A stretch of DNA of 64,000 bases from Pirellulaceae bacterium. GTDB lineage: Bacteria; Planctomycetota; Planctomycetia; Pirellulales; Pirellulaceae. Under the pieces are notes generated by a model. The model did not search any database. It worked only from the letters and a program-made list of their open reading frames with translations, and had not been told where the DNA came from. Each line of letters opens with the position of its first letter. The stretch's first letter is position 1. The position numbers and the translations under genes are program-made. Positions 1 through 64,000 of this stretch are shown here, piece by piece. The stretch lies in NCBI GenBank assembly GCA_026004775.1, contig BPJU01000014.1, positions 1-64,000 of the forward strand. Reading direction: 5' to 3'.

Positions 1-131
1 TTTTCGTTGAGGCTTTTCTGAGCGGTGATGTGCCAGTAGGGGCGAAGACGCACCCGGGAAGTACCGATATTGTCTAATGGCACAATCCACAATTGGGGTG
101 GTATCGGTTCCCGGCTCCGCCGGCAAAACCG

Positions 132-180
132 TAGTGCCTGGCACCACGGTTTTCACGGTAAGCGTGGTGCCTGGCACCGT
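132..180. repeat. pair of GTGCCTGGCACC palindromic repeats
   Basis: Two copies of the palindrome GTGCCTGGCACC (about 136-147 and 169-180) lie in the same orientation. The first is followed by ACGGTTTTCACGGTAAGC, so the unit looks like a small tandem or REP-like repeat. No coding role is apparent. Confidence 0.5.
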
Positions 181-693
181 TGTTTCGCCGAGGGTTGGTT
201 ATTGCGTGGCCCGGCACCGGCTCCCTCCACCGCCTCGCCCGCTTCTTCTCAGAGTCCAGCCCTCGGAGCTCCGGGTTAGCGGAAGCTCGCCCATTGGTCC
301 GCGGAAAGGTTAGCACCTAGTCCATTGATCTTGAAGACCGACACCGCGGTGTCGAGTGCCAAATGACCGACTGGCGAATGACCACGTCGCACGGTAGCGG
401 CATACGCAAATCCTTCCAACCAGAAATCATTCTGTGACGAAGCACTACGGGGCACCAGTCAAAGGAAAAAGAGCTCCCTCGGCAGGCATCTCCCCTTGCC
501 AATTCTCAACTTATGCGGCAGGATTTAGGGTTTACAGGTGGAAGGGACGGACCGGGGCTCTATCCAGGGCCCCGCCTGCGGTAGGCGTAGATGGGATAGG
601 ACTGTGCGCGGTCCTTCGCGCTGTCCTTGGTATAGATGCCTTGGCCGCTCGGTAAACAGACCAGCGCACGGCATAGAGATGCAGGGTATTGAC

Positions 694-700
694 GGAGGAG
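694..700 (+). promoter_or_regulatory. ribosome binding site of rpsD
   Basis: GGAGGAG ends nine bases before the ATG at 710. It decides that start over the in-frame TTG at 689, which lies upstream of the site and would add seven residues before the conserved MGRYTGPK beginning. Confidence 0.8.
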
Positions 701-709
701 AAACGCCGT

Positions 710-1324
710 ATGGGGCGGTACACGGGACCCAAAGCGAGAGTCAACCGCCGGTTGAACACGATGGTTTACGAAAACCGCGGTGCAGTAAAGGCCCATCAGC
801 GGCGCGAGCAGCCGCCGGGGATGCATATCCGAGCCGGTCGTCTGTCCGAATACGGACAGGCGCTTCAGGAGAAGCAACGGATCAAGCACTATTACGGGCT
901 GGGTGAGCGCCAGTTGCGGCGTTTTTTCGAGATCGCATCGAAGCGTCCCGGAAATACCGGTGAAACGTTGCTGATCATGTGCGAGCAGCGACTGGATAAT
1001 GTGATCCGTCGAGCGGGCTTTGCCCAGACGCGGCCTCAGGCACGTCAAGGCGTGGTCCACGGACATTTCCAGGTCAACGGACACAAGGTGGATTGTCCGT
1101 CTTATTTGGTGCGCCCCGGCGATGTCATCACCGTGAAACCTCGGCCGAACCTGCTCAAGCTTTACCGCGAGCGGGTGGAAGAGCCGAAAGAGAACGTAGT
1201 TCCCGAATGGTTGGCCGTGGACACGGGCGAACTGAAAATTACGGTCGTCGGCGTGCCCGGTCCAGAAGATACCAGTTGCCCGGTCAAGAATGTGAATCTG
1301 GTGACCGAGTTCCTTACGCGGTAG
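710..1324 (+). CDS. rpsD: 30S ribosomal protein S4
   Basis: Encodes ribosomal protein S4 (204 residues, the usual bacterial length), a primary 16S rRNA-binding protein that nucleates assembly of the small-subunit body. The N-terminus MGRYTGPKARVNRRLN matches the S4 signature. The basic stretch RIKHYYGLGERQLRRFF follows, and the S4 RNA-binding fold covers roughly residues 95-155 (RLDNVIRRAGFAQTRPQARQ, then GHFQVNGHKVD and RPGDVITV). The N-terminal zinc-cysteine set of some S4 proteins is absent. It stands alone and is not next to rpsM, rpsK or rpoA; the next gene downstream is lpdA after about 200 bases. Confidence 0.97.
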   Translation: MGRYTGPKARVNRRLNTMVYENRGAVKAHQRREQPPGMHIRAGRLSEYGQALQEKQRIKHYYGLGERQLRRFFEIASKRPGNTGETLLIMCEQRLDNVIRRAGFAQTRPQARQGVVHGHFQVNGHKVDCPSYLVRPGDVITVKPRPNLLKLYRERVEEPKENVVPEWLAVDTGELKITVVGVPGPEDTSCPVKNVNLVTEFLTR

Positions 1325-1521
1325 CCTCCATTTGGACGATGGTCCTACCGTGCTCGCCGGGAACCGCGAGTTGGCCGCGGCGTCCAGTAGATTACCTCGC
1401 CCTGGCACGGGCAGCGGGCGGCGGGCCCGGTAGGGCAGGCGGCGCGCCCTTGCTGGCGATTTGAGCCCGGTTCGAATTCTGCTCTTGACAAGGCGCGGGA
1501 GATCAAAAGAAGGATTGCCAC

Positions 1522-2961
1522 ATGCATACACAGCTTGCCGTGCTCGGCGGCGGCCCAGGAGGCTACACGGCCGCTTTCCTGGCAGCCGATCTGGGGGCTG
1601 AAGTGACACTGGTGGAAGCCGACCCACGGCTGGGAGGTACGTGCCTGCTGCGAGGCTGCATTCCTTCGAAAGCTCTTCTGCATGTGGCCTTCCTGATCGG
1701 TGAAATAGAACAACTGGCCGGCGACTGGGGAGTATCGTACCAGAAGTCCGGTATCGACTTGGATAAACTCCGCCAGCGCAAGAACCAGATCATCGCCACG
1801 TTGTCTGCCGGGCTGAAGCAACTGGCTCGCCGGCGCAACGTCCGCGTCGTCCACGCCCGCGGAGTGCTCCAAGACGCGGCAACTTTGCGTCTGGAAGGCG
1901 ACGATCCCTCGATCCCGGACGATCGATTGCTCTCCTTCGACTCCCTGATTCTGGCCACTGGCTCGCTCCCCGCTCGGCCTCCCATCCTGGGTGTCGATTC
2001 ACCGGGTGTCTTCGACTCGACGGGAGCCCTGGAACTGCCTGATCTTCCCGGGTCGCTGTTGGTGGTCGGTGGAGGCTACATCGGCCTTGAGCTAGGGACC
2101 GTCTATGCGCGGTTGGGAACAGCGGTGTCGGTAGTGGAATTGACCGAGGGCCTGTTGCCCGGGGTAGATCGCGACCTGGTACGGCCTTTGGAGAAGCGAC
2201 TACATCGTCTGTTCGACGGCCGGATTTATCTCAACACGCGGCTTGGGTCGATCGCTCGGGATGGCGACAAGTTCGTGGCGACGTTCGAAGGGCCGGGCAA
2301 ATTTGGTGTCGAACGATTCGATCGGGTGCTGGTGGCCACGGGGCGGCGTCCGGCCACGTCCGGCTTGGGGCTGGAGAAAGCCGGGGTGCGCGTGGATGAA
2401 CGAGGTTTCGTCCGGCACGACGGCTCGATGCGAACGGACAACCCGCGCATTTGGGTTATCGGTGACGCGGCCGGTGAACCGATGTTGGCGCATAAGGCGG
2501 TGCATGAAGCACGTGTGGCTGTAGAGAGTATCTTAGGTGAGCCGGCGGCATTTGACAAAGTCGCTATCCCGGCTGTGGTGTTTACGGATCCGGAGATCGC
2601 CTGGACCGGCCTGACTGAAGAAGCGGCCAAGCGGGAGCAGGTGCCGTACGAGGTGTTTACTTACCCATGGGCTGCCAGCGGTCGGGCCCAGGCGATCGGA
2701 CGTACCGAAGGGCTCACCAAATGGCTGGTCGACCCGGCCTCGCAACGCCTGCTTGGATGTGGCATCGTCGGCCCCGGGGCAGGAGAACTAATAAGCGAAG
2801 CAACACTGGCCATCGAAATGGGCTGTGAAGTACGCGATGTGGCCGACACTATCCACCCGCATCCGACCTTGAGTGAAACGTTGATGAACGCTGCCGAACT
2901 GTTTTTCGGGACGGCCACGGAAATCTATAAACCGCGCCGTGTGGCTCAGGAAAGTTCCTGA
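1522..2961 (+). CDS. lpdA: dihydrolipoyl dehydrogenase (E3 of 2-oxoacid dehydrogenase complexes)
   Basis: FAD-dependent enzyme that reoxidises dihydrolipoamide on E2 with NAD+, completing the pyruvate dehydrogenase cycle in the cytoplasm. The 479 residues show the N-terminal FAD motif GGGPGGYTAAFLAADLGAEV and the redox-active disulfide CLLRGCIPSK (near residues 40-46). The NAD-binding motif VVGGGYIGLELG, the second FAD motif WVIGDAAGEPMLAHKA and the C-terminal active-site HPHPTLSE also follow. AAGAAGGA lies about seven bases before the ATG. It is the first gene of lpdA-aceE-aceF; the next start is about 50 bases downstream, so the three are probably co-transcribed. Confidence 0.96.
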   Translation: MHTQLAVLGGGPGGYTAAFLAADLGAEVTLVEADPRLGGTCLLRGCIPSKALLHVAFLIGEIEQLAGDWGVSYQKSGIDLDKLRQRKNQIIATLSAGLKQLARRRNVRVVHARGVLQDAATLRLEGDDPSIPDDRLLSFDSLILATGSLPARPPILGVDSPGVFDSTGALELPDLPGSLLVVGGGYIGLELGTVYARLGTAVSVVELTEGLLPGVDRDLVRPLEKRLHRLFDGRIYLNTRLGSIARDGDKFVATFEGPGKFGVERFDRVLVATGRRPATSGLGLEKAGVRVDERGFVRHDGSMRTDNPRIWVIGDAAGEPMLAHKAVHEARVAVESILGEPAAFDKVAIPAVVFTDPEIAWTGLTEEAAKREQVPYEVFTYPWAASGRAQAIGRTEGLTKWLVDPASQRLLGCGIVGPGAGELISEATLAIEMGCEVRDVADTIHPHPTLSETLMNAAELFFGTATEIYKPRRVAQESS

Positions 2962-3010
2962 ACCGCCGGCCGATGGTCCCCAGACGCCCCTTTCCGAAGG
3001 AGCCTCGGTG

Positions 3011-5740
3011 ATGGACGAAGTCAATACGGCTCGCGGTCAAGTTGATCGCAGTCCCCTCACGCAGCCGCTGAATTCTTCCATCCACGATCCGGACCCGGCC
3101 GAAACCCAGGAATGGCTCGAAGCGCTCGACTACGTCCTGCAAAGCAAGGGGCCGGATCGTGTCAAGTACTTGCTTACGCTGCTGGACCAACGGGCCCGGC
3201 AGGCGGGTGTGGAAGATATTCCCATCGCCATCAACACTCCCTATATCAACACCATCCCCGCCTCCAAACAGCCTCCCTATCCCGGCAATCGCGAAATCGA
3301 GCGGCGGATCAAAAGCATTGTGCGCTGGAATGCGATGGCAATGGTTTCCCGCCAGAACAAATTGGAGGAGGGCATCGGCGGGCATATCTCCACCTTTGCC
3401 TCGGCGGCCACCTTGTATGAAGTGGCGTTCAACCATTTTTTCCGGGGGCGAGGTCCGAGCGGGTATGACGGCGACCAGATCTATTTTCAAGGCCATGCTT
3501 CTCCAGGTATCTATGCGCGTGCTTTTTTGGAGGGCCGGCTGACAGAAGAGCATCTGAAGAACTTCCGGCATGAGCTGCGCGACGCGCCCGGGCTTTCTTC
3601 GTATCCGCATCCCTGGCTGATGCCCGATTTTTGGGAATTTCCCACCGTATCGATGGGGTTGGGGCCGATCATGGCGATCTACCAGGCGCGCTTCAACCGC
3701 TATCTCCAGGACCGCGGAATCAAGAAGACGGATCACCAGCGCGTGTGGGCTTTTCTGGGGGACGGCGAGTGTGACGAGCCGGAAACGTTGGGAGCCATCA
3801 CGCTGGCTGCTCGCGAGCAGTTGGATAATTTGGTTTTCGTCATCAACTGCAACCTCCAGCGGCTGGACGGCCCGGTACGTGGTAATGGCAAGATCATCCA
3901 GGAATTGGAAGCGCTTTTCCGCGGCGCCGGTTGGAATGTGATCAAAGTGATCTGGGGCGATGATTGGGACCCGTTGTTAGAAAAAGATCATACGGGGCTG
4001 CTGGTCAAACGCATGGAAGAAGTCGTCGACGGGCAGTATCAAAAATACACGTGCATGCCGGGGTCGTACATCCGCGAGCATTTTTTTGGAAAATATCCGG
4101 AACTGCTCAAACTGGTCGCCAACTACTCTGACGAAAAGTTGGAAAAGATGCGCCGCGGCGGGCATGACCCCGAAAAAGTTTATGCCGCGTACAAAGCGGC
4201 GGTCGAATGCAAGGGCCGCCCCACGGTGATCCTTGCCAAGACGATCAAAGGATACGGCCTGGGTGAGGCAGGTGAGGGGCGGAACATCACGCACCAGCAG
4301 AAAAAATTGAATGAACAACAACTGCTGGAATTTCGCAGCCGGTTTGGCATTCCCATTTCGGACAAGGAAGTGGCGGACGCTCCCTTCTACAAGCCGGCTG
4401 CGGATAGCGTGGAGATGCGCTATTTGCGCGAGCGGCGGGAGGCTCTGGGTGGGTTTGTCCCCAGCCGGCCTACCACGCATCCCCGAACCGAAGTACCGAC
4501 GCTCGACGAGTACGCGGAATTCCTGGAAGGAAGCCAGGGCAAAGAGTTGTCGACTACGATGGCGGTAGTGCGGCTGCTCCGCAAATTGTGCCGCGATCCG
4601 AAGATTGGCCGTTACATTGTCCCGATCGTGCCGGATGAATCGCGCACGTTCGGTATGGAAGGAATGTTCCGCGAAGTCGGCATCTATTCGCACGTCGGGC
4701 AATTATATGAACCGGTCGACTCCGACCAGTTTATGTATTATAAGGAAGCCAAGGACGGTCAGATCCTGGAAGAGGGGATCACGGAGGCCGGGGCGATGTC
4801 GTCGTTCATCGCTGCCGGTACGGCCTACGCCACACATGGCGTGAACATGATTCCCTTTTTCATCTTCTACTCGATGTTTGGCTTCCAGCGTGTAGGAGAT
4901 CTGATTTGGGCGGCTGGAGATATTCGAGCCAAAGGGTTTTTGATCGGTGGCACGGCGGGCCGTACAACGCTCAGCGGCGAAGGTCTCCAGCATCAGGACG
5001 GCCACAGTCTTCTGCTGGCGAGCGTCTATCCAACGGTTCGGGCCTACGACCCGGCCTTCGCTTACGAATATGCTATCATCGTCCTGGACGGACTGCGCCG
5101 GCTGTACCAGGAAGGCGAGACTGCTATGTACTATTTGACGGCCGAGAATGAGAACTACCCGATGCCGGCCGCCCCGGAAGGCGTGCAGGAAGGAGTGATT
5201 CGCGGCATCTACCCGTTCTCCACTTGGCACGTCGAAGGCTCCAACTTGTCGGTCGAGTTGTTCGGCAGCGGTGCTATCCTTCGCTGTGTGCTGGAAGCCC
5301 AGCAACTGTTGGCTGAACGATTCCAAGTTTCCAGCACCGTATGGAGCGTCACCAGTTATGGCCAATTACGCCGCGATGCCCTGGCCGCCGAACGCTGGAA
5401 CATGCTCCACCCGACCGAGCCGCCTCGGCAGCCGTATGTGCAACAGGTTCTCGCCGGGCACAGCGGCCCGTTCATCGCGGCGTCTGACTATGTGCGAGCC
5501 GTGCCGGAACAGATCACGCGCTGGATCCCGGGCGATTATTTCGTCCTGGGCACAGACGGTTTCGGCCGCAGTGAGAACCGTACCCGGCTTCGCCGGTTTT
5601 TCGAAGTCGACGCCCAATGCATCACGATAGCCGCGTTGTATCGGTTGAGCCGATTGGGCAGGATATCGCCTCAGATGGTGGCCGATGCAATTCGGCAGTT
5701 GGATGTAGATCCGGAAAAAGTGGACCCGGCCACGGCATAA
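3011..5740 (+). CDS. aceE: pyruvate dehydrogenase E1 component, homodimeric type
   Basis: Thiamine-diphosphate enzyme that decarboxylates pyruvate and transfers the acetyl group to lipoyl-E2. At about 909 residues it is the long single-chain (AceE) type rather than the alpha/beta type. The ThDP/Mg motif appears as FLGDGECDEPE followed by VFVINCNLQRLDGPVRGNG (about residues 248-290). The pyrimidine-binding and transketolase-like parts are also present (TIKGYGLGEAGEGRN; PIVPDESRTFGMEGMFR). AAGGAG at 2997-3002 points to the ATG at 3011; a GTG at 3008 is possible but closer to the site than usual. It sits between lpdA and aceF, as expected for one complex. Confidence 0.96.
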   Translation: MDEVNTARGQVDRSPLTQPLNSSIHDPDPAETQEWLEALDYVLQSKGPDRVKYLLTLLDQRARQAGVEDIPIAINTPYINTIPASKQPPYPGNREIERRIKSIVRWNAMAMVSRQNKLEEGIGGHISTFASAATLYEVAFNHFFRGRGPSGYDGDQIYFQGHASPGIYARAFLEGRLTEEHLKNFRHELRDAPGLSSYPHPWLMPDFWEFPTVSMGLGPIMAIYQARFNRYLQDRGIKKTDHQRVWAFLGDGECDEPETLGAITLAAREQLDNLVFVINCNLQRLDGPVRGNGKIIQELEALFRGAGWNVIKVIWGDDWDPLLEKDHTGLLVKRMEEVVDGQYQKYTCMPGSYIREHFFGKYPELLKLVANYSDEKLEKMRRGGHDPEKVYAAYKAAVECKGRPTVILAKTIKGYGLGEAGEGRNITHQQKKLNEQQLLEFRSRFGIPISDKEVADAPFYKPAADSVEMRYLRERREALGGFVPSRPTTHPRTEVPTLDEYAEFLEGSQGKELSTTMAVVRLLRKLCRDPKIGRYIVPIVPDESRTFGMEGMFREVGIYSHVGQLYEPVDSDQFMYYKEAKDGQILEEGITEAGAMSSFIAAGTAYATHGVNMIPFFIFYSMFGFQRVGDLIWAAGDIRAKGFLIGGTAGRTTLSGEGLQHQDGHSLLLASVYPTVRAYDPAFAYEYAIIVLDGLRRLYQEGETAMYYLTAENENYPMPAAPEGVQEGVIRGIYPFSTWHVEGSNLSVELFGSGAILRCVLEAQQLLAERFQVSSTVWSVTSYGQLRRDALAAERWNMLHPTEPPRQPYVQQVLAGHSGPFIAASDYVRAVPEQITRWIPGDYFVLGTDGFGRSENRTRLRRFFEVDAQCITIAALYRLSRLGRISPQMVADAIRQLDVDPEKVDPATA

Positions 5741-5819
5741 TATCGTGATCGGGGTTGCGGACACAAAAACATTCCAGCCGAGTGGCGCTGGTTCGCTTTC
5801 TGGGAGGCAATTGCGAGCG

Positions 5820-7214
5820 ATGGCGATCGACGTTCCACTGCCGGAATTGGGTGAAGGAGTCGACTCGGCTGATGTGCTGGAGGTACTGGTGGCCGAGGGC
5901 GACCGACTGGAAAAAGACCAGGGCATCGTCGAGATCGAAACGGACAAGGCGACCGTCACCGTGCCGACTCCGCATGCCGGAGTGGTACGCAAAGTGCACG
6001 TGCAGCGAGGCCAAGCGATACGCCCTGGGGCTATCCTGATCACGATCGATCCGGTTAGCTCCCCCAAGGAGGCTCCTGCCGGAAGTCCCCCCAAGGAAGA
6101 GCCGGTAGCAACTTCCTCCCATACGGGCGTGCCGATTAGTTCCAAGACTGCTCCTGTAAGTGAGCCTGCCGCCGGTGTTGCTCCACCGCCAAAGGTCGGC
6201 AGACCTGTTTCGGAACCTGTAGCCGAGCCGCCCGCTGCGGCTCATCGGCCCACCTCCGCCAAAGTACCCGAACCGGCAGGGGCGCCGTTGACGAGCGGCT
6301 TACCCCCCGTGCAACCGTCGTCCGCCCCAACCTTGCCGCCGGTGCCGGCCGGCCCGGCTATTCGGCGTTTTGCTCGAGAAGTCGGCGTCGACCTGCGGCG
6401 CGTCAAAGGGACCGGACCAGGGGGCCGGATCACTCGTGAAGATGTGCTGGAGGTGGTGCGGGCGGCCAGCCAGGCTCTAGGAGCCAAGGCGGCGACGGCC
6501 AGCGATGCTTGGGGGCCGATTCGCGTGGAACGGCTCAGCAAAATCCGGCGCACCATCGCCGAAAAAATGCATGCTTCGTGGACGACCGTCCCCCGAGTAA
6601 CCAATTTCGATGACGCGGACGTCACGGAGCTGGAACGCATCCGGCAAGCCAGTAAGGCCGATTATGCCAGCAAGGGGATCAAGCTGACGGCTTTGCCGTT
6701 CGTGATCAAGGCGGTCGCCATGGCCCTGCGGGCGCATCCGCAGTTGAACGCTTCCTTGGATTTGGAACACGACCAGGTGATTTTCAAGGAATACGTGCAT
6801 ATCGGTGTAGCGGTCGATTCCGAGCGAGGCTTGGTCGTACCGGTGTTGCGCGACGCGGATCAGAAATCGATCCCGGAAATCGCCCGCTGCCTTGCCCAGT
6901 TGGCGGAAAAAGTCCGCAACAACGATTACACGGTAGACGACCTTCGCGGCGGCACGTTCACGGTCAGCAACCTGGGGGCCATCGGCGGGACATACTCGAC
7001 ACCCATCGTCAACGTTCCGGAGGTTGCCATTCTGTTGGTGGGCCGGTCGCGAAAGATGCCGGTGGTTGTCGACGACCAGATCGCCATCCGATTGATGATG
7101 CCCTTGAGCCTATCGTACGATCATCGGCTGGTGGATGGTGCGGCTGCCGCTCGGTTCTTGAATGACGTCATCGGTTATCTCGAAACGCCCAGCCGGTTGC
7201 TGCTGGCTCCGTGA
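5820..7214 (+). CDS. aceF: dihydrolipoamide acetyltransferase (E2 of pyruvate dehydrogenase)
   Basis: Core E2 subunit that carries acetyl groups on a lipoyl-lysine and passes them to CoA. One lipoyl domain fills residues 1-80, with its attachment lysine in EIETDKATV near residue 43. A long Pro/Ala/Ser/Val-rich linker follows (about 85-175), then the peripheral subunit-binding domain (AIRRFAREVGVDLRRVKGTG, about 178-212). The catalytic domain ends with the CoA-transferase motif SYDHRLVDGAAAARF. The ATG at 5820 gives a start flush with the lipoyl domain and has GGGAGG 12 bases upstream. An in-frame GTG at 5745, four bases after aceE, would add 25 unconserved residues. Only one lipoyl domain is present. 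Confidence 0.95.
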   Translation: MAIDVPLPELGEGVDSADVLEVLVAEGDRLEKDQGIVEIETDKATVTVPTPHAGVVRKVHVQRGQAIRPGAILITIDPVSSPKEAPAGSPPKEEPVATSSHTGVPISSKTAPVSEPAAGVAPPPKVGRPVSEPVAEPPAAAHRPTSAKVPEPAGAPLTSGLPPVQPSSAPTLPPVPAGPAIRRFAREVGVDLRRVKGTGPGGRITREDVLEVVRAASQALGAKAATASDAWGPIRVERLSKIRRTIAEKMHASWTTVPRVTNFDDADVTELERIRQASKADYASKGIKLTALPFVIKAVAMALRAHPQLNASLDLEHDQVIFKEYVHIGVAVDSERGLVVPVLRDADQKSIPEIARCLAQLAEKVRNNDYTVDDLRGGTFTVSNLGAIGGTYSTPIVNVPEVAILLVGRSRKMPVVVDDQIAIRLMMPLSLSYDHRLVDGAAAARFLNDVIGYLETPSRLLLAP

Positions 7215-7319
7215 TTCTTCGCCGGTTGCGTCGGCTTGTCCGCTTCGGTCCAATATGTCTGGCACGAGCCGAGGGCTCGCGGCGCGCAGCCGTGCAGGCC
7301 ATAGAGGAGTCGAAGGCGG

Positions 7320-8906
7320 ATGGCCATCCAAGAACAACCAGCCCGTGCATCGATCGCCACATGGGAGGCTCCCCCGAGGACAGTCGCCGGCATTCTTTAC
7401 CGGCTGGGGCCTGGGCTGATCATCGCCGGCTCGATTGTGGGCTCGGGCGAGCTGATTGCCACAACCAAGACCGGTGCCGAAGCCGGCATGGCCCTGTTAT
7501 GGCTGATCATCCTGGGCTGCGTGATCAAGGTTTTTGTTCAGGTCGAGTTCGGGCGCTTTTCGATCGTCAATGGCCTGACCACGATGGATGGTCTCAACCA
7601 GGTACCCGGCCCTCGCTTGGGAAGCGGCAACTGGATTGTGTGGTATTGGTTCATCATGTTCTTGGCCAGCATGGGACAACTGGGGGGTATCGTGGGAGGA
7701 GTGGGCCAAGCCATGGCGATCAGCGTTCCGCTGACGGAAGCCGGGCGCCGATACAACCAGTATTTGGATGCCGCCAGCGAGCGGCAGGTGATTCAAGCAG
7801 AGTTGCGGCTGCTGCAGCGCCTGCCGGCAACTTCCGAGCGACAGCAGCGGATCACCAATCTGAAGAGAGGTTTGGAAAAGCTGGAACAATTCCTCAATCA
7901 GGATAGCCCACCGCCTGCCCAGGATTCCTACTTGTGGGCGACGTTGATTACCGTGGTGACGAGCGTCCTACTGGTATTGGGGCGATATGCCTTCATCCAG
8001 AATGCGGCCACACTGATGGTTGCGATTTTCACGCTCTTGACCGTCATGACAGTGGCGATGCTCCAGATGAGCGACGTGTGGCATATCGGATGGGACCAGT
8101 TGCTGTACGGGCTGGGCTTTCATTTGCCGGAGGCGCCGGCGACGCGCACCAGCCACTTTTCCCCGCTGGGAACGGCTTTGGCCACCTTCGGGATTATCGG
8201 CGTCGGTGCCAGCGAATTGGTGGCTTATCCCTACTGGTGTCTGGAGAAAGGCTATGCGCGGTACACAGGACCGCGCGAAGCGTCTGACCAATGGGCCGAA
8301 CGAGCTCGCGGTTGGATGCGCGTCATGCGCTGGGACGCCTTTTGTTCCCTGTTGATTTACACCTTCGCCACGGTCGCATTCTATCTTCTGGGAGCGGGCG
8401 TGCTGCACCGCTGCGGATTGAATCCCGAAAAAGACGAAATGATCCGCACCTTGTCGGTGATGTATGAGCCGGTATTCGGGCGCTGGGCAACCGTGTTGTT
8501 CCTGTTCGGCGCGTTTGCCGTGCTGTATTCGACGTTCTTTGTGGCGAATGCCAGTTTGGCTCGAGTGCTGGCCGACGTGCTGCGGGTGTTAGGGTTGGCG
8601 AGCACCACTGCCATGGATTACCGGCGCCGGGTTTACGTCTTCTCCGGGGTGCTGCCTTTCGTTTGTCTGGTGATTTATCAATGGGTTCGCCAACCTGCGT
8701 TGCTGGTATTGATAAGTGGGGTGGTACAAGCCGTGATGCTCCCGATGTTAGCTTGCGCGGCCATCTTCTTTCGCTATTATCGCTGCGACTCGCGTATCGC
8801 CCCCGGACGTTTCTGGGATGTGTGGTTGTGGATATCGGCAGCCGGAATGTCGGTGGCGGGCCTGTACGCGCTATGGGATACGTTGAGGAGCGCCGTTTCC
8901 CGCTAA
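7320..8906 (+). CDS. Nramp-like (SLC11-related) divalent metal transporter homologue
   Basis: A 528-residue multi-pass inner-membrane protein. The opening LYRLGPGLIIAGSIVGSGEL is typical of the Nramp/APC-fold superfamily and around ten more hydrophobic helices follow. The first helix reads SIVGSGE where canonical Nramp transporters have the metal-binding DPGN. I do not see the matching MPH motif in the sixth-helix region, which reads GVGASELVAYPYW. A charged, coiled-coil-like insert of about 60 residues (RQVIQAELRLLQRL through RGLEKLEQFLNQ) sits between early helices. Family membership looks sound, but Mn/Fe transport cannot be assumed and the substrate is unknown. It lies 105 bases after aceF on the same strand. 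Confidence 0.8.
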   Translation: MAIQEQPARASIATWEAPPRTVAGILYRLGPGLIIAGSIVGSGELIATTKTGAEAGMALLWLIILGCVIKVFVQVEFGRFSIVNGLTTMDGLNQVPGPRLGSGNWIVWYWFIMFLASMGQLGGIVGGVGQAMAISVPLTEAGRRYNQYLDAASERQVIQAELRLLQRLPATSERQQRITNLKRGLEKLEQFLNQDSPPPAQDSYLWATLITVVTSVLLVLGRYAFIQNAATLMVAIFTLLTVMTVAMLQMSDVWHIGWDQLLYGLGFHLPEAPATRTSHFSPLGTALATFGIIGVGASELVAYPYWCLEKGYARYTGPREASDQWAERARGWMRVMRWDAFCSLLIYTFATVAFYLLGAGVLHRCGLNPEKDEMIRTLSVMYEPVFGRWATVLFLFGAFAVLYSTFFVANASLARVLADVLRVLGLASTTAMDYRRRVYVFSGVLPFVCLVIYQWVRQPALLVLISGVVQAVMLPMLACAAIFFRYYRCDSRIAPGRFWDVWLWISAAGMSVAGLYALWDTLRSAVSR

Positions 8907-9233
8907 CTCGTTCGTCGACCGGCCCAACATACATTTGGCTCGGCTATTTCCTGAATGTCGCTGATTCTCTTTCAACATCCGTACCTGGTACGCGCTCGGC
9001 ATCCGACCACGGTCGCACGGCACCGAGGCTTGAGGGGGCTTTCGTGAAGCGCAGAACAAGTACCCCTTAAGCCGCAGGAATCCGTCTGTTTCTACGGATG
9101 TCGAGTCGGACATCACCAGACGTACCGGCACATTTTCTCTAAACGTCAGCGTCTTCCCTGCCGATACAATCAGTGCAGTCTCTACGTCTCAATCTGCTTC
9201 GGTAGAGAGCCCGTGCTGAGGAGAGAAGCAACG
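8907..9233. other. intergenic region without recognised gene
   Basis: Between the Nramp-like gene and the small lipoprotein I see no supported gene, tRNA-like fold or strong terminator. The palindrome GTACCTGGTAC lies near 8981-8991. The ribosome binding site of the next gene (GAGGAG, 9218-9223) is at the 3' end. Confidence 0.5.
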
Positions 9234-9524
9234 ATGGGAGGACGCCGGGTGCGATGTGTTGGTAGATGGCTGCTGGGTGGATGGTTGCTAGCGGCAGGGC
9301 TGGGTTGCCGTGTTTGCCCGGTGCCGGCCGATTACAGTTACAACTATTACGGCGGCGCGGTTGCGCGGGCCAATCCGTACGAGGGCCGAGTCGGATCGGC
9401 ATTTGACGACGGCAGTTGGCTTTCGGAGGAAGCCGTTCTCGATTCGGACTTGCCCCCCGAAGACGCCTACTTTGAAGCATCCTACCCGCCGGTCGACTCC
9501 GTCGATGTGGCGGTGGCGCCCTAA
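9234..9524 (+). CDS. small putative lipoprotein of unknown function
   Basis: A 96-residue protein with a basic N-terminus (MGGRRVRCVGRWLL), a hydrophobic stretch (GGWLLAAG) and a lipobox-like LAAGLGC, so it is probably exported and lipid-anchored. The mature part is acidic and rich in Tyr, Pro and Asp (DYSYNYYGGAV, SDLPPEDAYFEASYPP), with no domain I recognise. GAGGAG at 9218-9223 supports the ATG at 9234 over the GTG at 9213, which precedes the site. Short Tyr/Pro-rich lipoproteins of this kind are common in planctomycetes but have no assigned role. It is convergent with the next gene. Confidence 0.65.
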   Translation: MGGRRVRCVGRWLLGGWLLAAGLGCRVCPVPADYSYNYYGGAVARANPYEGRVGSAFDDGSWLSEEAVLDSDLPPEDAYFEASYPPVDSVDVAVAP

Positions 9525-9547
9525 GGCCGGGATCGGTTTTTGGCTCG

Positions 9548-10291
9548 TTATCCTGCAACGCGTAACGGACGGGCAGCCAGCCACGACGGCAATTCCATTA
9601 AGTCGCCCAGCTTCGGCCCGTCCCAGCCACCCGCACAGGCATGTACCCCCAAACACGTAACTCCCGATTCGGCGGCTGACCGCAAGTTACATGGCCGGCT
9701 GCTTATGAACAGCAACTGGCGGCACGACCGGCCCAGATGTTCGGCAACCGTCGGCCACCAAGAAGACAATCCACCGGGAGTTCCCGGCCAAACGAACAGG
9801 TGGTCGCACACCTCGTCCAATTTCATGCGGCTCAGTTGGTCGCGCAGCGCGGGCACATCCCATCCTTCCAGCGATAGGATGGCCGTTACGTAGCTTTTCT
9901 GCCGCAATAGCGCCAACAGCGGGCGTACACCTGGAAGAGGTCGCTGGGATTCATCCCACATCCTGCGCAACGATTTTGCTGCAAGCAGCAACTCCTCGAT
10001 GTCCGCACTCCGCAAACCGCATTCTGCCAGCACCGCGCCCAGTACATCCCAGTAACCGCCGGCCGGACGACCGGCCTCCCGCAGCCGCTCGTTCCACAGC
10101 CCCTCAAACGTCGCGTAGTCGAGTGTCCTGCGGGCCGCCTTTACTACGAGTCGCCACAGCCATCGCTTCCACAACGAGTCATCGCAGACGACTCCGGAGA
10201 ATTCCAACAAGATAGCCGGCCCTGCCGCAGCAGCCCTGTCGGTTACCACCGCCGGCGCCGGTCCCTGGCAAACCGGTGAGGTTATCGTCAC
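9548..10291 (-). CDS. HAD-superfamily-like protein with degraded catalytic motif
   Basis: A 247-residue protein with the architecture of a haloacid dehalogenase-like hydrolase: an N-terminal strand (AILLEFSGVVCDDSLWKRW), an alpha-helical cap region, then PLPGVRPLLALLRQKSYVTA and a late Rossmann part (LLFISSRPCNLRSAAESGV). The nucleophile motif DxDGx reads EFSGV, with Glu for the first Asp and Ser for the second, so phosphatase chemistry is doubtful. The start is a GTG with AAGGA about seven bases upstream. It may be a binding or regulatory relative. The family call is moderate and the function unknown. Confidence 0.55.
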   Translation of the reverse strand: MTITSPVCQGPAPAVVTDRAAAAGPAILLEFSGVVCDDSLWKRWLWRLVVKAARRTLDYATFEGLWNERLREAGRPAGGYWDVLGAVLAECGLRSADIEELLLAAKSLRRMWDESQRPLPGVRPLLALLRQKSYVTAILSLEGWDVPALRDQLSRMKLDEVCDHLFVWPGTPGGLSSWWPTVAEHLGRSCRQLLFISSRPCNLRSAAESGVTCLGVHACAGGWDGPKLGDLMELPSWLAARPLRVAG

Positions 10292-10915
10292 GGTGAGGAT
10301 TCCTTCGTTCCATAAGGCAACGACACACCGTGCTGTCCGCTTTTGTCACGAGACGATGATAGGCAATCACGCCATTGGGGTCAATGCGAAATACTCTTTG
10401 ATCCGCGGCGTCCAGCATAAGCGTGGTGTCGTCCCGCCGCCGTATCGAAAGCTAGTCACAGCGAATGTGACGAATTCTTGGCCGGCGTCCCGCAAAGAAC
10501 TTCCGGCACGATTGAGAATTGCAGAAGCAGGTGGGGCCAACCGATCAACTCACCGGCGCACGTGACCTACGGCACGGAGACCGGCTGGCCGAGGTTCTTT
10601 GCCCACCGCATGGTAGCGCGATATTTCGGCGACTTACTAGGCGGCTCGTCGGCGTATTCGAGCAATCCCCAGCTTCCCCACTTCGACCACCGCCCCACGG
10701 AACTAAACTCCCGTTTTACCACATCAACTAACACCACAGCCGGCGCACTCTAACACATTTGTCCTCCGCACACACCGCTACAGGAAGTAACGCGACCTGT
10801 CATTTCTCTCGACCGGAATAATCACAAAACAGCAGATGCCTTTTTAAGCTGCTCGTTGTGTGGCGCGTTTTGGTAGCATAGTATTTTTTGTTACCAAGCC
10901 CCCCCTCACACCTGA

Positions 10916-10944
10916 CCTCTCGCCCCGGCAAGCGGGGGGAGAGG
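10916..10944. repeat. hairpin of the CCTCTCGCCCC...GGGGGGAGAGG type
   Basis: CCTCTCGCCCC and GGGGGGAGAGG flank a seven-base loop and can form a strong stem. Such CCCTCTCCCC/GGGGAGAGGG inverted repeats are widespread in bacterial intergenic regions and create spurious frames that read LTPDLSPRQAGGEG. It could act as a bidirectional terminator, but no gene ends beside it. Confidence 0.5.
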
Positions 10945-11834
10945 GTGTTGGGGGGTTGTCCTGCAAGCGGGCGGAGAGCGCGTGCCCGCCCCACAAGCAA
11001 CGAGAAGGGGCGGGCCCACAAGCAGCGAGAAAGGGCGCGCCACTAGCGGTCGGCAGCGTGTGCCCGCCGGCTCTTCCACTAGCAGAGGAAACGGCACAAA
11101 AGTGGCTTTGCCCCATACGCGCGGGCACGAGAGCGGAGACAAGAGGGCAATCTAGAGCTGGAGCTGCCCATAGGCGCATCACACGCGGCGCAAGCCGAGC
11201 AACCGTTCTACCAACGGCTCATCCCAGCAATGCATACGTCAGGTACTTCGTGGTGTCCCAAGAGCACACTGGCGATCAACTCGAGACGACACCAGGAACA
11301 GCGCGGGCATGGACATTGCCGGATGCTTGGCGTGGGAAGCAGCAGGCAAGTTGCTGGAGAAGTTGAAGTTTGGCGAACAACTCTTGAAAGTGACCAAATC
11401 GGAAAAGGACGTCAGCACCTGTCATTCACTTGACGACTGGAACGGCGTGGCCTTACAACGAACCCTGCGGCGGCTTTCGTTCATGGCGAGAACCTTCTTG
11501 TGAAAGTATTTGTGCTGCTAGTTAGACGAATGAAGCGGCAATGAGGGTTTTCTTTTTGTGATAATTTTCTGGCAAAAAGTGTAATAGAAAACGGTCTAGT
11601 CAAATCTCACTGGAACTGAATGTTTCGCGAGAGAGACCACGACTCCTGCACTTTCTGACAAAAGCTAATATTAGGCTGCGGGGGCGGCCAGGCGAAGTAC
11701 GAAGGCGCCGATTTTCGTCGATGCCCACCGCGCACCTAGTAATCGCAAAAATTCGTTGCGCAGAATATAGCGCTGCAACACTTGGCGACGATGAGCATGC
11801 GACGGACGGCGGTTCGGTGCGTGCCGCTTGGATG

Positions 11835-11906
11835 GTAGCACGGCCGTCTCGGCCGTGAAAAGTAGCACGGCCGTCTCGGCCGTGTGGGTTACCCAAGATG
11901 CTGGTT
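11835..11906. repeat. dispersed repeat with two GCACGGCCGTCTCGGCCGTG palindromes (copy 1)
   Basis: Two copies of GTAGCACGGCCGTCTCGGCCGTG lie in tandem, followed by TGGGTTACCCAAGATGCTGGTT. The whole unit recurs in reverse orientation at 35915-35986 with only a few differences, including the non-palindromic tail. It is therefore a dispersed element of about 70 bp rather than a chance hairpin. Confidence 0.75.
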
Positions 11907-11938
11907 CACTCCGGTGTAGCGCGATCTTGACCTTGGTT

Positions 11939-11989
11939 CGTAGCGGAAGTCGCTAGGCGGCTGCGCGAGCAGCCGCCGTAAGACTTCCG
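11939..11989. repeat. palindromic REP-like element, copy a
   Basis: GTAGCGGAAGTCGCTAG and CGTAAGACTTCCG arms flank the self-complementary core GGCGGCTGCGCGAGCAGCCGCC. It is a member of a seven-copy family in this window in which arms and core change together. It lies about 40 bases upstream of the RHS-locus promoter. Confidence 0.75.
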
Positions 11990-12027
11990 ACACAAGACTT
12001 CCTCCAAAAAATTTTTCGAAAATTTTC

Positions 12028-12058
12028 TTGACAACCGCCTCGGCCCGCGCTTTATAAT
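12028..12058 (+). promoter_or_regulatory. probable sigma-70-type promoter of the RHS locus
   Basis: TTGACA (12028-12033) and TATAAT (12053-12058) are both perfect consensus boxes, separated by 19 bases, slightly longer than ideal. An A/T-rich stretch directly upstream (AAAAAATTTTTCGAAAATTTT) could serve as an UP element. Transcription would start near 12065 and run about 290 bases before the ATG at 12354. Confidence 0.6.
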
Positions 12059-12353
12059 CACCCTCGTGTAGGGGGGACGTGCTGATTCAGCATCGCGAGT
12101 TCACAACAACCGCGTTGCGGACAACCGGCTATCGAAGGCCAGTTCTGCAGCGAACCGACGAGCAGGATGCTCCGCCGGCAAGAACCTCCTCGGGTGTTCA
12201 GAAGACCTTCTCGTAAGGATTCGAGGGGTAGGTCTCACAAGAGTTCGGCATTGAGTACAGCGGCGCGCTTCTTTTTTGGCTGCGCGTGTGCTCAACCGAG
12301 CCAAAGTGACAAAGGAGCAGCGGTCAGTTCTCTTTTAGGATAAGGGGTATCTC
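12059..12353 (+). other. about 290-nt untranslated leader of the RHS-type gene
   Basis: Between the promoter and the ATG at 12354 there is no supported reading frame. The leader begins with a small inverted repeat (GTGCTGATTCAGCA) and contains several GC-rich segments that could fold. Just before the start codon are AAAGGAG (about 12311-12317) and TTAGGATAAGGGG (about 12335-12347), either of which could act as ribosome binding site. I recognise no known riboswitch. Confidence 0.35.
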
Positions 12354-13297
12354 ATGAACCGCACGAGTTGGATTGAGCTAGTACTTTCGGGGGGGGGGGG
12401 GGACTAACCTCTAAGCGGAAAAACCGTAAGCGCCGAGCCAATACCCGCCGCACGCTCATGCTCGAAGCGCTGGAAGATCGGCGCCTCTTGAACGCCTCGC
12501 CCATCGCTCGCAATGATCTTGCTTACTACACCCCGGTTGACCAACCACTGGTCGTCGATTCCACCAGCAGCCTCCTGGTTAACGACTTCGATCCGGATGG
12601 TGGCACCTTGTCGGCAAGCGTCGTCGCGAACCCTCAAAACGGCACGCTCACCGATTTTGACCCCACGTCGGGCACTTTCACCTACGTTCCCGATGCCGGC
12701 TTTAGCGGCATCGATCGCTTCACATACCAGTTGTCCGACGGCCAAGCCAGTAGCTCGGTGGCCACGGTGCAGATCGCTGTGGGTGGCCCGTTCGGCGGGA
12801 AGCTCAACGACGAGGAGTTTTCGCCCGCCGAGGCCGATCGGTCGGCAACGGGCGTGCTCTTGGCAAGCGGAGCGCTTACGCGCGAGGAACTTCTCACACC
12901 TTCGGTAAAGCTGGTGTACAACTCGCTTACGATCCCCAAGGCACTGGTGCCGCTCGAGACGTTCCTTGTGCCCGATGCGGCGGTACCGGATGAAATCCGC
13001 GCGCGGCTGGTTTTCAATGGTGTGGCCGGTGACGAATACTCGTTCGATCCCGGCACGCTCCAGCCGGGCGACTCGCTTCGCATCGTGCTTTCGGCCGACG
13101 CTACGGCGCTTCCCACGGGTCGCTATCCGTACACGATCGAGCTTCAGGCGCGCTACGGCCAGGAGCTTCAAGCACGCAGCTACGATGGCTATGTGGCGGT
13201 GGTGAACCGCTCCACGAGCGACTGGGCCTTTGGCCGCGGCTGGCAGCTTGGAGGTCTTGATCAGCTTTATCCGGAACCTTTCGCGGTCAGAAAATGA
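12354..13297 (+). pseudogene. 5' fragment of an RHS/YD-repeat surface protein, interrupted by a 14-G tract
   Basis: From the ATG at 12354 the frame reads MNRTSWIELVLS, then enters 14 consecutive G and stops at TAA 12405. In the +2 frame beyond the tract the sequence continues LTSKRKNRKRRANTRR and LMLEALEDRRLLNASP, the basic leader and LEPR-XLL-like motif of large planctomycete exported proteins. A cadherin/Ig-like 'tandem-95' domain follows (SLLVNDFDPDGGTLS through GFSGIDRFTYQLSDGQASS), then an RHS-type segment ending DWAFGRGWQLGGLDQLYPEP. There the homology breaks off and a stop comes at 13297. A tract of 12 or 15 G would restore the frame. The other route is internal initiation at 12458. 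The 3' part of the gene is missing, so it is scored as a pseudogene. Confidence 0.7.
12389..12402 (+). repeat. homopolymer of 14 G inside the RHS-type reading frame
   Basis: Fourteen G in a row lie 35 bases after the ATG at 12354. The frame that carries the conserved downstream protein has a TGA at 12374 and no start between that stop and the tract, so full-length translation depends on tract length. This is the layout of a slipped-strand phase-variation tract. An error in calling the homopolymer length is the main alternative. Confidence 0.75.
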
Positions 13298-13602
13298 ACG
13301 CAAACGTATCTACCCGCTACGTGGCTGCGCGCAACACTGGGGAATCGACCGTATGGTTCCTCGCACCCAGGCCGTTGGGCTGGGCTAAACAAAAGGCGGC
13401 CTTTCAGGCCCCTGGTTGCGAGCAACTCAAGAACGGTGTCGGCGCAGGCTTACAATTCTCTGTTGTCGACCGGCTTATTCGGGATGGCGGCATATTACCC
13501 CATGTGACCAAACCGGCAAACGATAGTCCGGCCGCAAAGAGACCGATTATAAATAGCCCGCTCCGAAAACCTGGTTAAGTTACTCTCCGTGTTCTCTGTG
13601 TG
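13298..13602 (+). other. degraded linker upstream of RHS cassette 1
   Basis: No intact gene. A segment at about 13430-13545 (translating as VVDRLIRDGGILPHVTKP in one frame) has a diverged counterpart at about 17245-17345 before cassette 2 (VVDQIIRAGGTLAHVTKP). The pair looks roughly 70-75 percent identical by eye, far more diverged than the adjoining cassettes. A short CTCTGTGTGCTCCGTGGCT repeat follows at 13591-13615. Confidence 0.5.
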
Positions 13603-15110
13603 CTCCGTGGCTAGAGCCAATAGCTGTGTCCTCTGCGGCTAACGCCAATAGCCGAGGACGCCAGCTACAAGCTCTGAGGCTGGCACGAATGTGGCTCGGC
13701 TCGATGGCGACGCTGCGCGCTTGACAAGCGGTACGCTGGCGCGCGAAATTAGCTATTCGTGGGACATCGGTACGAGACTCGTTGCGGCTTCGGATCCGGA
13801 TAGTAGCTATACGCTGGCGTACGATGACTTGGATCGCCTCGTAAGCATTGACAATCAGGGGACGCCGAACATTCCACGAGTAGTCTTGAATTCCTCATAC
13901 GATGCTTCGGGCAACCGCACGCGGCTTGCGGCCGTGATCGACGGGACGGACGATTTTGTGAACGATTACACGTACGATCTACTCAATCGCATGACCCGAG
14001 TCGACCAGTACGGCGTGGCGGGCGGCCATGCGGTGGCCGAGAAGCGAGTCGATATGGCGTATAACTCGCTGGGGCAGTTTACCCAGATTGTGCGTTATAG
14101 TGCTCTTTCCGGTACGCCGTCGGATGAGGTGGCTACTTCTGTTTACACGTATGATGCCGCGCACCGGTTGGTGGGTTTGTCGCACAATCGAGGCGGCCAG
14201 CCGCTTTTTACGCCATACAGTTGGACTTATGATCCGCTGGACCGCATCATCGAGATGGTGAACTCGGACGGAACGAGCGTTTTTACGTACGACCAGACGG
14301 ATCAGCTTACGGGTGCCGACCATTCCTATCAGACGGACGAGGCGTACCAGTACGACGCGAACGGCAACCGCACGGGCGGCGGGTATGTTACCGGGAGCAA
14401 CAACCAGCTTCTGGAGGACGGCACGTATCGGTACGAGTACGATGCGGAAGGCAATCGCACGGCGAAAGAAACGATAGCCACAGGCGAGCGTGAAGAGTAC
14501 ACGTGGGACCACCGCAATCGGCTGGTGAGGTTTTTGAGGAAAGACGCGCAAGGCGCCATCGTGCTCGATGTGCATTATTCGTACGACGTATTTGACCGGC
14601 GGATAGGCAAGACGGTGGATCCGGACGGGGATGGGCCTCAAGGAGCCGTCGTTTACGTGGTTCGTGTATGACAATCCGTCGGTGGTCACCGGCGCCTCGG
14701 ATCCGGCTCTTGTGGGAGCGGACCACATTGTGCTGGAGTTTACCGGCAGTCAACCGGCTACGCTCAAGTATCGGTATTTGCATGGCCCGGTGGTGGACCA
14801 GGTATTTGCTCGCGAGGACGTGGAGTCCTTATGGCAGCCGGGCGAGGTGTTATGGGCTTTGGGTGACCACTTGGGCACGGTGCGCGACTTGATTGACAGT
14901 AGCGGGCAACGTGGTGAACCACCTAAGGTACGAAGCCTTTGGGCGGATTACATCCGAGACGAACGCGGCGGTGGATTTCTTGTTTGCCTTTACGGGCCGC
15001 GAGCGCGACGAGGAATCGGGCCTTTTCTACTACCGAGCCCGCTATTATGACCCTGCCGTCGGGCGGTTCATCAGCGAGGATCCGCTGGGGTTCGCGGCGG
15101 GGGATGGGAA
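13603..15110 (+). repeat. RHS core cassette, copy 1 of a 1.5-kb duplication
   Basis: This segment matches 17413-18920 almost base for base, starting in the CTCTGTG...GTGGCTA repeat and ending just after the codons for SEDPLGF. By eye about 16 substitutions separate the copies over some 1.4 kb, nearly all synonymous, plus three single-base indels. The flanking sequences on both sides are different or much more diverged. Confidence 0.85.
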
Positions 15111-15819
15111 TTTGGCACGCTATGTGAGGAACGCACCCTCAGCCTTGAGCGACCCACTGGGACAAGAGGGGCTACGCCGCGACGGCCCGGCCGTATTTTG
15201 GGGAGATCCCGAGTATAAGTGGTGGTTTTGGATAAAACAAGTAAAGAATCAAAGACCAGTTGGCACTGTCGATGACGATGGTGTGGTTGTGTTTCTACCA
15301 GTGTTTGAAAAAGACGTTAAACAGCACATGGGTCAAACCACACCGCCGCTAAATCCTATGCCATGGAAAAAGCTAAAAGAATTAGCGGACGGCCGTACTT
15401 ACTCGCAGTTTATCAAGGCTCTAGTTGAAGCCCAGGCAGCCAACCCCAACAATGTATGGGAGGATGGCCGCAGTAAGGCAGACTATTGGCAATATCGTGT
15501 GACACCTAATGACCTGAAAGGACTGATACCGGAAGAAATCGAAGTAGTAAAAGCCCGGGCGAAGCAGAAGATTATAACGGCATCGGCTTCGTATACCGCC
15601 CCCGGAGCTATAGCACCATATGGGCTCGGACTGGGTGCATTAACCGCGGTAGCAGCAGGTATATTTGTAAGAGCGCCTAACATATGGACAGGCAGCGCAG
15701 TCGCTGCCGCCGTTGGGGTGGACGCCGGCGCGGCAGCGTGGTGGTTCCATCAACGAGAACGTGTGGTTAAAGCCGCCCAAGCAGCAATCCGGGATTACGT
15801 GGAAAGGGTTGGTCCATGA
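13691..15819 (+). pseudogene. RHS/YD-repeat core with C-terminal tip 1, two frameshifts
   Basis: Encodes the C-terminal RHS region of a polymorphic-toxin-like protein. YD repeats such as YDLLNRMTRVDQYG, YDANGNRTGGGY and YEYDAEGNRT are followed by the core-ending motif FYYRARYYDPAVGRFISEDP. The frame is broken by an extra A near 14643 and an extra G in the GGG at 14904-14906, judged against copy 2. After ALSDPLG (the tip junction) the frame at 14893-15819 is open and encodes a unique tip of about 215 residues. That tip has a Lys-rich soluble part and two hydrophobic helices (GLGLGALTAVAAGIF; GSAVAAAVGVDAGAAAWWF), at lower GC than the core. The tip is unlike any toxin domain I recognise. Its stop overlaps the next start (ATGA). 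Confidence 0.7.
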
Positions 15820-16574
15820 GGCAAGGGCAGGTGCAAAGAGGCAGCTGCAACGAGATCGAAGCGCGGGCGGCCCTTCGCACCTCTTATTTTATAAGCTGTT
15901 TGTTGCGTGCCGCATCTGCAATAGGTACAGTATGTGGCTCAGTAGGGACACTTGCGGCGTACGATTATTACGCGGTTCAAATGCAAAGCAGTTGGTGGGA
16001 ACTCTTACTTGCAGCTTTATTGCACTGGGTCTCAGGAAAACACCAGAAGGTTCATAATTATGCGGCATGCGTTCCATTTTTATTCGCCTTTGTGCTCGTA
16101 GTATATATCATAGTGGCAGCACAATTGTTTTGCCGCGCTATTTCACAAACGCATTTATTTATAGGCAAGGGGCCGAGTATTAAGGTGAGACAGCGGAGTT
16201 CGAAGGTACTAGCTTGGCTGATTTTGTGGATTTATTTTTCGTTTAAGTTCGGATTATTTTACTATATGGGATCAACGGTTGTGGTCATGCTGAGTCCTGA
16301 AGTCAGAGAAGCCAACAGTGAATATTATATCGTTTATATTTTCAGTGCGGCTTTGATGAGCGCTGCCAAGTTGGGAGGCATCGCCTGTGTTTGCGGGTGG
16401 ATGGCTATGGCCGCTGACATTTGTTGTCAGTGGGAGGCAGAACCGGCGTGGTCGGCAAAATATGGTCTGTCTGGTATGACAGTACCTGGAGCCGTGGGAG
16501 GCGGAAAGGAGACCCTCGATCATGCGCGGAAGGAGGCGACACACACCGGGGCAGATGGTGCGGCAGTTATGTGA
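15816..16574 (+). CDS. multi-pass membrane protein overlapping RHS tip 1; candidate immunity protein
   Basis: A 252-residue protein starting at the ATG that overlaps the tip's TGA (ATGA, 15816-15819), which implies translational coupling. GGAAAGGG just upstream can serve as ribosome binding site. Four or five hydrophobic segments are visible (for example VPFLFAFVLVVYIIVAAQLF, VLAWLILWIYFSFKFGLFYY and a late segment around MSAAKLGGIACVCGWMAMAA). The coding sequence is AT-richer than the chromosome average here. In RHS and Cdi-type systems the gene directly after a variable tip usually encodes the cognate immunity protein; that is the only basis for the proposal. The last 40 or so residues appear to be read through IS-derived DNA, so the native C-terminus may be lost. 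Confidence 0.6.
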   Translation: MRQGQVQRGSCNEIEARAALRTSYFISCLLRAASAIGTVCGSVGTLAAYDYYAVQMQSSWWELLLAALLHWVSGKHQKVHNYAACVPFLFAFVLVVYIIVAAQLFCRAISQTHLFIGKGPSIKVRQRSSKVLAWLILWIYFSFKFGLFYYMGSTVVVMLSPEVREANSEYYIVYIFSAALMSAAKLGGIACVCGWMAMAADICCQWEAEPAWSAKYGLSGMTVPGAVGGGKETLDHARKEATHTGADGAAVM

Positions 16575-16802
16575 TGCAGACGGGATGCTGGCTACCGGTC
16601 GGACGGTCGGCGGGGTTTGCACAATCTCTGGAAATCAGTGAGCGGACGTTTTACCGGTGGCGGAACCAGTACGGAGGGATGAAGGGGAAGAAACCCGACG
16701 GCTTAAGGAACTGGAGCAGGAGAACGGTGGGCTCAAGAAGCTGCTGGCGGAGGCAGAGTTGGACAAGGCGATCTTGCGGAAGGCGTTGAAGGGAAACGGC
16801 AG
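16522..16802 (+). pseudogene. truncated IS3-type transposase OrfA remnant
   Basis: Two reading frames together give an IS3-family OrfA: MRGRRRHTPGQMVRQLCDAD and ATGRTVGGVC, then, after a one-base shift near 16620, SLEISERTFYRWRNQYGGMK. A second shift near 16690 leads to ETRRLKELEQENGGLKKLL and LDKAILRKALKGN. This is the helix-turn-helix and leucine-zipper part; OrfB with the DDE core is absent. The sequence ends abruptly at a palindromic element. It marks an old insertion that also changed the end of the preceding membrane protein gene. Confidence 0.75.
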
Positions 16803-16843
16803 GTCGCTAGGCGGACGCGCTCGCGTCCGCCGTAAGACTTCCG
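16803..16843. repeat. palindromic REP-like element, copy b
   Basis: The left arm is shortened (GTCGCTAG), the core is GGCGGACGCGCTCGCGTCCGCC and the right arm is CGTAAGACTTCCG. Core bases differ from copy a on both sides of the stem. It directly abuts the transposase remnant. Confidence 0.7.
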
Positions 16844-16862
16844 TCGTTGGGTGGTTCTTGTT

Positions 16863-16913
16863 CGTAGCGGAAGTCGCCAGGCGGCTGCGCCAGCAGCCGC
16901 CGTAAGACTTCCG
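16863..16913. repeat. palindromic REP-like element, copy c
   Basis: GTAGCGGAAGTCGCCAG, core GGCGGCTGCGCCAGCAGCCGCC, CGTAAGACTTCCG. It lies in the same orientation as copy b and 19 bases after it, forming a BIME-like pair. Confidence 0.75.
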
Positions 16914-17412
16914 AACCCATAATTCCCGGTAAGACGCCCGAGTCTTCCACCGCGCAGAACGCGCGAGAGTTGACCCGCTTCTTTCCGTGTCCGTATCGGA
17001 ACACTTACGCCGTTCGCGGGCGCGAACGGCTAGCGTGTTCCGCTACCATCGGGTGGATGCCATACGGCAGCGGCGGTTGCTCCTAGTAGCCGGGCATAAA
17101 CTTACTACGCACAGGTACAACCAATTGGTAACAATGGCCCGGCGCGTGTCCAACCAACCCTGTGAGCAACACTCAGGCGTGGTGTGTGTGGACTCCACGC
17201 AGTGTTCGAACCCCACCGCGTCAACCTGCCAACCGCGTGGAAAATAGAACGGGCGTAGGCTTGGACTTTTTCGTTGTCGACCAGATTATTCGCGCTGGCG
17301 GCACACTAGCCCATGTGACCAAACCGGTCAGCCACCATCCGTCCCCAAAGGCACCCGTTTTTACTAACTCAGTCCAACGGGCCAGTCAAACATTCTCTGT
17401 TTCCTCTGTGTC
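16914..17412. other. degraded region between REP pair and RHS cassette 2
   Basis: No intact gene is visible. The region holds the divergent palindromic element at 16997-17047 and, at about 17245-17345, the diverged counterpart of the segment before cassette 1 (VVDQIIRAGGTLAHVTKP in one frame). A short CTCTGTTTCCTCTGTGTCC repeat at 17395-17415 leads into the duplicated cassette. Confidence 0.5.
16997..17047. repeat. palindromic REP-like element, copy d (variant stem, reverse orientation)
   Basis: The reverse complement reads GGTAGCGGAACACGCTAG, then a core with stem GCCGTTCGCG, then CGTAAGTGTTCCG. Compared with copies a-c, GTC/GAC in the outer stem is replaced by CAC/GTG on both sides, and the core is also changed on both sides. 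The unpaired joints GCTAG and CGTAAG are kept. Confidence 0.7.
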
Positions 17413-18920
17413 CTCTGTGGCTAAAGCCAATAGCTGTGTCCTCTGCGGCTAACGCCAATAGCCGAGGACGCCAGCTGCACGCTCTGAGGCCGGCAGGAAC
17501 GTGGCCCGGCTTGACGGCGATGCTGCGCGCTTGACAAGCGGTACGCTGGCGCGCGAAATTAGCTATTCGTGGGACATCGGTACGCGACTCGTTGCGGCTT
17601 CGGATCCGGATAGTAGCTATACGCTGGCGTACGATGACTTGGATCGCCTCGTAAGCATTGACAATCAGGGGACACCGAACATTCCACGAGTAGTCTTGAA
17701 TTCCTCATACGATGCTTCGGGCAACCGCACGCGGCTTGCGGCCGTGATCGACGGGACGGACGATTTTGTGAACGATTACACGTACGATCTACTCAATCGC
17801 ATGACACGAGTCGACCAGTACGGCGTGGCGGGCGGCCATGCGGTGGCCGAAAAGCGAGTCGATATGGCGTATAACTCGCTGGGGCAGTTTACCCAGATTG
17901 TGCGTTATCGTGCTCTTTCCGGTACGCCGTCGGATGAGGTGGCTACTTCTGTTTACACGTATGATGCCGCGCACCGGTTGGTGGGCTTGTCACACAATCG
18001 AGGCGGCCAGCCGCTTTTTACGCCATACAGTTGGACTTATGATCCGCTGGACCGCATCATCGAGATGGTGAACTCGGACGGAACGAGCGTTTTTACGTAC
18101 GACCAGACGGATCAGCTTACGGGTGCCGACCATTCCTATCAGACGGACGAGGCGTACCAGTACGACGCGAACGGCAACCGCACGGGCGGCGGGTATGTTA
18201 CCGGGAGCAACAACCAGCTTCTGGAGGACGGCACGTATCGGTACGAGTACGATGCGGAAGGCAATCGCACGGCGAAAGAAACGATAGCCACAGGCGAGCG
18301 TGAAGAGTACACGTGGGACCACCGCAATCGGCTGGTGAGGTTTTTGAGGAAAGACGCGCAAGGCGCCATCGTGCTGGATGTGCATTATTCGTACGACGTA
18401 TTTGACCGGCGGATAGGCAAGACGGTGGATCCGGACGGGGATGGGCCTCAAGGGCCGTCGTTTACGTGGTTTGTCTATGACAATCCGTCGGTGGTCACCG
18501 GCGCCTCGGATCCGGCTCTTGTGGGAGCGGACCACATTGTGCTGGAGTTTACCGGCAGTCAACCGGCTACGCTCAAGTATCGGTATTTGCATGGGCCGGT
18601 GGTGGACCAGGTATTTGCTCGCGAGGACGTGGAGTCTTTGTGGCAGCCGGGCGAGGTGCTGTGGGCTTTGGGTGACCACTTGGGCACGGTGCGCGACTTG
18701 ATTGATAGTAGCGGCAATGTGGTGAACCACCTAAGGTACGAAGCCTTTGGGCGGATTACATCCGAGACGAACGCGGCGGTGGATTTCTTGTTTGCCTTTA
18801 CGGGCCGCGAGCGCGACGAGGAATCGGGCCTTTTCTACTACCGAGCCCGCTATTATGACGCTGCGCGTGGGCCGTTTTATCAGCGAGGATCCGCTGGGGT
18901 TCGCGGGGCGAGATTTCAAC
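17413..18920 (+). repeat. RHS core cassette, copy 2 of a 1.5-kb duplication
   Basis: Near-identical partner of 13603-15110, in direct orientation about 3.8 kb downstream. Unlike copy 1 it keeps one uninterrupted frame through the whole YD-repeat core to RARYYD. Confidence 0.85.
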
Positions 18921-19658
18921 CTGTCACGATATGTTGAAAACAACAGCGTGTCCATTTCTGATCCTACAGGGCTTCTAGCCGCTGGATGTTATCCGGTGTC
19001 CACTAATATAAAACCTGTCGCAAACGGAAAGTTGAAACGAGATAACGGCGTCGACACGGTGGCTTTCGGATTATCACAGCTCTACGTCTCTCACCTGGTT
19101 TTTCGTTTGGTTGGCGCTCGCACGAATGCAGTACATGCTGACCGGATGGAAGGCCACTCAACTAGCGCGGCTTGGTCGTTACAAGGAAATGGTGGCAAGA
19201 ATAAACGCCATTATACCCCTGACGAGCTAAAAGCGATTGATTTAGGTGGTGAAGACATGGCCGCCCGAGAGCAGGTACTGGCCTTAATCGACATTATAAG
19301 GCGGCACCCTGCACCTCCTTGGTTCGCAGCTGAGCCAATTGAGTACGGGGGCCGCTGCGTTTGGTGGTCGACCAAATGCCACGAGGCCATTCTTGAAGCT
19401 CGCCGCGCTCGTGTCCGTCTTGACAGGCTCGTCATAACAGAAGAAATGAAGTATTACATCGGTCCGAATCCATTGTGGAGAGAACACCATTATCTAAAAA
19501 TTCGGCTACCGAATGGCGCGGTTTTTTATGCGGACGTTTACTGGCTTGGTGGCGAGGATCATATATTCTTTGAGCTACCCAGCTCCTTGGTAGATGAGCG
19601 AGATTACAGCGTGTATCTAAGGCGTACGTTGAATGCTATGGACGCCAGCATGCGCTAG
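17501..19658 (+). pseudogene. RHS/YD-repeat core with C-terminal tip 2, one frameshift
   Basis: Encodes the same YD-repeat core as cassette 1 (YAYNSLGQFTQIV-type repeats, then FYYRARYYD). One extra base, best placed near C18866, shifts the frame before VGRFISEDPLGF. The shifted frame then continues to 19658 through RYVENNSVSISDPTGLLAAG into a tip of about 225 residues unrelated to tip 1. The tip contains GGRCVWWSTKCHEAILEARR, WREHHYLKIRLPNGAVF and YADVYWLGGEDHIFF, a Cys...His...Asp order seen in papain- and transglutaminase-like folds. Tips with an HHYxxx-LPNG-D stretch occur in planctomycete RHS proteins as I recall them; activity is not established. There is no N-terminal region or start signal, so it behaves as an orphan cassette. 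Confidence 0.7.
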
Positions 19659-20172
19659 CAGGCCCAGTTCGAGCTGCTGTTGAGCGGTGACGATTGTAAA
19701 AAGAGCAAGGGCGCCGGGAAATGTTAGGCGCGGGCCACGTCTGGAATGTCGTCTTTGCAAGAGCAGCGCGATAGTAAGCACCGAAATGTTGAAAAGGTCG
19801 GATGATGGAAGGATTTTATTTTCGTAGCCCGGTTTGTAGTAGTATGACAACTCGCGATTTCGTAGGGACTACGTATCATTGGTTTCGAAACGACGTAAGA
19901 CACGCGTACTTTGCTTTGGATTGTCGCTATGTTAAGGCATAACAGTGACTTGGATCAAACAACAAGTGACAATATGTGGTAAGCGTCATAGACGCGAGAT
20001 AGGGCATGAGATTGTGTTCGGCTTGGTTTTGACAGTGGAAGCTGGCAATGCTCGGGTACCCTGGGTGGAAAGCTCTAAGTCCACTCGTTTCGGCTGCTTG
20101 CGTGGGCAACCGCAAAATCCAGATACCGAGCTTGCTAAGATTGGTTGCAAAGGCAAATAAAGGAAACCTTGG
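19659..20172. other. intergenic region after RHS tip 2
   Basis: Base composition is closer to neutral than in the surrounding genes. Short frames exist on both strands (for example 19945-20160 forward), but none has a clear ribosome binding site, hydrophobic segment or motif. An immunity gene for tip 2 might be expected here and I could not identify one with confidence. Confidence 0.4.
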
Positions 20173-20343
20173 ATGGCAAACCCCTATCAGCCGCCCAGTG
20201 GGAGTGGCAATGATACGAGGGCCAAATCGAGGCGACCAGAAGCGTTGATTTTACGTGCCGTGTTCCTCTTGGGAATCGCGACAGTTATCGCGGTATTGAT
20301 AATTCAATTGTGGATTGTGTCAGCTGGGTTTTCCAGCTATTGA
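20173..20343 (+). CDS. 56-residue membrane protein with NPYQPP start
   Basis: MANPYQPPSGSGND begins a very short protein with a basic stretch (TRAKSRRPEA) and a single hydrophobic helix (LRAVFLLGIATVIAVLIIQL), ending WIVSAGFSSY. AAAGGA lies about ten bases before the ATG. Planctomycete genomes contain many small membrane proteins that begin M-x-NPYxxP, which makes this frame more credible than its length alone would. The role is unknown. It follows RHS tip 2 by about 500 bases, so a link to that cassette (for example immunity) is possible but unsupported. Confidence 0.55.
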   Translation: MANPYQPPSGSGNDTRAKSRRPEALILRAVFLLGIATVIAVLIIQLWIVSAGFSSY

Positions 20344-20806
20344 GTGGGTCGTGCTGATTGGGCGGAAAGTTGGTCCAATACTGGCCGTGTCCGTGGGATG
20401 GCGCAGTGCGGCCCGTGATCATTGTGTGACCGATGGTTCCGTTAGTTCAGCCACAAATGGACAGGCACTTTGAAATTTCAAATGCAATCTGGCGGGCCAG
20501 CTTTGCGCTAAAAGACTTCGTCGGGCGTTCGATAGCCTAGACAGCCCCGCGGTCAATTGTTTACCCCGTAGTTGCACAAAAATCGTCGTTCGTAACATGA
20601 AAACGCGCGGATTTCTCGGGAAATATCGCGACTTTTCGGATCGTTTTCTCGCTTGCAAAACACTCACATCCAGTGAGGTTTGACAAAAGCGTTTTGTATT
20701 ACAATGTTTTTCCATAGAATTATCATAAAAAGAAAACCTCCTTGCCCCGTATGCTCAACCAAATGGATGAGATCTCCGTCGCGAATCTGCGGCACCTGCT
20801 GCGGTG
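20344..20806. other. intergenic region before the IS3-like element
   Basis: I see no gene, RNA fold or repeat that I can support here. The DNA is AT-richer than average towards 20700. Confidence 0.4.
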
Positions 20807-21552
20807 TGTTGGTTCAGCCAGAGACTGGACAACCGGGATCAAGGGCATAAAGTGGAAACAGTTCATGAGGATGGGTTCCTGTTCTTTGTTGTAGGGGTAT
20901 TGTCAGGACTGATCAAGGCGGGTGCAAAACGTTCGGCCAGGGATCGAGCCGCGGAGGGAAGGTCGAGGTTGTGGCAGGTAGCCCAGAGGTCAAGGACATT
21001 GCCTTGACACTGGCATTGGGGATGAAAGCATCGGAAGATGACTCGTTGGAGATTGACGGAGAAGGAGCGATGGTTTTTCCCGTCAGGATGTTGATGGATA
21101 GGACAGGGGCCGCGGCGTTGCGGTCCGCTTCCGCGATCGTGTTCCAGGCCGACGAGTGCCTCGAGGACGTTGGCCATATGGACGGTGCGTCGCAGGAGAG
21201 CGAAATCGATGCGGTTATCTTGCCGCATGGTTGCCTGTTGAGCAGCCTGGCGTCGTTGGCGGCGAAGCTCACGTGCCTCCTGGAGCTTTTCATCGCGCTT
21301 TTGATGGATGATTGCGTCCAGGCCATGTAAACGATCGGCGGGAGCGACATAGCCGATGGCGGCATGGAGCCGGCTGTGGTTGTACTCGTTTACAGAGTTT
21401 TGGATAACGCGTCTGGCATCCTCGACGGTCACGGGAGTTTGCGGGCGGAGGCACTCCCGTTTGAGACTTCCGAAGGAGCGTTCTATTCTGCCGCTGGATT
21501 GAGGGTAACCGTTCACGGTTGGCAAATAAAGAAAACGATATTGGTTTAGGGG

Positions 21553-21604
21553 GTAGCGGAAGTCGCAAGGCGGAACGCGCCAGCGTTCCGCCGTAAGACT
21601 TCCG
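21553..21604. repeat. palindromic REP-like element, copy e (inside the MITE)
   Basis: GTAGCGGAAGTCGCAAG, core GGCGGAACGCGCCAGCGTTCCGCC, CGTAAGACTTCCG. It has the same arms as copies a-c and yet another self-complementary core. Its place inside the MITE ties the repeat family to the mobile element. Confidence 0.75.
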
Positions 21605-21642
21605 CATTGAAAAAATCCTCGCGAAGCGTCTACTTTTCGTAT

Positions 21643-21664
21643 GCGGAACACGCAAGTGTTCCGC
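21643..21664. repeat. short hairpin related to the REP family, copy f
   Basis: GCGGAACAC-GCAA-GTGTTCCGC forms a perfect nine-base-pair stem with a four-base loop. The arms are those of copy d without the core. Confidence 0.65.
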
Positions 21665-22063
21665 ACTTTCAATGGTGAGGCACCGAACGACCCTCAAATT
21701 CAACCGTGAACGGTTACGATTGAGGATAGTAGGGTGAAGTCGTAATGTGATGGAACTGGCAGAGAGTGATGAATTGATGGAATTCACGGCAGAGAAAGAT
21801 CAGCCGGCGGTAGCCGACTCCCGCGTGTTTTCGGGCGTAGTCGATCATAGCCTGGCGTTCCTCGGGAGTGATCCAATGGTCACGGGGAATCCAGCGGTCC
21901 TGTTCACGGACTTTACCGTAATGTTGCTGCCACAGATAGAACTTGGAGCGGCAGATGCCGAGCCACAGGATCAGGGTGCAGAGGGCGATTTCCGTCTTTT
22001 TGGCCCGTTGCACCAGGAAATCGACGATCTGGTCCCGAATTTCGGGGGAGCCCCAACCCTCCT

Positions 22064-22375
22064 TCAGATCTCCCCAAGTTCTTTTTTTAATTTGACGTGC
22101 TCCTCCATGAGTTCGGCAAGTACTTCGTTCTTTTGCTCAAGTTTTGCCCGGAGCTTGGCATTTTCGGATTCCAGCCGTGCGCTTTTGAGATCCTGCTTTG
22201 GGGCTCGGAAAGCCAGGTGGCCGTTCTCGAAGAGTTACCGCTGCCAGTTGTAGAACTGGGCGGGGTTGAGGTCGAGTTGTTTACAAATCTCTGAGACGGG
22301 CACTCCCTCGAGGAAATGCTTGCGGAGGATGGCGACTTTATCCTCCGGCGAGAAAAACCGGCGCGTTCTGGACAT
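22064..22375 (-). pseudogene. IS3-type transposase OrfA with internal stop
   Basis: MSRTRRFFSPEDKVAILRKH and GVPVSEICKQLDLNPAQFYN give a clear OrfA helix-turn-helix. An in-frame TAA (complement of 22235-22237) follows NWQR where a coding triplet is expected. Beyond it the frame continues LFENGHLAFRAPKQDL and ESENAKLRAKLEQKNEVLAE as the leucine-zipper coiled coil, ending GEI-stop at 22064. AAGGAGG lies about nine bases before the ATG. OrfB begins in another frame just downstream, as usual for IS3 programmed frameshifting. Confidence 0.75.
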
Positions 22376-22445
22376 GGCGTTCCTCCTTTCTTGGGGTATC
22401 TTAGCCCGTACCCCTGTCATGTCCAGTTCCGACTGAACCGGGACA

Positions 22446-22716
<271 letters not shown>

Positions 22717-22767
22717 TAATACGGTCGGCACTACCAGTTTGCCAGCGTCAAGAACAAGGAGCCGCAG

Positions 22768-23811
22768 ATGGACCGTAACGGCGTGATAGCACTATTGCTG
22801 GTGATTGGGCTCGCACAATCCACATGGGCACAGGGTTATCAGGTCGAAGAAACGGAGCGCAGGATCGTCCTTCGAACACCGCTTGTGGAAGCGGCCATCA
22901 ACCGAGAAGGCTACGTCTCCGGCGTTGCCGCTCAGTCGTTTTTGCACCGCGCCAGCGGGTTTCGCGATCCGGGATTCGGACTGGATATTGTCGACTGGCT
23001 GATGGAGCCGGGGAGCGATCTGGAATACCGCGATCAATTGCCCGAGGAGCTTGTCTACCGCTACAACAATCTGGTCCACGGCCAGCGCGCCAAACGCTCG
23101 ATCGAGGGACCTCAGATTTGCACCAAGGCCAGGAAGCTCGAGCCCGAAGTAATCCGCGGCAAGGACTTCGTGGCAATCCGCGAGCAATATCGCTACCACC
23201 TGGCGGCTCCCGGGAAGAAATCAGGTTCGGTGTGGACCCAATACCTCGTCTTTCCGGTCGACACCACCTACTTCATCGCCATGGACCGGATCGACTCGGC
23301 AAACGACAGCGACGCGCTCTTTTTGCGCATCGACATGCCGGGGCATATCCGGCACAATCGAGGTGACACATTCAGCGAGATATACCTGAGCTATATTGAA
23401 TGGACGAACGACGACGGCGGGTATCGCGATGGCCGTATCCCCGCGACCGCGTTTTTCGAAGATTTTCCGCCTGACAAGCGGTTTCACTATGTGAGGAGCG
23501 ACGAGCGGCTGCCGGCGCGGTTTATTCGCGCCTGTCGGCTGCGCGACCCGCGCTCGGGCAATCTCGGGCCGTGGCTGGCGGGCATGACGCTGGATCCGGC
23601 CGCCGTCTACGAAGCCTGGTGCCACCAGCGCGGCTATGTTTGCATGATCGAAGAGATTGGGGGGCGACCGATCAAGGCGGGTGAATCGTTCAGCGCCGCG
23701 TACATCGTGGGCTATTTCGACACGATCGACCAGATGCATCAGGTATACGACCGCTACAAAGGTGCGAATCGACTGATCGTCGACCAGACTGGTTGGAGAT
23801 TGGTGCCGTAG
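22768..23811 (+). CDS. secreted protein of unknown function
   Basis: A 347-residue protein with a clear signal peptide (MDRNGVIALLLVIGLAQSTWAQG) and an AAGGAG site ahead of the ATG. The mature region is of mixed charge with many aromatic residues (SFLHRASGFRDPGFGLDIVD, EQYRYHLAAPGKKSG, YLSYIEWTNDDGGYRDGR). It looks like a beta-rich periplasmic or surface protein, perhaps carbohydrate-related, but I recognise no catalytic motif and assign no family. It is convergent with the aldehyde dehydrogenase gene (18 bases between the stops) and lies just outside the IS/MITE block. Confidence 0.75.
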   Translation: MDRNGVIALLLVIGLAQSTWAQGYQVEETERRIVLRTPLVEAAINREGYVSGVAAQSFLHRASGFRDPGFGLDIVDWLMEPGSDLEYRDQLPEELVYRYNNLVHGQRAKRSIEGPQICTKARKLEPEVIRGKDFVAIREQYRYHLAAPGKKSGSVWTQYLVFPVDTTYFIAMDRIDSANDSDALFLRIDMPGHIRHNRGDTFSEIYLSYIEWTNDDGGYRDGRIPATAFFEDFPPDKRFHYVRSDERLPARFIRACRLRDPRSGNLGPWLAGMTLDPAAVYEAWCHQRGYVCMIEEIGGRPIKAGESFSAAYIVGYFDTIDQMHQVYDRYKGANRLIVDQTGWRLVP

Positions 23812-23829
23812 CAGCTACCCCACGCAACG

Positions 23830-25410
23830 TTAGCCCTGTTTCCATCGGCCATCGATCCATCGCCAAATGGTGGCGTTGGGCGCCTCGTCCCGCAAGTCTT
23901 TCGGCAGCCGCTCAGGGCGGACATTGTCGTAACAATGCAACGCGGCAAATCGGCGCAAGGACGCCGGTATCCCGACCGCGGTAAACCCGGGGTGGCCGGT
24001 AGCCGGATACGGACCTCCATGATTCATGGCAGCCGTCACCGCCACACCTGTCGGCATCTTGTCGTTCAGCAGCCTGCCGACACGCTGGCGAAGCAGCGGT
24101 TCGATCTCTTCATAGAGAGCATCATCACTGCCATCGGTTGCCGAGTAGATCGACCCGGTAAGGTTACCTTCCAGGCGTTGGATAGCTCGTTTGAGCTCTT
24201 CAAGATCCGCTGACATCACGAACAGCGACACGTTGCCAAACGCTTCGGTTTGCAGCTCTTCGGGCCGCTCGCAGAACCGCCTTGCCCCGACGCATAACAA
24301 CGTGTTCGCAAATCGGAATCCGGGGCCTTCCAGTGCCTGGCCTCCTACCAGCAGTTCCGCTCCCGCATCGCGCAGCCGAGCAATACTCTGTTCGAGCGAT
24401 TTGAGTACGCCCGCCGAAAGCAGGTATCCGGGAGGCGTCCCGCGGAACCGTTCCTTCACGCTTTCGACAAAATGCCGCGCCGGATCACCATCCAACAGCA
24501 GCACCAAGCCCGGGTTCGTGCAGAATTGGCCGGTCCCCATCAGGCAACTGGTTGTGAACTCGGCAACGATCTTTTCACTGCGTTCCTCCAGCGCTCCTGG
24601 GAGGACGACTACCGGATTGATGCTGGAGAGTTCCAGATAAATCGGTTTGCCGGCCGCGTCGGCTGCGTGTTTCAATGCCAGGCCGGCGGCACGGCTGCCC
24701 GTGTAGCCGGTCGCGCCGACTCGCCGATCCGCCACCAGCCGCAGCCCGTCCTCATGGCGCAGGCGATACAGCAGTTGCACGCCGTGCTTGGGGAAGCCGG
24801 TCCGATGAGCGGCCTCAACGGCCAATTCCGCGAACGCCTGCGTGGTGCGCGGGTGCGAGCTATGGGCTTTGGCCAGCACCGGGTTACCGGCAGCGATCGC
24901 CGCCGCGAAATCCCCACCGGAGATGCTGCCGAAGGCGAGGGGGAAATTGTTGGGTCCAAATACACATACCGGCCCGATGGGAGCATAATGCGAGCGGATG
25001 TTGAGCTGGGTGTCGAGGGTGGGCAAGGCCCAGGAACCATCACGAGCAGCCGCGGCGGCCTGCCGCAACTGATTGGTCGTCCGCGGCAACTCCACTTCCA
25101 GCAATCGAGGACGAACCGGAAGCGCCGTCTCCAGGTGCGCCGTTTGTACGATCGCCTCGGCATTCTGGTCGATCAGGTCAGCATAGACTTCCAGGAATCG
25201 AGCCCGCACGTCGGGCGGCAACCGTCGCAATTGTTCGGCCGCATCCACCGCCGCCTCCAGCGCTTCATCGCAATCGGCCCAGTCGCTGATCGGGTAACGC
25301 TCCGGCAACGGCTCGCCCGTAGCCGGGTTGACCGCTTGAAACGCACCGATAGCGCGCGCCGGCCGCCACTGGCCGGCCACCAACACCGGTTGCAATGAGT
25401 CGCTGCACAT
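23830..25410 (-). CDS. 2,5-dioxovalerate (alpha-ketoglutarate semialdehyde) dehydrogenase-like ALDH
   Basis: An aldehyde dehydrogenase of about 526 residues. It shows the nucleotide-binding stretch FGPNNFPLAFGSISGGDFAA, the general-base region LELSSINPVVVLPGAL, and the catalytic cysteine in GTGQFCTNPGLVLL. The NPxxF variant and the divergent C-terminal half fit the NADP-type alpha-ketoglutarate semialdehyde dehydrogenases, which make 2-oxoglutarate. The chosen ATG has GGAGG eight bases upstream; earlier in-frame starts lack this. It lies 25 bases after an FAH-family gene that could make its substrate, so the pair probably forms an operon for oxidative pentose or sugar-acid breakdown. The precise substrate is inferred from context. 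Confidence 0.8.
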   Translation of the reverse strand: MCSDSLQPVLVAGQWRPARAIGAFQAVNPATGEPLPERYPISDWADCDEALEAAVDAAEQLRRLPPDVRARFLEVYADLIDQNAEAIVQTAHLETALPVRPRLLEVELPRTTNQLRQAAAAARDGSWALPTLDTQLNIRSHYAPIGPVCVFGPNNFPLAFGSISGGDFAAAIAAGNPVLAKAHSSHPRTTQAFAELAVEAAHRTGFPKHGVQLLYRLRHEDGLRLVADRRVGATGYTGSRAAGLALKHAADAAGKPIYLELSSINPVVVLPGALEERSEKIVAEFTTSCLMGTGQFCTNPGLVLLLDGDPARHFVESVKERFRGTPPGYLLSAGVLKSLEQSIARLRDAGAELLVGGQALEGPGFRFANTLLCVGARRFCERPEELQTEAFGNVSLFVMSADLEELKRAIQRLEGNLTGSIYSATDGSDDALYEEIEPLLRQRVGRLLNDKMPTGVAVTAAMNHGGPYPATGHPGFTAVGIPASLRRFAALHCYDNVRPERLPKDLRDEAPNATIWRWIDGRWKQG

Positions 25411-25435
25411 GGCCATCACCTCCGTCATGGAACGG

Positions 25436-26293
25436 CTATCCCTGAACCACCGGGTTAGCCAACTCGCCAATCCCGTCGATCTGGATACGAATCCAGTCAC
25501 CGGGTCGGAGCGTAAAATCGCTATCCGGGACAATGCCCGTGCCGGTCAGCAAGAAGGCACCGTACGGAAAACTGTTGTCGCGGGACAACCAGCCTATCAA
25601 TTCGGAAAACGTTCTGGCCATTTCCCGTATCGAGGTGCTGCCCTGGAACACGGGTTTACCGCCGCGCTCGATCGTCATGCGGATACCGATCGCCTCGGGG
25701 GGCGGCATCGCATCGGCTAGTGTAATGCACGGCCCCAGGCCACAACACTGGTCATAGACTTTTGCCTGAGGAAGATAGAGCGGATTTTCACCCTCGATAT
25801 CCCGCGAACTCATATCGTTGCCGATCGTGAAGCCAACCAATTCTTTTCGCGAATTGATGACGAGCGTCAACTCCGGCTCGGGAACGTTCCAGGAGGCATC
25901 GCTGCGGATGCGAAGCGGCTGGCAGTGGCCCGATACTCGATGCGGTGTGGCTTTGAAAAAAAGCTCGGGACGCGGTGACTGGTAGACGCGATCGTAACAC
26001 GAGGCGGCTGCCGTCGATTCCTCCATCCGCGCTTTCTGGCTGCGCTTGTACGTCACGCCCGCCGCCCAGACCTCTTGCCGATCAATGGGAGGTTCCCATT
26101 GGATCGCCTCGACCGGCATCGATGCCTCCGGACACTGCCACCGCTCAATAGCCTCCCGCGGCACAGGCGCTTCAAGCACTTCTTCCAGGCAGACCGCCCG
26201 GCCGCCGGCGTCCTGAAGAGGAATCACCCGATCGTCGCACCACAGACCGGCCATCGGGCCGGCCGAACCACAGCGGTACCGTATCAGTTTCAT
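25436..26293 (-). CDS. fumarylacetoacetate hydrolase family protein, probable 2-keto-3-deoxy sugar acid dehydratase
   Basis: A 285-residue FAH-fold enzyme. The metal site is suggested by PEPELTLVI and, further on, TIGNDMSSRDIEGENPLYLP and KVYDQCCGLGPCI. A substrate-side stretch FFKATPHRVSG is visible. FAH-family members include 2-keto-3-deoxy-D-arabinonate dehydratase, which yields alpha-ketoglutarate semialdehyde. The adjoining semialdehyde dehydrogenase makes that role likelier than fumarylacetoacetate hydrolysis. No sugar dehydrogenase or sugar-acid dehydratase is present in the window. Other FAH activities (decarboxylase, isomerase) remain possible. Confidence 0.75.
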   Translation of the reverse strand: MKLIRYRCGSAGPMAGLWCDDRVIPLQDAGGRAVCLEEVLEAPVPREAIERWQCPEASMPVEAIQWEPPIDRQEVWAAGVTYKRSQKARMEESTAAASCYDRVYQSPRPELFFKATPHRVSGHCQPLRIRSDASWNVPEPELTLVINSRKELVGFTIGNDMSSRDIEGENPLYLPQAKVYDQCCGLGPCITLADAMPPPEAIGIRMTIERGGKPVFQGSTSIREMARTFSELIGWLSRDNSFPYGAFLLTGTGIVPDSDFTLRPGDWIRIQIDGIGELANPVVQG

Positions 26294-26347
26294 GGAGCGT
26301 CAGGCCCTTTTTTGAGCATTTCAAGAAAACACAACTGGAGGCTCCTG

Positions 26348-27412
26348 CTATGGCAACACTTCGCGCAATTTTCGGATCCAATTGCCGTGCAGGATCATGC
26401 GGATGTCTTCTTGCGAGTAGCCTCGTCTTTGTAACAGATCTTTCAGCCGCGCCAGATCGGCGATGCTATTCAGATCGCGCGGGCATTGCTCGCGGCCATA
26501 GCCGCCGTCCAGGTCCGATCCGATGCCGGCGTGTCGAGCATTGCCGGCCAATTGGCACACATGATCGATATGGTCCACGACCGTCTCGATGGTGACGTTG
26601 GCTTCCTGCGGCGTCGTGATACCTTTTTTCCAGCCTGGATAGAGCATCCAGGCGTCAAAGGCAGCACCAATCACCGCGTCGCGCTCGATAAGAGCCCGGA
26701 TCTGCCGGTCGTCGAATTGACGGCCGTCCGGCACCAGCGAACGACAATTCGAATGGCTGGCCCATACCGGGCCGTCAAACAGTTCCAAGGCTTCCCAAAA
26801 ACCGCGGTCCGTAAGATGCGTCACATCCAGCACGACACCCAGATGGCGCATCTCCTTGAGCAGTTCACGGCCCAGCAAAGTCAACCCGCCGTCGGCTCCG
26901 GTTCCCGGAGCGTAACGCCCGGCGCCGTAATGAGCAGGCCCCACGGCTCGCAGACCCTGGGCGTACGAGCGTTCCAAATGAGCCGGGGTAATCAACGAAT
27001 CGGCGCCTTCCAGACTCAGCACATAACCGATGGGGGCCGTATCGACCGGCCTCTGCCATAGCTCGACCATTCGTTCTAAAGTTGCCCGGTCGGCGACCTG
27101 GACCATCTGTCCCTCTTCTTCCATGGCTCGATACCAGGCCAGTTGCGCTTGCGTGATCGCCCATGCGATCTCCGGGCTGTGCCAACCGGGCAGCGGGTTG
27201 CCCGGTCCGACATAGCGGGCGATTTGGGTGGCGATGCATAAGCCGACTCGCCCGCGCCGCATTTCGTCCAACGTGACCACGCCGCGCGAACGGTCCTTCC
27301 GATCCGTCCTGCCGGCCTCACGGCGGCGCACATGTTCCAGCGTCTGCGTCAAATCGCGGTTCCACTCGACCGCATTCATCGCCAAATCCAGATGCGCATC
27401 GAAAATCAACAT
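26348..27412 (-). CDS. membrane dipeptidase-like zinc peptidase (family M19)
   Basis: A 354-residue amidohydrolase-fold protein of the renal dipeptidase family. It begins MLIFDAHLDLAMNA (metal-binding HxD), followed by YVLSLEGADSL (metal-bridging Glu), LDVTHLTDRGFWEAL and PVWASHSNCRSL (metal-binding histidines), and GIGSDLDGGYG near the C-terminus. There is no signal peptide, so it is probably cytoplasmic despite the family name. It would cleave dipeptides, possibly with D-residues. The ATG at 27412 was chosen over the GTG two codons upstream. It lies 54 bases before the FAH gene on the same strand and may share its transcript. Confidence 0.88.
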   Translation of the reverse strand: MLIFDAHLDLAMNAVEWNRDLTQTLEHVRRREAGRTDRKDRSRGVVTLDEMRRGRVGLCIATQIARYVGPGNPLPGWHSPEIAWAITQAQLAWYRAMEEEGQMVQVADRATLERMVELWQRPVDTAPIGYVLSLEGADSLITPAHLERSYAQGLRAVGPAHYGAGRYAPGTGADGGLTLLGRELLKEMRHLGVVLDVTHLTDRGFWEALELFDGPVWASHSNCRSLVPDGRQFDDRQIRALIERDAVIGAAFDAWMLYPGWKKGITTPQEANVTIETVVDHIDHVCQLAGNARHAGIGSDLDGGYGREQCPRDLNSIADLARLKDLLQRRGYSQEDIRMILHGNWIRKLREVLP

Positions 27413-27655
27413 CGCCACGTTCCCCGCTTGTCATGAAAAAGGGTATGTGCCCCGCCAGACGGTTCGGCGTGTCGGGTTAGGTTGCTGCCTTACGAAATCC
27501 TCTTTCCGTTCAGTGCGGCTTTACCCGCCGCAGCGCGCAGCATGGGGCGGGGAAAAGCCGGTCCAAAAAGAGCACGGAAGGCCGCCGGTTGAAGGCCCGT
27601 AGCAAAGCCTGCCGATGGTTGGTCGGCTGCTTTTGCACGCAAGCGCAGGCAGGTT

Positions 27656-29401
27656 TCAGCTGCGGTCGGCCGTCGCCGGTGCCGCCTCGGTCGATTCTAC
27701 CCACTGCCGTAGAGCGTCCAGTCCCAGACGGTGGCAGAACTCCCCAAACGACTCGCCCGGCTGCCGTGCTTGCCGAAAGTATACCAGCAGCGGGACCAAT
27801 GTGGGGACGATCTCGTCCAGGGGCACCAGATCTTTGTAAAGAAAGTTCAAGCGGTCGCCCAACACCCGGCCTCCCACATAAATGGAATATCGGTCACGAG
27901 CGCGCCCGACCAGCCCGATGTCGCAGTTGTACGGTCGAGCACAGCCGTTCGGGCAGCCGGTCATGCGTACGGTCATCCGCTCGTCTTCCAGCCCCAGCCG
28001 CTCCAGCTCGCTTTCCAACTGGTCAATGATCCCCGGCAATACCCGTTCGGCTTCCGTAATCGACAAGTTACACGTAGGCCAGGCGACACACGCCATCGAC
28101 CACCGCCGCACCTGAGAGATCTCTTCGGAAAGCGGCACGTGATGAGCCCGCAGAATCCGCTCCAGCTCCGGGCGCTGGTCCGGCGCCAAGTCCGCAAACA
28201 AAATGCTCTGGTGCGGTGTCAAGCGAATGGCAGGGCGTAGCGTCCGGCAGATCTCACGAACGGCACTTTTTAGCTGCATGGTGCCGGTATCTTTGAGGCG
28301 GCCGTTTTCGACGTTCAGCCCATAAAACCACCGGCCGTCGCCCTGCTCGTACCAGCCGATGTGGTCGTCGAAATCCTGGAGCTGTACCGAAGCCGGTTCG
28401 CGCAGCGGCTTGCCATAGTACTCGGCCACCTTGGCCCGAAATGCCTCGATCCCCCAATCATGCACCACATACTTCAGCCGGGCACGCTTGCGATCGTGGC
28501 GGTTGCCGAAATCGCGGTATACCTTAACCACCGCTTCCACGACCCCCAGCACCTCGCCTGTCTCCGCAAATGCCAGCGGCTGGCCCAGCGCCGGAAAAGT
28601 CTTCTTGTTCGAAGGCGTCATCCCCTGACCACCCCCGACGTACACGTTGTAACCGCACACTTGACCCGATTCGACCACAGCGACCAACCCCAGGTCGTCC
28701 GTCAAGACGTCGACACAATTGTCCTGCGGTAGCGCAATGGCCATCTTGAACTTTCGAGGCAAGTACTGCCGGCCATAAATCGGCTCGACTTCGTCGCCGG
28801 CCGCGCCGTCCTGCTCCGGCTGCTGTTGCAGGTCCCATTTCTGCTGCTGGCCGGTACGAACGTCGGTCAACCAGATTTCGGCATAAGCCGGCGTCCGCGG
28901 AGCAAAGTGGCGCGCCAACTGGTCGGAAAAGCTTTCGATCGTCTGGTGGACCGCCGTCTTGAAGGGTGCCGGGCAGCACATCACGTTCCGGTTCACGTCG
29001 CCGCAAGCGCCCAGTGTCGTCAACTGCACTTCGTTAATCCGGTGGATCACCGGCCACAAATTGCGTTTGACTACCCCGTGAAGCTGTAAGCCCTGGCGGC
29101 TGGTGATGCGGAGCGTCGTGTTGCCCAACTGGTCGCATAGGTCCAGTTCAGCCAATAACTGGTCGGACGAAAGCCGACCGCCGGGGATCTTCGTGCGGAC
29201 CATAAAAATATAATGGCGCTCTTGGCCTGAACGCAGATCGCGGTCGTCTTCCTGGTACGAACCGTGGAACTTCAAAATGCCGGCACTGGCATCGCTAAAA
29301 TGGTCGGTCGGCTCGCTCAGCTCCTCGGCAATCGTCGCCCGCAAATACCGGCTGGCGATCTTGCCCAACTCGACTTTCGAAAGTGCGTCTTGGTCGGCCA
29401 T
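27656..29401 (-). CDS. sulfite reductase (siroheme/4Fe-4S) hemoprotein subunit
   Basis: A 581-residue enzyme of the assimilatory sulfite/nitrite reductase family. The 4Fe-4S/siroheme cysteines are in ACVAWPTCNLSITEAE (C-x5-C) and TGCPNGCARPYNCDIG (C-x3-C). Duplicated ferredoxin-like domains contain LRITSRQGLQLHG, DVNRNVMCCPAP and YNVYVGGGQGMTP. Length and motifs fit the six-electron reduction of sulfite to sulfide for cysteine synthesis better than nitrite reductase. No flavoprotein (CysJ) partner is adjacent, so the donor may be ferredoxin. The promoter upstream has its -10 box inside a palindrome (29447-29463), which suggests repression when sulfur is plentiful. Confidence 0.88.
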   Translation of the reverse strand: MADQDALSKVELGKIASRYLRATIAEELSEPTDHFSDASAGILKFHGSYQEDDRDLRSGQERHYIFMVRTKIPGGRLSSDQLLAELDLCDQLGNTTLRITSRQGLQLHGVVKRNLWPVIHRINEVQLTTLGACGDVNRNVMCCPAPFKTAVHQTIESFSDQLARHFAPRTPAYAEIWLTDVRTGQQQKWDLQQQPEQDGAAGDEVEPIYGRQYLPRKFKMAIALPQDNCVDVLTDDLGLVAVVESGQVCGYNVYVGGGQGMTPSNKKTFPALGQPLAFAETGEVLGVVEAVVKVYRDFGNRHDRKRARLKYVVHDWGIEAFRAKVAEYYGKPLREPASVQLQDFDDHIGWYEQGDGRWFYGLNVENGRLKDTGTMQLKSAVREICRTLRPAIRLTPHQSILFADLAPDQRPELERILRAHHVPLSEEISQVRRWSMACVAWPTCNLSITEAERVLPGIIDQLESELERLGLEDERMTVRMTGCPNGCARPYNCDIGLVGRARDRYSIYVGGRVLGDRLNFLYKDLVPLDEIVPTLVPLLVYFRQARQPGESFGEFCHRLGLDALRQWVESTEAAPATADRS

Positions 29402-29446
29402 CAGTCAGCCCTTTGGCTGGAGGTACCCAGCAGAATGTTAATCGAA

Positions 29447-29463
29447 TTGATAAATTATATCAA
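29447..29463 (-). promoter_or_regulatory. palindromic operator candidate overlapping the sulfite reductase -10 box
   Basis: TTGATA-AATTA-TATCAA is a perfect inverted repeat with six-base arms. The reverse-strand -10 hexamer TATAAT lies inside it, so a bound repressor would block RNA polymerase directly. The regulator is unknown. Confidence 0.55.
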
Positions 29464-29481
29464 CATTCGCTTCATTCTCAA
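29454..29481 (-). promoter_or_regulatory. probable promoter of the sulfite reductase gene
   Basis: On the reverse strand, -35 TTGAGA (29481-29476) and -10 TATAAT (29459-29454) are separated by 16 bases. The predicted start lies roughly 45 bases before the ATG at 29401. Confidence 0.6.
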
Positions 29482-29712
29482 GTATATCGGCCGACAAACC
29501 CTGTGGCCACGGCGTTTTTTCCTTCTGTCGCTTCGGACTTCACAGATTCACGAGCCATGGCGTAGCCAACCGTAATCTACTCGCTGGCGGTCCGCGAAGC
29601 TACGTGGGCTCTGGAGCGATACACTTCGCTTTCCAAGCGACATCGGCTATAACCGCACGTAGATCGGACCGCCGTTTGACGATAGGGTTAAGCGACGAGA
29701 GGCTGTCGCCAA

Positions 29713-30591
29713 ATGACCGCAAAGATACTGGATGGAAAGCGTCTGGCCAAACGGGTGGAGCGGGAAGTGGCTGACCGTGTGGCCGCATTTCGAAAGGCGA
29801 CCGGCATCCAACCGACGTTGGCTGCGATTCTGGCCGGGGATAGTCCGGCCAGTGCCGTGTACGTTCGCCACAAGCAGGCAGCTTGTGAGCGAGTGGGAAT
29901 CGCCAGTCGTTTATATCAGCCGGACGGGCGCAGTTCGCTGGAAATTCTTCAGTTGATCGACCAGTTGAACGCCGATCCGGCGGTGCACGGTATCCTGGTG
30001 CAGCTGCCGCTACCCGATGCTGTGGCGAAGGAGCAGGTGTTGGATGCGGTACATCCGCTGAAGGATGTGGACGGCTTCCATCCGGAAAACGTGGGGCTGT
30101 TGGCTCAGGGACGTCCGCGTTATGTTCCGTGTACGCCGGCTGGCATTGTGCGATTGTTGGCCGAGTATGGTCTGGAAGTAGCAGGCCAGCATGTGGTGGT
30201 GGTGGGGCGAAGCGACATCGTAGGCAAGCCGATGGCGTTACTCTTGAGCCAACGCGACGGGCCGTGGGGGCCCCAGTATGCCAATGCCACGGTTACGTTG
30301 TGCCATACACGAACCCGGAATTTACCCGACGTTACGCGATCGGCCGACATTCTGGTGGTGGCGGCCGGCCAGCCGGGGGCCATCACTCGGGACATGCTCA
30401 AACCGGGGGCTGTGGTGGTCGACGTGGGGATCCACCGCGTCAGTGGGCGACTGATTGGAGATGTCGATTATGACGGTGCCTCCCTTCTTGCCGGTTACAT
30501 AAGCCCGGTACCCGGTGGGGTGGGCCCCATGACAGTGGCGATGCTCTTGGAAAACACGCTTCGGGCGGCGGAGCTGCTCAATCGTCGTTAA
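29713..30591 (+). CDS. folD: bifunctional methylenetetrahydrofolate dehydrogenase / methenyltetrahydrofolate cyclohydrolase
   Basis: FolD interconverts 5,10-methylene-, 5,10-methenyl- and 10-formyl-tetrahydrofolate with NADP, supplying one-carbon units for purines and formyl-Met-tRNA. The 292 residues contain the catalytic Lys region YVRHKQAACERVGI, the folate-site motif HPLKDVDGFHPEN, PCTPAGIVRLL, the Rossmann motif VVVVGRSDIVGKPMALLL, and the C-terminal signature GGVGPMTVAMLLENT. It is slightly longer than the usual 285 or so because of a short insert (DGPWGPQYANATVTL). GAGAGG lies ten bases before the ATG. It is divergent from the sulfite reductase gene. Confidence 0.96.
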   Translation: MTAKILDGKRLAKRVEREVADRVAAFRKATGIQPTLAAILAGDSPASAVYVRHKQAACERVGIASRLYQPDGRSSLEILQLIDQLNADPAVHGILVQLPLPDAVAKEQVLDAVHPLKDVDGFHPENVGLLAQGRPRYVPCTPAGIVRLLAEYGLEVAGQHVVVVGRSDIVGKPMALLLSQRDGPWGPQYANATVTLCHTRTRNLPDVTRSADILVVAAGQPGAITRDMLKPGAVVVDVGIHRVSGRLIGDVDYDGASLLAGYISPVPGGVGPMTVAMLLENTLRAAELLNRR

Positions 30592-30866
30592 CTCGTTCGG
30601 GCGCACTTTTCCATAAGCCCTTGGTTAGACTTGCCTGAATTGTCTGGCTTCTGCTTGCTGTTGGCTCTGGGGCGTAACTATACTTAACTAGCAGGCGTGC
30701 GGCTTGTCGGCCGGCGGTAACGGTCCGTGCTCCGGATCGGTACGCCGCAAGGTCGGTGCCAGAACGAGGCAGGGACGCTGAGGCGGCGGTCGAGCAGAGG
30801 CATGTACGATTTTGTTGCTGGAGAGACGGCGGAAGTGCCGGTCCGTTTATTGGTAGCGAGGTGGAT

Positions 30867-31844
30867 GTGAGCAGACGCAGTCAGGGCTGTTGGATTTCGT
30901 GGGTTATCTTCGGTGTGGGATGCGGGATCGTGTCGGCTGTCTGCGGCCAGACGCCGCGTCCGCTTGCTCCCGGAGTGCTCACGGTTATCCAACCGGAGAT
31001 TCTGCCGGAGGACACCTTCCAGGGGCCGCTTGCGCTGACCGAGATCACCAAGGGCGGAGCGGGCTTGTCATGGACACCCCACACGCTGGCTCGCACGGAA
31101 ACGCTGCTGGCGATGGCCCAGCAGGTGACGTTGCGGCGTCCGATTTGGGGATTGGAGTTTTCTTTTAAGCCTTTGCGGATGGTGGCGGTCGATTTGCCCC
31201 ATCCATCTGGGCGTTTGGAGCGGAAGCTGGTCTGGTACATGGTTTATCGGATCCGGTACTTCGGGAATGATCTTGTTCCTGCCCCCTCCCGCGACAGTTT
31301 CGGACATGTCACTTACCCCGGGACCGTACCAGGCACGAGCAGCCCGCGTTTTTTCCCGCACTTTGTGTTGAGAGGCCACGACACGAACAAAGAATATTTG
31401 GACGTCGTGTTGCCGTCGGCCAAAGAGGCGATTGCCGAGCGTGAGCGGCCGGGGGTGCCGCTTCATCATTCGGTCGAAATGACGCGGCAACAGTTGCCGG
31501 TGAGCCAGGACGCGAGCGACCCGGGCGTATGGGGATATGTGACGTGGACCGACATCGACCCGCGCACCACGTTCTTCTCGATTTACGTGTACGGCCTTAC
31601 GAACGCCTTTCGTTTCGTGGAACAGCAGGATGCGTTCCAACCCGGCTCGCCGCCGCTCACCGGGCGCCGTTTCCAGCAGAAAGTCCTTCAGTTGAACTTC
31701 TGGCGGCCGGGCGACTCGGTCTTGCTACACGAAGGCGAAATCCGCTTCGGGGTGCCTTACGACCCCGATCCGCAACTGCAGCAGCAGATGCTCAGCCGGT
31801 ACGGCCTTCAAAAGCGGCTTGATTATCTCTGGATTTACCGCTAA
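30867..31844 (+). CDS. exported protein of unknown function
   Basis: A protein of about 325 residues starting at a GTG with GAGGTGG upstream. The N-terminus SRRSQGCWISWVIFGVGCG and IVSAVCGQTPRP form a signal peptide. The mature part has WGLEFSFKPLRMV, YMVYRIRYFGNDL, PRFFPHFVLRGHD, WGYVTWTDIDPRTTFFSIYV and WRPGDSVLLHEGEIRFGVP, a beta-rich pattern with many conserved-looking aromatics. I have the impression of a planctomycete-specific conserved family but cannot name it. The gene precedes rpmA-obg-coaX by 79 bases on the same strand and may be co-transcribed. Confidence 0.75.
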   Translation: MSRRSQGCWISWVIFGVGCGIVSAVCGQTPRPLAPGVLTVIQPEILPEDTFQGPLALTEITKGGAGLSWTPHTLARTETLLAMAQQVTLRRPIWGLEFSFKPLRMVAVDLPHPSGRLERKLVWYMVYRIRYFGNDLVPAPSRDSFGHVTYPGTVPGTSSPRFFPHFVLRGHDTNKEYLDVVLPSAKEAIAERERPGVPLHHSVEMTRQQLPVSQDASDPGVWGYVTWTDIDPRTTFFSIYVYGLTNAFRFVEQQDAFQPGSPPLTGRRFQQKVLQLNFWRPGDSVLLHEGEIRFGVPYDPDPQLQQQMLSRYGLQKRLDYLWIYR

Positions 31845-31923
31845 TAATACAGGTTCGGTGCACGTAGTGGGGTGTGCCGACGTTGCGTAGTCAATCCGAT
31901 GGATAGCCGCTAGGAGAGGCGTT

Positions 31924-32190
31924 ATGGCGCATAAGAAGGGTCAAGGTTCCAGCCGCAACGGCCGCGACTCAAACCCGAAGTGGCGAGGGGTGAAGAAATT
32001 TGGCGGCGAGCGGGTTATTGCGGGAAATATTTTGGTGCGGCAGGTGGGAACGAAGTTTCATCCCGGCCGCAATGTGGGAATGGGACGCGACTATACGTTG
32101 TTTGCGCTGGTTGATGGGGTAGTGCAGTTCGATCGAGGTGGCCGGCGAGTCAACGTCATTCCTGTTCCAGCCGACGCGTCGGTCAACTAG
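31924..32190 (+). CDS. rpmA: 50S ribosomal protein L27
   Basis: L27 (88 residues) sits near the peptidyl transferase centre, where its N-terminal tail reaches the P-site tRNA. The start [20 protein letters not shown] is the family signature, and [20 protein letters not shown] follows. There is no N-terminal extension needing cleavage. AGGAG lies seven bases before the ATG. L21 (rplU), the usual upstream partner, is absent; obg follows, as in many bacteria. Confidence 0.97.
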
Positions 32191-32387
32191 CCGGCTCGTC
32201 GGGCGCGACGATACCACCATTTGGAGTAACCGTCCCGATCCGAGTCTTGCGCCGCCAGCGGTGGTGGAAGGTACGTGGCTGGCCTGGTCGATGATGTGCC
32301 CGGCGGTCCAAAGGCATTTGTCCAAGCCCAGCAGTTGCTCTGTGCCTCGCCAAACGGCTCTTTTTATTCCGCATAGAGTCGGCGCCG

Positions 32388-33404
32388 ATGTTTGTAGATC
32401 GAGTGACCATCGAGGTTCAAGGTGGGTCGGGAGGTGACGGATGCGTCAGCTTTCGCCGGGAAAAGTACGTACCTCGTGGCGGCCCGGACGGTGGCGACGG
32501 GGGGCGGGGAGGCCACGTGATTATTCGGGCAGCGGCCGGAGTGAACCATTTGGCGGCGCTGGCTCACCGAAAGTTCTGGCGTGCCGAAAACGGCCAACCC
32601 GGTCGCGGGGCCAATTGCCACGGCCGCAACGGCGAGGATCTCGTGATCCTTGTGCCGCCGGGCACGGTAGTGTTCGATGCCGAACGGGGGTTCATCATCC
32701 GAGATCTGGCCCAAGTCGGTGACGAATTCATCGCCGCTCGTGGCGGTAAAGGCGGTTACGGCAACCATCATTTCAAATCTCCCACCAGCCGGGCACCCCG
32801 CGAAAGTACCCCAGGCGAAGAGGGCGAGAAGCGTAAGCTGACCTTGGAACTGAAGCTCATCGCCGACGTGGGCCTGGTCGGAAAACCCAACGCCGGCAAA
32901 AGCACGCTCCTTAGCCGGCTGTCGCGAGCGCGTCCGGAGATTGCCGATTACCCGTTCACCACCAAACACCCGAACCTCGGGCAGGTCGTGGTCGACTGGA
33001 ATCGCTCGTTCGTCATGGCCGACATCCCGGGACTGATCGAAGGAGCCCATCAAGGGGTGGGATTGGGGCATGAATTCTTGCGGCACGTCGAGCGGACGCG
33101 GCTTTTGGTGCATCTGGTAGAACCAGCTCCGGCTGACGGTACCGACCCGGTTGCCAATTATGGGACGATACGCCAGGAACTGGGGTTGTATAAGTCGGAG
33201 TTGCTTGAACGTCCCGAGATCGTCGTCGTTACGAAATGTGAATTACCGGGTGCGGATGTGGTACAACAGCGACTAGCCGAATCGATCGGACGCCCGGTGT
33301 TACTGGTTTCGGCGGTGACCGGTCAGGGGCTGAATCAATTGGTGGGGCGAATTCTACAAGTGCTGGATCAGACGAACGAGTATGCGGCGGCTTGTCGCGA
33401 TTGA
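32388..33404 (+). CDS. obg: GTPase Obg/CgtA
   Basis: A 338-residue GTPase involved in 50S assembly and stress responses. The glycine-rich Obg fold fills residues 1-155 ([54 protein letters not shown]). The G domain follows with [12 protein letters not shown] (P-loop), [14 protein letters not shown] (switch I), [20 protein letters not shown] (switch II), TKCELPG (G4) and [10 protein letters not shown] (G5). There is no C-terminal Obg extension domain. The 3' end overlaps coaX by 23 bases. Confidence 0.96.
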
Positions 33405-34173
33405 TATCGGCAACACGCGCTACCATGCGGCTCTTTACGAGTGGCAGGATGCGGCGCCGGATGACACGCTTCAGTTACTGCCGCTAAACCCGAGGCAGCC
33501 GATTTGGCACGGGCAAGACTTGGACGAATTCCCGCTGGGCGCCTTGCCGGCGGAACCAACATGGTGGTTTACGGTCTCCGTGCATCGATTACGGGAGGAG
33601 AAGTGGCACGAATGGTTGACGCGCGCGCGTCCGGCCGACTCCGTGCATCGGCTTACGGGGCAGCAGATGCAAGTGCCGCTGGCCGTGGAACATCCGGAAC
33701 GTGTAGGGCTGGACCGGCTGGCAGCAGCGCGCACGGCACTCGAGCGGCGAACCGATGGCCAGCCGGTGATTCTGGTCGACATCGGAACGGCGGTTACTGT
33801 GGACTATGTCGATGAGGCGGGAGTGTTTCGGGGTGGAGCCATTTTTCCGGGGGTGCGCGCTGCGGCCGATGCGTTGCACTGGGCAACGGACGCTTTGCCA
33901 CGACTGCAAACTCTCCCTGCCGAACCTCCCGCGCTTCCCGGTCCGCATACGCAGGGGGCGATTTCGGCCGGGGTATATTATGGCGTACGGGGGGCGGTGG
34001 TCGAGCTGGTAGGGCAACTCGTTGCCAGAGCGCCCGCCCGGCCGCTGGTGCTGGTGGGGGGCGATTGCGGCTTTGTCGAACCGCTGGCACGATGGCACGC
34101 CGAGTGGGTGCCGGATCTGGTACTGCGCGGCGTGGCACTCGCCGGCCGCCGGTGGCTCGAGGAACATTTCTGA
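33382..34173 (+). CDS. coaX: type III pantothenate kinase
   Basis: CoaX phosphorylates pantothenate, the first step of CoA synthesis; type III enzymes need a monovalent cation and resist CoA feedback. The 263 residues show the ASKHA phosphate-1 motif [18 protein letters not shown], then [17 protein letters not shown], the phosphate-2 motif [18 protein letters not shown], and [19 protein letters not shown] with [15 protein letters not shown]. It starts within the end of obg, which points to translational coupling. Confidence 0.93.
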
Positions 34174-34399
34174 CTGCCCGTCCCAAAACCACCCTTGCTT
34201 TGGTTATTGACACGGCACGGATCGGTTTTCCGATAGGCTATAAAATCCTCTTCCTCGACTGCGCCCCAGGGTATTGGCTTTCTTTGCAGTCCGACAGGAG
34301 CCGTCGTGGTACAATCTATTCGGCCGGCTGGGGCAATCCGTTCGTGCGGCGGACCAAGGTTGTCCGTGGGACTTTTGATCCTCAAGAAAGGGCCAAATC

Positions 34400-35809
34400 G
34401 TGAAACTGGTGAGGGTCCTGGGATTACTGGCGCTTATTGAGCAGATCTTTGTGGTGGAGGGATTGACGCCGTGGCTGATGGCCGCCGATTCTATCACGGC
34501 GGCGCGCCCCCACATCGTGGTCTTCCTATCAGACGATCATGGGCAGCTCGACTCGACACCTTATGCTGCCACGGATGTACGAACGCCCAACATGCAACGG
34601 CTGGCCGAAGCCGGGATGGTTTTTACGCACGCCTTCACTGCTTCACCCTCCTGTGCTCCCAGTCGGGCGGCGATGCTGACCGGCCTGATGCCGGCTCGCA
34701 ACGGGGCCGAGGCGAATCACACATTCAAGCGTGACGATGTGCCTTCGCTGCCCGATGTGTTGCGTAAAGCAGGCTATCAAACTGCGGCATTCGGCAAAGT
34801 AGCTCATCATGTGAGGGACGCCGCGCGGCACGGCTTCGATGTGGTCGACTCACGACACCAAGCAGCGGTGGTGGAAAAGTTCCTTCGCGAACGAGACGCC
34901 TCCCGACCTTTGTGTCTGTTTGTAGGGACACATGAGCCTCACGTGCCATGGCCAGATTTGGAAGGTTATGACCCGTCGGCGATTCGCTTGCCGCCCAACC
35001 ATGTCGACACACCGAATACGCGTGAACAGCGAGCACGCTACTACACCGACGTCACCAAGGCCGACACGCAATTGGGTGAGATACTGGACTTGGTGGACCG
35101 CTATCTGGACCGCCGCCACACGTTGATCCTTTATACCAGTGACCACGGTGCGCAATGGCCGTTCGGGAAATGGAATCTTTATGACGCCGGAATTCGCGTT
35201 CCGTTGATCGTGGCCTGGCCGGGAGTCATTCGGCCCGGAACGCGCTCGGCGGCGATGGTACAGCTTATTGACATCTTGCCGACGCTGATCGAGGTGGCTG
35301 GCGGTCAGGTGCCCCCGGGCATCGACGGGAGGTCGTTCCTGGCGGTGTTGCGCGAAGAACGTCCCACTCACCGAGAAGAAATATTCACCACGCACAACAA
35401 CGACGGCCGCATGAATGTCTATCCGATAAGAAGCATCCGCACTGCGCGGTTCAAGTACATCTTGAACCTCCATCCGGAGTGGGCACACACCACGCATATT
35501 GACCAGGGGCGAGGAAGCGGCGACGGGTGGCGCTATTTTTTGGAATGGGTTGACTATGCACGGCGTGAACCGGCCGCGGCAGCGATCGTTCGGCGGTACA
35601 ACGAGCGGCCTGACGAGGAGTTGTATGATCTGGAGCAAGATCCATACGAGTTGCACAACTTGGCTGGGGATCCAGCGTACGCTGCGATTTTGCGAAAACT
35701 GCGCGATCGCTTATCACAATGGCGAAAGGAACAGGGCGACACGGGTGAAGTGACGGTCGAGCCGCGGTTGCTCGCGAATCCAGAGGATTATCGGCCTCGT
35801 GCTCCATGA
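34400..35809 (+). CDS. Cys-type sulfatase (sulfamidase/arylsulfatase family)
   Basis: A 469-residue sulfatase, probably exported (N-terminal hydrophobic stretch VRVLGLLALIEQIFVVEG; GTG start with AAAGGG upstream). The metal-binding start HIVVFLSDDHGQLDSTPYAA and the activation motif SCAPSRAAMLTGLMPARNG (C-x-P-S-R, whose Cys becomes formylglycine) are intact. FVGTHEPHVPWPDLEGY, ILYTSDHGAQWPFGKWNLYD and the C-terminal DEELYDLEQDPYELHNLAGD complete the family pattern. The layout resembles heparan-N-sulfatase-like enzymes. Planctomycetes carry many such enzymes for sulfated polysaccharides. The substrate is not deducible. No anaerobic or FGE-type maturase is adjacent. Confidence 0.92.
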   Translation: MKLVRVLGLLALIEQIFVVEGLTPWLMAADSITAARPHIVVFLSDDHGQLDSTPYAATDVRTPNMQRLAEAGMVFTHAFTASPSCAPSRAAMLTGLMPARNGAEANHTFKRDDVPSLPDVLRKAGYQTAAFGKVAHHVRDAARHGFDVVDSRHQAAVVEKFLRERDASRPLCLFVGTHEPHVPWPDLEGYDPSAIRLPPNHVDTPNTREQRARYYTDVTKADTQLGEILDLVDRYLDRRHTLILYTSDHGAQWPFGKWNLYDAGIRVPLIVAWPGVIRPGTRSAAMVQLIDILPTLIEVAGGQVPPGIDGRSFLAVLREERPTHREEIFTTHNNDGRMNVYPIRSIRTARFKYILNLHPEWAHTTHIDQGRGSGDGWRYFLEWVDYARREPAAAAIVRRYNERPDEELYDLEQDPYELHNLAGDPAYAAILRKLRDRLSQWRKEQGDTGEVTVEPRLLANPEDYRPRAP

Positions 35810-35914
35810 TGGGTACACGGTTTCACATGTGGCACCGGCGTCCTCGCCCGTGGGGAGAAGACTGTCCATCCCAAGGAGGCCTTTGCTGCGCAGCACGCGT
35901 TCTGCACCGCTTTT

Positions 35915-35986
35915 AACCAGCATCTTGGGTGACCCACACGGCCGAGACGGCCGTGCTACGTGGGTCGGCCGAGACGGCCGTGCTAC
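35915..35986. repeat. dispersed repeat with GGCCGAGACGGCC palindromes (copy 2)
   Basis: AACCAGCATCTTGGGTGACC, then two ACGGCCGAGACGGCCGTGCTAC-type units. It is the inverted match of 11835-11906, including the unique tail. It lies between the convergent sulfatase and uvrD genes, where it could also serve as a terminator. Confidence 0.75.
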
Positions 35987-36063
35987 TCACAGCGTGGCAC
36001 AGCCATTTTTCCTGCAAGGAATGACACCAATGAACTGCTTGTACCGATACGTTTCCGATAGAC

Positions 36064-38100
36064 CTACTTTTTTTGACTTGAACCACCACGGCGATCGGTG
36101 GCCGAGCGTTTCGCTCTAGACGGCTGGCGGTCCGTGCCGGCCGAGGCAGCAGGAGCGGACCGCCCATGTTCAGCCAATCCGGTCAGCTCAAACAAAAAAC
36201 GACTCGGTATCGTCGGGCGGGGCTTTCCCCACTTGCGCCGCGTTAGCGCCAACGTGAGCGTCAACCGATCTTGAGCACGTGTGATGCCAACGTAGCACAA
36301 CCGCCGCTCCTCCTCGATCGCCCGTCCCTCGTCTTCCACCGCATGGCGATGAGGCAAAATACCCTCTTCCATTCCCACCAAGTAGACCTCGGGAAATTCC
36401 AAACCCTTAGCACTATGAAGTGTCATCAGGACGATCGCATCACGGCGTAACTGTTTTTCTTTCTGGTCGTCGAATTCACGGGCTTGCAGTGCCAGGCTAT
36501 TGAGGAAATCCGACAGCGTCCCGTCCGGCTCATGCTGTTCGTAAGCCGCCAAAGCGTTTATCACTTGCTCGACACTTCCCCACCTTTCGGCCGCTTCCTG
36601 CCCATCGGGATACTTGTGCTCCAGCGCCTGCCGGTATCCGACCTCGGCCAGCCACTCCTGGACAAGAGCGGTCAGGGAAGCCGACCGACCGTTTTCCAGC
36701 CACGATCGGAACTGGCGGATTTTGCCCACAATGCCGGCCGCTCGCGCGGCAAGGTTCCCCGCCGGCTGATCGGTAGCTGCCCGCTGGAGCGCTTCCCAAA
36801 CCGGGGCACCGCGTTCAGTGGCTTCTGCCATAAGCTTTTCGACTTGAGTGCGCGTAAAACCGGGCCAGCAGCTTTGTAGGGCACGAAGCAGCGACACGTC
36901 ATCCTGCGGAGCGTCGAGGACTCGGATGAGCGCCAGCACGTCGCGCACTTCGGCTCGATCAAAGAACGACATACTGCCGACCAGCACGTACGGCAACCTT
37001 GCCCGCCGTAGCTCAGCCTCGAACGTCCGCGGTTGTTCGTTGGTACGAAACAGGATGGCAAAGTCGCGCGGACTTTTTCCCGGCAACCTCAGCCGCCGCG
37101 CAATGTCCGCCACCACACCGGCTGCTTCGGCTTCTTCGTTGGGGAACTGTTCGATACGAGGTCTTTCGCCGCCCGCGCGGGCGGCACGCAACGTCTTTGG
37201 ATGCCGTTGTGAATTGAAGGTGATAAGACGGTTGGCCGCGGTGAGGATTGGCCCCGTCGAACGATAATTCTCTTCCAACCGTATCACCACGGCATCCGGC
37301 CAGTCTCGTGTAAACCGCAGGATATGGCTCACATCCGCCCCACGGAACCCGTAGATCGCCTGATCGTCGTCGCCCACGGCGCAAAGATTGCGATGCTTCT
37401 CGGCCAGGGCTCGTACGATTTTGTATTGCGGCTGGTTGGTGTCCTGATATTCGTCGATCAGCAAATAATCGAACCGGTCGGCTTCGATCCGCCGTACCTC
37501 GGGGAAGTTCTCGAACAGCTCCAAGGTACAAAGCAGCAAGTCATCGAAGTCAACTGCGGCGTGGGTTTTCAGTGCTTTTTGATAACGCCGGTAGGCTGCG
37601 GCGGCCAGGTGCTGCTTGTCGCTCTGTGCCAGTTCCAGCGCTTGCGTAGGACGGATGCCTCGATTTTTCCAGAAACTGATGAGAGCCAACAGATCCGCAG
37701 GGCGGAGCCGTTCCTGACCCAGGCGCAGTTCACGGAGCACCAGACGCGCAATCCTTTCCTGGTCGCTCCGGTCGTAGATGGTGAAATGCCGCGGGTACCC
37801 CAATCGTTCGATATGACGCCGCAGGATATCCAAAGCATGGGCGTGGAAGGTGGCGATGCGCGGACGGTCGGTGCGGCGGTTGCCCAACAGGGTTCGCACC
37901 CGCTCCTGCATCTCGTCGGCCGCCTTGTTGGTGAAGGTCACGGCCAGAATCCGCGAGGCCGGCGTGCCTCGCCGTATCAGCTCGGCCACCCGATACGTCA
38001 CCACGCGGGTTTTCCCCGTACCCGCGCCGGCCAGCACCAACAGCGGCCCGTCCAACGTCTGCACCGCGCGCCGTTGCGCTTCGTTCAAGGTTCCATCCAT
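36064..38100 (-). CDS. UvrD/PcrA-type superfamily 1 ATP-dependent DNA helicase
   Basis: A 678-residue 3'-5' helicase for repair and replication. Motifs run in order: NEAQRRAVQTLDGPLLVLAG, Walker A GAGTGKTRVV (about residues 25-34), AVTFTNKAADEMQERV, LLIDEYQDTN (motif II), GDDDQAIYGFRGAD (motif III), LEENYRSTGPIL (motif IV), VLMTLHSAKGLEFPEVYLVG (motif V) and RRLCYVGITRAQDRL (motif VI). It is shorter at the C-terminus than E. coli UvrD and ends in a basic Ser/Gly tail. Whether it is the functional UvrD or PcrA equivalent cannot be told from sequence alone. It is divergent from the TPR gene at 38361. Confidence 0.93.
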   Translation of the reverse strand: MDGTLNEAQRRAVQTLDGPLLVLAGAGTGKTRVVTYRVAELIRRGTPASRILAVTFTNKAADEMQERVRTLLGNRRTDRPRIATFHAHALDILRRHIERLGYPRHFTIYDRSDQERIARLVLRELRLGQERLRPADLLALISFWKNRGIRPTQALELAQSDKQHLAAAAYRRYQKALKTHAAVDFDDLLLCTLELFENFPEVRRIEADRFDYLLIDEYQDTNQPQYKIVRALAEKHRNLCAVGDDDQAIYGFRGADVSHILRFTRDWPDAVVIRLEENYRSTGPILTAANRLITFNSQRHPKTLRAARAGGERPRIEQFPNEEAEAAGVVADIARRLRLPGKSPRDFAILFRTNEQPRTFEAELRRARLPYVLVGSMSFFDRAEVRDVLALIRVLDAPQDDVSLLRALQSCWPGFTRTQVEKLMAEATERGAPVWEALQRAATDQPAGNLAARAAGIVGKIRQFRSWLENGRSASLTALVQEWLAEVGYRQALEHKYPDGQEAAERWGSVEQVINALAAYEQHEPDGTLSDFLNSLALQAREFDDQKEKQLRRDAIVLMTLHSAKGLEFPEVYLVGMEEGILPHRHAVEDEGRAIEEERRLCYVGITRAQDRLTLTLALTRRKWGKPRPTIPSRFLFELTGLAEHGRSAPAASAGTDRQPSRAKRSATDRRGGSSQKK

Positions 38101-38360
38101 AGCCCGTATCGTAATCGGCTGCGGCAGGAGACGCCAGTGGGTGGCCGATCCGCCCGTCGTGCACGCTATTGACGTCGGGCGGGCACAAAGCCTATAAGAA
38201 ACGTAACAGGTTACGCGGTCTCGACTACGGCTCGCTCCCCACCTCCGCTCTGGTGGGCGAAACGTTCACTAGCCTGTCCGAAAACCGGGTTGTGCAAAAG
38301 GCGCCATCGTTTCCAAGGCGGTTTCGCGAACGGCCGCAGCAGCAGTTACAAAGGTGAAAT

Positions 38361-39335
38361 ATGAAATCGGCACGCCGGCACGAGCTTCAAAAAAACGAAC
38401 TGGCTGACCAACTGGAAAAGTTGCTCCAATCCTTGGGGAACTATTGGAAATGGATCGGCGTCGGCGTACTGGCCGCAGGTGTCGTTCTGGTTGTGGCTAC
38501 CCTTATTGTGCAACGCCAAAGAGCGGCCGCCGGACGGGCCTGGGCCGAGTACCTGGCTGCCTCGTCAACCACCAACAGCCTGGACCGCGATCTGGCCTTG
38601 CGCGACGTTGCCAACGTCTACGCCGGCACGCCCGCTGCCCTGTGGGCCACCATCGACCAGGCGGACGCAAACCTCAACACCGGCTGCCAGTTACTTTTTC
38701 GCGCCAAAGACGAGGGGCAAAAATTACTGCGCCAGGCCATAACCGGTTACGAATTGGCCCTGGGGCAGGCCAAAGATCCTTCCCTGATCCAACGCCTCTA
38801 TTATTCGATCGGCCAAGCCCACGAAGCCTTGGGCGAATTGAAGCAGGCTCGCGAAGCCTACGAGCAAGCCAGGGCACGCGGGGAAAAAACCGCCATCGGG
38901 CTTCTGGCGAAAGAGAAGCTGGATCTGCTGGCCCGAGACGACATCGAAAAATTTTATGATTGGTTTGTGGCTCAGCGGCCGGTCGCCGCCGGTGGCTCGA
39001 CCCAGCCCAATAACCTCCTGGACCTTCCCGCCACTCCCAACATTACGCTTCCGAGCAACCCGTCCGAGAGCGGTTCACCCAGCGGCGAAAACTCACCTGG
39101 AGCGACCGAATCGCCGGCGTCGCCACCGGCCGGCTCGCCATCGGAAACACCTCCTGTTTCGGAAAAACCGGAAACACCTTCTGCGGCGCCGAACGCACCG
39201 GCGACACCGAACCCACCTTCAAGCTCGGAGGGCGCTCCACGAGGAGCTGACGCCGCCAATCCTCCGGCAGCTTCTTCTGAACCGAAAGAACCGCTCGAAC
39301 CGGGTGGGGCCGAAAGTAAATCAGAACGCCCGTAA
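38361..39335 (+). CDS. single-pass membrane protein with TPR domain and Pro/Ser-rich tail
   Basis: 324 residues. A cytoplasmic N-terminus rich in Lys/Glu (KNELADQLEKLLQSLG) precedes one transmembrane helix (WIGVGVLAAGVVLVVATLIV, about residues 33-53). A tetratricopeptide-like region follows (LLRQAITGYELALGQAKDPS, YYSIGQAHEALGELKQAREA, about 100-210), then about 110 low-complexity residues of Pro, Ser, Glu, Ala and Thr. The arrangement recalls YfgM-like ancillary proteins of the Sec/BamB periplasmic network, but the tail is unusual and the role is unknown. AAAGGTG precedes the ATG. The stop overlaps a possible start of the pseudouridine synthase gene (TAATG). Confidence 0.8.
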   Translation: MKSARRHELQKNELADQLEKLLQSLGNYWKWIGVGVLAAGVVLVVATLIVQRQRAAAGRAWAEYLAASSTTNSLDRDLALRDVANVYAGTPAALWATIDQADANLNTGCQLLFRAKDEGQKLLRQAITGYELALGQAKDPSLIQRLYYSIGQAHEALGELKQAREAYEQARARGEKTAIGLLAKEKLDLLARDDIEKFYDWFVAQRPVAAGGSTQPNNLLDLPATPNITLPSNPSESGSPSGENSPGATESPASPPAGSPSETPPVSEKPETPSAAPNAPATPNPPSSSEGAPRGADAANPPAASSEPKEPLEPGGAESKSERP

Positions 39336-39361
39336 TGATTTGGGCGGGCGGGAGGTCAGCG

Positions 39362-40420
39362 GTGAACCAAAGGGTGCCGTGTTCAACCGATGAACGGCTA
39401 CGCGCCGGTGAACCGGTCGAGCTGGTGGTGGAGCCCGGGCGCGAAGAACAACGTGTCGATCTTTTCCTGGCGGAGCATTTTCGGTGGTACAGCCGCACGC
39501 AACTACGCCAGGCCGTGGTGGCCGGGCAGGTCACGGTGGACGGAAAGGTAGTGAAGTGTTCTTTTCGCGTACGGCCCGGGCAGCGGGTGCGGATCGTGCT
39601 GCCGGAAAAGCCCCGCGAAACGCCGGCGGCCGAAAACATCCCGATCGAGGTGCTCTATGAAGACGAAGACCTGGTCGTGATCAATAAACCGGCTGGGATG
39701 GTGGTTCATCCGGCCCGGGGGCACTGGACCGGTACACTGGCCGGGGCTTTGACGTATCATTTTTCGCAACTGAGCACAGTAGGCGGCCCGACGCGCCCGG
39801 GAATCGTTCACCGCTTGGACCGAGACACCAGCGGCGTGATCGTTGTGGCCAAGAACGACCAGGCCCACATGGCTTTAACGGCCCAATTTCAGGACCGCAA
39901 GACCAAGAAAGAGTATCTTGCGCTGACGTGGGGGTGTCCGGACCGAGACCGCGATCTGATTGATGCACCGATCGGCGTCCACCCTTATCAGCGCGAAAAA
40001 ATGGCCATCCGCGCGCAGCACCCGACCAGCCGCGACGCTCAGACCTTCTACGAGGTCCTTCGCAGGTGGGAGCGGGTGGCGCTTCTGCGCGTGGTGCCCT
40101 ACACTGGACGCACTCACCAAATCCGCGTCCACCTGGAACACATCGGGTGCCCGGTTCTGTGCGATCGACTCTATAGCGGCCGAGCTCAAATCACCGAGGG
40201 CGAATTATTGGGCGGAGCCGAAGGCGGACCGGTAATACTGGCGCGCCAAGCACTCCATGCGTCACGGCTGGAATTTGCTCATCCGATGCGAGGTACTCCC
40301 GTTTCGGTCGAGGCCCCGTTGCCTGACGATATACGCCGAGCCATCCAACTGCTGGAACATACACGCCCCCCGCAGTTGCCCCCGCTGGCGGATAATTGCC
40401 GGATCCCATCTCCTCGATGA
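39362..40420 (+). CDS. RluA/RluD-family pseudouridine synthase
   Basis: About 352 residues. An S4-type RNA-binding domain (RVDLFLAEHFRWYSRTQLRQ, about residues 25-80) is followed by the catalytic domain. VLYEDEDLVVINKPAGMVVH, the active-site motif GIVHRLDRDTSGVIVVAKND (catalytic Asp in HRLD), and VPYTGRTHQIRVHLEHIGCP identify the family. RluD acts on helix 69 of 23S rRNA; this assignment is likely but other RluA paralogues are possible. GGGAGG six bases before the GTG at 39362 favours it; an ATG at 39335 overlapping the previous stop would add nine residues. Confidence 0.9.
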   Translation: MNQRVPCSTDERLRAGEPVELVVEPGREEQRVDLFLAEHFRWYSRTQLRQAVVAGQVTVDGKVVKCSFRVRPGQRVRIVLPEKPRETPAAENIPIEVLYEDEDLVVINKPAGMVVHPARGHWTGTLAGALTYHFSQLSTVGGPTRPGIVHRLDRDTSGVIVVAKNDQAHMALTAQFQDRKTKKEYLALTWGCPDRDRDLIDAPIGVHPYQREKMAIRAQHPTSRDAQTFYEVLRRWERVALLRVVPYTGRTHQIRVHLEHIGCPVLCDRLYSGRAQITEGELLGGAEGGPVILARQALHASRLEFAHPMRGTPVSVEAPLPDDIRRAIQLLEHTRPPQLPPLADNCRIPSPR

Positions 40421-40485
40421 TGTGCCGCCGGTCGCTTCGTTAAGAAAGCAAGAAGCTCCGACCGCACACCGGCTAGGCGTTCGTG

Positions 40486-41509
40486 TTAGAATTGGCTTTT
40501 CTGGATAGCTCGCCCGTCGGCTCGACCTCCCAGATACTGATAGGTGAGATAGTCGATATTGGTGCTGATAAACTGAACGCTTCCATCACCCAGCAGAAAC
40601 TGTGCGCCACCCTTGTGCCGCGAGCGGAACTCCCAAGAAAGGTTCCAGTTGGACTTGGGGAAGCACTGCGGGAACGGGTAGTTGCGCTGCTGGGCATCCG
40701 CCTGGCTGGTGGCACATGTGGTGAACGTGTTCACCGGCACCGATGTCGAAGCATGCGCGTTGCCCATGCCGTTATAGTGGAACATGCCACCCGCATGGTC
40801 ATGGCACCGCTGGAGAATCTCGCCGACCAGTATCACTTGCGAGGTGCCATCCAGAAGCGCGCTGAAGTTCATTTTCCCGTCAAAACCCATCCGGCCGAAC
40901 ACGCCAGATACGTCCTCCTCCCGCTAGGTGTTACCGTGATCGGCATTCCACGGCAACGCTTCATAATGGAACCCGGCGATCTGCATAAAAGAATTGCAGT
41001 TGCCGTCGGCTGACGGCGTGCGCTGTGATCCGAGACTACCGCAGTAGCTTGTCTGAGCCCACGCGTTGCTGAGAACCGGATCGCCCTCATCCGACGGGCA
41101 CATGGCATACGGCATGGGCGTTTGCCGCAATCGCTCGCCTGTGGCAGGATTCACAATCGAATTGTATCCGACCACGCTGAAATTCGTGCCCGGTCCGAAA
41201 TTCATGATGATCCTGTCGTACACGGTCTGCTGTTCGATAAACGGCAGGATGCGGGCCTGCCACGAAATAGCCGGAACACCCCAATTGGCACTTTGGATGT
41301 TCCAGAGTCCCCCGGGCGGCAACGTATTGGAGACATCGTGATAATTATGAAGTGCCAGACCGTATTGTTTGAGGTTATTTGAGCACTTCATCCGGCGCGC
41401 CGCCTCACGCAGCCTGCACAGCCGGCAACAACAGTGCTACCAAGATACCGATGATCGCAATGACAACCATCAGCTCGACAAGCGTAAATCCGCGGCGCAA
41501 ACGACTCAT
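40486..41509 (-). pseudogene. broken DUF1559 (prepilin-like) gene
   Basis: A damaged paralogue of the intact gene at 45210-46262. It starts [20 protein letters not shown], a type IV pilin-like methylation/cleavage signal. A one-base deletion near 41408 shifts the frame just after LPAVQAA. It then reads MKCSNNLKQYGLALHNYHDV and IIMNFGPGTNFSVVG to a TAG (complement of 40924-40926) where the intact copy has Trp (GNTWRKED). Beyond that, [12 protein letters not shown] and [14 protein letters not shown] (the C-terminal HxnDG motif of DUF1559) are still well kept, so the damage is recent. Confidence 0.85.
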
Positions 41510-41889
41510 AACGTACCCCCCAATTAAGACGTACCCACAAAACCGTACCCAAGGCCAAGAGCGGCCCACACGCCCGTAGTATATCTATAGCAGAACAGGC
41601 GTCAACTTTTTGTCAAAAAAATTTCCAGCGATTCAAACACGAACATGGCACTGATATTGCATGGGCACTTCCACCTTTCGTGGTAACAAAAATCATGCAG
41701 AGATTATTACGCCATTGTCGTTATTGTTTTTGTCCGACCGCATCGACAGCTTCCGCGGTTCGGAGAAAGTCCACAAGGGCATCGCCTGTTCAGGTTTTGG
41801 TCTCGATGACGCTCACTTACAGGGCGGAACCACGCCCGCGAAAAACGTTGCCTGCCAAGAATCGCTTAACGGCGGCACTTGGAAAAAGC
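41510..41889. other. intergenic region upstream of the broken DUF1559 gene
   Basis: About 380 bases between two reverse-strand genes. It holds a promoter candidate (41578-41605), an AT-rich stretch with runs of A and T near 41605-41625, and no supported gene. No clear terminator for the upstream TPR gene was found. Confidence 0.45.
41578..41605 (-). promoter_or_regulatory. promoter candidate for the broken DUF1559 gene
   Basis: On the reverse strand, -35 TTGACG (41605-41600) and -10 TATACT (41583-41578) are 16 bases apart, about 70 bases before the ATG at 41509. The promoter therefore appears intact even though the gene is broken. Confidence 0.5.
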
Positions 41890-44397
41890 CTACGGCTGCG
41901 GGGAACCTGCACCAGCGGTAGCCGGCGCCCTGCCTTCATTCAGGATCGGGGCAGCCTGCTCCAGAACGTCGGCTGCCTTGTTCCACACTTCAGCCAGATC
42001 GTCACGTCCCAGTTTCCCCGCAACGTCGGCCAATCGGCGCCGAATGTGGGCGTCATAGATGTTGTCGAAAGCTTGTTCGTGCAGTTTGGAGAACTCTTCA
42101 CGCAGTTTGCGAAGCTCTTCGGCTCGAGCCAATTGCTTCTGGCCTAAGTCCTGCTGTCCGGCGCGCAACAGCGCCTGAGCATAGCGGTGGGCGGTTTCGT
42201 AGTCGTTGGGTTGAAGCTGGGCAGCTCGAGCCGCCGCCGCTACGCCTTTTTCCGTTTCTCCTTGAACCAGGTAGGCATCGCTGCGCAGCAGAAGCGCACG
42301 AGCATGATCGGGGGTTTGGGAAAAAACTTGTTCGAGCAACGTAACTGCACGCTCGACGTCGCCCTGGTTGTAATAGCACTCGGCTCGAAAAACTTCTCGA
42401 TCTGGCGAAGGCACGGCCTGTTCCAGGATTTTCAGGGCCTCAGTGTAGTCTCGCTGTTTGATCAAGCACTCGGCCAGCTCCAGCAGTACCTCTTCGCGCT
42501 CCTTCTGAGGCGGCTGGCGGCGGAGACATTCCTGGTAGGCGGCGATGGCCCGGTCGAACACTTCGTAATCTTTGTTCATCAATCCCAACAGCCGCAAAGG
42601 GCGCGGATCCTCAGGCGCCAAAGCGGCCACTTGCTGCAAGTGGTATTCGGCATGGTTCACAGCTCCCAGGTCGTAGTAAATCACGGCGAGCCAGCGATGG
42701 GCATCCACGGCTTGGGGCGAAAGAGCCACGGCTTCTCGAAGTTTTGGCTCGGCCTCCAACGGCCGGTCCAGTCCGATCAACGCTTCGGCCTGCACGATGA
42801 GCGTCGCCGTACGGAGTTCCACGTCCTGGGGGAGGGCGTCCAATTTGGCAAGCGCCTCGTCGAATCGTTTCGCCTTGTTGAGCAGGGCAGCCTCCAGTAT
42901 CAAGACATAAGGTTGGTATTGGGGATACGGACGAATCAATGCCAAAAGTTGTTCGGCGCCGGGAACCAGTCCGTCGTTCACTAACCGCCAGGCACGACGA
43001 AACGTGCCGGGAACGGCTGCTTCGGCTGCGCGGCGGAATTGGGCGGCTAGCTGCGCCTGGCCCTTTTCCTGGTAATAACGCGCCATCGCCTCCAGACTCG
43101 GTTGGTGCAGAGGATCGACGCGCAAGGCGCTACGCCACCAGGTAGCTGCATCGTCGAGCAATCCTTGAGCCGCCAGAGTGTCGCCGACCAGAAAACGCAG
43201 TTCCGGGTCATTTGGCCGGGAGATGACCTGTCGCTGAAGATTGTAGAACCGTTCGGCCCGCTGCGTGATTTCGCGACTCAGTGCCAAGTGACGCTCCGCC
43301 AGTTCTGCCTTGCCGGCAGCGGCATACGACTGTCCCAGCGATTGATGCACCGCCGCGTCATGCGGCCAGACGCTCAATGCCTGCTCCAGCAGCGCAATCG
43401 CCTTGACGTGATCGCGTCGATACTGGGCGATGTCGGCTGCCAGTTTCAGGACTTTGGCCTGCGTTTCCGGGGGAAGCTCGTCGAGTTTGACTTGGGCGAC
43501 AAATTGCTCGGCCTCGTCGATCCGCCCGCCTCGATAGGCACATTCGGCACATCCCAGCAGTACTCGGGCGCTGGCCCGTCCCAGTTGACGGCAGCGGTGA
43601 AAACACTTTTCGGCCTCATCAATGCGGTTTCCACGAAGCAAGAGCGATCCTAGCAATTCCAGTGCAATCGCTTCGTTAGGCCGATACGCAAGTAGCTCTC
43701 GCAGTTGCTGCTCGGCCGAAGCAGGGTCATTAAACTCATCATACGCTTCGGCCAACATCAGCCGAGGCTGGACGGCCTGAGGTTTCCATTGTATCCAGAA
43801 GTTCAGGCATCGAATTGCTTCTTTAATGTCGTGATTTGCCCAGTATCCGTGAGCGAGAGCCTCATACACTTCTTCCGCTGCTTCATCAGACAAGCGTTGT
43901 TCGAGCAGATCCCGCAACGGTTTTTCGAAGTCGTGAAAACGCCCCACTTGGGCGTGCATAAGAAGGCGTTGACGTTCTAAATCGGCAGAGTCCCATCCGC
44001 GCGCTTCGGCTGCTCTCAATTCGGATTCGATTTTGTCCAAGTGTCCACTTCGCCGGTAGGCAACCGCGAGCCGATAGCGGGGCTCGGCCGCCTGCGGAAG
44101 TTGTCGGGCGGCGCACGAAAACCAGCCGACAGCGTCGTCAAAGCGAGATTCGATTAAAGCCTGCCGCCCACATTGCATTGCAACGGCGTAGACCAAGTGG
44201 CGATATGCCGGCGGTGCGCCGACAGCGACGATACCCAGTCCTAACACCAACAGCGCAGCACGTGCTGCCGTCCAGCGTCGCCGACCGACCGCGTGTGACA
44301 GGTCCGCGGCTGTCACCGTACGAAGAGGATTAAAAGGCTCGCGCGAAGCCTTCGATGAGCCAAGGCGGAAAGGCCATCTAATTGATGGTCGGACCAT
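41890..44397 (-). CDS. large TPR-repeat membrane-anchored protein
   Basis: An 835-residue protein with one N-terminal transmembrane helix (AALLVLGLGIVAVGAPPAYR, about residues 48-68). Long arrays of tetratricopeptide repeats fill the rest: for example ALIESRFDDAVGWFSCAARQ, LAEAYDEFNDPASAEQQL, LLEQALSVWPHDAAVHQSLG, WRSALRVDPLHQPSLEAMAR, AIAAYQECLRRQPPQKE and LYQ-like turns to the end. It ends in a charged coiled coil (AEELRKLREEFSKLHEQ) and a short Pro/Ala tail. I count at least 15 repeats by eye. It is probably a periplasmic scaffold facing outward from the membrane; partners are unknown. A downstream lipoprotein and DUF1559 gene share its strand. Confidence 0.85.
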   Translation of the reverse strand: MVRPSIRWPFRLGSSKASREPFNPLRTVTAADLSHAVGRRRWTAARAALLVLGLGIVAVGAPPAYRHLVYAVAMQCGRQALIESRFDDAVGWFSCAARQLPQAAEPRYRLAVAYRRSGHLDKIESELRAAEARGWDSADLERQRLLMHAQVGRFHDFEKPLRDLLEQRLSDEAAEEVYEALAHGYWANHDIKEAIRCLNFWIQWKPQAVQPRLMLAEAYDEFNDPASAEQQLRELLAYRPNEAIALELLGSLLLRGNRIDEAEKCFHRCRQLGRASARVLLGCAECAYRGGRIDEAEQFVAQVKLDELPPETQAKVLKLAADIAQYRRDHVKAIALLEQALSVWPHDAAVHQSLGQSYAAAGKAELAERHLALSREITQRAERFYNLQRQVISRPNDPELRFLVGDTLAAQGLLDDAATWWRSALRVDPLHQPSLEAMARYYQEKGQAQLAAQFRRAAEAAVPGTFRRAWRLVNDGLVPGAEQLLALIRPYPQYQPYVLILEAALLNKAKRFDEALAKLDALPQDVELRTATLIVQAEALIGLDRPLEAEPKLREAVALSPQAVDAHRWLAVIYYDLGAVNHAEYHLQQVAALAPEDPRPLRLLGLMNKDYEVFDRAIAAYQECLRRQPPQKEREEVLLELAECLIKQRDYTEALKILEQAVPSPDREVFRAECYYNQGDVERAVTLLEQVFSQTPDHARALLLRSDAYLVQGETEKGVAAAARAAQLQPNDYETAHRYAQALLRAGQQDLGQKQLARAEELRKLREEFSKLHEQAFDNIYDAHIRRRLADVAGKLGRDDLAEVWNKAADVLEQAAPILNEGRAPATAGAGSPQP

Positions 44398-44532
44398 GAC
44401 GATCCCGTGGCGATACCATAAAAGGGTATCAAAAAAGGCTGACGTTCCGCCAGCCTGTGGTTACTGCAACCCGAGCCCTTGCCGAACACCACCGGTATGT
44501 ACCGGCCACGCGTAACTACCCACTTCACCCGA

Positions 44533-45030
44533 TCAATCCTGAAGGTCAAACAGAAAGTCATTTCCCGATTTCTGGACATCGGCTTCCAGAGGGCTGGTCT
44601 CCGGATTGGCATATTTCGCCGGCAGTTCGTTCTTCACTTCCTGGGCTGCGGCCTTCATGGCCTGACCTCCTTTCGTCGCCGCGTACATCTTCATCATGTC
44701 TTCTGGCGTCAATTGCTCCACGGGCTTTCCCGCGTCCGCCGTCGGGCCGCTCGTCTTGGTAATGGCAACTTTGGCTTTACCGATAGGAGCACCAGGGCGA
44801 CCTCCCGTCGTCAAGGTAAACCGCCCATCCTCTCCCGTAATCCCCACGGCTACCTGCTTGTCCGGATAAAGCAGCGTCACCGTGGCTCCCGCTACCGGCG
44901 CCCCCTTGTACTTTACCAGTCCGCCGGCCGGCACCAGCTTCGCATCCCCAGCCGTGTTGCACCCGGAAAATACCAGCGCGCACCAAACGGACATCAATGC
45001 CGCGCCACCCAGATGAATCCGCTTGTTCAT
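44533..45030 (-). CDS. lipoprotein with carboxypeptidase-regulatory-like (beta-sandwich) domain
   Basis: 165 residues starting MNKRIHLGGAALMSVW, with a lipobox in LVFSGCNTAG, so a lipid-anchored protein. The mature part VKYKGAPVAGATVTLLYPD and AVGITGEDGRFTLTT resembles the carboxypeptidase regulatory-like or transthyretin-like fold, followed by a variable C-terminal region (EDMMKMYAATKGGQ). AAGAGGGA precedes the ATG. Small lipoproteins of this type regularly lie directly after DUF1559 genes in planctomycetes, as here (about 180 bases downstream of the intact one), which suggests a joint cell-surface role. Function unknown. Confidence 0.8.
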   Translation of the reverse strand: MNKRIHLGGAALMSVWCALVFSGCNTAGDAKLVPAGGLVKYKGAPVAGATVTLLYPDKQVAVGITGEDGRFTLTTGGRPGAPIGKAKVAITKTSGPTADAGKPVEQLTPEDMMKMYAATKGGQAMKAAAQEVKNELPAKYANPETSPLEADVQKSGNDFLFDLQD

Positions 45031-45209
45031 AGCGATCCCTCTTCTACCAAATACACCTGACGCGACCGCACAACCTTCACTCGACGATCCACACCGCGGT
45101 CGACTCTGCCCAATGCCCGCAAACAAAAGCAGGGGCAGCCATGCAGTTTAGCCGCCCCCGCCTGAAGTTTGCAACGGCCCGCACCTTTCGCCACCGAAAA
45201 AACATGCCC

Positions 45210-46262
45210 CTAAAACGCGTTTTGTTGTATCGGCCGGCCATCGGCTCGACCACCCAAGTACTGGTACGTCAGATAGTCGATGTTGGCATTAATGAACTGA
45301 ACACTTCCATCGCCCAAAAGGAACTGTGCGCCACCTTTATGCCGCGAGCGGAATCCCCAGGAGAGATTCCAATTACTCTTCGGCCAGCACTGCGGGAACG
45401 GGTAGTTGCGCTGCTGGGCATCCGCCTCGCTGGTGGCACACGTGGTAAACGTGTTCACCGGCACCGATGTCGAAGCATGTGCGTTGCCCATACCATTATA
45501 GTGGAACATGCCACCCGTATGGTCATGGCACCGCTGGAGAATCTCGCCGACCAGAATCACTTGCGAGGTACCATCCAGAATCGCGCTGAAGTTCATTTTC
45601 CCGTCAAAACCCATCCGTCCGAAGACCCCGGACACATCTTCCTTCCGCCAAGTGTTACCGTGATCGGCGTTCCATGGTAATGCCTCGAAGTGGTAGCCAG
45701 CAAGCTGCAGGTATGGGTTGCAGTTGCCGTCGGCCGACGGAGTTCGCTGCGACCCGAGACTACCTGAATAACTGGTTTGGGCCCAGTTGTTGTCCAGCAG
45801 TGGCTCGCCTTCGTCCGACGGACACATCGCATAGGGCATCGGAGTCTGCCGCAACCGCTGTTGCGTCGCAACGTTCACGATCGAATTGTAGCCGACAACG
45901 CCATAGTTCGTACCTGGCCCAAAATTCATGATGATCTGGTCATATACCGTCTGCTGTTCGATAAAGGGGAGAATGCGCGCCTGCCAAGAAATGGCCGGCA
46001 CATTCCAGTCTCCTTGCCCTGAATCCGGCGTCTGTATATTCCACAACCCCCCCGGCGGCAGTGTGTTGAAAACGTCATGATAGTTATGCAACGCGAGCCC
46101 GTACTGCTTGAGATTGTTCGAACACTTCATGCGACGGGCCGCTTCACGAGCCGCTTGAACGGCCGGCAACAACAACGCCACCAAAATCCCAATAATCGCG
46201 ATAACAACCAAAAGCTCGACCAACGTGAACCCGCTGCTCCTTCGCATGCGATGTCGCCTCAT
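45210..46262 (-). CDS. DUF1559 domain protein with type IV pilin-like N-terminus
   Basis: 350 residues. The N-terminus [20 protein letters not shown] is a prepilin-type cleavage/methylation segment and helix, so the protein is probably processed by a prepilin peptidase and displayed on the cell surface. The DUF1559 body contains MKCSNNLKQYGLALHNYHDV, WQARILPFIEQQTVYDQI and YAMCPSDEGEP, and the C-terminal signature [22 protein letters not shown] ends four bases before the ATG. Such proteins are numerous in planctomycetes and are thought to be pseudopilins, with no proven function. It is closely related to the broken copy at 40486-41509. Confidence 0.93.
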   Translation of the reverse strand: MRRHRMRRSSGFTLVELLVVIAIIGILVALLLPAVQAAREAARRMKCSNNLKQYGLALHNYHDVFNTLPPGGLWNIQTPDSGQGDWNVPAISWQARILPFIEQQTVYDQIIMNFGPGTNYGVVGYNSIVNVATQQRLRQTPMPYAMCPSDEGEPLLDNNWAQTSYSGSLGSQRTPSADGNCNPYLQLAGYHFEALPWNADHGNTWRKEDVSGVFGRMGFDGKMNFSAILDGTSQVILVGEILQRCHDHTGGMFHYNGMGNAHASTSVPVNTFTTCATSEADAQQRNYPFPQCWPKSNWNLSWGFRSRHKGGAQFLLGDGSVQFINANIDYLTYQYLGGRADGRPIQQNAF

Positions 46263-46427
46263 AAAACACCTCCACGAAAACCCAGACGAATCCCATTAAG
46301 CCGCCTGCCCCTACACAGCTTACTCTACACACTTTTAACCACTCTGACAACGATTTGTACTGCGGTATGCCGAATTTGCGGCTGGTTTTACAACGATGGT
46401 GACCATTTTCCGCACATGTTGTGTCGA

Positions 46428-46455
46428 GCCAACTCTCCAAATGTGGAGAGTTGGC
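46428..46455. terminator. perfect 11-bp hairpin between two reverse-strand genes
   Basis: GCCAACTCTCC-AAATGT-GGAGAGTTGGC forms an 11-pair stem with a six-base loop about 100 bases past the stop of the membrane protein gene. A long U-run is lacking on either strand, so it may instead be an operator or an RNA element of the DUF1559 leader. Confidence 0.4.
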
Positions 46456-46556
46456 ATGCTTGCGGGGATAGAACACCCCTCCCGGAGGCGGTAGGGCTGG
46501 GTAAACCGTAACCTCTGCATGGTGACGTGGGGCTAGCCTTGACCAGCAAAGAAACG

Positions 46557-46994
46557 TCAAGTCTTACGCCATACCGCACACAGAAGAGCGCTTATCAGCA
46601 GAGGCACGATTGGCACGTCGACGTTCACCAGAACGGCAAATAGCAGTCTGTGCGGCAAGTAACGGGCGGTGTACGGATCCACTTCCTGCCACCACACTGT
46701 CAGTTCCCGATAGACCAAAAGCGAAAGGGCTACGGCTCCCGCCAGCAACAGAGCGCCAGCCAAAAGCCATTGGCTGTTGCCGGGCAGGCACCGGCGTACG
46801 AGTAGGCTAAGTGGTACAAGCACTATCAGCCAGGCCAGGTGACAAGCCGCCAACGCCTGCGCCGGTGGTGCGCATCCCCAGGGACCACACAGAGCGTGTC
46901 CGAAATCGCCAGGTATCTTGGCGATCGACAGGGCTCCATAAAGTGCGGCCCCCCACAACAGCAAAGCCATCGTCGGTCGCACTACACGATCCAT
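46557..46994 (-). CDS. small polytopic membrane protein of unknown function
   Basis: About 145 residues, four hydrophobic segments: TMALLLWGAALYGALSIAKI, AACHLAWLIVLVPLSLLV, WLLAGALLLAGAVALSLLVY and LLFAVLVNVDVPIVPLLISA. A Cys-containing loop (HALCGPWGCAPP) lies after the first helix. The ATG at 46994 has GGGGA upstream; a GTG at 47075 would add 27 hydrophilic residues. No family is recognised. The gene is divergent from the DUF3179 gene. Confidence 0.65.
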   Translation of the reverse strand: MDRVVRPTMALLLWGAALYGALSIAKIPGDFGHALCGPWGCAPPAQALAACHLAWLIVLVPLSLLVRRCLPGNSQWLLAGALLLAGAVALSLLVYRELTVWWQEVDPYTARYLPHRLLFAVLVNVDVPIVPLLISALLCAVWRKT

Positions 46995-47266
46995 CAAGCT
47001 GTCCCCGCCAGAACGTTTAGTGGCATCATCCGTTTGCGAAACTGAGGCTGGCCACGCATCCGGCGGTGACGGCACGGCCGGCGCCCCGGTTGCAAGGCTT
47101 CAGCATGTTTTGACACATGTCGCCTGACGGTTTGTCGCGCTGGCGGGCCGCACAATTTGTACGACGATTCACAAATCGTAGTGCACCATTGCCGTCACAG
47201 TTACGCGTCCGGAGCTCGCGTTTGGGCCGCGGCCTTTTGAGGGCCAACCGATCGGGAGACACGGGG

Positions 47267-48331
47267 ATGATCGTTCCAACTCAACCCGGCGACGGCGTCG
47301 TGCAACCGAAGTACCCCGCGTCTCGGTTTCGGACTTTCTTGTTCTGGACTGTCCTTGGGGCGGTCACGGTACTGGCTGTGGGATTATCCCTGTTAGCTTG
47401 GCTTATCACGTACTATTCGCACGTCGCCACTTTGCATGGCGACCCGACACGCCCAGGGTTCGGGACGCACGCCCAGTTTGCGTTTGACCTTTCCAACAGC
47501 ATTATCGACCCTCGGGAAATCTTGCCCGGCGGGCCGCCGAAAGACGGTATTCCGGCACTTTCGGCACCGAAGTTTTGCCCGGCAGACGAAGCCACGTTCT
47601 TGGATGGTGATTCCCGCATTATTGGAGTTCAATTCAACGGAGAGGCTCGCGCGTATCCGCTCTTCATCTTGAACTATCACGAGATTGTCAACGACACCGT
47701 GGGAAACCAGCCGGTGGCTGTGACCTACTGCCCGCTGTGTGATTCAGCGGTGGTTTTTGACCGCCGTACACCGTTGGGTGAGCCGCAGTTCGGCGTTTCG
47801 GGCCTGCTTTATTCGAGCAACTTGCTGATGTACGACCGTGGCGGCAACCCGGAAAGCCTGTGGTCGCAAATGATGGCCAAAGGGGTAAGCGGCCCGGGAG
47901 CACAACAGTCTTTGGTGGCGCTACCGGTCGAGCTTACCACTTGGGACTCGTGGCGAAGACGTTACCCGAACACCCTGGTGCTCACCCCAAATACCGGCTT
48001 CGACCGCCCGTATCAGCACAATCCCTACGCGGCTTACTTTGCCAGCGACCAACTGATGTTCCCCGTGCGCAAGTGGGACCTGCGATTGCCTGCCAAGACG
48101 CCCGTGCTGGGCGTCTGGACGCAGGAGACCGCACGTGCCTATGTGCCGCAGAAGTTCGCAAAAAATGAACAGATCACGGATAGCCTCAATGGAAAAAAGA
48201 TAACGATCCGACAGGACGACCCTTCGCGGACCCTGCGCGTTGTCCATGCCGATCCAGGTGTCTTCTGGATGTATTGCTTCTGGTTTGCCTGGTCAGCCTT
48301 TCATCCGGATACCAGCATCTATGGAGAGTAG
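47267..48331 (+). CDS. DUF3179 domain protein, membrane-anchored
   Basis: About 354 residues with one N-terminal transmembrane helix (FLFWTVLGAVTVLAVGLSLL). The DUF3179 core follows: IIGVQFNGEARAYPLFILNY, HEIVNDTVGNQPVAVTYCPL, CDSAVVFDRRTP, FGVSGLLYSSNLLMYDR and ESLWSQMMAKGVSGPG. The invariant CPLCDSAVVF stretch with two cysteines suggests a redox or metal role, but none is proven for the family. GGGAG lies eight bases before the ATG. Confidence 0.85.
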   Translation: MIVPTQPGDGVVQPKYPASRFRTFLFWTVLGAVTVLAVGLSLLAWLITYYSHVATLHGDPTRPGFGTHAQFAFDLSNSIIDPREILPGGPPKDGIPALSAPKFCPADEATFLDGDSRIIGVQFNGEARAYPLFILNYHEIVNDTVGNQPVAVTYCPLCDSAVVFDRRTPLGEPQFGVSGLLYSSNLLMYDRGGNPESLWSQMMAKGVSGPGAQQSLVALPVELTTWDSWRRRYPNTLVLTPNTGFDRPYQHNPYAAYFASDQLMFPVRKWDLRLPAKTPVLGVWTQETARAYVPQKFAKNEQITDSLNGKKITIRQDDPSRTLRVVHADPGVFWMYCFWFAWSAFHPDTSIYGE

Positions 48332-48545
48332 CTTGAGCACCGAGCGGCGGAGCCGTCAGACCCGGCAGAGTGTTCCACGCTGCCGATCCCCCTGCTTTGA
48401 AGAGCGCAGGGTGACTTTGCGAAGGTCGCACAATAGTCGAGTGCGTGTCGTCGTGCGGTGGCAATGAACGGTGATGGGCGAAAAAGGTGACGGTGTTGTG
48501 GCTGAGTGTTTCGTAACAGGTAACGTGACGAAAGGAGGCTGCACA

Positions 48546-49415
48546 ATGACAGTCCAGGAAAGTAGAAAGTTTTGGCTCGGTGGGGCTGCCGGACTCTACA
48601 GCCTTTTTGTTACAGGAACATTGCTGGCAGGACCTGTGATTACCGTTGGCGTTCGCGTCGCACCCGGCAGCCAGATCCCTGCTGAAAAAATCGACCATTC
48701 CGCGTGGGATGCACTGCTCCAAAAATATGTAGATTCGACCGGTTTTGTGGACTACTCGTCCTGGAAAGCTGCGGCTGGGGACCAGCGGCAATTGGAAAGT
48801 TATCTGAATCACCTCTCCACGGCCAGCATCAGTCCCTCCACTCCCAAGGCTGTACAACTTGCTTTTTGGATCAATGCCTACAACGCGCTTACCATACACG
48901 GCATTTTGCGAGAATACCCGACCTCCAGTATCCGCAACCATACGGCTCGGCTGTTCGGTTATAATATTTGGAAAGACTTGCAGCTATTGGTTAACAATCG
49001 GCCGTATTCACTGGAAGAAATCGAGCATCAGATCCTCCGCAAAATGCAGGAGCCTCGTATCCATTTTGCCATTGTGTGTGCTTCCGTAGGTTGCCCCCGG
49101 TTACTGAATCGGGCCTACACGGCCGAGAAATTGGAGGAGCAGCTTTCGGCGAATGCTACAGCCTTCTTTGCCGACAGCAGCAAGTTTCGTGTCGATGTCA
49201 ACTCCGGTGTGGTGTACGTATCTCCGATCTTCGACTGGTTCGGAACCGATTTCGGACCGGATCCCGTCGCGCAGTTGCAGTCGGTGCTACGCTACCTGCC
49301 CGAAAAAGAGAGGCAATTTGTTTCCCAGGGACGATTTCGGGTCAAATATTTGGACTACGACTGGAGCCTCAACGACCAGGCTCGCCGGCGCGTTTCGTCT
49401 GCCAGCCGTCCCTAG
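48546..49415 (+). CDS. DUF547 domain protein, exported
   Basis: About 289 residues. N-terminal hydrophobic stretch LGGAAGLYSLFVTGTLLAG, probably a signal peptide or anchor. The DUF547 pattern is clear: FVDYSSWKAA, LAFWINAYNALTIHGIL, NNRPYSLEEIEHQILR, RIHFAIVCASVGCPRLLNRA and YVSPIFDWFGTDF. The conserved Cys in SVGCP and the aromatic WINAYNA are family hallmarks without known chemistry. AAAGGAGG sits seven bases before the ATG and decides it over an ATG at 48471. It follows the DUF3179 gene on the same strand after about 210 bases. Confidence 0.88.
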   Translation: MTVQESRKFWLGGAAGLYSLFVTGTLLAGPVITVGVRVAPGSQIPAEKIDHSAWDALLQKYVDSTGFVDYSSWKAAAGDQRQLESYLNHLSTASISPSTPKAVQLAFWINAYNALTIHGILREYPTSSIRNHTARLFGYNIWKDLQLLVNNRPYSLEEIEHQILRKMQEPRIHFAIVCASVGCPRLLNRAYTAEKLEEQLSANATAFFADSSKFRVDVNSGVVYVSPIFDWFGTDFGPDPVAQLQSVLRYLPEKERQFVSQGRFRVKYLDYDWSLNDQARRRVSSASRP

Positions 49416-49625
49416 AGGTCCGCAAAGCCGGGTGCACAAGTTCGGCGCTGGCCTTCCGGCCCGGCGTCGAACTTCGTTCACTCGGCTCGCGGCTGCAATC
49501 CCCGCCGAAACGACGCGCCGCCCGTACTGCACTTTTCGGCGGGCCATCATGAATGGAAAATAGCCGGCCAGGGGTCGAGCGCTGACACTTTCGGTTAGTC
49601 GCGCAGGCGCTGGAGAGGAGCATTC

Positions 49626-50891
49626 ATGATTCGAGCTGCACGAACCACGTGCGCGTCGTTGGGACTGCTGGTCTTATGGGCAGCCAAGCTGCCGGCCCAG
49701 ATACCGCCCGAATCCTGGATCGATCCGGCCACCGGGCATCGCGTGATTCGGCTGTCGGGCGACGAAGGGGGAGCCAGCCTCTATTTTCATCAAAATGCCT
49801 ATACGCCCAAGGGTGACAAGCTGATCTACAATTCGCCCCACGGGATCGTGGCCGTCGACTTGACATCGCTGGGCGAAGGGCCTGTGCGGCGGGAGCTGGT
49901 GGTACCCGGTGCGCGGGCGATCGCTACCGCCTGGCACCGCCCGGATGTCTATTTCCGCCGAGCGGGAACGCTGTACGCGACGGATTTGGAGACCAAACAA
50001 ACTCGCAAGATCACCGATGCCCGCGGCAGTGTCGTTAATTGCGACGAAACGTTGCTGGCGGCGATCGTCTATGATCCCGAAGCCCCGCAAAAGGTGGCCG
50101 AGCTCCAGTTGCCGATGCTCGTCACCACGGACTTCGTGCGCCGCGACGAACCGCCGGGCCGTCTCCGCCCCGGCGGAAGATCGCTTGCTCTGGTAATAAC
50201 CGATCTGCGTACAGGTGAATCCCGCAAGATCCACTATTCCACCGAGTGGCTCAATCACTTACAAGCCTCACCAACCGATCCCCAGCGGCTACTGTTCTGC
50301 CACGAAGGTGCCTGGCATCAAGTAGATCGCATTTGGACCATCCGTACCGACGGCACCGGCTTGCGGTTGCTGCATACACGAACCATGTTGTATGAAATTG
50401 CCGGCCATGAATTTTTTTCCTATGACGGCAAGTGGGTATGGTACGACCTTCAAACGCCTCGGTCGGCAAAGTTTTGGTTGGCCGGTGTGAACTTGGAGAC
50501 CGGTGAACGTATTTGGTACCCGTTGGCTCGGGAGCACTGGTCGGTGCATTACAATATTTCACGCGACGGAAAACTGTTTGCCGGTGACGGTGGCGGGCCC
50601 AACAGTGTGGCAAACCAGACGCCGCTGCCGAACCCAAGGAGACTTGACCCTCCCGGTAACGGCCAGTGGATCTATCTCTATGTCCCCCATGATGAGCCTG
50701 CTGATACCATTGTGGTCAACCAGGAACCCGTGAAAATCGGTAAGCTCCAGGTAATCCGTCTGGCGGACCTATCAAGACACAACTATGAATTGGAACCGAA
50801 CGTGACGATCACTCCCGACAACAAATGGGTCGTTTTTCGCTCGAACATGCACGGCCGATCGCATGTGTATGCGGTGGAAACACGCCGATAA
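49626..50891 (+). CDS. oligogalacturonate lyase-like seven-bladed propeller protein
   Basis: 421 residues with a signal peptide (CASLGLLVLWAAKLPAQ). It opens SWIDPATGHRVIRLSGDEGG, as oligogalacturonide lyases do. Repeated propeller blades follow (YNSPHGIVAVDL, RAGTLYATDLETKQTRKITD, LLFCHEGAWHQVDRIWTI, IAGHEFFSYDGKWVWYDLQT, HYNISRDGKLFAGDGGGP), ending VTITPDNKWVVFRSNMHG and SHVYAVE. This fits polysaccharide lyase family 22, which splits pectin-derived unsaturated disaccharides using Mn bound by His/Gln residues. Planctomycetes encode many such paralogues whose activity is untested, so pectin specificity is tentative. Confidence 0.8.
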   Translation: MIRAARTTCASLGLLVLWAAKLPAQIPPESWIDPATGHRVIRLSGDEGGASLYFHQNAYTPKGDKLIYNSPHGIVAVDLTSLGEGPVRRELVVPGARAIATAWHRPDVYFRRAGTLYATDLETKQTRKITDARGSVVNCDETLLAAIVYDPEAPQKVAELQLPMLVTTDFVRRDEPPGRLRPGGRSLALVITDLRTGESRKIHYSTEWLNHLQASPTDPQRLLFCHEGAWHQVDRIWTIRTDGTGLRLLHTRTMLYEIAGHEFFSYDGKWVWYDLQTPRSAKFWLAGVNLETGERIWYPLAREHWSVHYNISRDGKLFAGDGGGPNSVANQTPLPNPRRLDPPGNGQWIYLYVPHDEPADTIVVNQEPVKIGKLQVIRLADLSRHNYELEPNVTITPDNKWVVFRSNMHGRSHVYAVETRR

Positions 50892-50957
50892 TCGGAAATG
50901 GCCCAGTCGATTCGGGCCGCTTTCCTCGAAGTAAGTGTCTCAGTGACCAGCGGCCCT

Positions 50958-52748
50958 TTATTGCAACGGCTCCCAGACGGTAAGAGTGCGGGTTTGGGGC
51001 GTGATGGAAATAATACTCGTTTCCCCGGCTGGCCAGCGAATGTGCAGTTCTTCAGGCTCGTCACCGGCCGGGATGCCCCAGTCCAGACGCTCATCGTGGT
51101 CAGAAAGATAACTCACACCGCTTTTGACCAGTCTTAGTATCCGCTTTCCTTGACGGGTCAGGAGAAACACGTGCGCTCCGATGGCATTTCGATTCGAGCG
51201 GCGGCCGATTAATCTTACGCGCAAATACCGTGCGGGCGCCGGCGTGTCGTTACGCAGTACCGCCAGCCGCTCATGGTTATTTGTCATCACTACGTCCACA
51301 TCGCCGTCTTCATCCAAATCGCCCATCGCCAAACCTCGCCCCGCATGGGGCGTGGCAAAGTATGTGCCTGCGGGAAATTCGTAGCGCAAATAGCGCTGCC
51401 CCTGTTCGTTGACCAGCAGCACCGGCTGTTGCAGAAAGGGAGCGTTACGCGGGTAGTTTATCACATGACCGTTATTGATCAAAATGTCCTCGTCACCGTC
51501 ACGGTCCAGATCGACAAAAGCCGTGCCGAATCCGACAAACAATCCACCCAAAGCGGTTACGCCCGTCGCCCGGCTCACATGCAAGAACTGCCCGTTTCCA
51601 TCATTCCTGTATAAGGCGAACGATTCCACTTCGAAATTCGCCACCCAAATGTCGGGCCTGCCGTCCAGGTTGTAATCGCCCAGGTCCACTCCCATACTTC
51701 CATTGGGAGTGCCGCGGTCATCCACGGCAACGCCGGAAAGTACCGCACATTCGCGCAGTTTTCCGGAAGGCCCGTTGAGTTCGTTGATATAAAGAAAATT
51801 GTCGGTCGTATCATTCCCTACATAGATGTCGGCAAATCCGTCCAGATTGATGTCGCCGATGACGACCCCCAAGCCTTTGCCATCAGGCCGCAAGCCCCAA
51901 TGGGCTGTCTGATCGCTGAACGTGCCGTCTCTTTCGTTGCGCCACACGGTGTCCGGCAGCGGTGAAAAAACTTTGGGCGGACAGATATCGACAAGATCCG
52001 GACGAGGCCCGACGCAGCGCGGATGGTTGCTGAATGACCAATCCACATAATGGGCCACATACAAGTCGAGCCAGCCGTCGTTGTCCAGGTCGCCCCAGGC
52101 AGCCGCACTGCTCCAGAGCGTGTCCTGCAACCCGGCCTCCCGACTCACTTCCACCAGAGTACCATCACCCTGGTTGTGCCATAACTGCAAGCCACCGTAA
52201 CCGGTCACCAGCAAGTCGGGAAAACCGTCGTTGTCATAGTCACCCGCAAAGCACCCGTGCGTGTAATGGGGGGAGGGAAATCCCTCGCCGGCCGCCTGAC
52301 TGATGTCGCTGAACCGCCATGAACCGAGATTGCGGAACAGGCGCGCCGGAAGGCCGAATATCCGCTTGGCGTCGAAGCCGCCGCCCGTGGTGACGAAAAG
52401 GTCATACCACCCGTCGCGATCCACATCGACAACCGCTGCCCCTCCACCCAGTGATTCCAATATCGAAGAATGTCCTGCTTCTCGCCCGTTCTGATACACG
52501 ACGTTCACTCCTGCTTCAGGAGCAACGTCCACAAATTCGAACGCAATGGAGGGGGCCGTGGCGGTTACGGCTTCACCACTGCCGGAAGGTGCCACCGAGC
52601 CCGCCTGGTGACAACCGGCGCAAAGCCCCAGCGCACCGGCGCACACGCACACCAGTGCGGCAAACGGCCCGCGGCGAAGGCTCGGTACAGACTTCCCCGT
52701 ACCCACGGCAGCCCCTTCGCGCACACGGCTTTCACTTGCCATCGGCAT
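50958..52748 (-). CDS. FG-GAP/VCBS and ASPIC-UnbV (CRTAC-like) lipoprotein
   Basis: About 596 residues. N-terminal lipobox LGLCAGCHQAGS marks a lipoprotein. FG-GAP/VCBS blades with calcium-like motifs follow (DVDRDGWYDLFVTTGGG, GDYDNDGFPDLLVTGYGG, GDLDNDGWLDLYVAHYVD, GDINLDGFADIYVGNDT, DLDRDGDEDILINNGHV), forming a beta-propeller. The C-terminus RLIGRRSNRNAIGAHVFLLT, KSGVSYLSDHDERLDWGIP and LHIRWPAGETSIISI is the ASPIC/UnbV domain. The start overlaps the end of the preceding PVC dehydrogenase gene by 17 bases, so the two are translated together. The role is unknown, probably surface binding. Confidence 0.88.
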   Translation of the reverse strand: MPMASESRVREGAAVGTGKSVPSLRRGPFAALVCVCAGALGLCAGCHQAGSVAPSGSGEAVTATAPSIAFEFVDVAPEAGVNVVYQNGREAGHSSILESLGGGAAVVDVDRDGWYDLFVTTGGGFDAKRIFGLPARLFRNLGSWRFSDISQAAGEGFPSPHYTHGCFAGDYDNDGFPDLLVTGYGGLQLWHNQGDGTLVEVSREAGLQDTLWSSAAAWGDLDNDGWLDLYVAHYVDWSFSNHPRCVGPRPDLVDICPPKVFSPLPDTVWRNERDGTFSDQTAHWGLRPDGKGLGVVIGDINLDGFADIYVGNDTTDNFLYINELNGPSGKLRECAVLSGVAVDDRGTPNGSMGVDLGDYNLDGRPDIWVANFEVESFALYRNDGNGQFLHVSRATGVTALGGLFVGFGTAFVDLDRDGDEDILINNGHVINYPRNAPFLQQPVLLVNEQGQRYLRYEFPAGTYFATPHAGRGLAMGDLDEDGDVDVVMTNNHERLAVLRNDTPAPARYLRVRLIGRRSNRNAIGAHVFLLTRQGKRILRLVKSGVSYLSDHDERLDWGIPAGDEPEELHIRWPAGETSIISITPQTRTLTVWEPLQ

Positions 52749-55700
52749 CACCCATTCTCTCACCGGAAGCCGCTTGCGGCACGAGCCGCACGTAGTCCAG
52801 TCCGAACATGTGTGCCGGCACAGCCTGCGGGTGCCGTCCGACGATCGTGACGCCCAGCCGATGCTCGCCCGCCTGAAGCTCCCTGGGCGGGAAGCTGAAC
52901 ACCCCGGTCGTGACGACATCCGGGTTGTTGAACAAGTCGATCGGCTCACCCAGAGGCACATCGTCCAGCGACAACTGAACGATCCCGTAGTCGCGGGCCC
53001 GGGTCATCACGACTTCCAGCACATACGTACCACTTTTTTCCACGGGTAGAGCCAACTGAAGTTGTGCACCCGGCCCGGCACCGGTCCACCACAATTGCCG
53101 GTCGCCACTCCAGCGATCCTTTGCAAACGGTTTCATGTCCTGGGGGGCCGCATTGCCGGCGCTCTTCGACAGAATCTTCAGGGACTCACCTTCCAAAGCC
53201 CCCGGTACGCGGCCGGTGCGCCGGTCGATCGGAGCCGATGGACCTCGCGGCGCCACCTGCACCGGGCTGGCCAAGTAAGCGATAAGATCGCGGATCTCCT
53301 CGAACGACATCTGATCCAGCAATTTGTCGGGCATCAGCGACAAGTCGGACAGTTCACGCTCGTCAATATCCGACTTGGCCAGCACGATAGTGTCGTTGAG
53401 TGTCCGCAGGGTGAGCGCATTGTCGTTTTCATCGTGGACGATGCCCGAATAGACGCGGCCGTCCACCGTGGTGATGATCGACATGCGATAGTCTTTGCCC
53501 AATACGGCGCTGGGATCAACGATATTTTCAAGGATGTAATCCAAGTCTGCCCGGTTTGATCCAGTGATATCCGGCCCGACTTTGCCCCCGTGCCCGAACA
53601 ACGTGTGACAGGAAGCACACGTGGTATCGAAAAGTCGCCGCCCGTTGCCGACGTTGGCTTGCTTGAGCACGTCGGGAGTAAGCTGGCGTTTGAGCTCCGC
53701 GATCCGCCGGCGTTTTTCAACCGGCGATTCCCGCACTTCGCCCCACACCTGCCGGATACGCTCCGCCAATTTCGGTTCATTGAGCGCCAGCAACTGCCGT
53801 ACATGGTAAGCGTGGACGTCCGTTCGAGGAACGATGCCTTGATCGACGGCATCGAGCAATCGCCGAGCGAATGCCGGACGGCTCGCTAACACCGTAACCG
53901 CATCCGCCCGCTCTTCCACGCTCAACTCCTTGTAACGGTTCAGCAACTCGTCCGGCGTCTTTTCGTCCGCCAGCGTCGCCAGTGCCTTGATCACCTCACG
54001 GCGCAGGTCCGCCTGTTCCAGTGCTCGATGTAAAGCAGCGGCTGCCTGCTGGTCGCGACCTCGCACCAGGATGGCCAATGCTCGCTGCCTTTCTTCCAGC
54101 GGGGCGGCACCATCGACCAGCACTTGGCGCAGTTTCGGAAAGATGCGACGGTCCCCGAAAATTACGGCTACCTGTTCGGCTAGCTGTTTTACTTGCGCAT
54201 CCTGTCCGGCCATGATCGCCTGGAAGGCTTCCGTCCAACTGTCCGGCATGGGCACCTCGACACGCCCCTCGAACGCACGCAGCATCTCCTCGAGAATCCG
54301 CTGCCTTTCCGTGGCCGAACCGGCCTGTGCCAGTCGCTGCACGACCAGCGGCAGACTTGCCGGTTCAGACGCAGCGCGGCGGATGATCCACCGCGCAATC
54401 GATTCGATACGGGCCTGAGCGGCCAGTCCCAGTGCTTCTTCCGGATTCTGCCCGACAAGCGGTTCCAGGGCGTACCACAGGAGTACCGGGATATTGGGGT
54501 CCGCACTGTCACCGGCATGTTGCAGCAGGCGGGCCAGGGTGGTCCAGCGCTGCTCGAGCGGGAGGCGCTGCATGGCACTGGCCAAATAGAGCCGCACGAC
54601 CGGCGACGGATCCGTGGCGGCCAGCCGCTCCAATGCTGCCAGCAATTCCGCGGAAACCTGCCGATCCTCGCACACCAACTGGATTGTCCAGGCCCGAATA
54701 TACTCTTGGGAGTCCGCCAGTAACTCCAGCGCCAATCGGTCATCTAACCCGCGCGTGCAGTGCAGAGCCCACAACGCACGCAGGCGGCGAGGAACGGTCG
54801 GCGCAGAACGCACCAGCGTCTGAAGCTCCGCGTAGCCGGCATCCGAGATGCCTCGCTCCTGCAAAATACGCCGCGCCGTTCGCACAAACCATTCGTTTTC
54901 GTGCGCCAATAGTTCGATAAGCCTCCGTTCATCCAGCGCCTGAAGATCGACACGCCGTGCCGGTGGCGTGCCGTAGCGGATTCGGTAAATGCGGCCATTC
55001 GTGCGGTCCCAAATCTCCGGATTCACCCGATGGCAGGCATTCCGGTCATACCAGTCGATCAGATACACCGAGCCGTCCGGCCCATACTTCAGATTGATTC
55101 CTCGAAACCACTTATCGTTGGCCAGCAGAAAATCGGCACCATGGTGGGCTACGAAACCCGAACCGCGGCGCTCCAGAATATCCTGGTTCACTCGGTTACC
55201 GTGGATATTGTTCATGAAAATGCGGTTCCGATAGGCTGCGGGCCAGTTGTCACCCAGGTAGATCATGGCTCCGCAGTGGGCATGCCCGCCGCCGGCCTGA
55301 GCCGTGGCGGGCGGCAGGTCCGGTTCATGGCCCCACCAGGCATGATCGGCAATATTACCGGCATAGTGCAAATGGTCCGCAATCGTGGTGATTTCCGCAT
55401 ACGCGTACCGGTCGAAATGGCGCCCCGCCTGGCGTTGGTAGCGAGCGCCTTGAATCACGTGATAAAGATGAGGAATGACACAGGCTGTGGCGAAGGCTTG
55501 CCCATGGTCGTCGAAGTCCACTCCCCACGGGTTGCTGGTGCCCCAGGCAAAAACTTCGAACTCGTGCCGCGTCGGATGATAGCGCCAAATCGCCGCATTC
55601 ATCGGAGTCCGCTCATCGTCCGGCGTCCCTGGCTTACCTACACGCGAATGCGTGAAGACCCCATGGCAGCCATACAACCAGCCGTCTGGCCCCCAGATGA

Positions 55701-57432
55701 ATGCGTTCAACGTTTCGTGCGTGTCCTGATAGCCAAATCCGTCCAGCAGCACCTGCGGCGGTCCGTCCGGACGATCGTCCCCGTCGCGATCCGGAAAGAA
55801 TAAAAGATAGGGAGCTGCGCCGACCCAAACCCCACCAAACCCGACCTCCAAGCCGCTCACCAGGTTCAGGCCTTCCGCAAACACTTTGCGCGTATCGGCC
55901 CGTCCGTCGCCGTCGCTGTCCTCCAGAATCACGATCCGATCACGACCTTCACCCTCCGGAGCACGAACCGGATAGGTAAAAGCCTCAGCCACCCACAACC
56001 TCCCGCGTTCGTCGATCGCCATGGCAACCGGTTGGTGGATCTGCGGCTCGGCAGCAAACACATCGACGACAAACCCTTCGGGGACCGTCATGTGGGCTGC
56101 TGCTTGTTGGGCCGATAGACCGGCAGCCATCGGGCGGAAGGGACGCGGTTGCGCCGCCTGATACTCGGCTTCGTCGACCGCGCGAACACGATGCACCAGC
56201 AGGTGGGCCCCTTTCATTCCGCCCACGACGATGTCCACCAGACCGTCACCATTGACGTCCGTTGCCGTGATTTGCCGTCCGACGCCGGCCTGGTCATCCA
56301 ATCGATATGGCACCCAATCGACTCCTTGGGCGCCGCGCACCAACCGGAACCAATACACCACGGCCGGTGCATCCCACATGGGACTTTGCCGGTGGTGAGA
56401 CCAAAAAGTCTTGCCGGTCACGATGTCCTTTAGACCGTCGCTGTCCACGTCCACCAGCGCCACGCTGTGCAGCTCGGTGAAGAGAACGCCGTAGCGATTT
56501 TCTTCGGGTTTCTGGCCCATGATCAGGTGGGGCTGAAACTCGATCCGCGCCCCCTCGTGGCGCTGCTCATACCAGGCCAATCCGTACGCGTGGGCATCGA
56601 GGCTGGTGATGACATCGTTATCGCCATCACCGTCCACATCGTAGGCATACATCTCCGCCCCGCCGGCCCGAGCGAACGCCACCGGATGCAACGTCCAGAG
56701 CGGATCCTGGTCAAGCGATTGCGGCTGTTCGAACCATCCATCTTTCATCAATATGTCGATCCGCCCATCGCCGTTGACGTCACCGGCTCCCAAGCCGTGG
56801 CCGAATCGCTCCGGGGCGATCTGCTGGCTGATACGGTGGAAACGCCACCGCTCGAACGGGCGGTCGGGATCCCACGTCGCGTAACCGAAGTAGCCACCAC
56901 TGGTACAGAGAAGCTCCGGCCGATCGTCGCCTACAATCTGTACCCACTGAGGAGCTTCATTGGCCACACTGTCGAGCACCTGGTATCGAGGCCAGGGTTG
57001 CTGCCAGCCGCCGGGACCTGGATTGCGAAAAACAATGGCCGGAGTACCCGGAAACCCCACAAACAAGATATCCGGCCAACCGTCCCGATCGAAATCATAC
57101 ACCCACGAAAAAAAGCTATCCGCGTATGCCTCGCGATTCTGAGCTAAAGCCGGATAAATCTCGAACTTCTCCTCCCAGCGGGGCCCCCGAAACCAGTATG
57201 GACCATATACAATGTCAGTGTACCCGTCGCGGTCCAGATCGCCGGCCGTAGCGCCTTCCGAATAATAAACGTCGGTCAGTTGGACGCGTTGGAATTCATG
57301 CAAAGTCCACTCGGCGGAACCCGGTTGCTGGGCCCCAAGAAAACGGGTTACCAGCAGGCCGAACACGAAAAAAGCTATTACGTCTGCCAGTTTCACCCCT
57401 CGATAGGAGCAACTCCTCGGGTTGTCTTGCAT
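52732..57432 (-). CDS. giant PVC-type dehydrogenase: FG-GAP, PQQ-like propeller, HEAT repeats, cytochrome c
   Basis: About 1566 residues with a signal anchor (VIAFFVFGLLVTRFLGAQQ). Domains in order: FG-GAP/VCBS blades (about 45-410; GDLDRDGYTDIVYGPYW, DFDRDGWPDILFVGF, DVDSDGLKDIVTGKTFW); a PVC membrane-bound dehydrogenase propeller (about 445-870; VPEGFVVDVFAAEPQIHQP, IWGPDGWLYGCHGVFTHS, AHCGAMIYLGDNWPAAYRN, YLIDWYDRNACH); HEAT-like repeats (about 870-1250); and a cytochrome c domain with CASCH near residue 1272 and its heme-associated GPDITGSN. It continues DGRVYSGIVHDENDN and ends with a beta-rich ligand-binding-like module. Periplasmic oxidation of carbohydrates or alcohols with c-type electron transfer is the usual guess; the substrate is unknown. 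Confidence 0.9.
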   Translation of the reverse strand: MQDNPRSCSYRGVKLADVIAFFVFGLLVTRFLGAQQPGSAEWTLHEFQRVQLTDVYYSEGATAGDLDRDGYTDIVYGPYWFRGPRWEEKFEIYPALAQNREAYADSFFSWVYDFDRDGWPDILFVGFPGTPAIVFRNPGPGGWQQPWPRYQVLDSVANEAPQWVQIVGDDRPELLCTSGGYFGYATWDPDRPFERWRFHRISQQIAPERFGHGLGAGDVNGDGRIDILMKDGWFEQPQSLDQDPLWTLHPVAFARAGGAEMYAYDVDGDGDNDVITSLDAHAYGLAWYEQRHEGARIEFQPHLIMGQKPEENRYGVLFTELHSVALVDVDSDGLKDIVTGKTFWSHHRQSPMWDAPAVVYWFRLVRGAQGVDWVPYRLDDQAGVGRQITATDVNGDGLVDIVVGGMKGAHLLVHRVRAVDEAEYQAAQPRPFRPMAAGLSAQQAAAHMTVPEGFVVDVFAAEPQIHQPVAMAIDERGRLWVAEAFTYPVRAPEGEGRDRIVILEDSDGDGRADTRKVFAEGLNLVSGLEVGFGGVWVGAAPYLLFFPDRDGDDRPDGPPQVLLDGFGYQDTHETLNAFIWGPDGWLYGCHGVFTHSRVGKPGTPDDERTPMNAAIWRYHPTRHEFEVFAWGTSNPWGVDFDDHGQAFATACVIPHLYHVIQGARYQRQAGRHFDRYAYAEITTIADHLHYAGNIADHAWWGHEPDLPPATAQAGGGHAHCGAMIYLGDNWPAAYRNRIFMNNIHGNRVNQDILERRGSGFVAHHGADFLLANDKWFRGINLKYGPDGSVYLIDWYDRNACHRVNPEIWDRTNGRIYRIRYGTPPARRVDLQALDERRLIELLAHENEWFVRTARRILQERGISDAGYAELQTLVRSAPTVPRRLRALWALHCTRGLDDRLALELLADSQEYIRAWTIQLVCEDRQVSAELLAALERLAATDPSPVVRLYLASAMQRLPLEQRWTTLARLLQHAGDSADPNIPVLLWYALEPLVGQNPEEALGLAAQARIESIARWIIRRAASEPASLPLVVQRLAQAGSATERQRILEEMLRAFEGRVEVPMPDSWTEAFQAIMAGQDAQVKQLAEQVAVIFGDRRIFPKLRQVLVDGAAPLEERQRALAILVRGRDQQAAAALHRALEQADLRREVIKALATLADEKTPDELLNRYKELSVEERADAVTVLASRPAFARRLLDAVDQGIVPRTDVHAYHVRQLLALNEPKLAERIRQVWGEVRESPVEKRRRIAELKRQLTPDVLKQANVGNGRRLFDTTCASCHTLFGHGGKVGPDITGSNRADLDYILENIVDPSAVLGKDYRMSIITTVDGRVYSGIVHDENDNALTLRTLNDTIVLAKSDIDERELSDLSLMPDKLLDQMSFEEIRDLIAYLASPVQVAPRGPSAPIDRRTGRVPGALEGESLKILSKSAGNAAPQDMKPFAKDRWSGDRQLWWTGAGPGAQLQLALPVEKSGTYVLEVVMTRARDYGIVQLSLDDVPLGEPIDLFNNPDVVTTGVFSFPPRELQAGEHRLGVTIVGRHPQAVPAHMFGLDYVRLVPQAASGERMGDADGK

Positions 57433-57567
57433 GGCGTCGGCCCTTTTGGCAAACAATCAAGCCCACAATCCAATAAAAAGCAAACTAAAACGTCGTCGAT
57501 TGCTTCAAACTAAATGGCTACCCGCCCTTCTGCAACCGGGAACTGGCTGGCCGTTCAGGAAAGTCGG

Positions 57568-58389
57568 TCAGGCGGCTCGATCGGTCCGCCTCAGGACAAA
57601 GACGGCATCCGAGAGCTCGTCGTTCAAGTCCAGCGGCTTATCCCACTCGTACCAGAAATCGAACACGTCACACAATTCCCAGGCCGCGGACGCTCGAAGC
57701 AGCCGCCGCACATCGTCCGCCGTGTAGATCCGCAAGCGGAATTCGTCCCGAAATCTACGGCAGCGGCGGGGGGTGCGGACCAGCAGACTGATCCGCAGCG
57801 ACTCGATGCGCTGCGCCCGGTTGGTTTCGATCACGCGCAACGTGTAACTGACGTGAAGCCTGCCGCGGCGGGCCGTCCACCGCTCGATACACTGCTCGTC
57901 GGCATCGGGAGGCAACAGATGGAAGCCCAGGATATACACGCCCCCCGGGCGAACGGCTCGAGCCACGCACTTCAAGTGCGCTCGAGCCTCGGCTTCGGAA
58001 AGCAAGTGGCGGAACGTGTTCATTGTACAATAGGCCGCATCCACGGCGGCTGGCACTGAAAAATCGGCCAAATCAGCAGCGAAAAAATGCGCCTTCAAGC
58101 CGTGTCGTTTCAGCCGCTTGGTGGCATAGGCGAGGGCATGCCGATTGTTGTCAAACGCCCAGACGCGATAACCTCGCCTGGCCAGAGCGAACACCAGGCG
58201 ACCGCTGCCACAGCCCGGCTCCAGCAGGCGGCGCACAGGCCCGATCGCATACCGTCGGAACGCTCGCTCGAAAAAACGCACTTCGCGGGCTGTCTCGTCC
58301 CGAAAAGCCAACTCGTAGTACTGCGGCAAGTCATACCAAGACGACTCTTGTAGCGGTTCTTTCATGCATTGTTCCGTCGCACCGACCAT
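57568..58389 (-). CDS. class I SAM-dependent methyltransferase
   Basis: 273 residues. The SAM motif VRRLLEPGCGSGRLVFALAR is clear, followed by GYRVWAFDNNRHALAYATKR (motif II acidic), HFFAADLADFSV, DAAYCTMNTFRHLLSEAEAR and AVRPGGVYILGFHL. The methyl acceptor is unknown. An ATG at 58365 (MKEPLQESSWYDL) is a shorter alternative start, and neither has a strong ribosome binding site. It is the last gene of a reverse-strand run with OsmC, ClC and MutS; the OsmC stop is 33 bases before its start. Confidence 0.85.
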   Translation of the reverse strand: MVGATEQCMKEPLQESSWYDLPQYYELAFRDETAREVRFFERAFRRYAIGPVRRLLEPGCGSGRLVFALARRGYRVWAFDNNRHALAYATKRLKRHGLKAHFFAADLADFSVPAAVDAAYCTMNTFRHLLSEAEARAHLKCVARAVRPGGVYILGFHLLPPDADEQCIERWTARRGRLHVSYTLRVIETNRAQRIESLRISLLVRTPRRCRRFRDEFRLRIYTADDVRRLLRASAAWELCDVFDFWYEWDKPLDLNDELSDAVFVLRRTDRAA

Positions 58390-58422
58390 TGCGGTTGACT
58401 GTCCGGTTCCTGCCTGCTGCGG

Positions 58423-58938
58423 CTAGGATGCCGGACGCAGCGATACCTGGACCTCGGGCGGATTGCGCAGCGTCTGAAAAATCACGCAATACCGTTCGGC
58501 TATTTCCAGCAGGCGGCGCTGTTGTTCTTCTGAAGCATTACTCGCGAGATTTACCCCAACGTCGATCCGCGGAATGCCGACCGGTACCGTACGATCCACC
58601 CCCAGTGTGCCGCGGAAATCGAAAAGGGCTTCCGCTTCGATCGAGCCGCGTTCGATGGCGATGCCCATCGCAGCGGCCACGGCACACAGCGTCACGCCCA
58701 GGCAGGCGACCAGAGCATCCAGCAGCATATTTCCCGAACAGGCCGACGGTTCGTCTCCGCCAGCCGCCAGATGCAGCGCCGAAAAAACCGCGCCGTGATC
58801 TGTTTCTACACGGCAGGCGATCTGTTGCGGCACCAAAACGCCACGCGATCGAAAACGGACCACCGCCCGGGATGGGTCATCACGATAGGCCTCTTTGAGT
58901 GGTTGTTGCCGGTCACGTAGTTGCTCGGGTCGAACCAT
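58423..58938 (-). CDS. OsmC family protein
   Basis: 171 residues. OsmC-fold proteins reduce organic hydroperoxides with paired cysteines. Here MLLDALVACLGVTLCAVAAA contains the helix with the conserved Cys at LVACLG, and a further Cys lies at CSGNM; the C-terminal EIAERYCVIFQTLRNPPEV carries the usual ECPVxxTL-like position as RYCVIFQTL. The acidic start PLKEAYRDDPSRA replaces the YHA-type opening of Ohr. Peroxidase activity is plausible. It starts six bases after the ClC gene stop on the same strand, so the two are probably co-transcribed. Confidence 0.88.
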   Translation of the reverse strand: MVRPEQLRDRQQPLKEAYRDDPSRAVVRFRSRGVLVPQQIACRVETDHGAVFSALHLAAGGDEPSACSGNMLLDALVACLGVTLCAVAAAMGIAIERGSIEAEALFDFRGTLGVDRTVPVGIPRIDVGVNLASNASEEQQRRLLEIAERYCVIFQTLRNPPEVQVSLRPAS

Positions 58939-58944
58939 CGTTTC

Positions 58945-60801
58945 TCATCCCTTCGTCTGTTCGTCCTGTTCTTTGCGGCGTGCCCATAAACGCCGATTGT
59001 ATGCGGAAATCAAATCTTTGTGGCGCAACATCCCTACCAGCCGCCCCTGGCGATCCACCACCGGCAGCTCGTCGACATTGATGGCAATGAATTTCCCGAG
59101 AGCCGAATTCAAATCCTCATCTTGTTCCAGCACCACAGCGGGTGACCGCATAATGTCGGCGGCGACCGCCAGCGGCCAGACCGTCTGATCATAGATGTAC
59201 GATCGCACGTCATCTGCCGAGAAAATACCCACGATCTGGCCGTTTCCGTCTACTACAGGAAAAACGTGTTGCTGGGTCGTAGTGAGTACCTGCATTACAT
59301 CGGCCAGTCGCAACGACACCGGGATTTGAACCGGAAGCTCAGTCGAGGAGCGAGCTTCGGCCACGCGCATGTCTTCCAGCAAATCGACGATGAATTCACC
59401 CCGATGGGCCGGCGAATCACGGCGAGTGGGAACCTGCTTGCGATAGAGTTTCCAGGGCAGGCATAGTACGAAGCATAAAGTAGACACGAACATACTGGGA
59501 AGCAGCAGCGCATAGTCCCCGGTCATCTCGGAGACCATGATGATGGTGGAAATGGGAGCATGACCGGCTCCGGCAAAAAAACCGGCCATCCCCACCAGGC
59601 CGAAAGCTTCCGGAGTGCGGATCCAATCCGGAAATTGCTCGTGAAAAAATTTCCCCACCGCCAGTCCCAGGCACCCCCCAATAACAATCGACGGACCAAA
59701 TACGCCACCGGAACCGCCCGAGCCGATTGACAGCGCCGTGGTGAGGATCTTCCCCAGAGCCACCGCAATCAGAACGCCGATGGCAACCGAGTGGGCGTCT
59801 TCCAGTCCCTTTTGAAGTACGCCGTAGCCCACGGATAATACGGACAAGACGGCCGGATCATCGAACGTGTAAAAAAGAGCCAAGCCCAAAGCGGCCGCCA
59901 AACCGGCCCCCACTGCCGGCTTCAACCAGTCGGGCAATCGCACGCGTTCGGCGAAAAAATCGTGAGTGCGATAGAAAACGGTGACATGCAAAATAACGCC
60001 CAACACCAGCACCAAAGCCAGCACGGCGTACGCGGCCAGTTCGGACAGTGAGTGCAACGGGTGGTGCAAGCCGGAGCCGAACAGAGGTACGAAACGCAGT
60101 TCCGGCGGCAGGACCAGGCAATAAACCGTGTAGGCGGTGATGGAGGCCATGGCGGCCGGCGGCAGGACGTCGGCTTCCAGATCTGAGCTGCTGTAGAGGA
60201 TCTCGGCCGCAAATAGGGCTCCGGCCAGCGGGGCCCGGAACACCGCACCCACACCCGCTCCCATCCCTGCTGCCAGCATGATGCGCCGGTCGCGCGCCGG
60301 CAGTCGCAACCAGGTGCCCATGAGCGACCCGAACCCGGCCCCGATTTGGGCGATCGGCCCTTCGCGCCCGCCCGATCCTCCCGTACCCAGGGTGATGGCC
60401 GAAGCGATGGTCTTTACGACCGGCACCAGGGGACGCAAGTAGCCTTTTTTCTGGTGGTAGGCCTCGATGGCGGCATCGGTACCGTGCCCAGCAGCCTCCG
60501 GCGCAAGGAGGTTGACAATGCCGCCGGCCAGCAGACCGCCTCCTGCGGCAACGACCACCAGCAGCCACGGAGAAAACTCGGCCTGCGGAGGTTGAAAAAA
60601 CTTAGCCTCGCCGCGCACTTCCAACGGATGGTACCCGGCCAAGCCATGCAATGCCACCGCGGTTACGGCAGCAACCGCCCACTGGAAGACGACGGCTCCT
60701 AATCCGGCGACACAGCCGATCAAAAGTGACAGGACGAGCCATTTGCTGGGAGTACGCAGATCCATTTTTGCCAGCCAACGGCCCAGTCGACTACCATTCA
60801 T
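58945..60801 (-). CDS. ClC-family chloride channel/transporter with C-terminal CBS pair
   Basis: 618 residues. The membrane domain shows GTGGSGGREGPIAQIGAGFG (selectivity motif with the gating Glu in GREGP), LAAGMGAGVGAVFRAPLAGA, IGSGGSGGVFGPSIVIGGCL (GxFxP motif) and LVGMAGFFAGAGHAPIS. Around residue 480 two CBS domains begin (LADVMQVLTTTQQHVFPVVD, IVGIFSADDVRSYIYDQ, AADIMRSPAVVLEQDED, LPVVDRQGRLVGMLRHKDLI), which sense nucleotides or ionic state. The gating Glu is kept, but the proton-Glu of antiporters cannot be located by eye, so channel versus exchanger is open. Confidence 0.93.
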   Translation of the reverse strand: MNGSRLGRWLAKMDLRTPSKWLVLSLLIGCVAGLGAVVFQWAVAAVTAVALHGLAGYHPLEVRGEAKFFQPPQAEFSPWLLVVVAAGGGLLAGGIVNLLAPEAAGHGTDAAIEAYHQKKGYLRPLVPVVKTIASAITLGTGGSGGREGPIAQIGAGFGSLMGTWLRLPARDRRIMLAAGMGAGVGAVFRAPLAGALFAAEILYSSSDLEADVLPPAAMASITAYTVYCLVLPPELRFVPLFGSGLHHPLHSLSELAAYAVLALVLVLGVILHVTVFYRTHDFFAERVRLPDWLKPAVGAGLAAALGLALFYTFDDPAVLSVLSVGYGVLQKGLEDAHSVAIGVLIAVALGKILTTALSIGSGGSGGVFGPSIVIGGCLGLAVGKFFHEQFPDWIRTPEAFGLVGMAGFFAGAGHAPISTIIMVSEMTGDYALLLPSMFVSTLCFVLCLPWKLYRKQVPTRRDSPAHRGEFIVDLLEDMRVAEARSSTELPVQIPVSLRLADVMQVLTTTQQHVFPVVDGNGQIVGIFSADDVRSYIYDQTVWPLAVAADIMRSPAVVLEQDEDLNSALGKFIAINVDELPVVDRQGRLVGMLRHKDLISAYNRRLWARRKEQDEQTKG

Positions 60802-60867
60802 TTTTTCCTCGTATCTTACGCGTACCTACTACGTGTCTTACTTGCACCTACTACTCATCCCGAATTG

Positions 60868-63498
60868 CTATTGCTCCAATTCCTTTTTCCACTGTTCGAT
60901 CAACTGCAACGCCTGCAACGGCGTAAGCTCCTCGACTTTCGCCTGGCGGATCGCCTCCAACACCGGGTGAGGCGCCGGGCTGAAGAAAGTCAATTGTACG
61001 TAGTTGCGAGGCGGAGCGTTACGACGGCGAGTCGCTTTCGGGCGCCCCTCTTCATCCAAATGCTCATTTTCCAGATAGTTGAGTATCTCCTTGGCCCGCT
61101 CATTGACCTCGCGCGGAACTCCCGCCAACCGAGCTACATGGATACCATAGCTCTTGTCTGCCGTGCCCGGGACGATCTTGTGGAGGAAAACCACCTGGTC
61201 CTGCCATTCACGGACCGCCACCGTCATGTTACGCAAATTGGGCAGGATCTGAGCGAGGTCGGTAAGTTCATGGTAGTGGGTGGCGAACAGGGTGCGGCAG
61301 CCGATCCGGTCGTGCAGGTACTCGGCAATCGCCCAGGCCAGCGATACACCGTCGTAGGTACTGGTTCCCCGCCCAATCTCGTCCAGGATCACCAGGCTGC
61401 GACTGGTCGCCAGGTGCAGAATACGAGCCGCTTCGGTCATTTCGACCATGAAAGTACTTTGGCCCCGCGACAGTTCGTCACTGGCGCCGACGCGAGCAAA
61501 AATGCGGTCCGCAATGCCAATCGTCGCTTTCCGGGCAGGGACGAAACTACCCATTTGCGCCATCAACGTGATCAGTGCCACCTGCCGGATATATGTACTC
61601 TTGCCCGCCATGTTAGGCCCGGTGATCAGTAATACATTTCCTTCACCGGGGGCCAGCAACGTATCATTCGGGACGAATGTGCCCTCCGGCTCGGTTACAT
61701 CCAACACCGGATGTCGGCCTTCCACAATTTCTAACACAGACTCTGCCACGATTTTCGGCCGGCAGTAGCCGCGGCGGTGTGCCAGTTCAGCCAACCCCAT
61801 CAACACGTCCAGCTCCGCCAGGGCTCGAGCCGTTTCCAGTAACTGGCGGGCTTTGTGGCATGCCGCCTGGCGCAACCGCTCAAACAATTCGTACTCGAGT
61901 TCTTTCGCCCGCTCGTCGGCCGTCAACACCTGGTCTTCGTATTCTTTCAACTCAGGAGTGATATAGCGTTCGGCGTTTTTCAATGTCTGTTTTCGCAAAT
62001 AGTCGGCTGGGATTTTTTCACGATGAGAATTGGTAACTTCGATGTAATACCCGAAAACTTTATTGTATCCGACTTTCAAATTAGGTATACCTGTTCTTTG
62101 TATTTCTTTTGCCTGGTATTCGGCAATCCACTGTTTCCCGCCGCGGGCCAGGGCCCGCAGGCGATCCAGTTCTGCGTGATAACCATCGCGGATGAAGCCG
62201 CCTTCGCGGGCCTGCAAGGGGCAGCTTTCCACAAGAGCCGCTCTCAGCTCGTCGCGCAGCTCCTCCAACAAGTCAATGCGGGCAAGAATGTTTTTCAACA
62301 ATGGTGCATCGAACCGTTCGATTCGTTCGACCAGGGAAGGCAGTTGTTCCAGTGCCCGGCCGATCGCTTCCAGGTCGCGGGGCGTGGTTCGACCGGTGGT
62401 GACTCGAGCCACCAGCCGCTCCAGGTCCGGCAACCTTGCCAGCAAACGCCGCACGTCAGCCCGTTCGGTCGGAAAGGCCAGGCATTGGGCTACGGCTTCC
62501 AGGCGATCCTCGATGGCCGGCACGTCCGCCAGCGGTGAAGCGAGCCATTCGGCCAGCAGGCGCGAGCCCATGGCGGTCACCGTTTGGTCCATTACCCACA
62601 GGAGGGAGCCTTCCCGACGTCCCTCGCGCAGTGTCCGCGTCAACTCGAGACTGCGGCGAGTCGCAACGTCCAACTCGAGCGATTTGCTGGGCCGATACGG
62701 TAACAGGCGGTCAATGTGCTGGAGTGAACTTTTCTGCGTTTCCTTCAAATAGTCCAGAATGGCTCCCGCAGCACGGATCGCCGGCCGATCCTCTTCCGTA
62801 AAACCAAACCCCTCCAGAGTGGCCGTCCCGAACTGGCTGTGTAGAGCCTGGACAGCCGCATCCAGAGAAAACGCCCACGCGGGTCGTCGCGTGACGGCCG
62901 GTTGGCGGTCCACGGTGGGCGGCAGCGGCGCTTCGTCGACCAATAACAACTCGCGAGGCGCAATCCGCCCGAGTTGGTCGGCCAAATGTTCCGGCAGCAG
63001 TGTCATGGCAAAAAAACGTCCGGTGGAAAGATCACACCAGGCCAATCCCCCCACCGCCGGCTGCCGGGATCCATCCGATGGTCCGATCCATGCGGCAAGG
63101 TAATTCGGCTGCCGCGGGTCGAGCAAGCCGTCGTCCGTGAGCGTGCCGGGAGTAACCAGGCGAGTGACCTCGCGCCTCACCAGCCCGGTGGCCTTCCGAG
63201 GGTCCTCGACCTGCTCGCAAACCGCCACCCGAAAGCCGAGCGCGATCAGTTTGCCGAGGTAACTTTCCAACTGGTGATGAGGGAAGCCGGCCATGGGAAT
63301 GGCGTTCTCACCTTTTTCCCGGCTGGTAAGCGCAAGGCCGAGCGCTTCGGCTGCCGTCTGGGCATCTTCATAGAACAGCTCGTAAAAGTCGCCCATACGG
63401 AAGAGCAACAGAGCGTCGGGGCACGACCGCTTCGCCTCCAGATACTGCTGCATCATTGGGGTGGCGGCTTCCCATCTCCGTTGAAGTTGTTCGTCCAT
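60868..63498 (-). CDS. mutS: DNA mismatch repair protein MutS
   Basis: About 876 residues, the usual MutS length. The mismatch-binding N-terminus includes MMQQYLEAKRSCPDALLLFR and MGDFYELFYEDA, with the Phe-x-Glu wedge (DFYELF). The connector, lever and clamp regions follow, then the ATPase: LLITGPNMAGKSTYIRQVAL (Walker A), MAQMGSFVPARKATIGIAD, SRGQSTFMVEMTEAARILH, LVILDEIGRGTSTYDGVSLA (Walker B) and LFATHYHELTDLA. The C-terminus TPLQALQLIEQWKKELEQ is the conserved helix. The ATG at 63498 (MDEQLQRRW) is chosen, since the 55 residues before it are basic and unconserved. No mutL is nearby. Confidence 0.96.
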   Translation of the reverse strand: MDEQLQRRWEAATPMMQQYLEAKRSCPDALLLFRMGDFYELFYEDAQTAAEALGLALTSREKGENAIPMAGFPHHQLESYLGKLIALGFRVAVCEQVEDPRKATGLVRREVTRLVTPGTLTDDGLLDPRQPNYLAAWIGPSDGSRQPAVGGLAWCDLSTGRFFAMTLLPEHLADQLGRIAPRELLLVDEAPLPPTVDRQPAVTRRPAWAFSLDAAVQALHSQFGTATLEGFGFTEEDRPAIRAAGAILDYLKETQKSSLQHIDRLLPYRPSKSLELDVATRRSLELTRTLREGRREGSLLWVMDQTVTAMGSRLLAEWLASPLADVPAIEDRLEAVAQCLAFPTERADVRRLLARLPDLERLVARVTTGRTTPRDLEAIGRALEQLPSLVERIERFDAPLLKNILARIDLLEELRDELRAALVESCPLQAREGGFIRDGYHAELDRLRALARGGKQWIAEYQAKEIQRTGIPNLKVGYNKVFGYYIEVTNSHREKIPADYLRKQTLKNAERYITPELKEYEDQVLTADERAKELEYELFERLRQAACHKARQLLETARALAELDVLMGLAELAHRRGYCRPKIVAESVLEIVEGRHPVLDVTEPEGTFVPNDTLLAPGEGNVLLITGPNMAGKSTYIRQVALITLMAQMGSFVPARKATIGIADRIFARVGASDELSRGQSTFMVEMTEAARILHLATSRSLVILDEIGRGTSTYDGVSLAWAIAEYLHDRIGCRTLFATHYHELTDLAQILPNLRNMTVAVREWQDQVVFLHKIVPGTADKSYGIHVARLAGVPREVNERAKEILNYLENEHLDEEGRPKATRRRNAPPRNYVQLTFFSPAPHPVLEAIRQAKVEELTPLQALQLIEQWKKELEQ

Positions 63499-63790
63499 CA
63501 AGAAACCAACCCCGGTACGTTTCCTCCCTTCTGTTGCACCGGGCCGAGCTTCACCCGGCGGCGCAGCCCGGCCTTTGGCTTGGCGTCCTTTTGTGAAACT
63601 GCCGCGCCATGACCGATCCGTCAAGCACCGGTGGCGCGTCTTTTCCTCCACAAGGTACGCCATACCGGTCAGGTCATCCGCAGCCGATCCGGCGACAAGC
63701 CGAAGTAAAAACAGGACAGCCGGCCAGAGCCAGCCTTGTCACCCGTGGCCAGGCTTGCCACAATTCCCGGCAACAATAGTAAGGTTATGG

Positions 63791-64000
63791 CTATTGCTGG
63801 CCGCGCAGCAAAGCGACCATGGCCCGTCCCATCGCCTCACCCACATCCATATACGTTTCGGCGTTTCCGTTGTAGTGATTGTTGGAAGCCCCTCCGTGGC
63901 ATAGAGGCTTCGTGTAGACCGTGGTAACGTTACCTCGAAACTCGGGATACTTGCCCGAGTTACCGTCGACGGCCAATTGGGCCTCTAAAATCAACCCGTC
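63791..64000 (-). CDS. C-terminal fragment of a sialate O-acetylesterase-like protein (runs off the window)
   Basis: The reverse-strand frame is open from the window edge to a stop at 63791, giving the last 70 residues or so. YPEFRGNVTTVYTKPLCHGG, NHYNGNAETYMDVGEAMG and RAMVALLRGQQ resemble the end of planctomycete SGNH-type sialic-acid O-acetylesterase (DUF303) proteins, which typically read HWNGNAETYFLIGDAMG there. The catalytic Ser would be outside the window. It is oriented like mutS and ends about 290 bases before its start. Confidence 0.65.
   Translation of the reverse strand, partial: DGLILEAQLAVDGNSGKYPEFRGNVTTVYTKPLCHGGASNNHYNGNAETYMDVGEAMGRAMVALLRGQQ

Follow-up and report, generated by a model that had tools for sequence, protein, structure and literature searches.

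The 64-kb window (the whole stretch of DNA analyzed here) carries on its forward strand the 5' part of a multicopy Rhs-type gene, in which a long G tract separates the start codon from the leader. The unit common to the copies of this family starts near 12018, as judged by comparing their sequences, and close to this 5' edge lies a weak promoter-like arrangement, TTGACA, 19 nt and TATAAT (12028..12058), recognized by eye; a program scan restricted to spacings of 16–18 nt returned no promoter. A ribosome-binding-site-like AAGGGG (12342..12347) stands 6 nt 5' of ATG 12354, and a similar context, TTAGGGGTGGCTC, precedes the in-frame ATG of a relative, G043 (here G labels denote relatives' genomes, and C labels contigs). 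The preliminary description had placed exactly 14 G at 12389..12402, a stop (TAA 12405) closing the frame of ATG 12354, and a TGA at 12374 in the frame of the leader motif, with no start codon in that frame before the tract; re-reading the sequence confirms each point, and its arithmetic, by which a tract of 12 or 15 G would join the two frames, is correct. The start codon thus opens an ORF of only 17 residues (12354..12407), and the tract, our proposed length switch, begins twelve codons after it. Between tract and motif the translation gives a basic leader stretch (12403..12457), found also in the copy on C8, which is in frame. The motif itself, LEALEDRRLL (12461..12490), scores 13.5 of 17 bits against NF012209 and 17.6 of 25.5 bits against PF07595 (21.1 bits in the genome search, same cut-off), and because these values lie under the curated cut-offs we call it only LEPR-XLL-like; its presence suggests that the organism is a planctomycete. 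After TGA 12374 the motif frame stays open to 13297, ATG 12458 being its sole start codon ahead of the motif; its 298-residue portion (12401..13297) is the N-terminal piece of an Rhs protein, with a cadherin/Big_9-like domain at residues 31–127 (PF17963, 64.5 bits against a cut-off of 23.6).

Further downstream the window copy is disrupted. Its 3' part had been described as lost, which holds for about 3.4 kb of the middle of the gene, corresponding to the Rhs repeats of intact copies; but about 0.4 kb of filler (13274..13679) substitutes for them, and core-plus-tip pieces persist beyond it. The first ~150 bp of the filler are also present in other truncated copies of the family. Two displaced pieces of Rhs core follow on the forward strand, at 13679..15131 and 17489..18932; compared with the corresponding 3' core of C8, the first is 93.2% and the second 93.1% identical. 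ORFs 13691–14671 and 14893–15819 divide YD repeats, Rhs core and a variable tip among different frames. The first displaced piece scores above the cut-off with both TIGR01643 (50.9 bits) and TIGR03696 (78 bits, cut-off 32.5), and with PF05593 (cut-off 22) the window yields 79.3 bits, and the second displaced piece 80 bits, which places these pieces among YD-repeat/Rhs proteins; the earlier label "RHS-type" therefore holds by homology. For the C-terminal tips, a Pfam search at 0.01 gave no match. A 252-residue ORF (15816–16574), itself without a Pfam match, lies directly 3' of the first tip, a position that suggests it could be the partner of that tip. A palindromic element, GTAGCGGAAGTCGC(T/C)AGGCGGCTGCG...CGCCGTAAGACTTCCG, was noticed by eye at ~11950–12000, just 5' of the family upstream region, and again at 16800–16910, 3' of the first tip. 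Since no intact gene follows its tract, the window copy is best taken as a probable relic or donor for recombination, in keeping with the caution already voiced about it (relic, or of consequence only if recombination occurs); being truncated, it is not a gene that is otherwise intact in an OFF state.

A search of the 6.14-Mb assembly for runs of at least ten G returned five, with lengths of 14, 13, 10, 14 (the window) and 14. The four runs of 13–14 G lie on four contigs, at the homologous site of four paralogs, between start codon and leader motif, and these paralogs have upstream region, start codon and leader in common; this placement takes the G-run pattern far beyond chance at genome scale. 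Inside the window the excess is modest: nine-G matches, counted with overlaps, number six where 1.29 would be expected, and 3 of 100 shuffled sequences reached that count. The fifth run (10 G, C12; L023) was rejected as a family member and sits in an array of G-rich/CT-rich dispersed repeats. By protein search, the genome has family copies or fragments at eleven places, eight of which keep the leader. Half of these eight have a pure tract (13 G on C8; 14 G on C23, C6 and in the window), and the other four a short or interrupted one (C1, C25, C3 with 8 G, and C20). The two intact copies, C8 and C23, encode cadherin/Rhs proteins of ~2,100 residues: C8 is in frame from its ATG over 2142 residues (PF05593, 361 bits for the protein), and C23 is one base out of frame and otherwise intact, with an open frame of 2111 codons from an internal ATG. 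One of the four pure-tract paralogs is accordingly in frame and three are out, C6 and the window copy having downstream breaks as well.

Such a picture might be expected of a decaying multicopy family, whose repeats and frame breaks would be neutral pseudogene accidents with no selected switching. Most copies in the genome are indeed truncated, and the majority of those bearing repeats are out of frame. The intact but out-of-frame C23 argues the other way: over 1884 codons it differs from C8 with dS 0.221 and dN 0.0305 (ratio 0.138), with one single-codon gap and no stop, and the ratio is 0.08–0.28 in all 13 scorable 150-codon blocks. C23 does not look dead, and it is what an otherwise intact gene in an OFF state would look like. 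Divergence between C8 and C23 varies along the gene, which fits recombination between copies. Truncated copies likewise have low ratios, 0.03–0.15, in their 5' parts (window, C1, C25 and C6; C3, where similarity ends early, and C20, unaligned, are left out), and these could stem from selection, recent truncation or gene conversion; because these copies are equally low, the constraint on C23 may in part be gene conversion. Between the window and C1 the filler is 100% identical, although their 5' parts differ, and in other copies it is 72–97% identical, which would point to exchange between copies.

Relatives were searched with a profile of the region 3' of the cadherin domain (A1). With the own genome included each time, 70 of 241 genomes matched at family level (1e-15), 11 of 396 drawn genomes at order level (1e-50), and 2 of 392 drawn genomes at phylum level (1e-40). 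The leaders analyzed outside the own genome belong to 19 copies, G393 and G826 included; matches without a recognizable leader, those broken upstream (G135, G108:C158), those with other N-terminal domains, and weaker matches were left out. A repeat stands between start and motif in five of the 19, which come from four other genera: 8-nt units in G041:C435, (TCAAAGCC)4, and G108:C4, (TTCAGCAC)11; a 2-nt unit in G157:C70, (CA)21; and single-nucleotide runs in G115:C1, G11, and G115:C2, G9. Unit lengths of 1, 2, 8 and 8 are not divisible by three, as is typical of the non-triplet repeats of phase-variable genes. In all five, the apparent start codon, chosen by position and upstream context, is out of frame, and the motif is not preceded by any in-frame ATG; in G041:C435 and the two G115 copies, GTG and TTG too are missing from the motif frame ahead of it. 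An in-frame ATG is present in 13 of the 14 repeat-free copies, the exception being G393, which has G4AG5 and an in-frame GTG only. The difference between repeat-bearing and repeat-free copies gives a Fisher p of 0.0005, or 0.0037 with near-identical rows collapsed, and 0.0018 with G393 and G136 both counted against; G136 (G7) has two ATGs, of which the upstream one is out of frame and the second in frame. The repeat-bearing genes differ in condition, G115:C1 retaining an open frame of 2181 codons with its 11-G leader, which again speaks against simple decay, and G157:C70 ending, truncated, after ~600 codons.

The G041 sister copy on C76, with a single unit, is in frame. Repeat counts differ between paralogs, 13 versus 14 G in the own genome and 1 versus 4 units in G041, each in a single assembly; with one assembly per genome, length variation is visible only between paralogs. 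The preliminary description had proposed looking for homologous tracts elsewhere, and they were found, in the own paralogs and, as G11 and G9, in G115. A G tract at the homologous site is absent from the closest relatives read, G043, G041, G010 and G063, and among 30 loci around 12-G runs (one per genome, with a fairly narrow motif pattern) only that of the own C6 precedes the leader motif. In two further leaders, G136:C451 (L159, G7) and G393:C153 (L214, G4AG5), the motif and the upstream ATG are in different frames; judged by their sequences, these are possibly young or eroded switches.

In a tree of 23 rows, the own copies group with the repeat-free G043 (98/99) and the two G041 copies with each other (100/100), while G157:C70 falls amid repeat-free rows (96/94) and G108 next to the repeat-free G111 (88/81). 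The G115 pair stands alone on a long branch. The deep forks of the tree are weak, and two of its long branches meet. Given four unit sequences and this scatter, five separate gains of a repeat would be the simplest reading of the tree, and several origins with different units at one site would imply selection for stochastic expression.

How unusual such repeats are was gauged in five genomes, each with a repeat (the own genome, G041, G157, G108 and G115). The TTCAGCAC tandem array is unique to the G108 leader and the TCAAAGCC array to that of G041, and (CA)9 or longer occurs in the G157 leader and at one other place, in G115. That (CA)10, on C7, was rejected as a leader switch: stops lie nearby in all three frames, and the leader motif was not seen. 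G115 has 11 runs of at least 9 G, the longest being the C1 leader run, with the C2 leader run among those of 9 G. Very long G runs in some other relatives (e.g. G069, G081, G093), several of them at contig ends, are probably sequencing artifacts, and raw G-run counts are for that reason unreliable between genomes. A PF07595 search of the five genomes found the leader motif at 82 places or more, 7 of them in the own family; 150 of 295 candidates were scored in G041 and 150 of 212 in G108. In the 75 other leader-motif genes scored, no repeat stands between start and motif; a G8 precedes the ATG of one of them. Of the 75, 70 have an in-frame ATG, 4 offer just GTG or TTG, and the remaining gene sits at the edge of a contig. 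Repeats (at least 9 G, or a CA or 8-nt array) therefore occur in 9 of 15 leader-bearing Rhs-type copies versus 0 of 75 others (p 7e-9), and in 5 of 7 versus 0 of 69 with the own genome excluded (p 1e-6); because the genomes were chosen for their repeats and the copies are related, these p values are only a guide, and the comparison is valid within genomes. Recurrence at one site in several genera, yet in none of these 75 genes, speaks against neutral accidents, and we regard the decay of a multicopy family as an unlikely account of the repeats.

The same control bears on where translation starts. If it began after the tract, at ATG 12458 of the motif, the tract would merely lie in leader RNA, and every one of the seven own leader-bearing copies that retain this ATG has it in frame. 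It has, however, no ribosome-binding-site-like sequence, and starting there would drop the basic stretch; most other leader-motif genes have an ATG further upstream, G043 retains the upstream ATG and its context in frame, and three relatives' copies (G041:C435 and the G115 pair) are without any ATG, GTG or TTG in the motif frame. A late start is thus highly improbable. Scarcely any likelihood attaches to the idea that the lengths reflect homopolymer errors of sequencing or assembly, the true lengths being fixed and every copy in frame. Errors are frequent in long homopolymers, and this genome carries the family in several copies; but four copies, each on a contig of its own, have long runs, non-homopolymer arrays of 32–88 nt are likewise out of frame, and a one-base error would alter the state inferred for a copy and not the presence of the repeats.

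Long homopolymers can also make polymerases or ribosomes slip, so that transcriptional slippage or programmed ribosomal frameshifting might supply some in-frame protein from every copy with the DNA unchanged. (CA)21 and both 8-nt arrays are atypical slippage sites for either machinery, and the site does not hold a conserved homopolymeric or heptameric slippery sequence, since relatives also have CA arrays, 8-nt arrays or no repeat there. All four unit types can be accounted for by replication slippage; slippage during transcription or translation would at best explain the G tracts, and we hold this last account to be very unlikely.

The preliminary description proposed phase variation, and for the family this is supported by the tract in four paralogs, the constrained out-of-frame C23 and the non-triplet repeats in four genera. 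In our judgment the best explanation, and a probable one, is a recurrent, independently evolved slipped-strand ON/OFF phase variation of the cadherin/Rhs (YD-repeat) family. Replication slippage would alter the number of repeat units in the leader; with unit lengths of 1, 2 or 8 nt, gain or loss of one would shift the frame of the start codon against that of the leader motif, so that translation would be permitted or aborted. In the OFF state translation would stop or run out of frame ahead of the motif, and neither export nor function would then be expected. The copies of this genome for which the switch would count are the intact ones, the in-frame C8 and the out-of-frame C23. The protein is probably exported, and cadherin-like domain, YD-repeat shell and variable tips together suggest a surface or contact effector; an Rhs/YD-repeat shell with variable tips is a familiar arrangement. 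Slippage in living cells, its effect on the protein, export and any benefit are what we infer from sequence. Some observations count against a switch: 8 of 9 pure-repeat copies are out of frame, when three in frame would be expected at random, and G136 and G393 have an out-of-frame upstream ATG without a long repeat. OFF states may be favored, or some copies may be decaying, and the truncation of repeat-bearing copies (window, C6, G157:C70) also fits decay.

The class of mechanism is already known from repeat-mediated phase-variable (contingency) genes, such as the poly-G/C loci of Campylobacter jejuni and the repeat loci of Neisseria (PMC6321876, PMC4965091, PMC5320596). Like these, the family has a non-triplet repeat in the 5' coding part of a surface-type gene, where one unit more or less would shift the frame; the differences are that the proposed switch belongs to planctomycete-type genomes of 5–9 Mb, has four units at one site and, in the genomes read, is confined to a single family of giant Rhs genes. 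With polymorphic Rhs/YD-repeat proteins (PF05593, TIGR03696) the family shares YD repeats, Rhs core, variable C-terminal tips and displaced core-plus-tip pieces, and from them the cadherin-like N-terminal part and the LEPR-XLL-like leader with its repeat switch set the family apart. That leader resembles the LEPR-XLL/Planctomycete extracellular type (NF012209, PF07595) in having an N-terminal basic stretch followed by LEALEDRRLL, and differs in its sub-cut-off scores and in the repeat switch unseen in the other leader-motif genes scored. Among the titles and abstract openings listed, largely outside the subscription literature, neither planctomycete phase variation nor a repeat-switched Rhs gene is reported, which is weak evidence that the gene family, the organism group and the repeated separate origin are new. 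The literature consulted also included PMC3711429, PMC4060949, PMC4287609 and PMC11868660. If the explanation is true, repeat-based phase variation, best known in small-genome, host-adapted bacteria, extends to large-genome planctomycetes and has there been directed repeatedly at a single family of giant Rhs-type genes. Four repeat units gained separately at one site would then amount to a natural experiment that points to selection for stochastic expression; cell-to-cell heterogeneity could be tested directly by counting tract lengths in reads that already exist, and any gene caller labeling such genes broken would require correction.

More tentatively, and with less than even confidence, we consider a two-layer diversification, in which stochastic switching by the leader repeats would turn individual genes on or off in each cell and combine with tip exchange by recombination, giving a clonal population a shifting mixture of surface-type or contact effectors. 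The displaced core-plus-tip pieces beside truncated copies would here swap tips with intact genes, and the truncated copies with such pieces may be relics or a store of tips. Layouts resembling that of the window, a truncated unit with displaced core and tip, also occur at C1, C22, C7, C6 and C25, and one C6 piece (L021) matches the 3' end of C8 and its downstream region at 98.2% identity over 3.9 kb.
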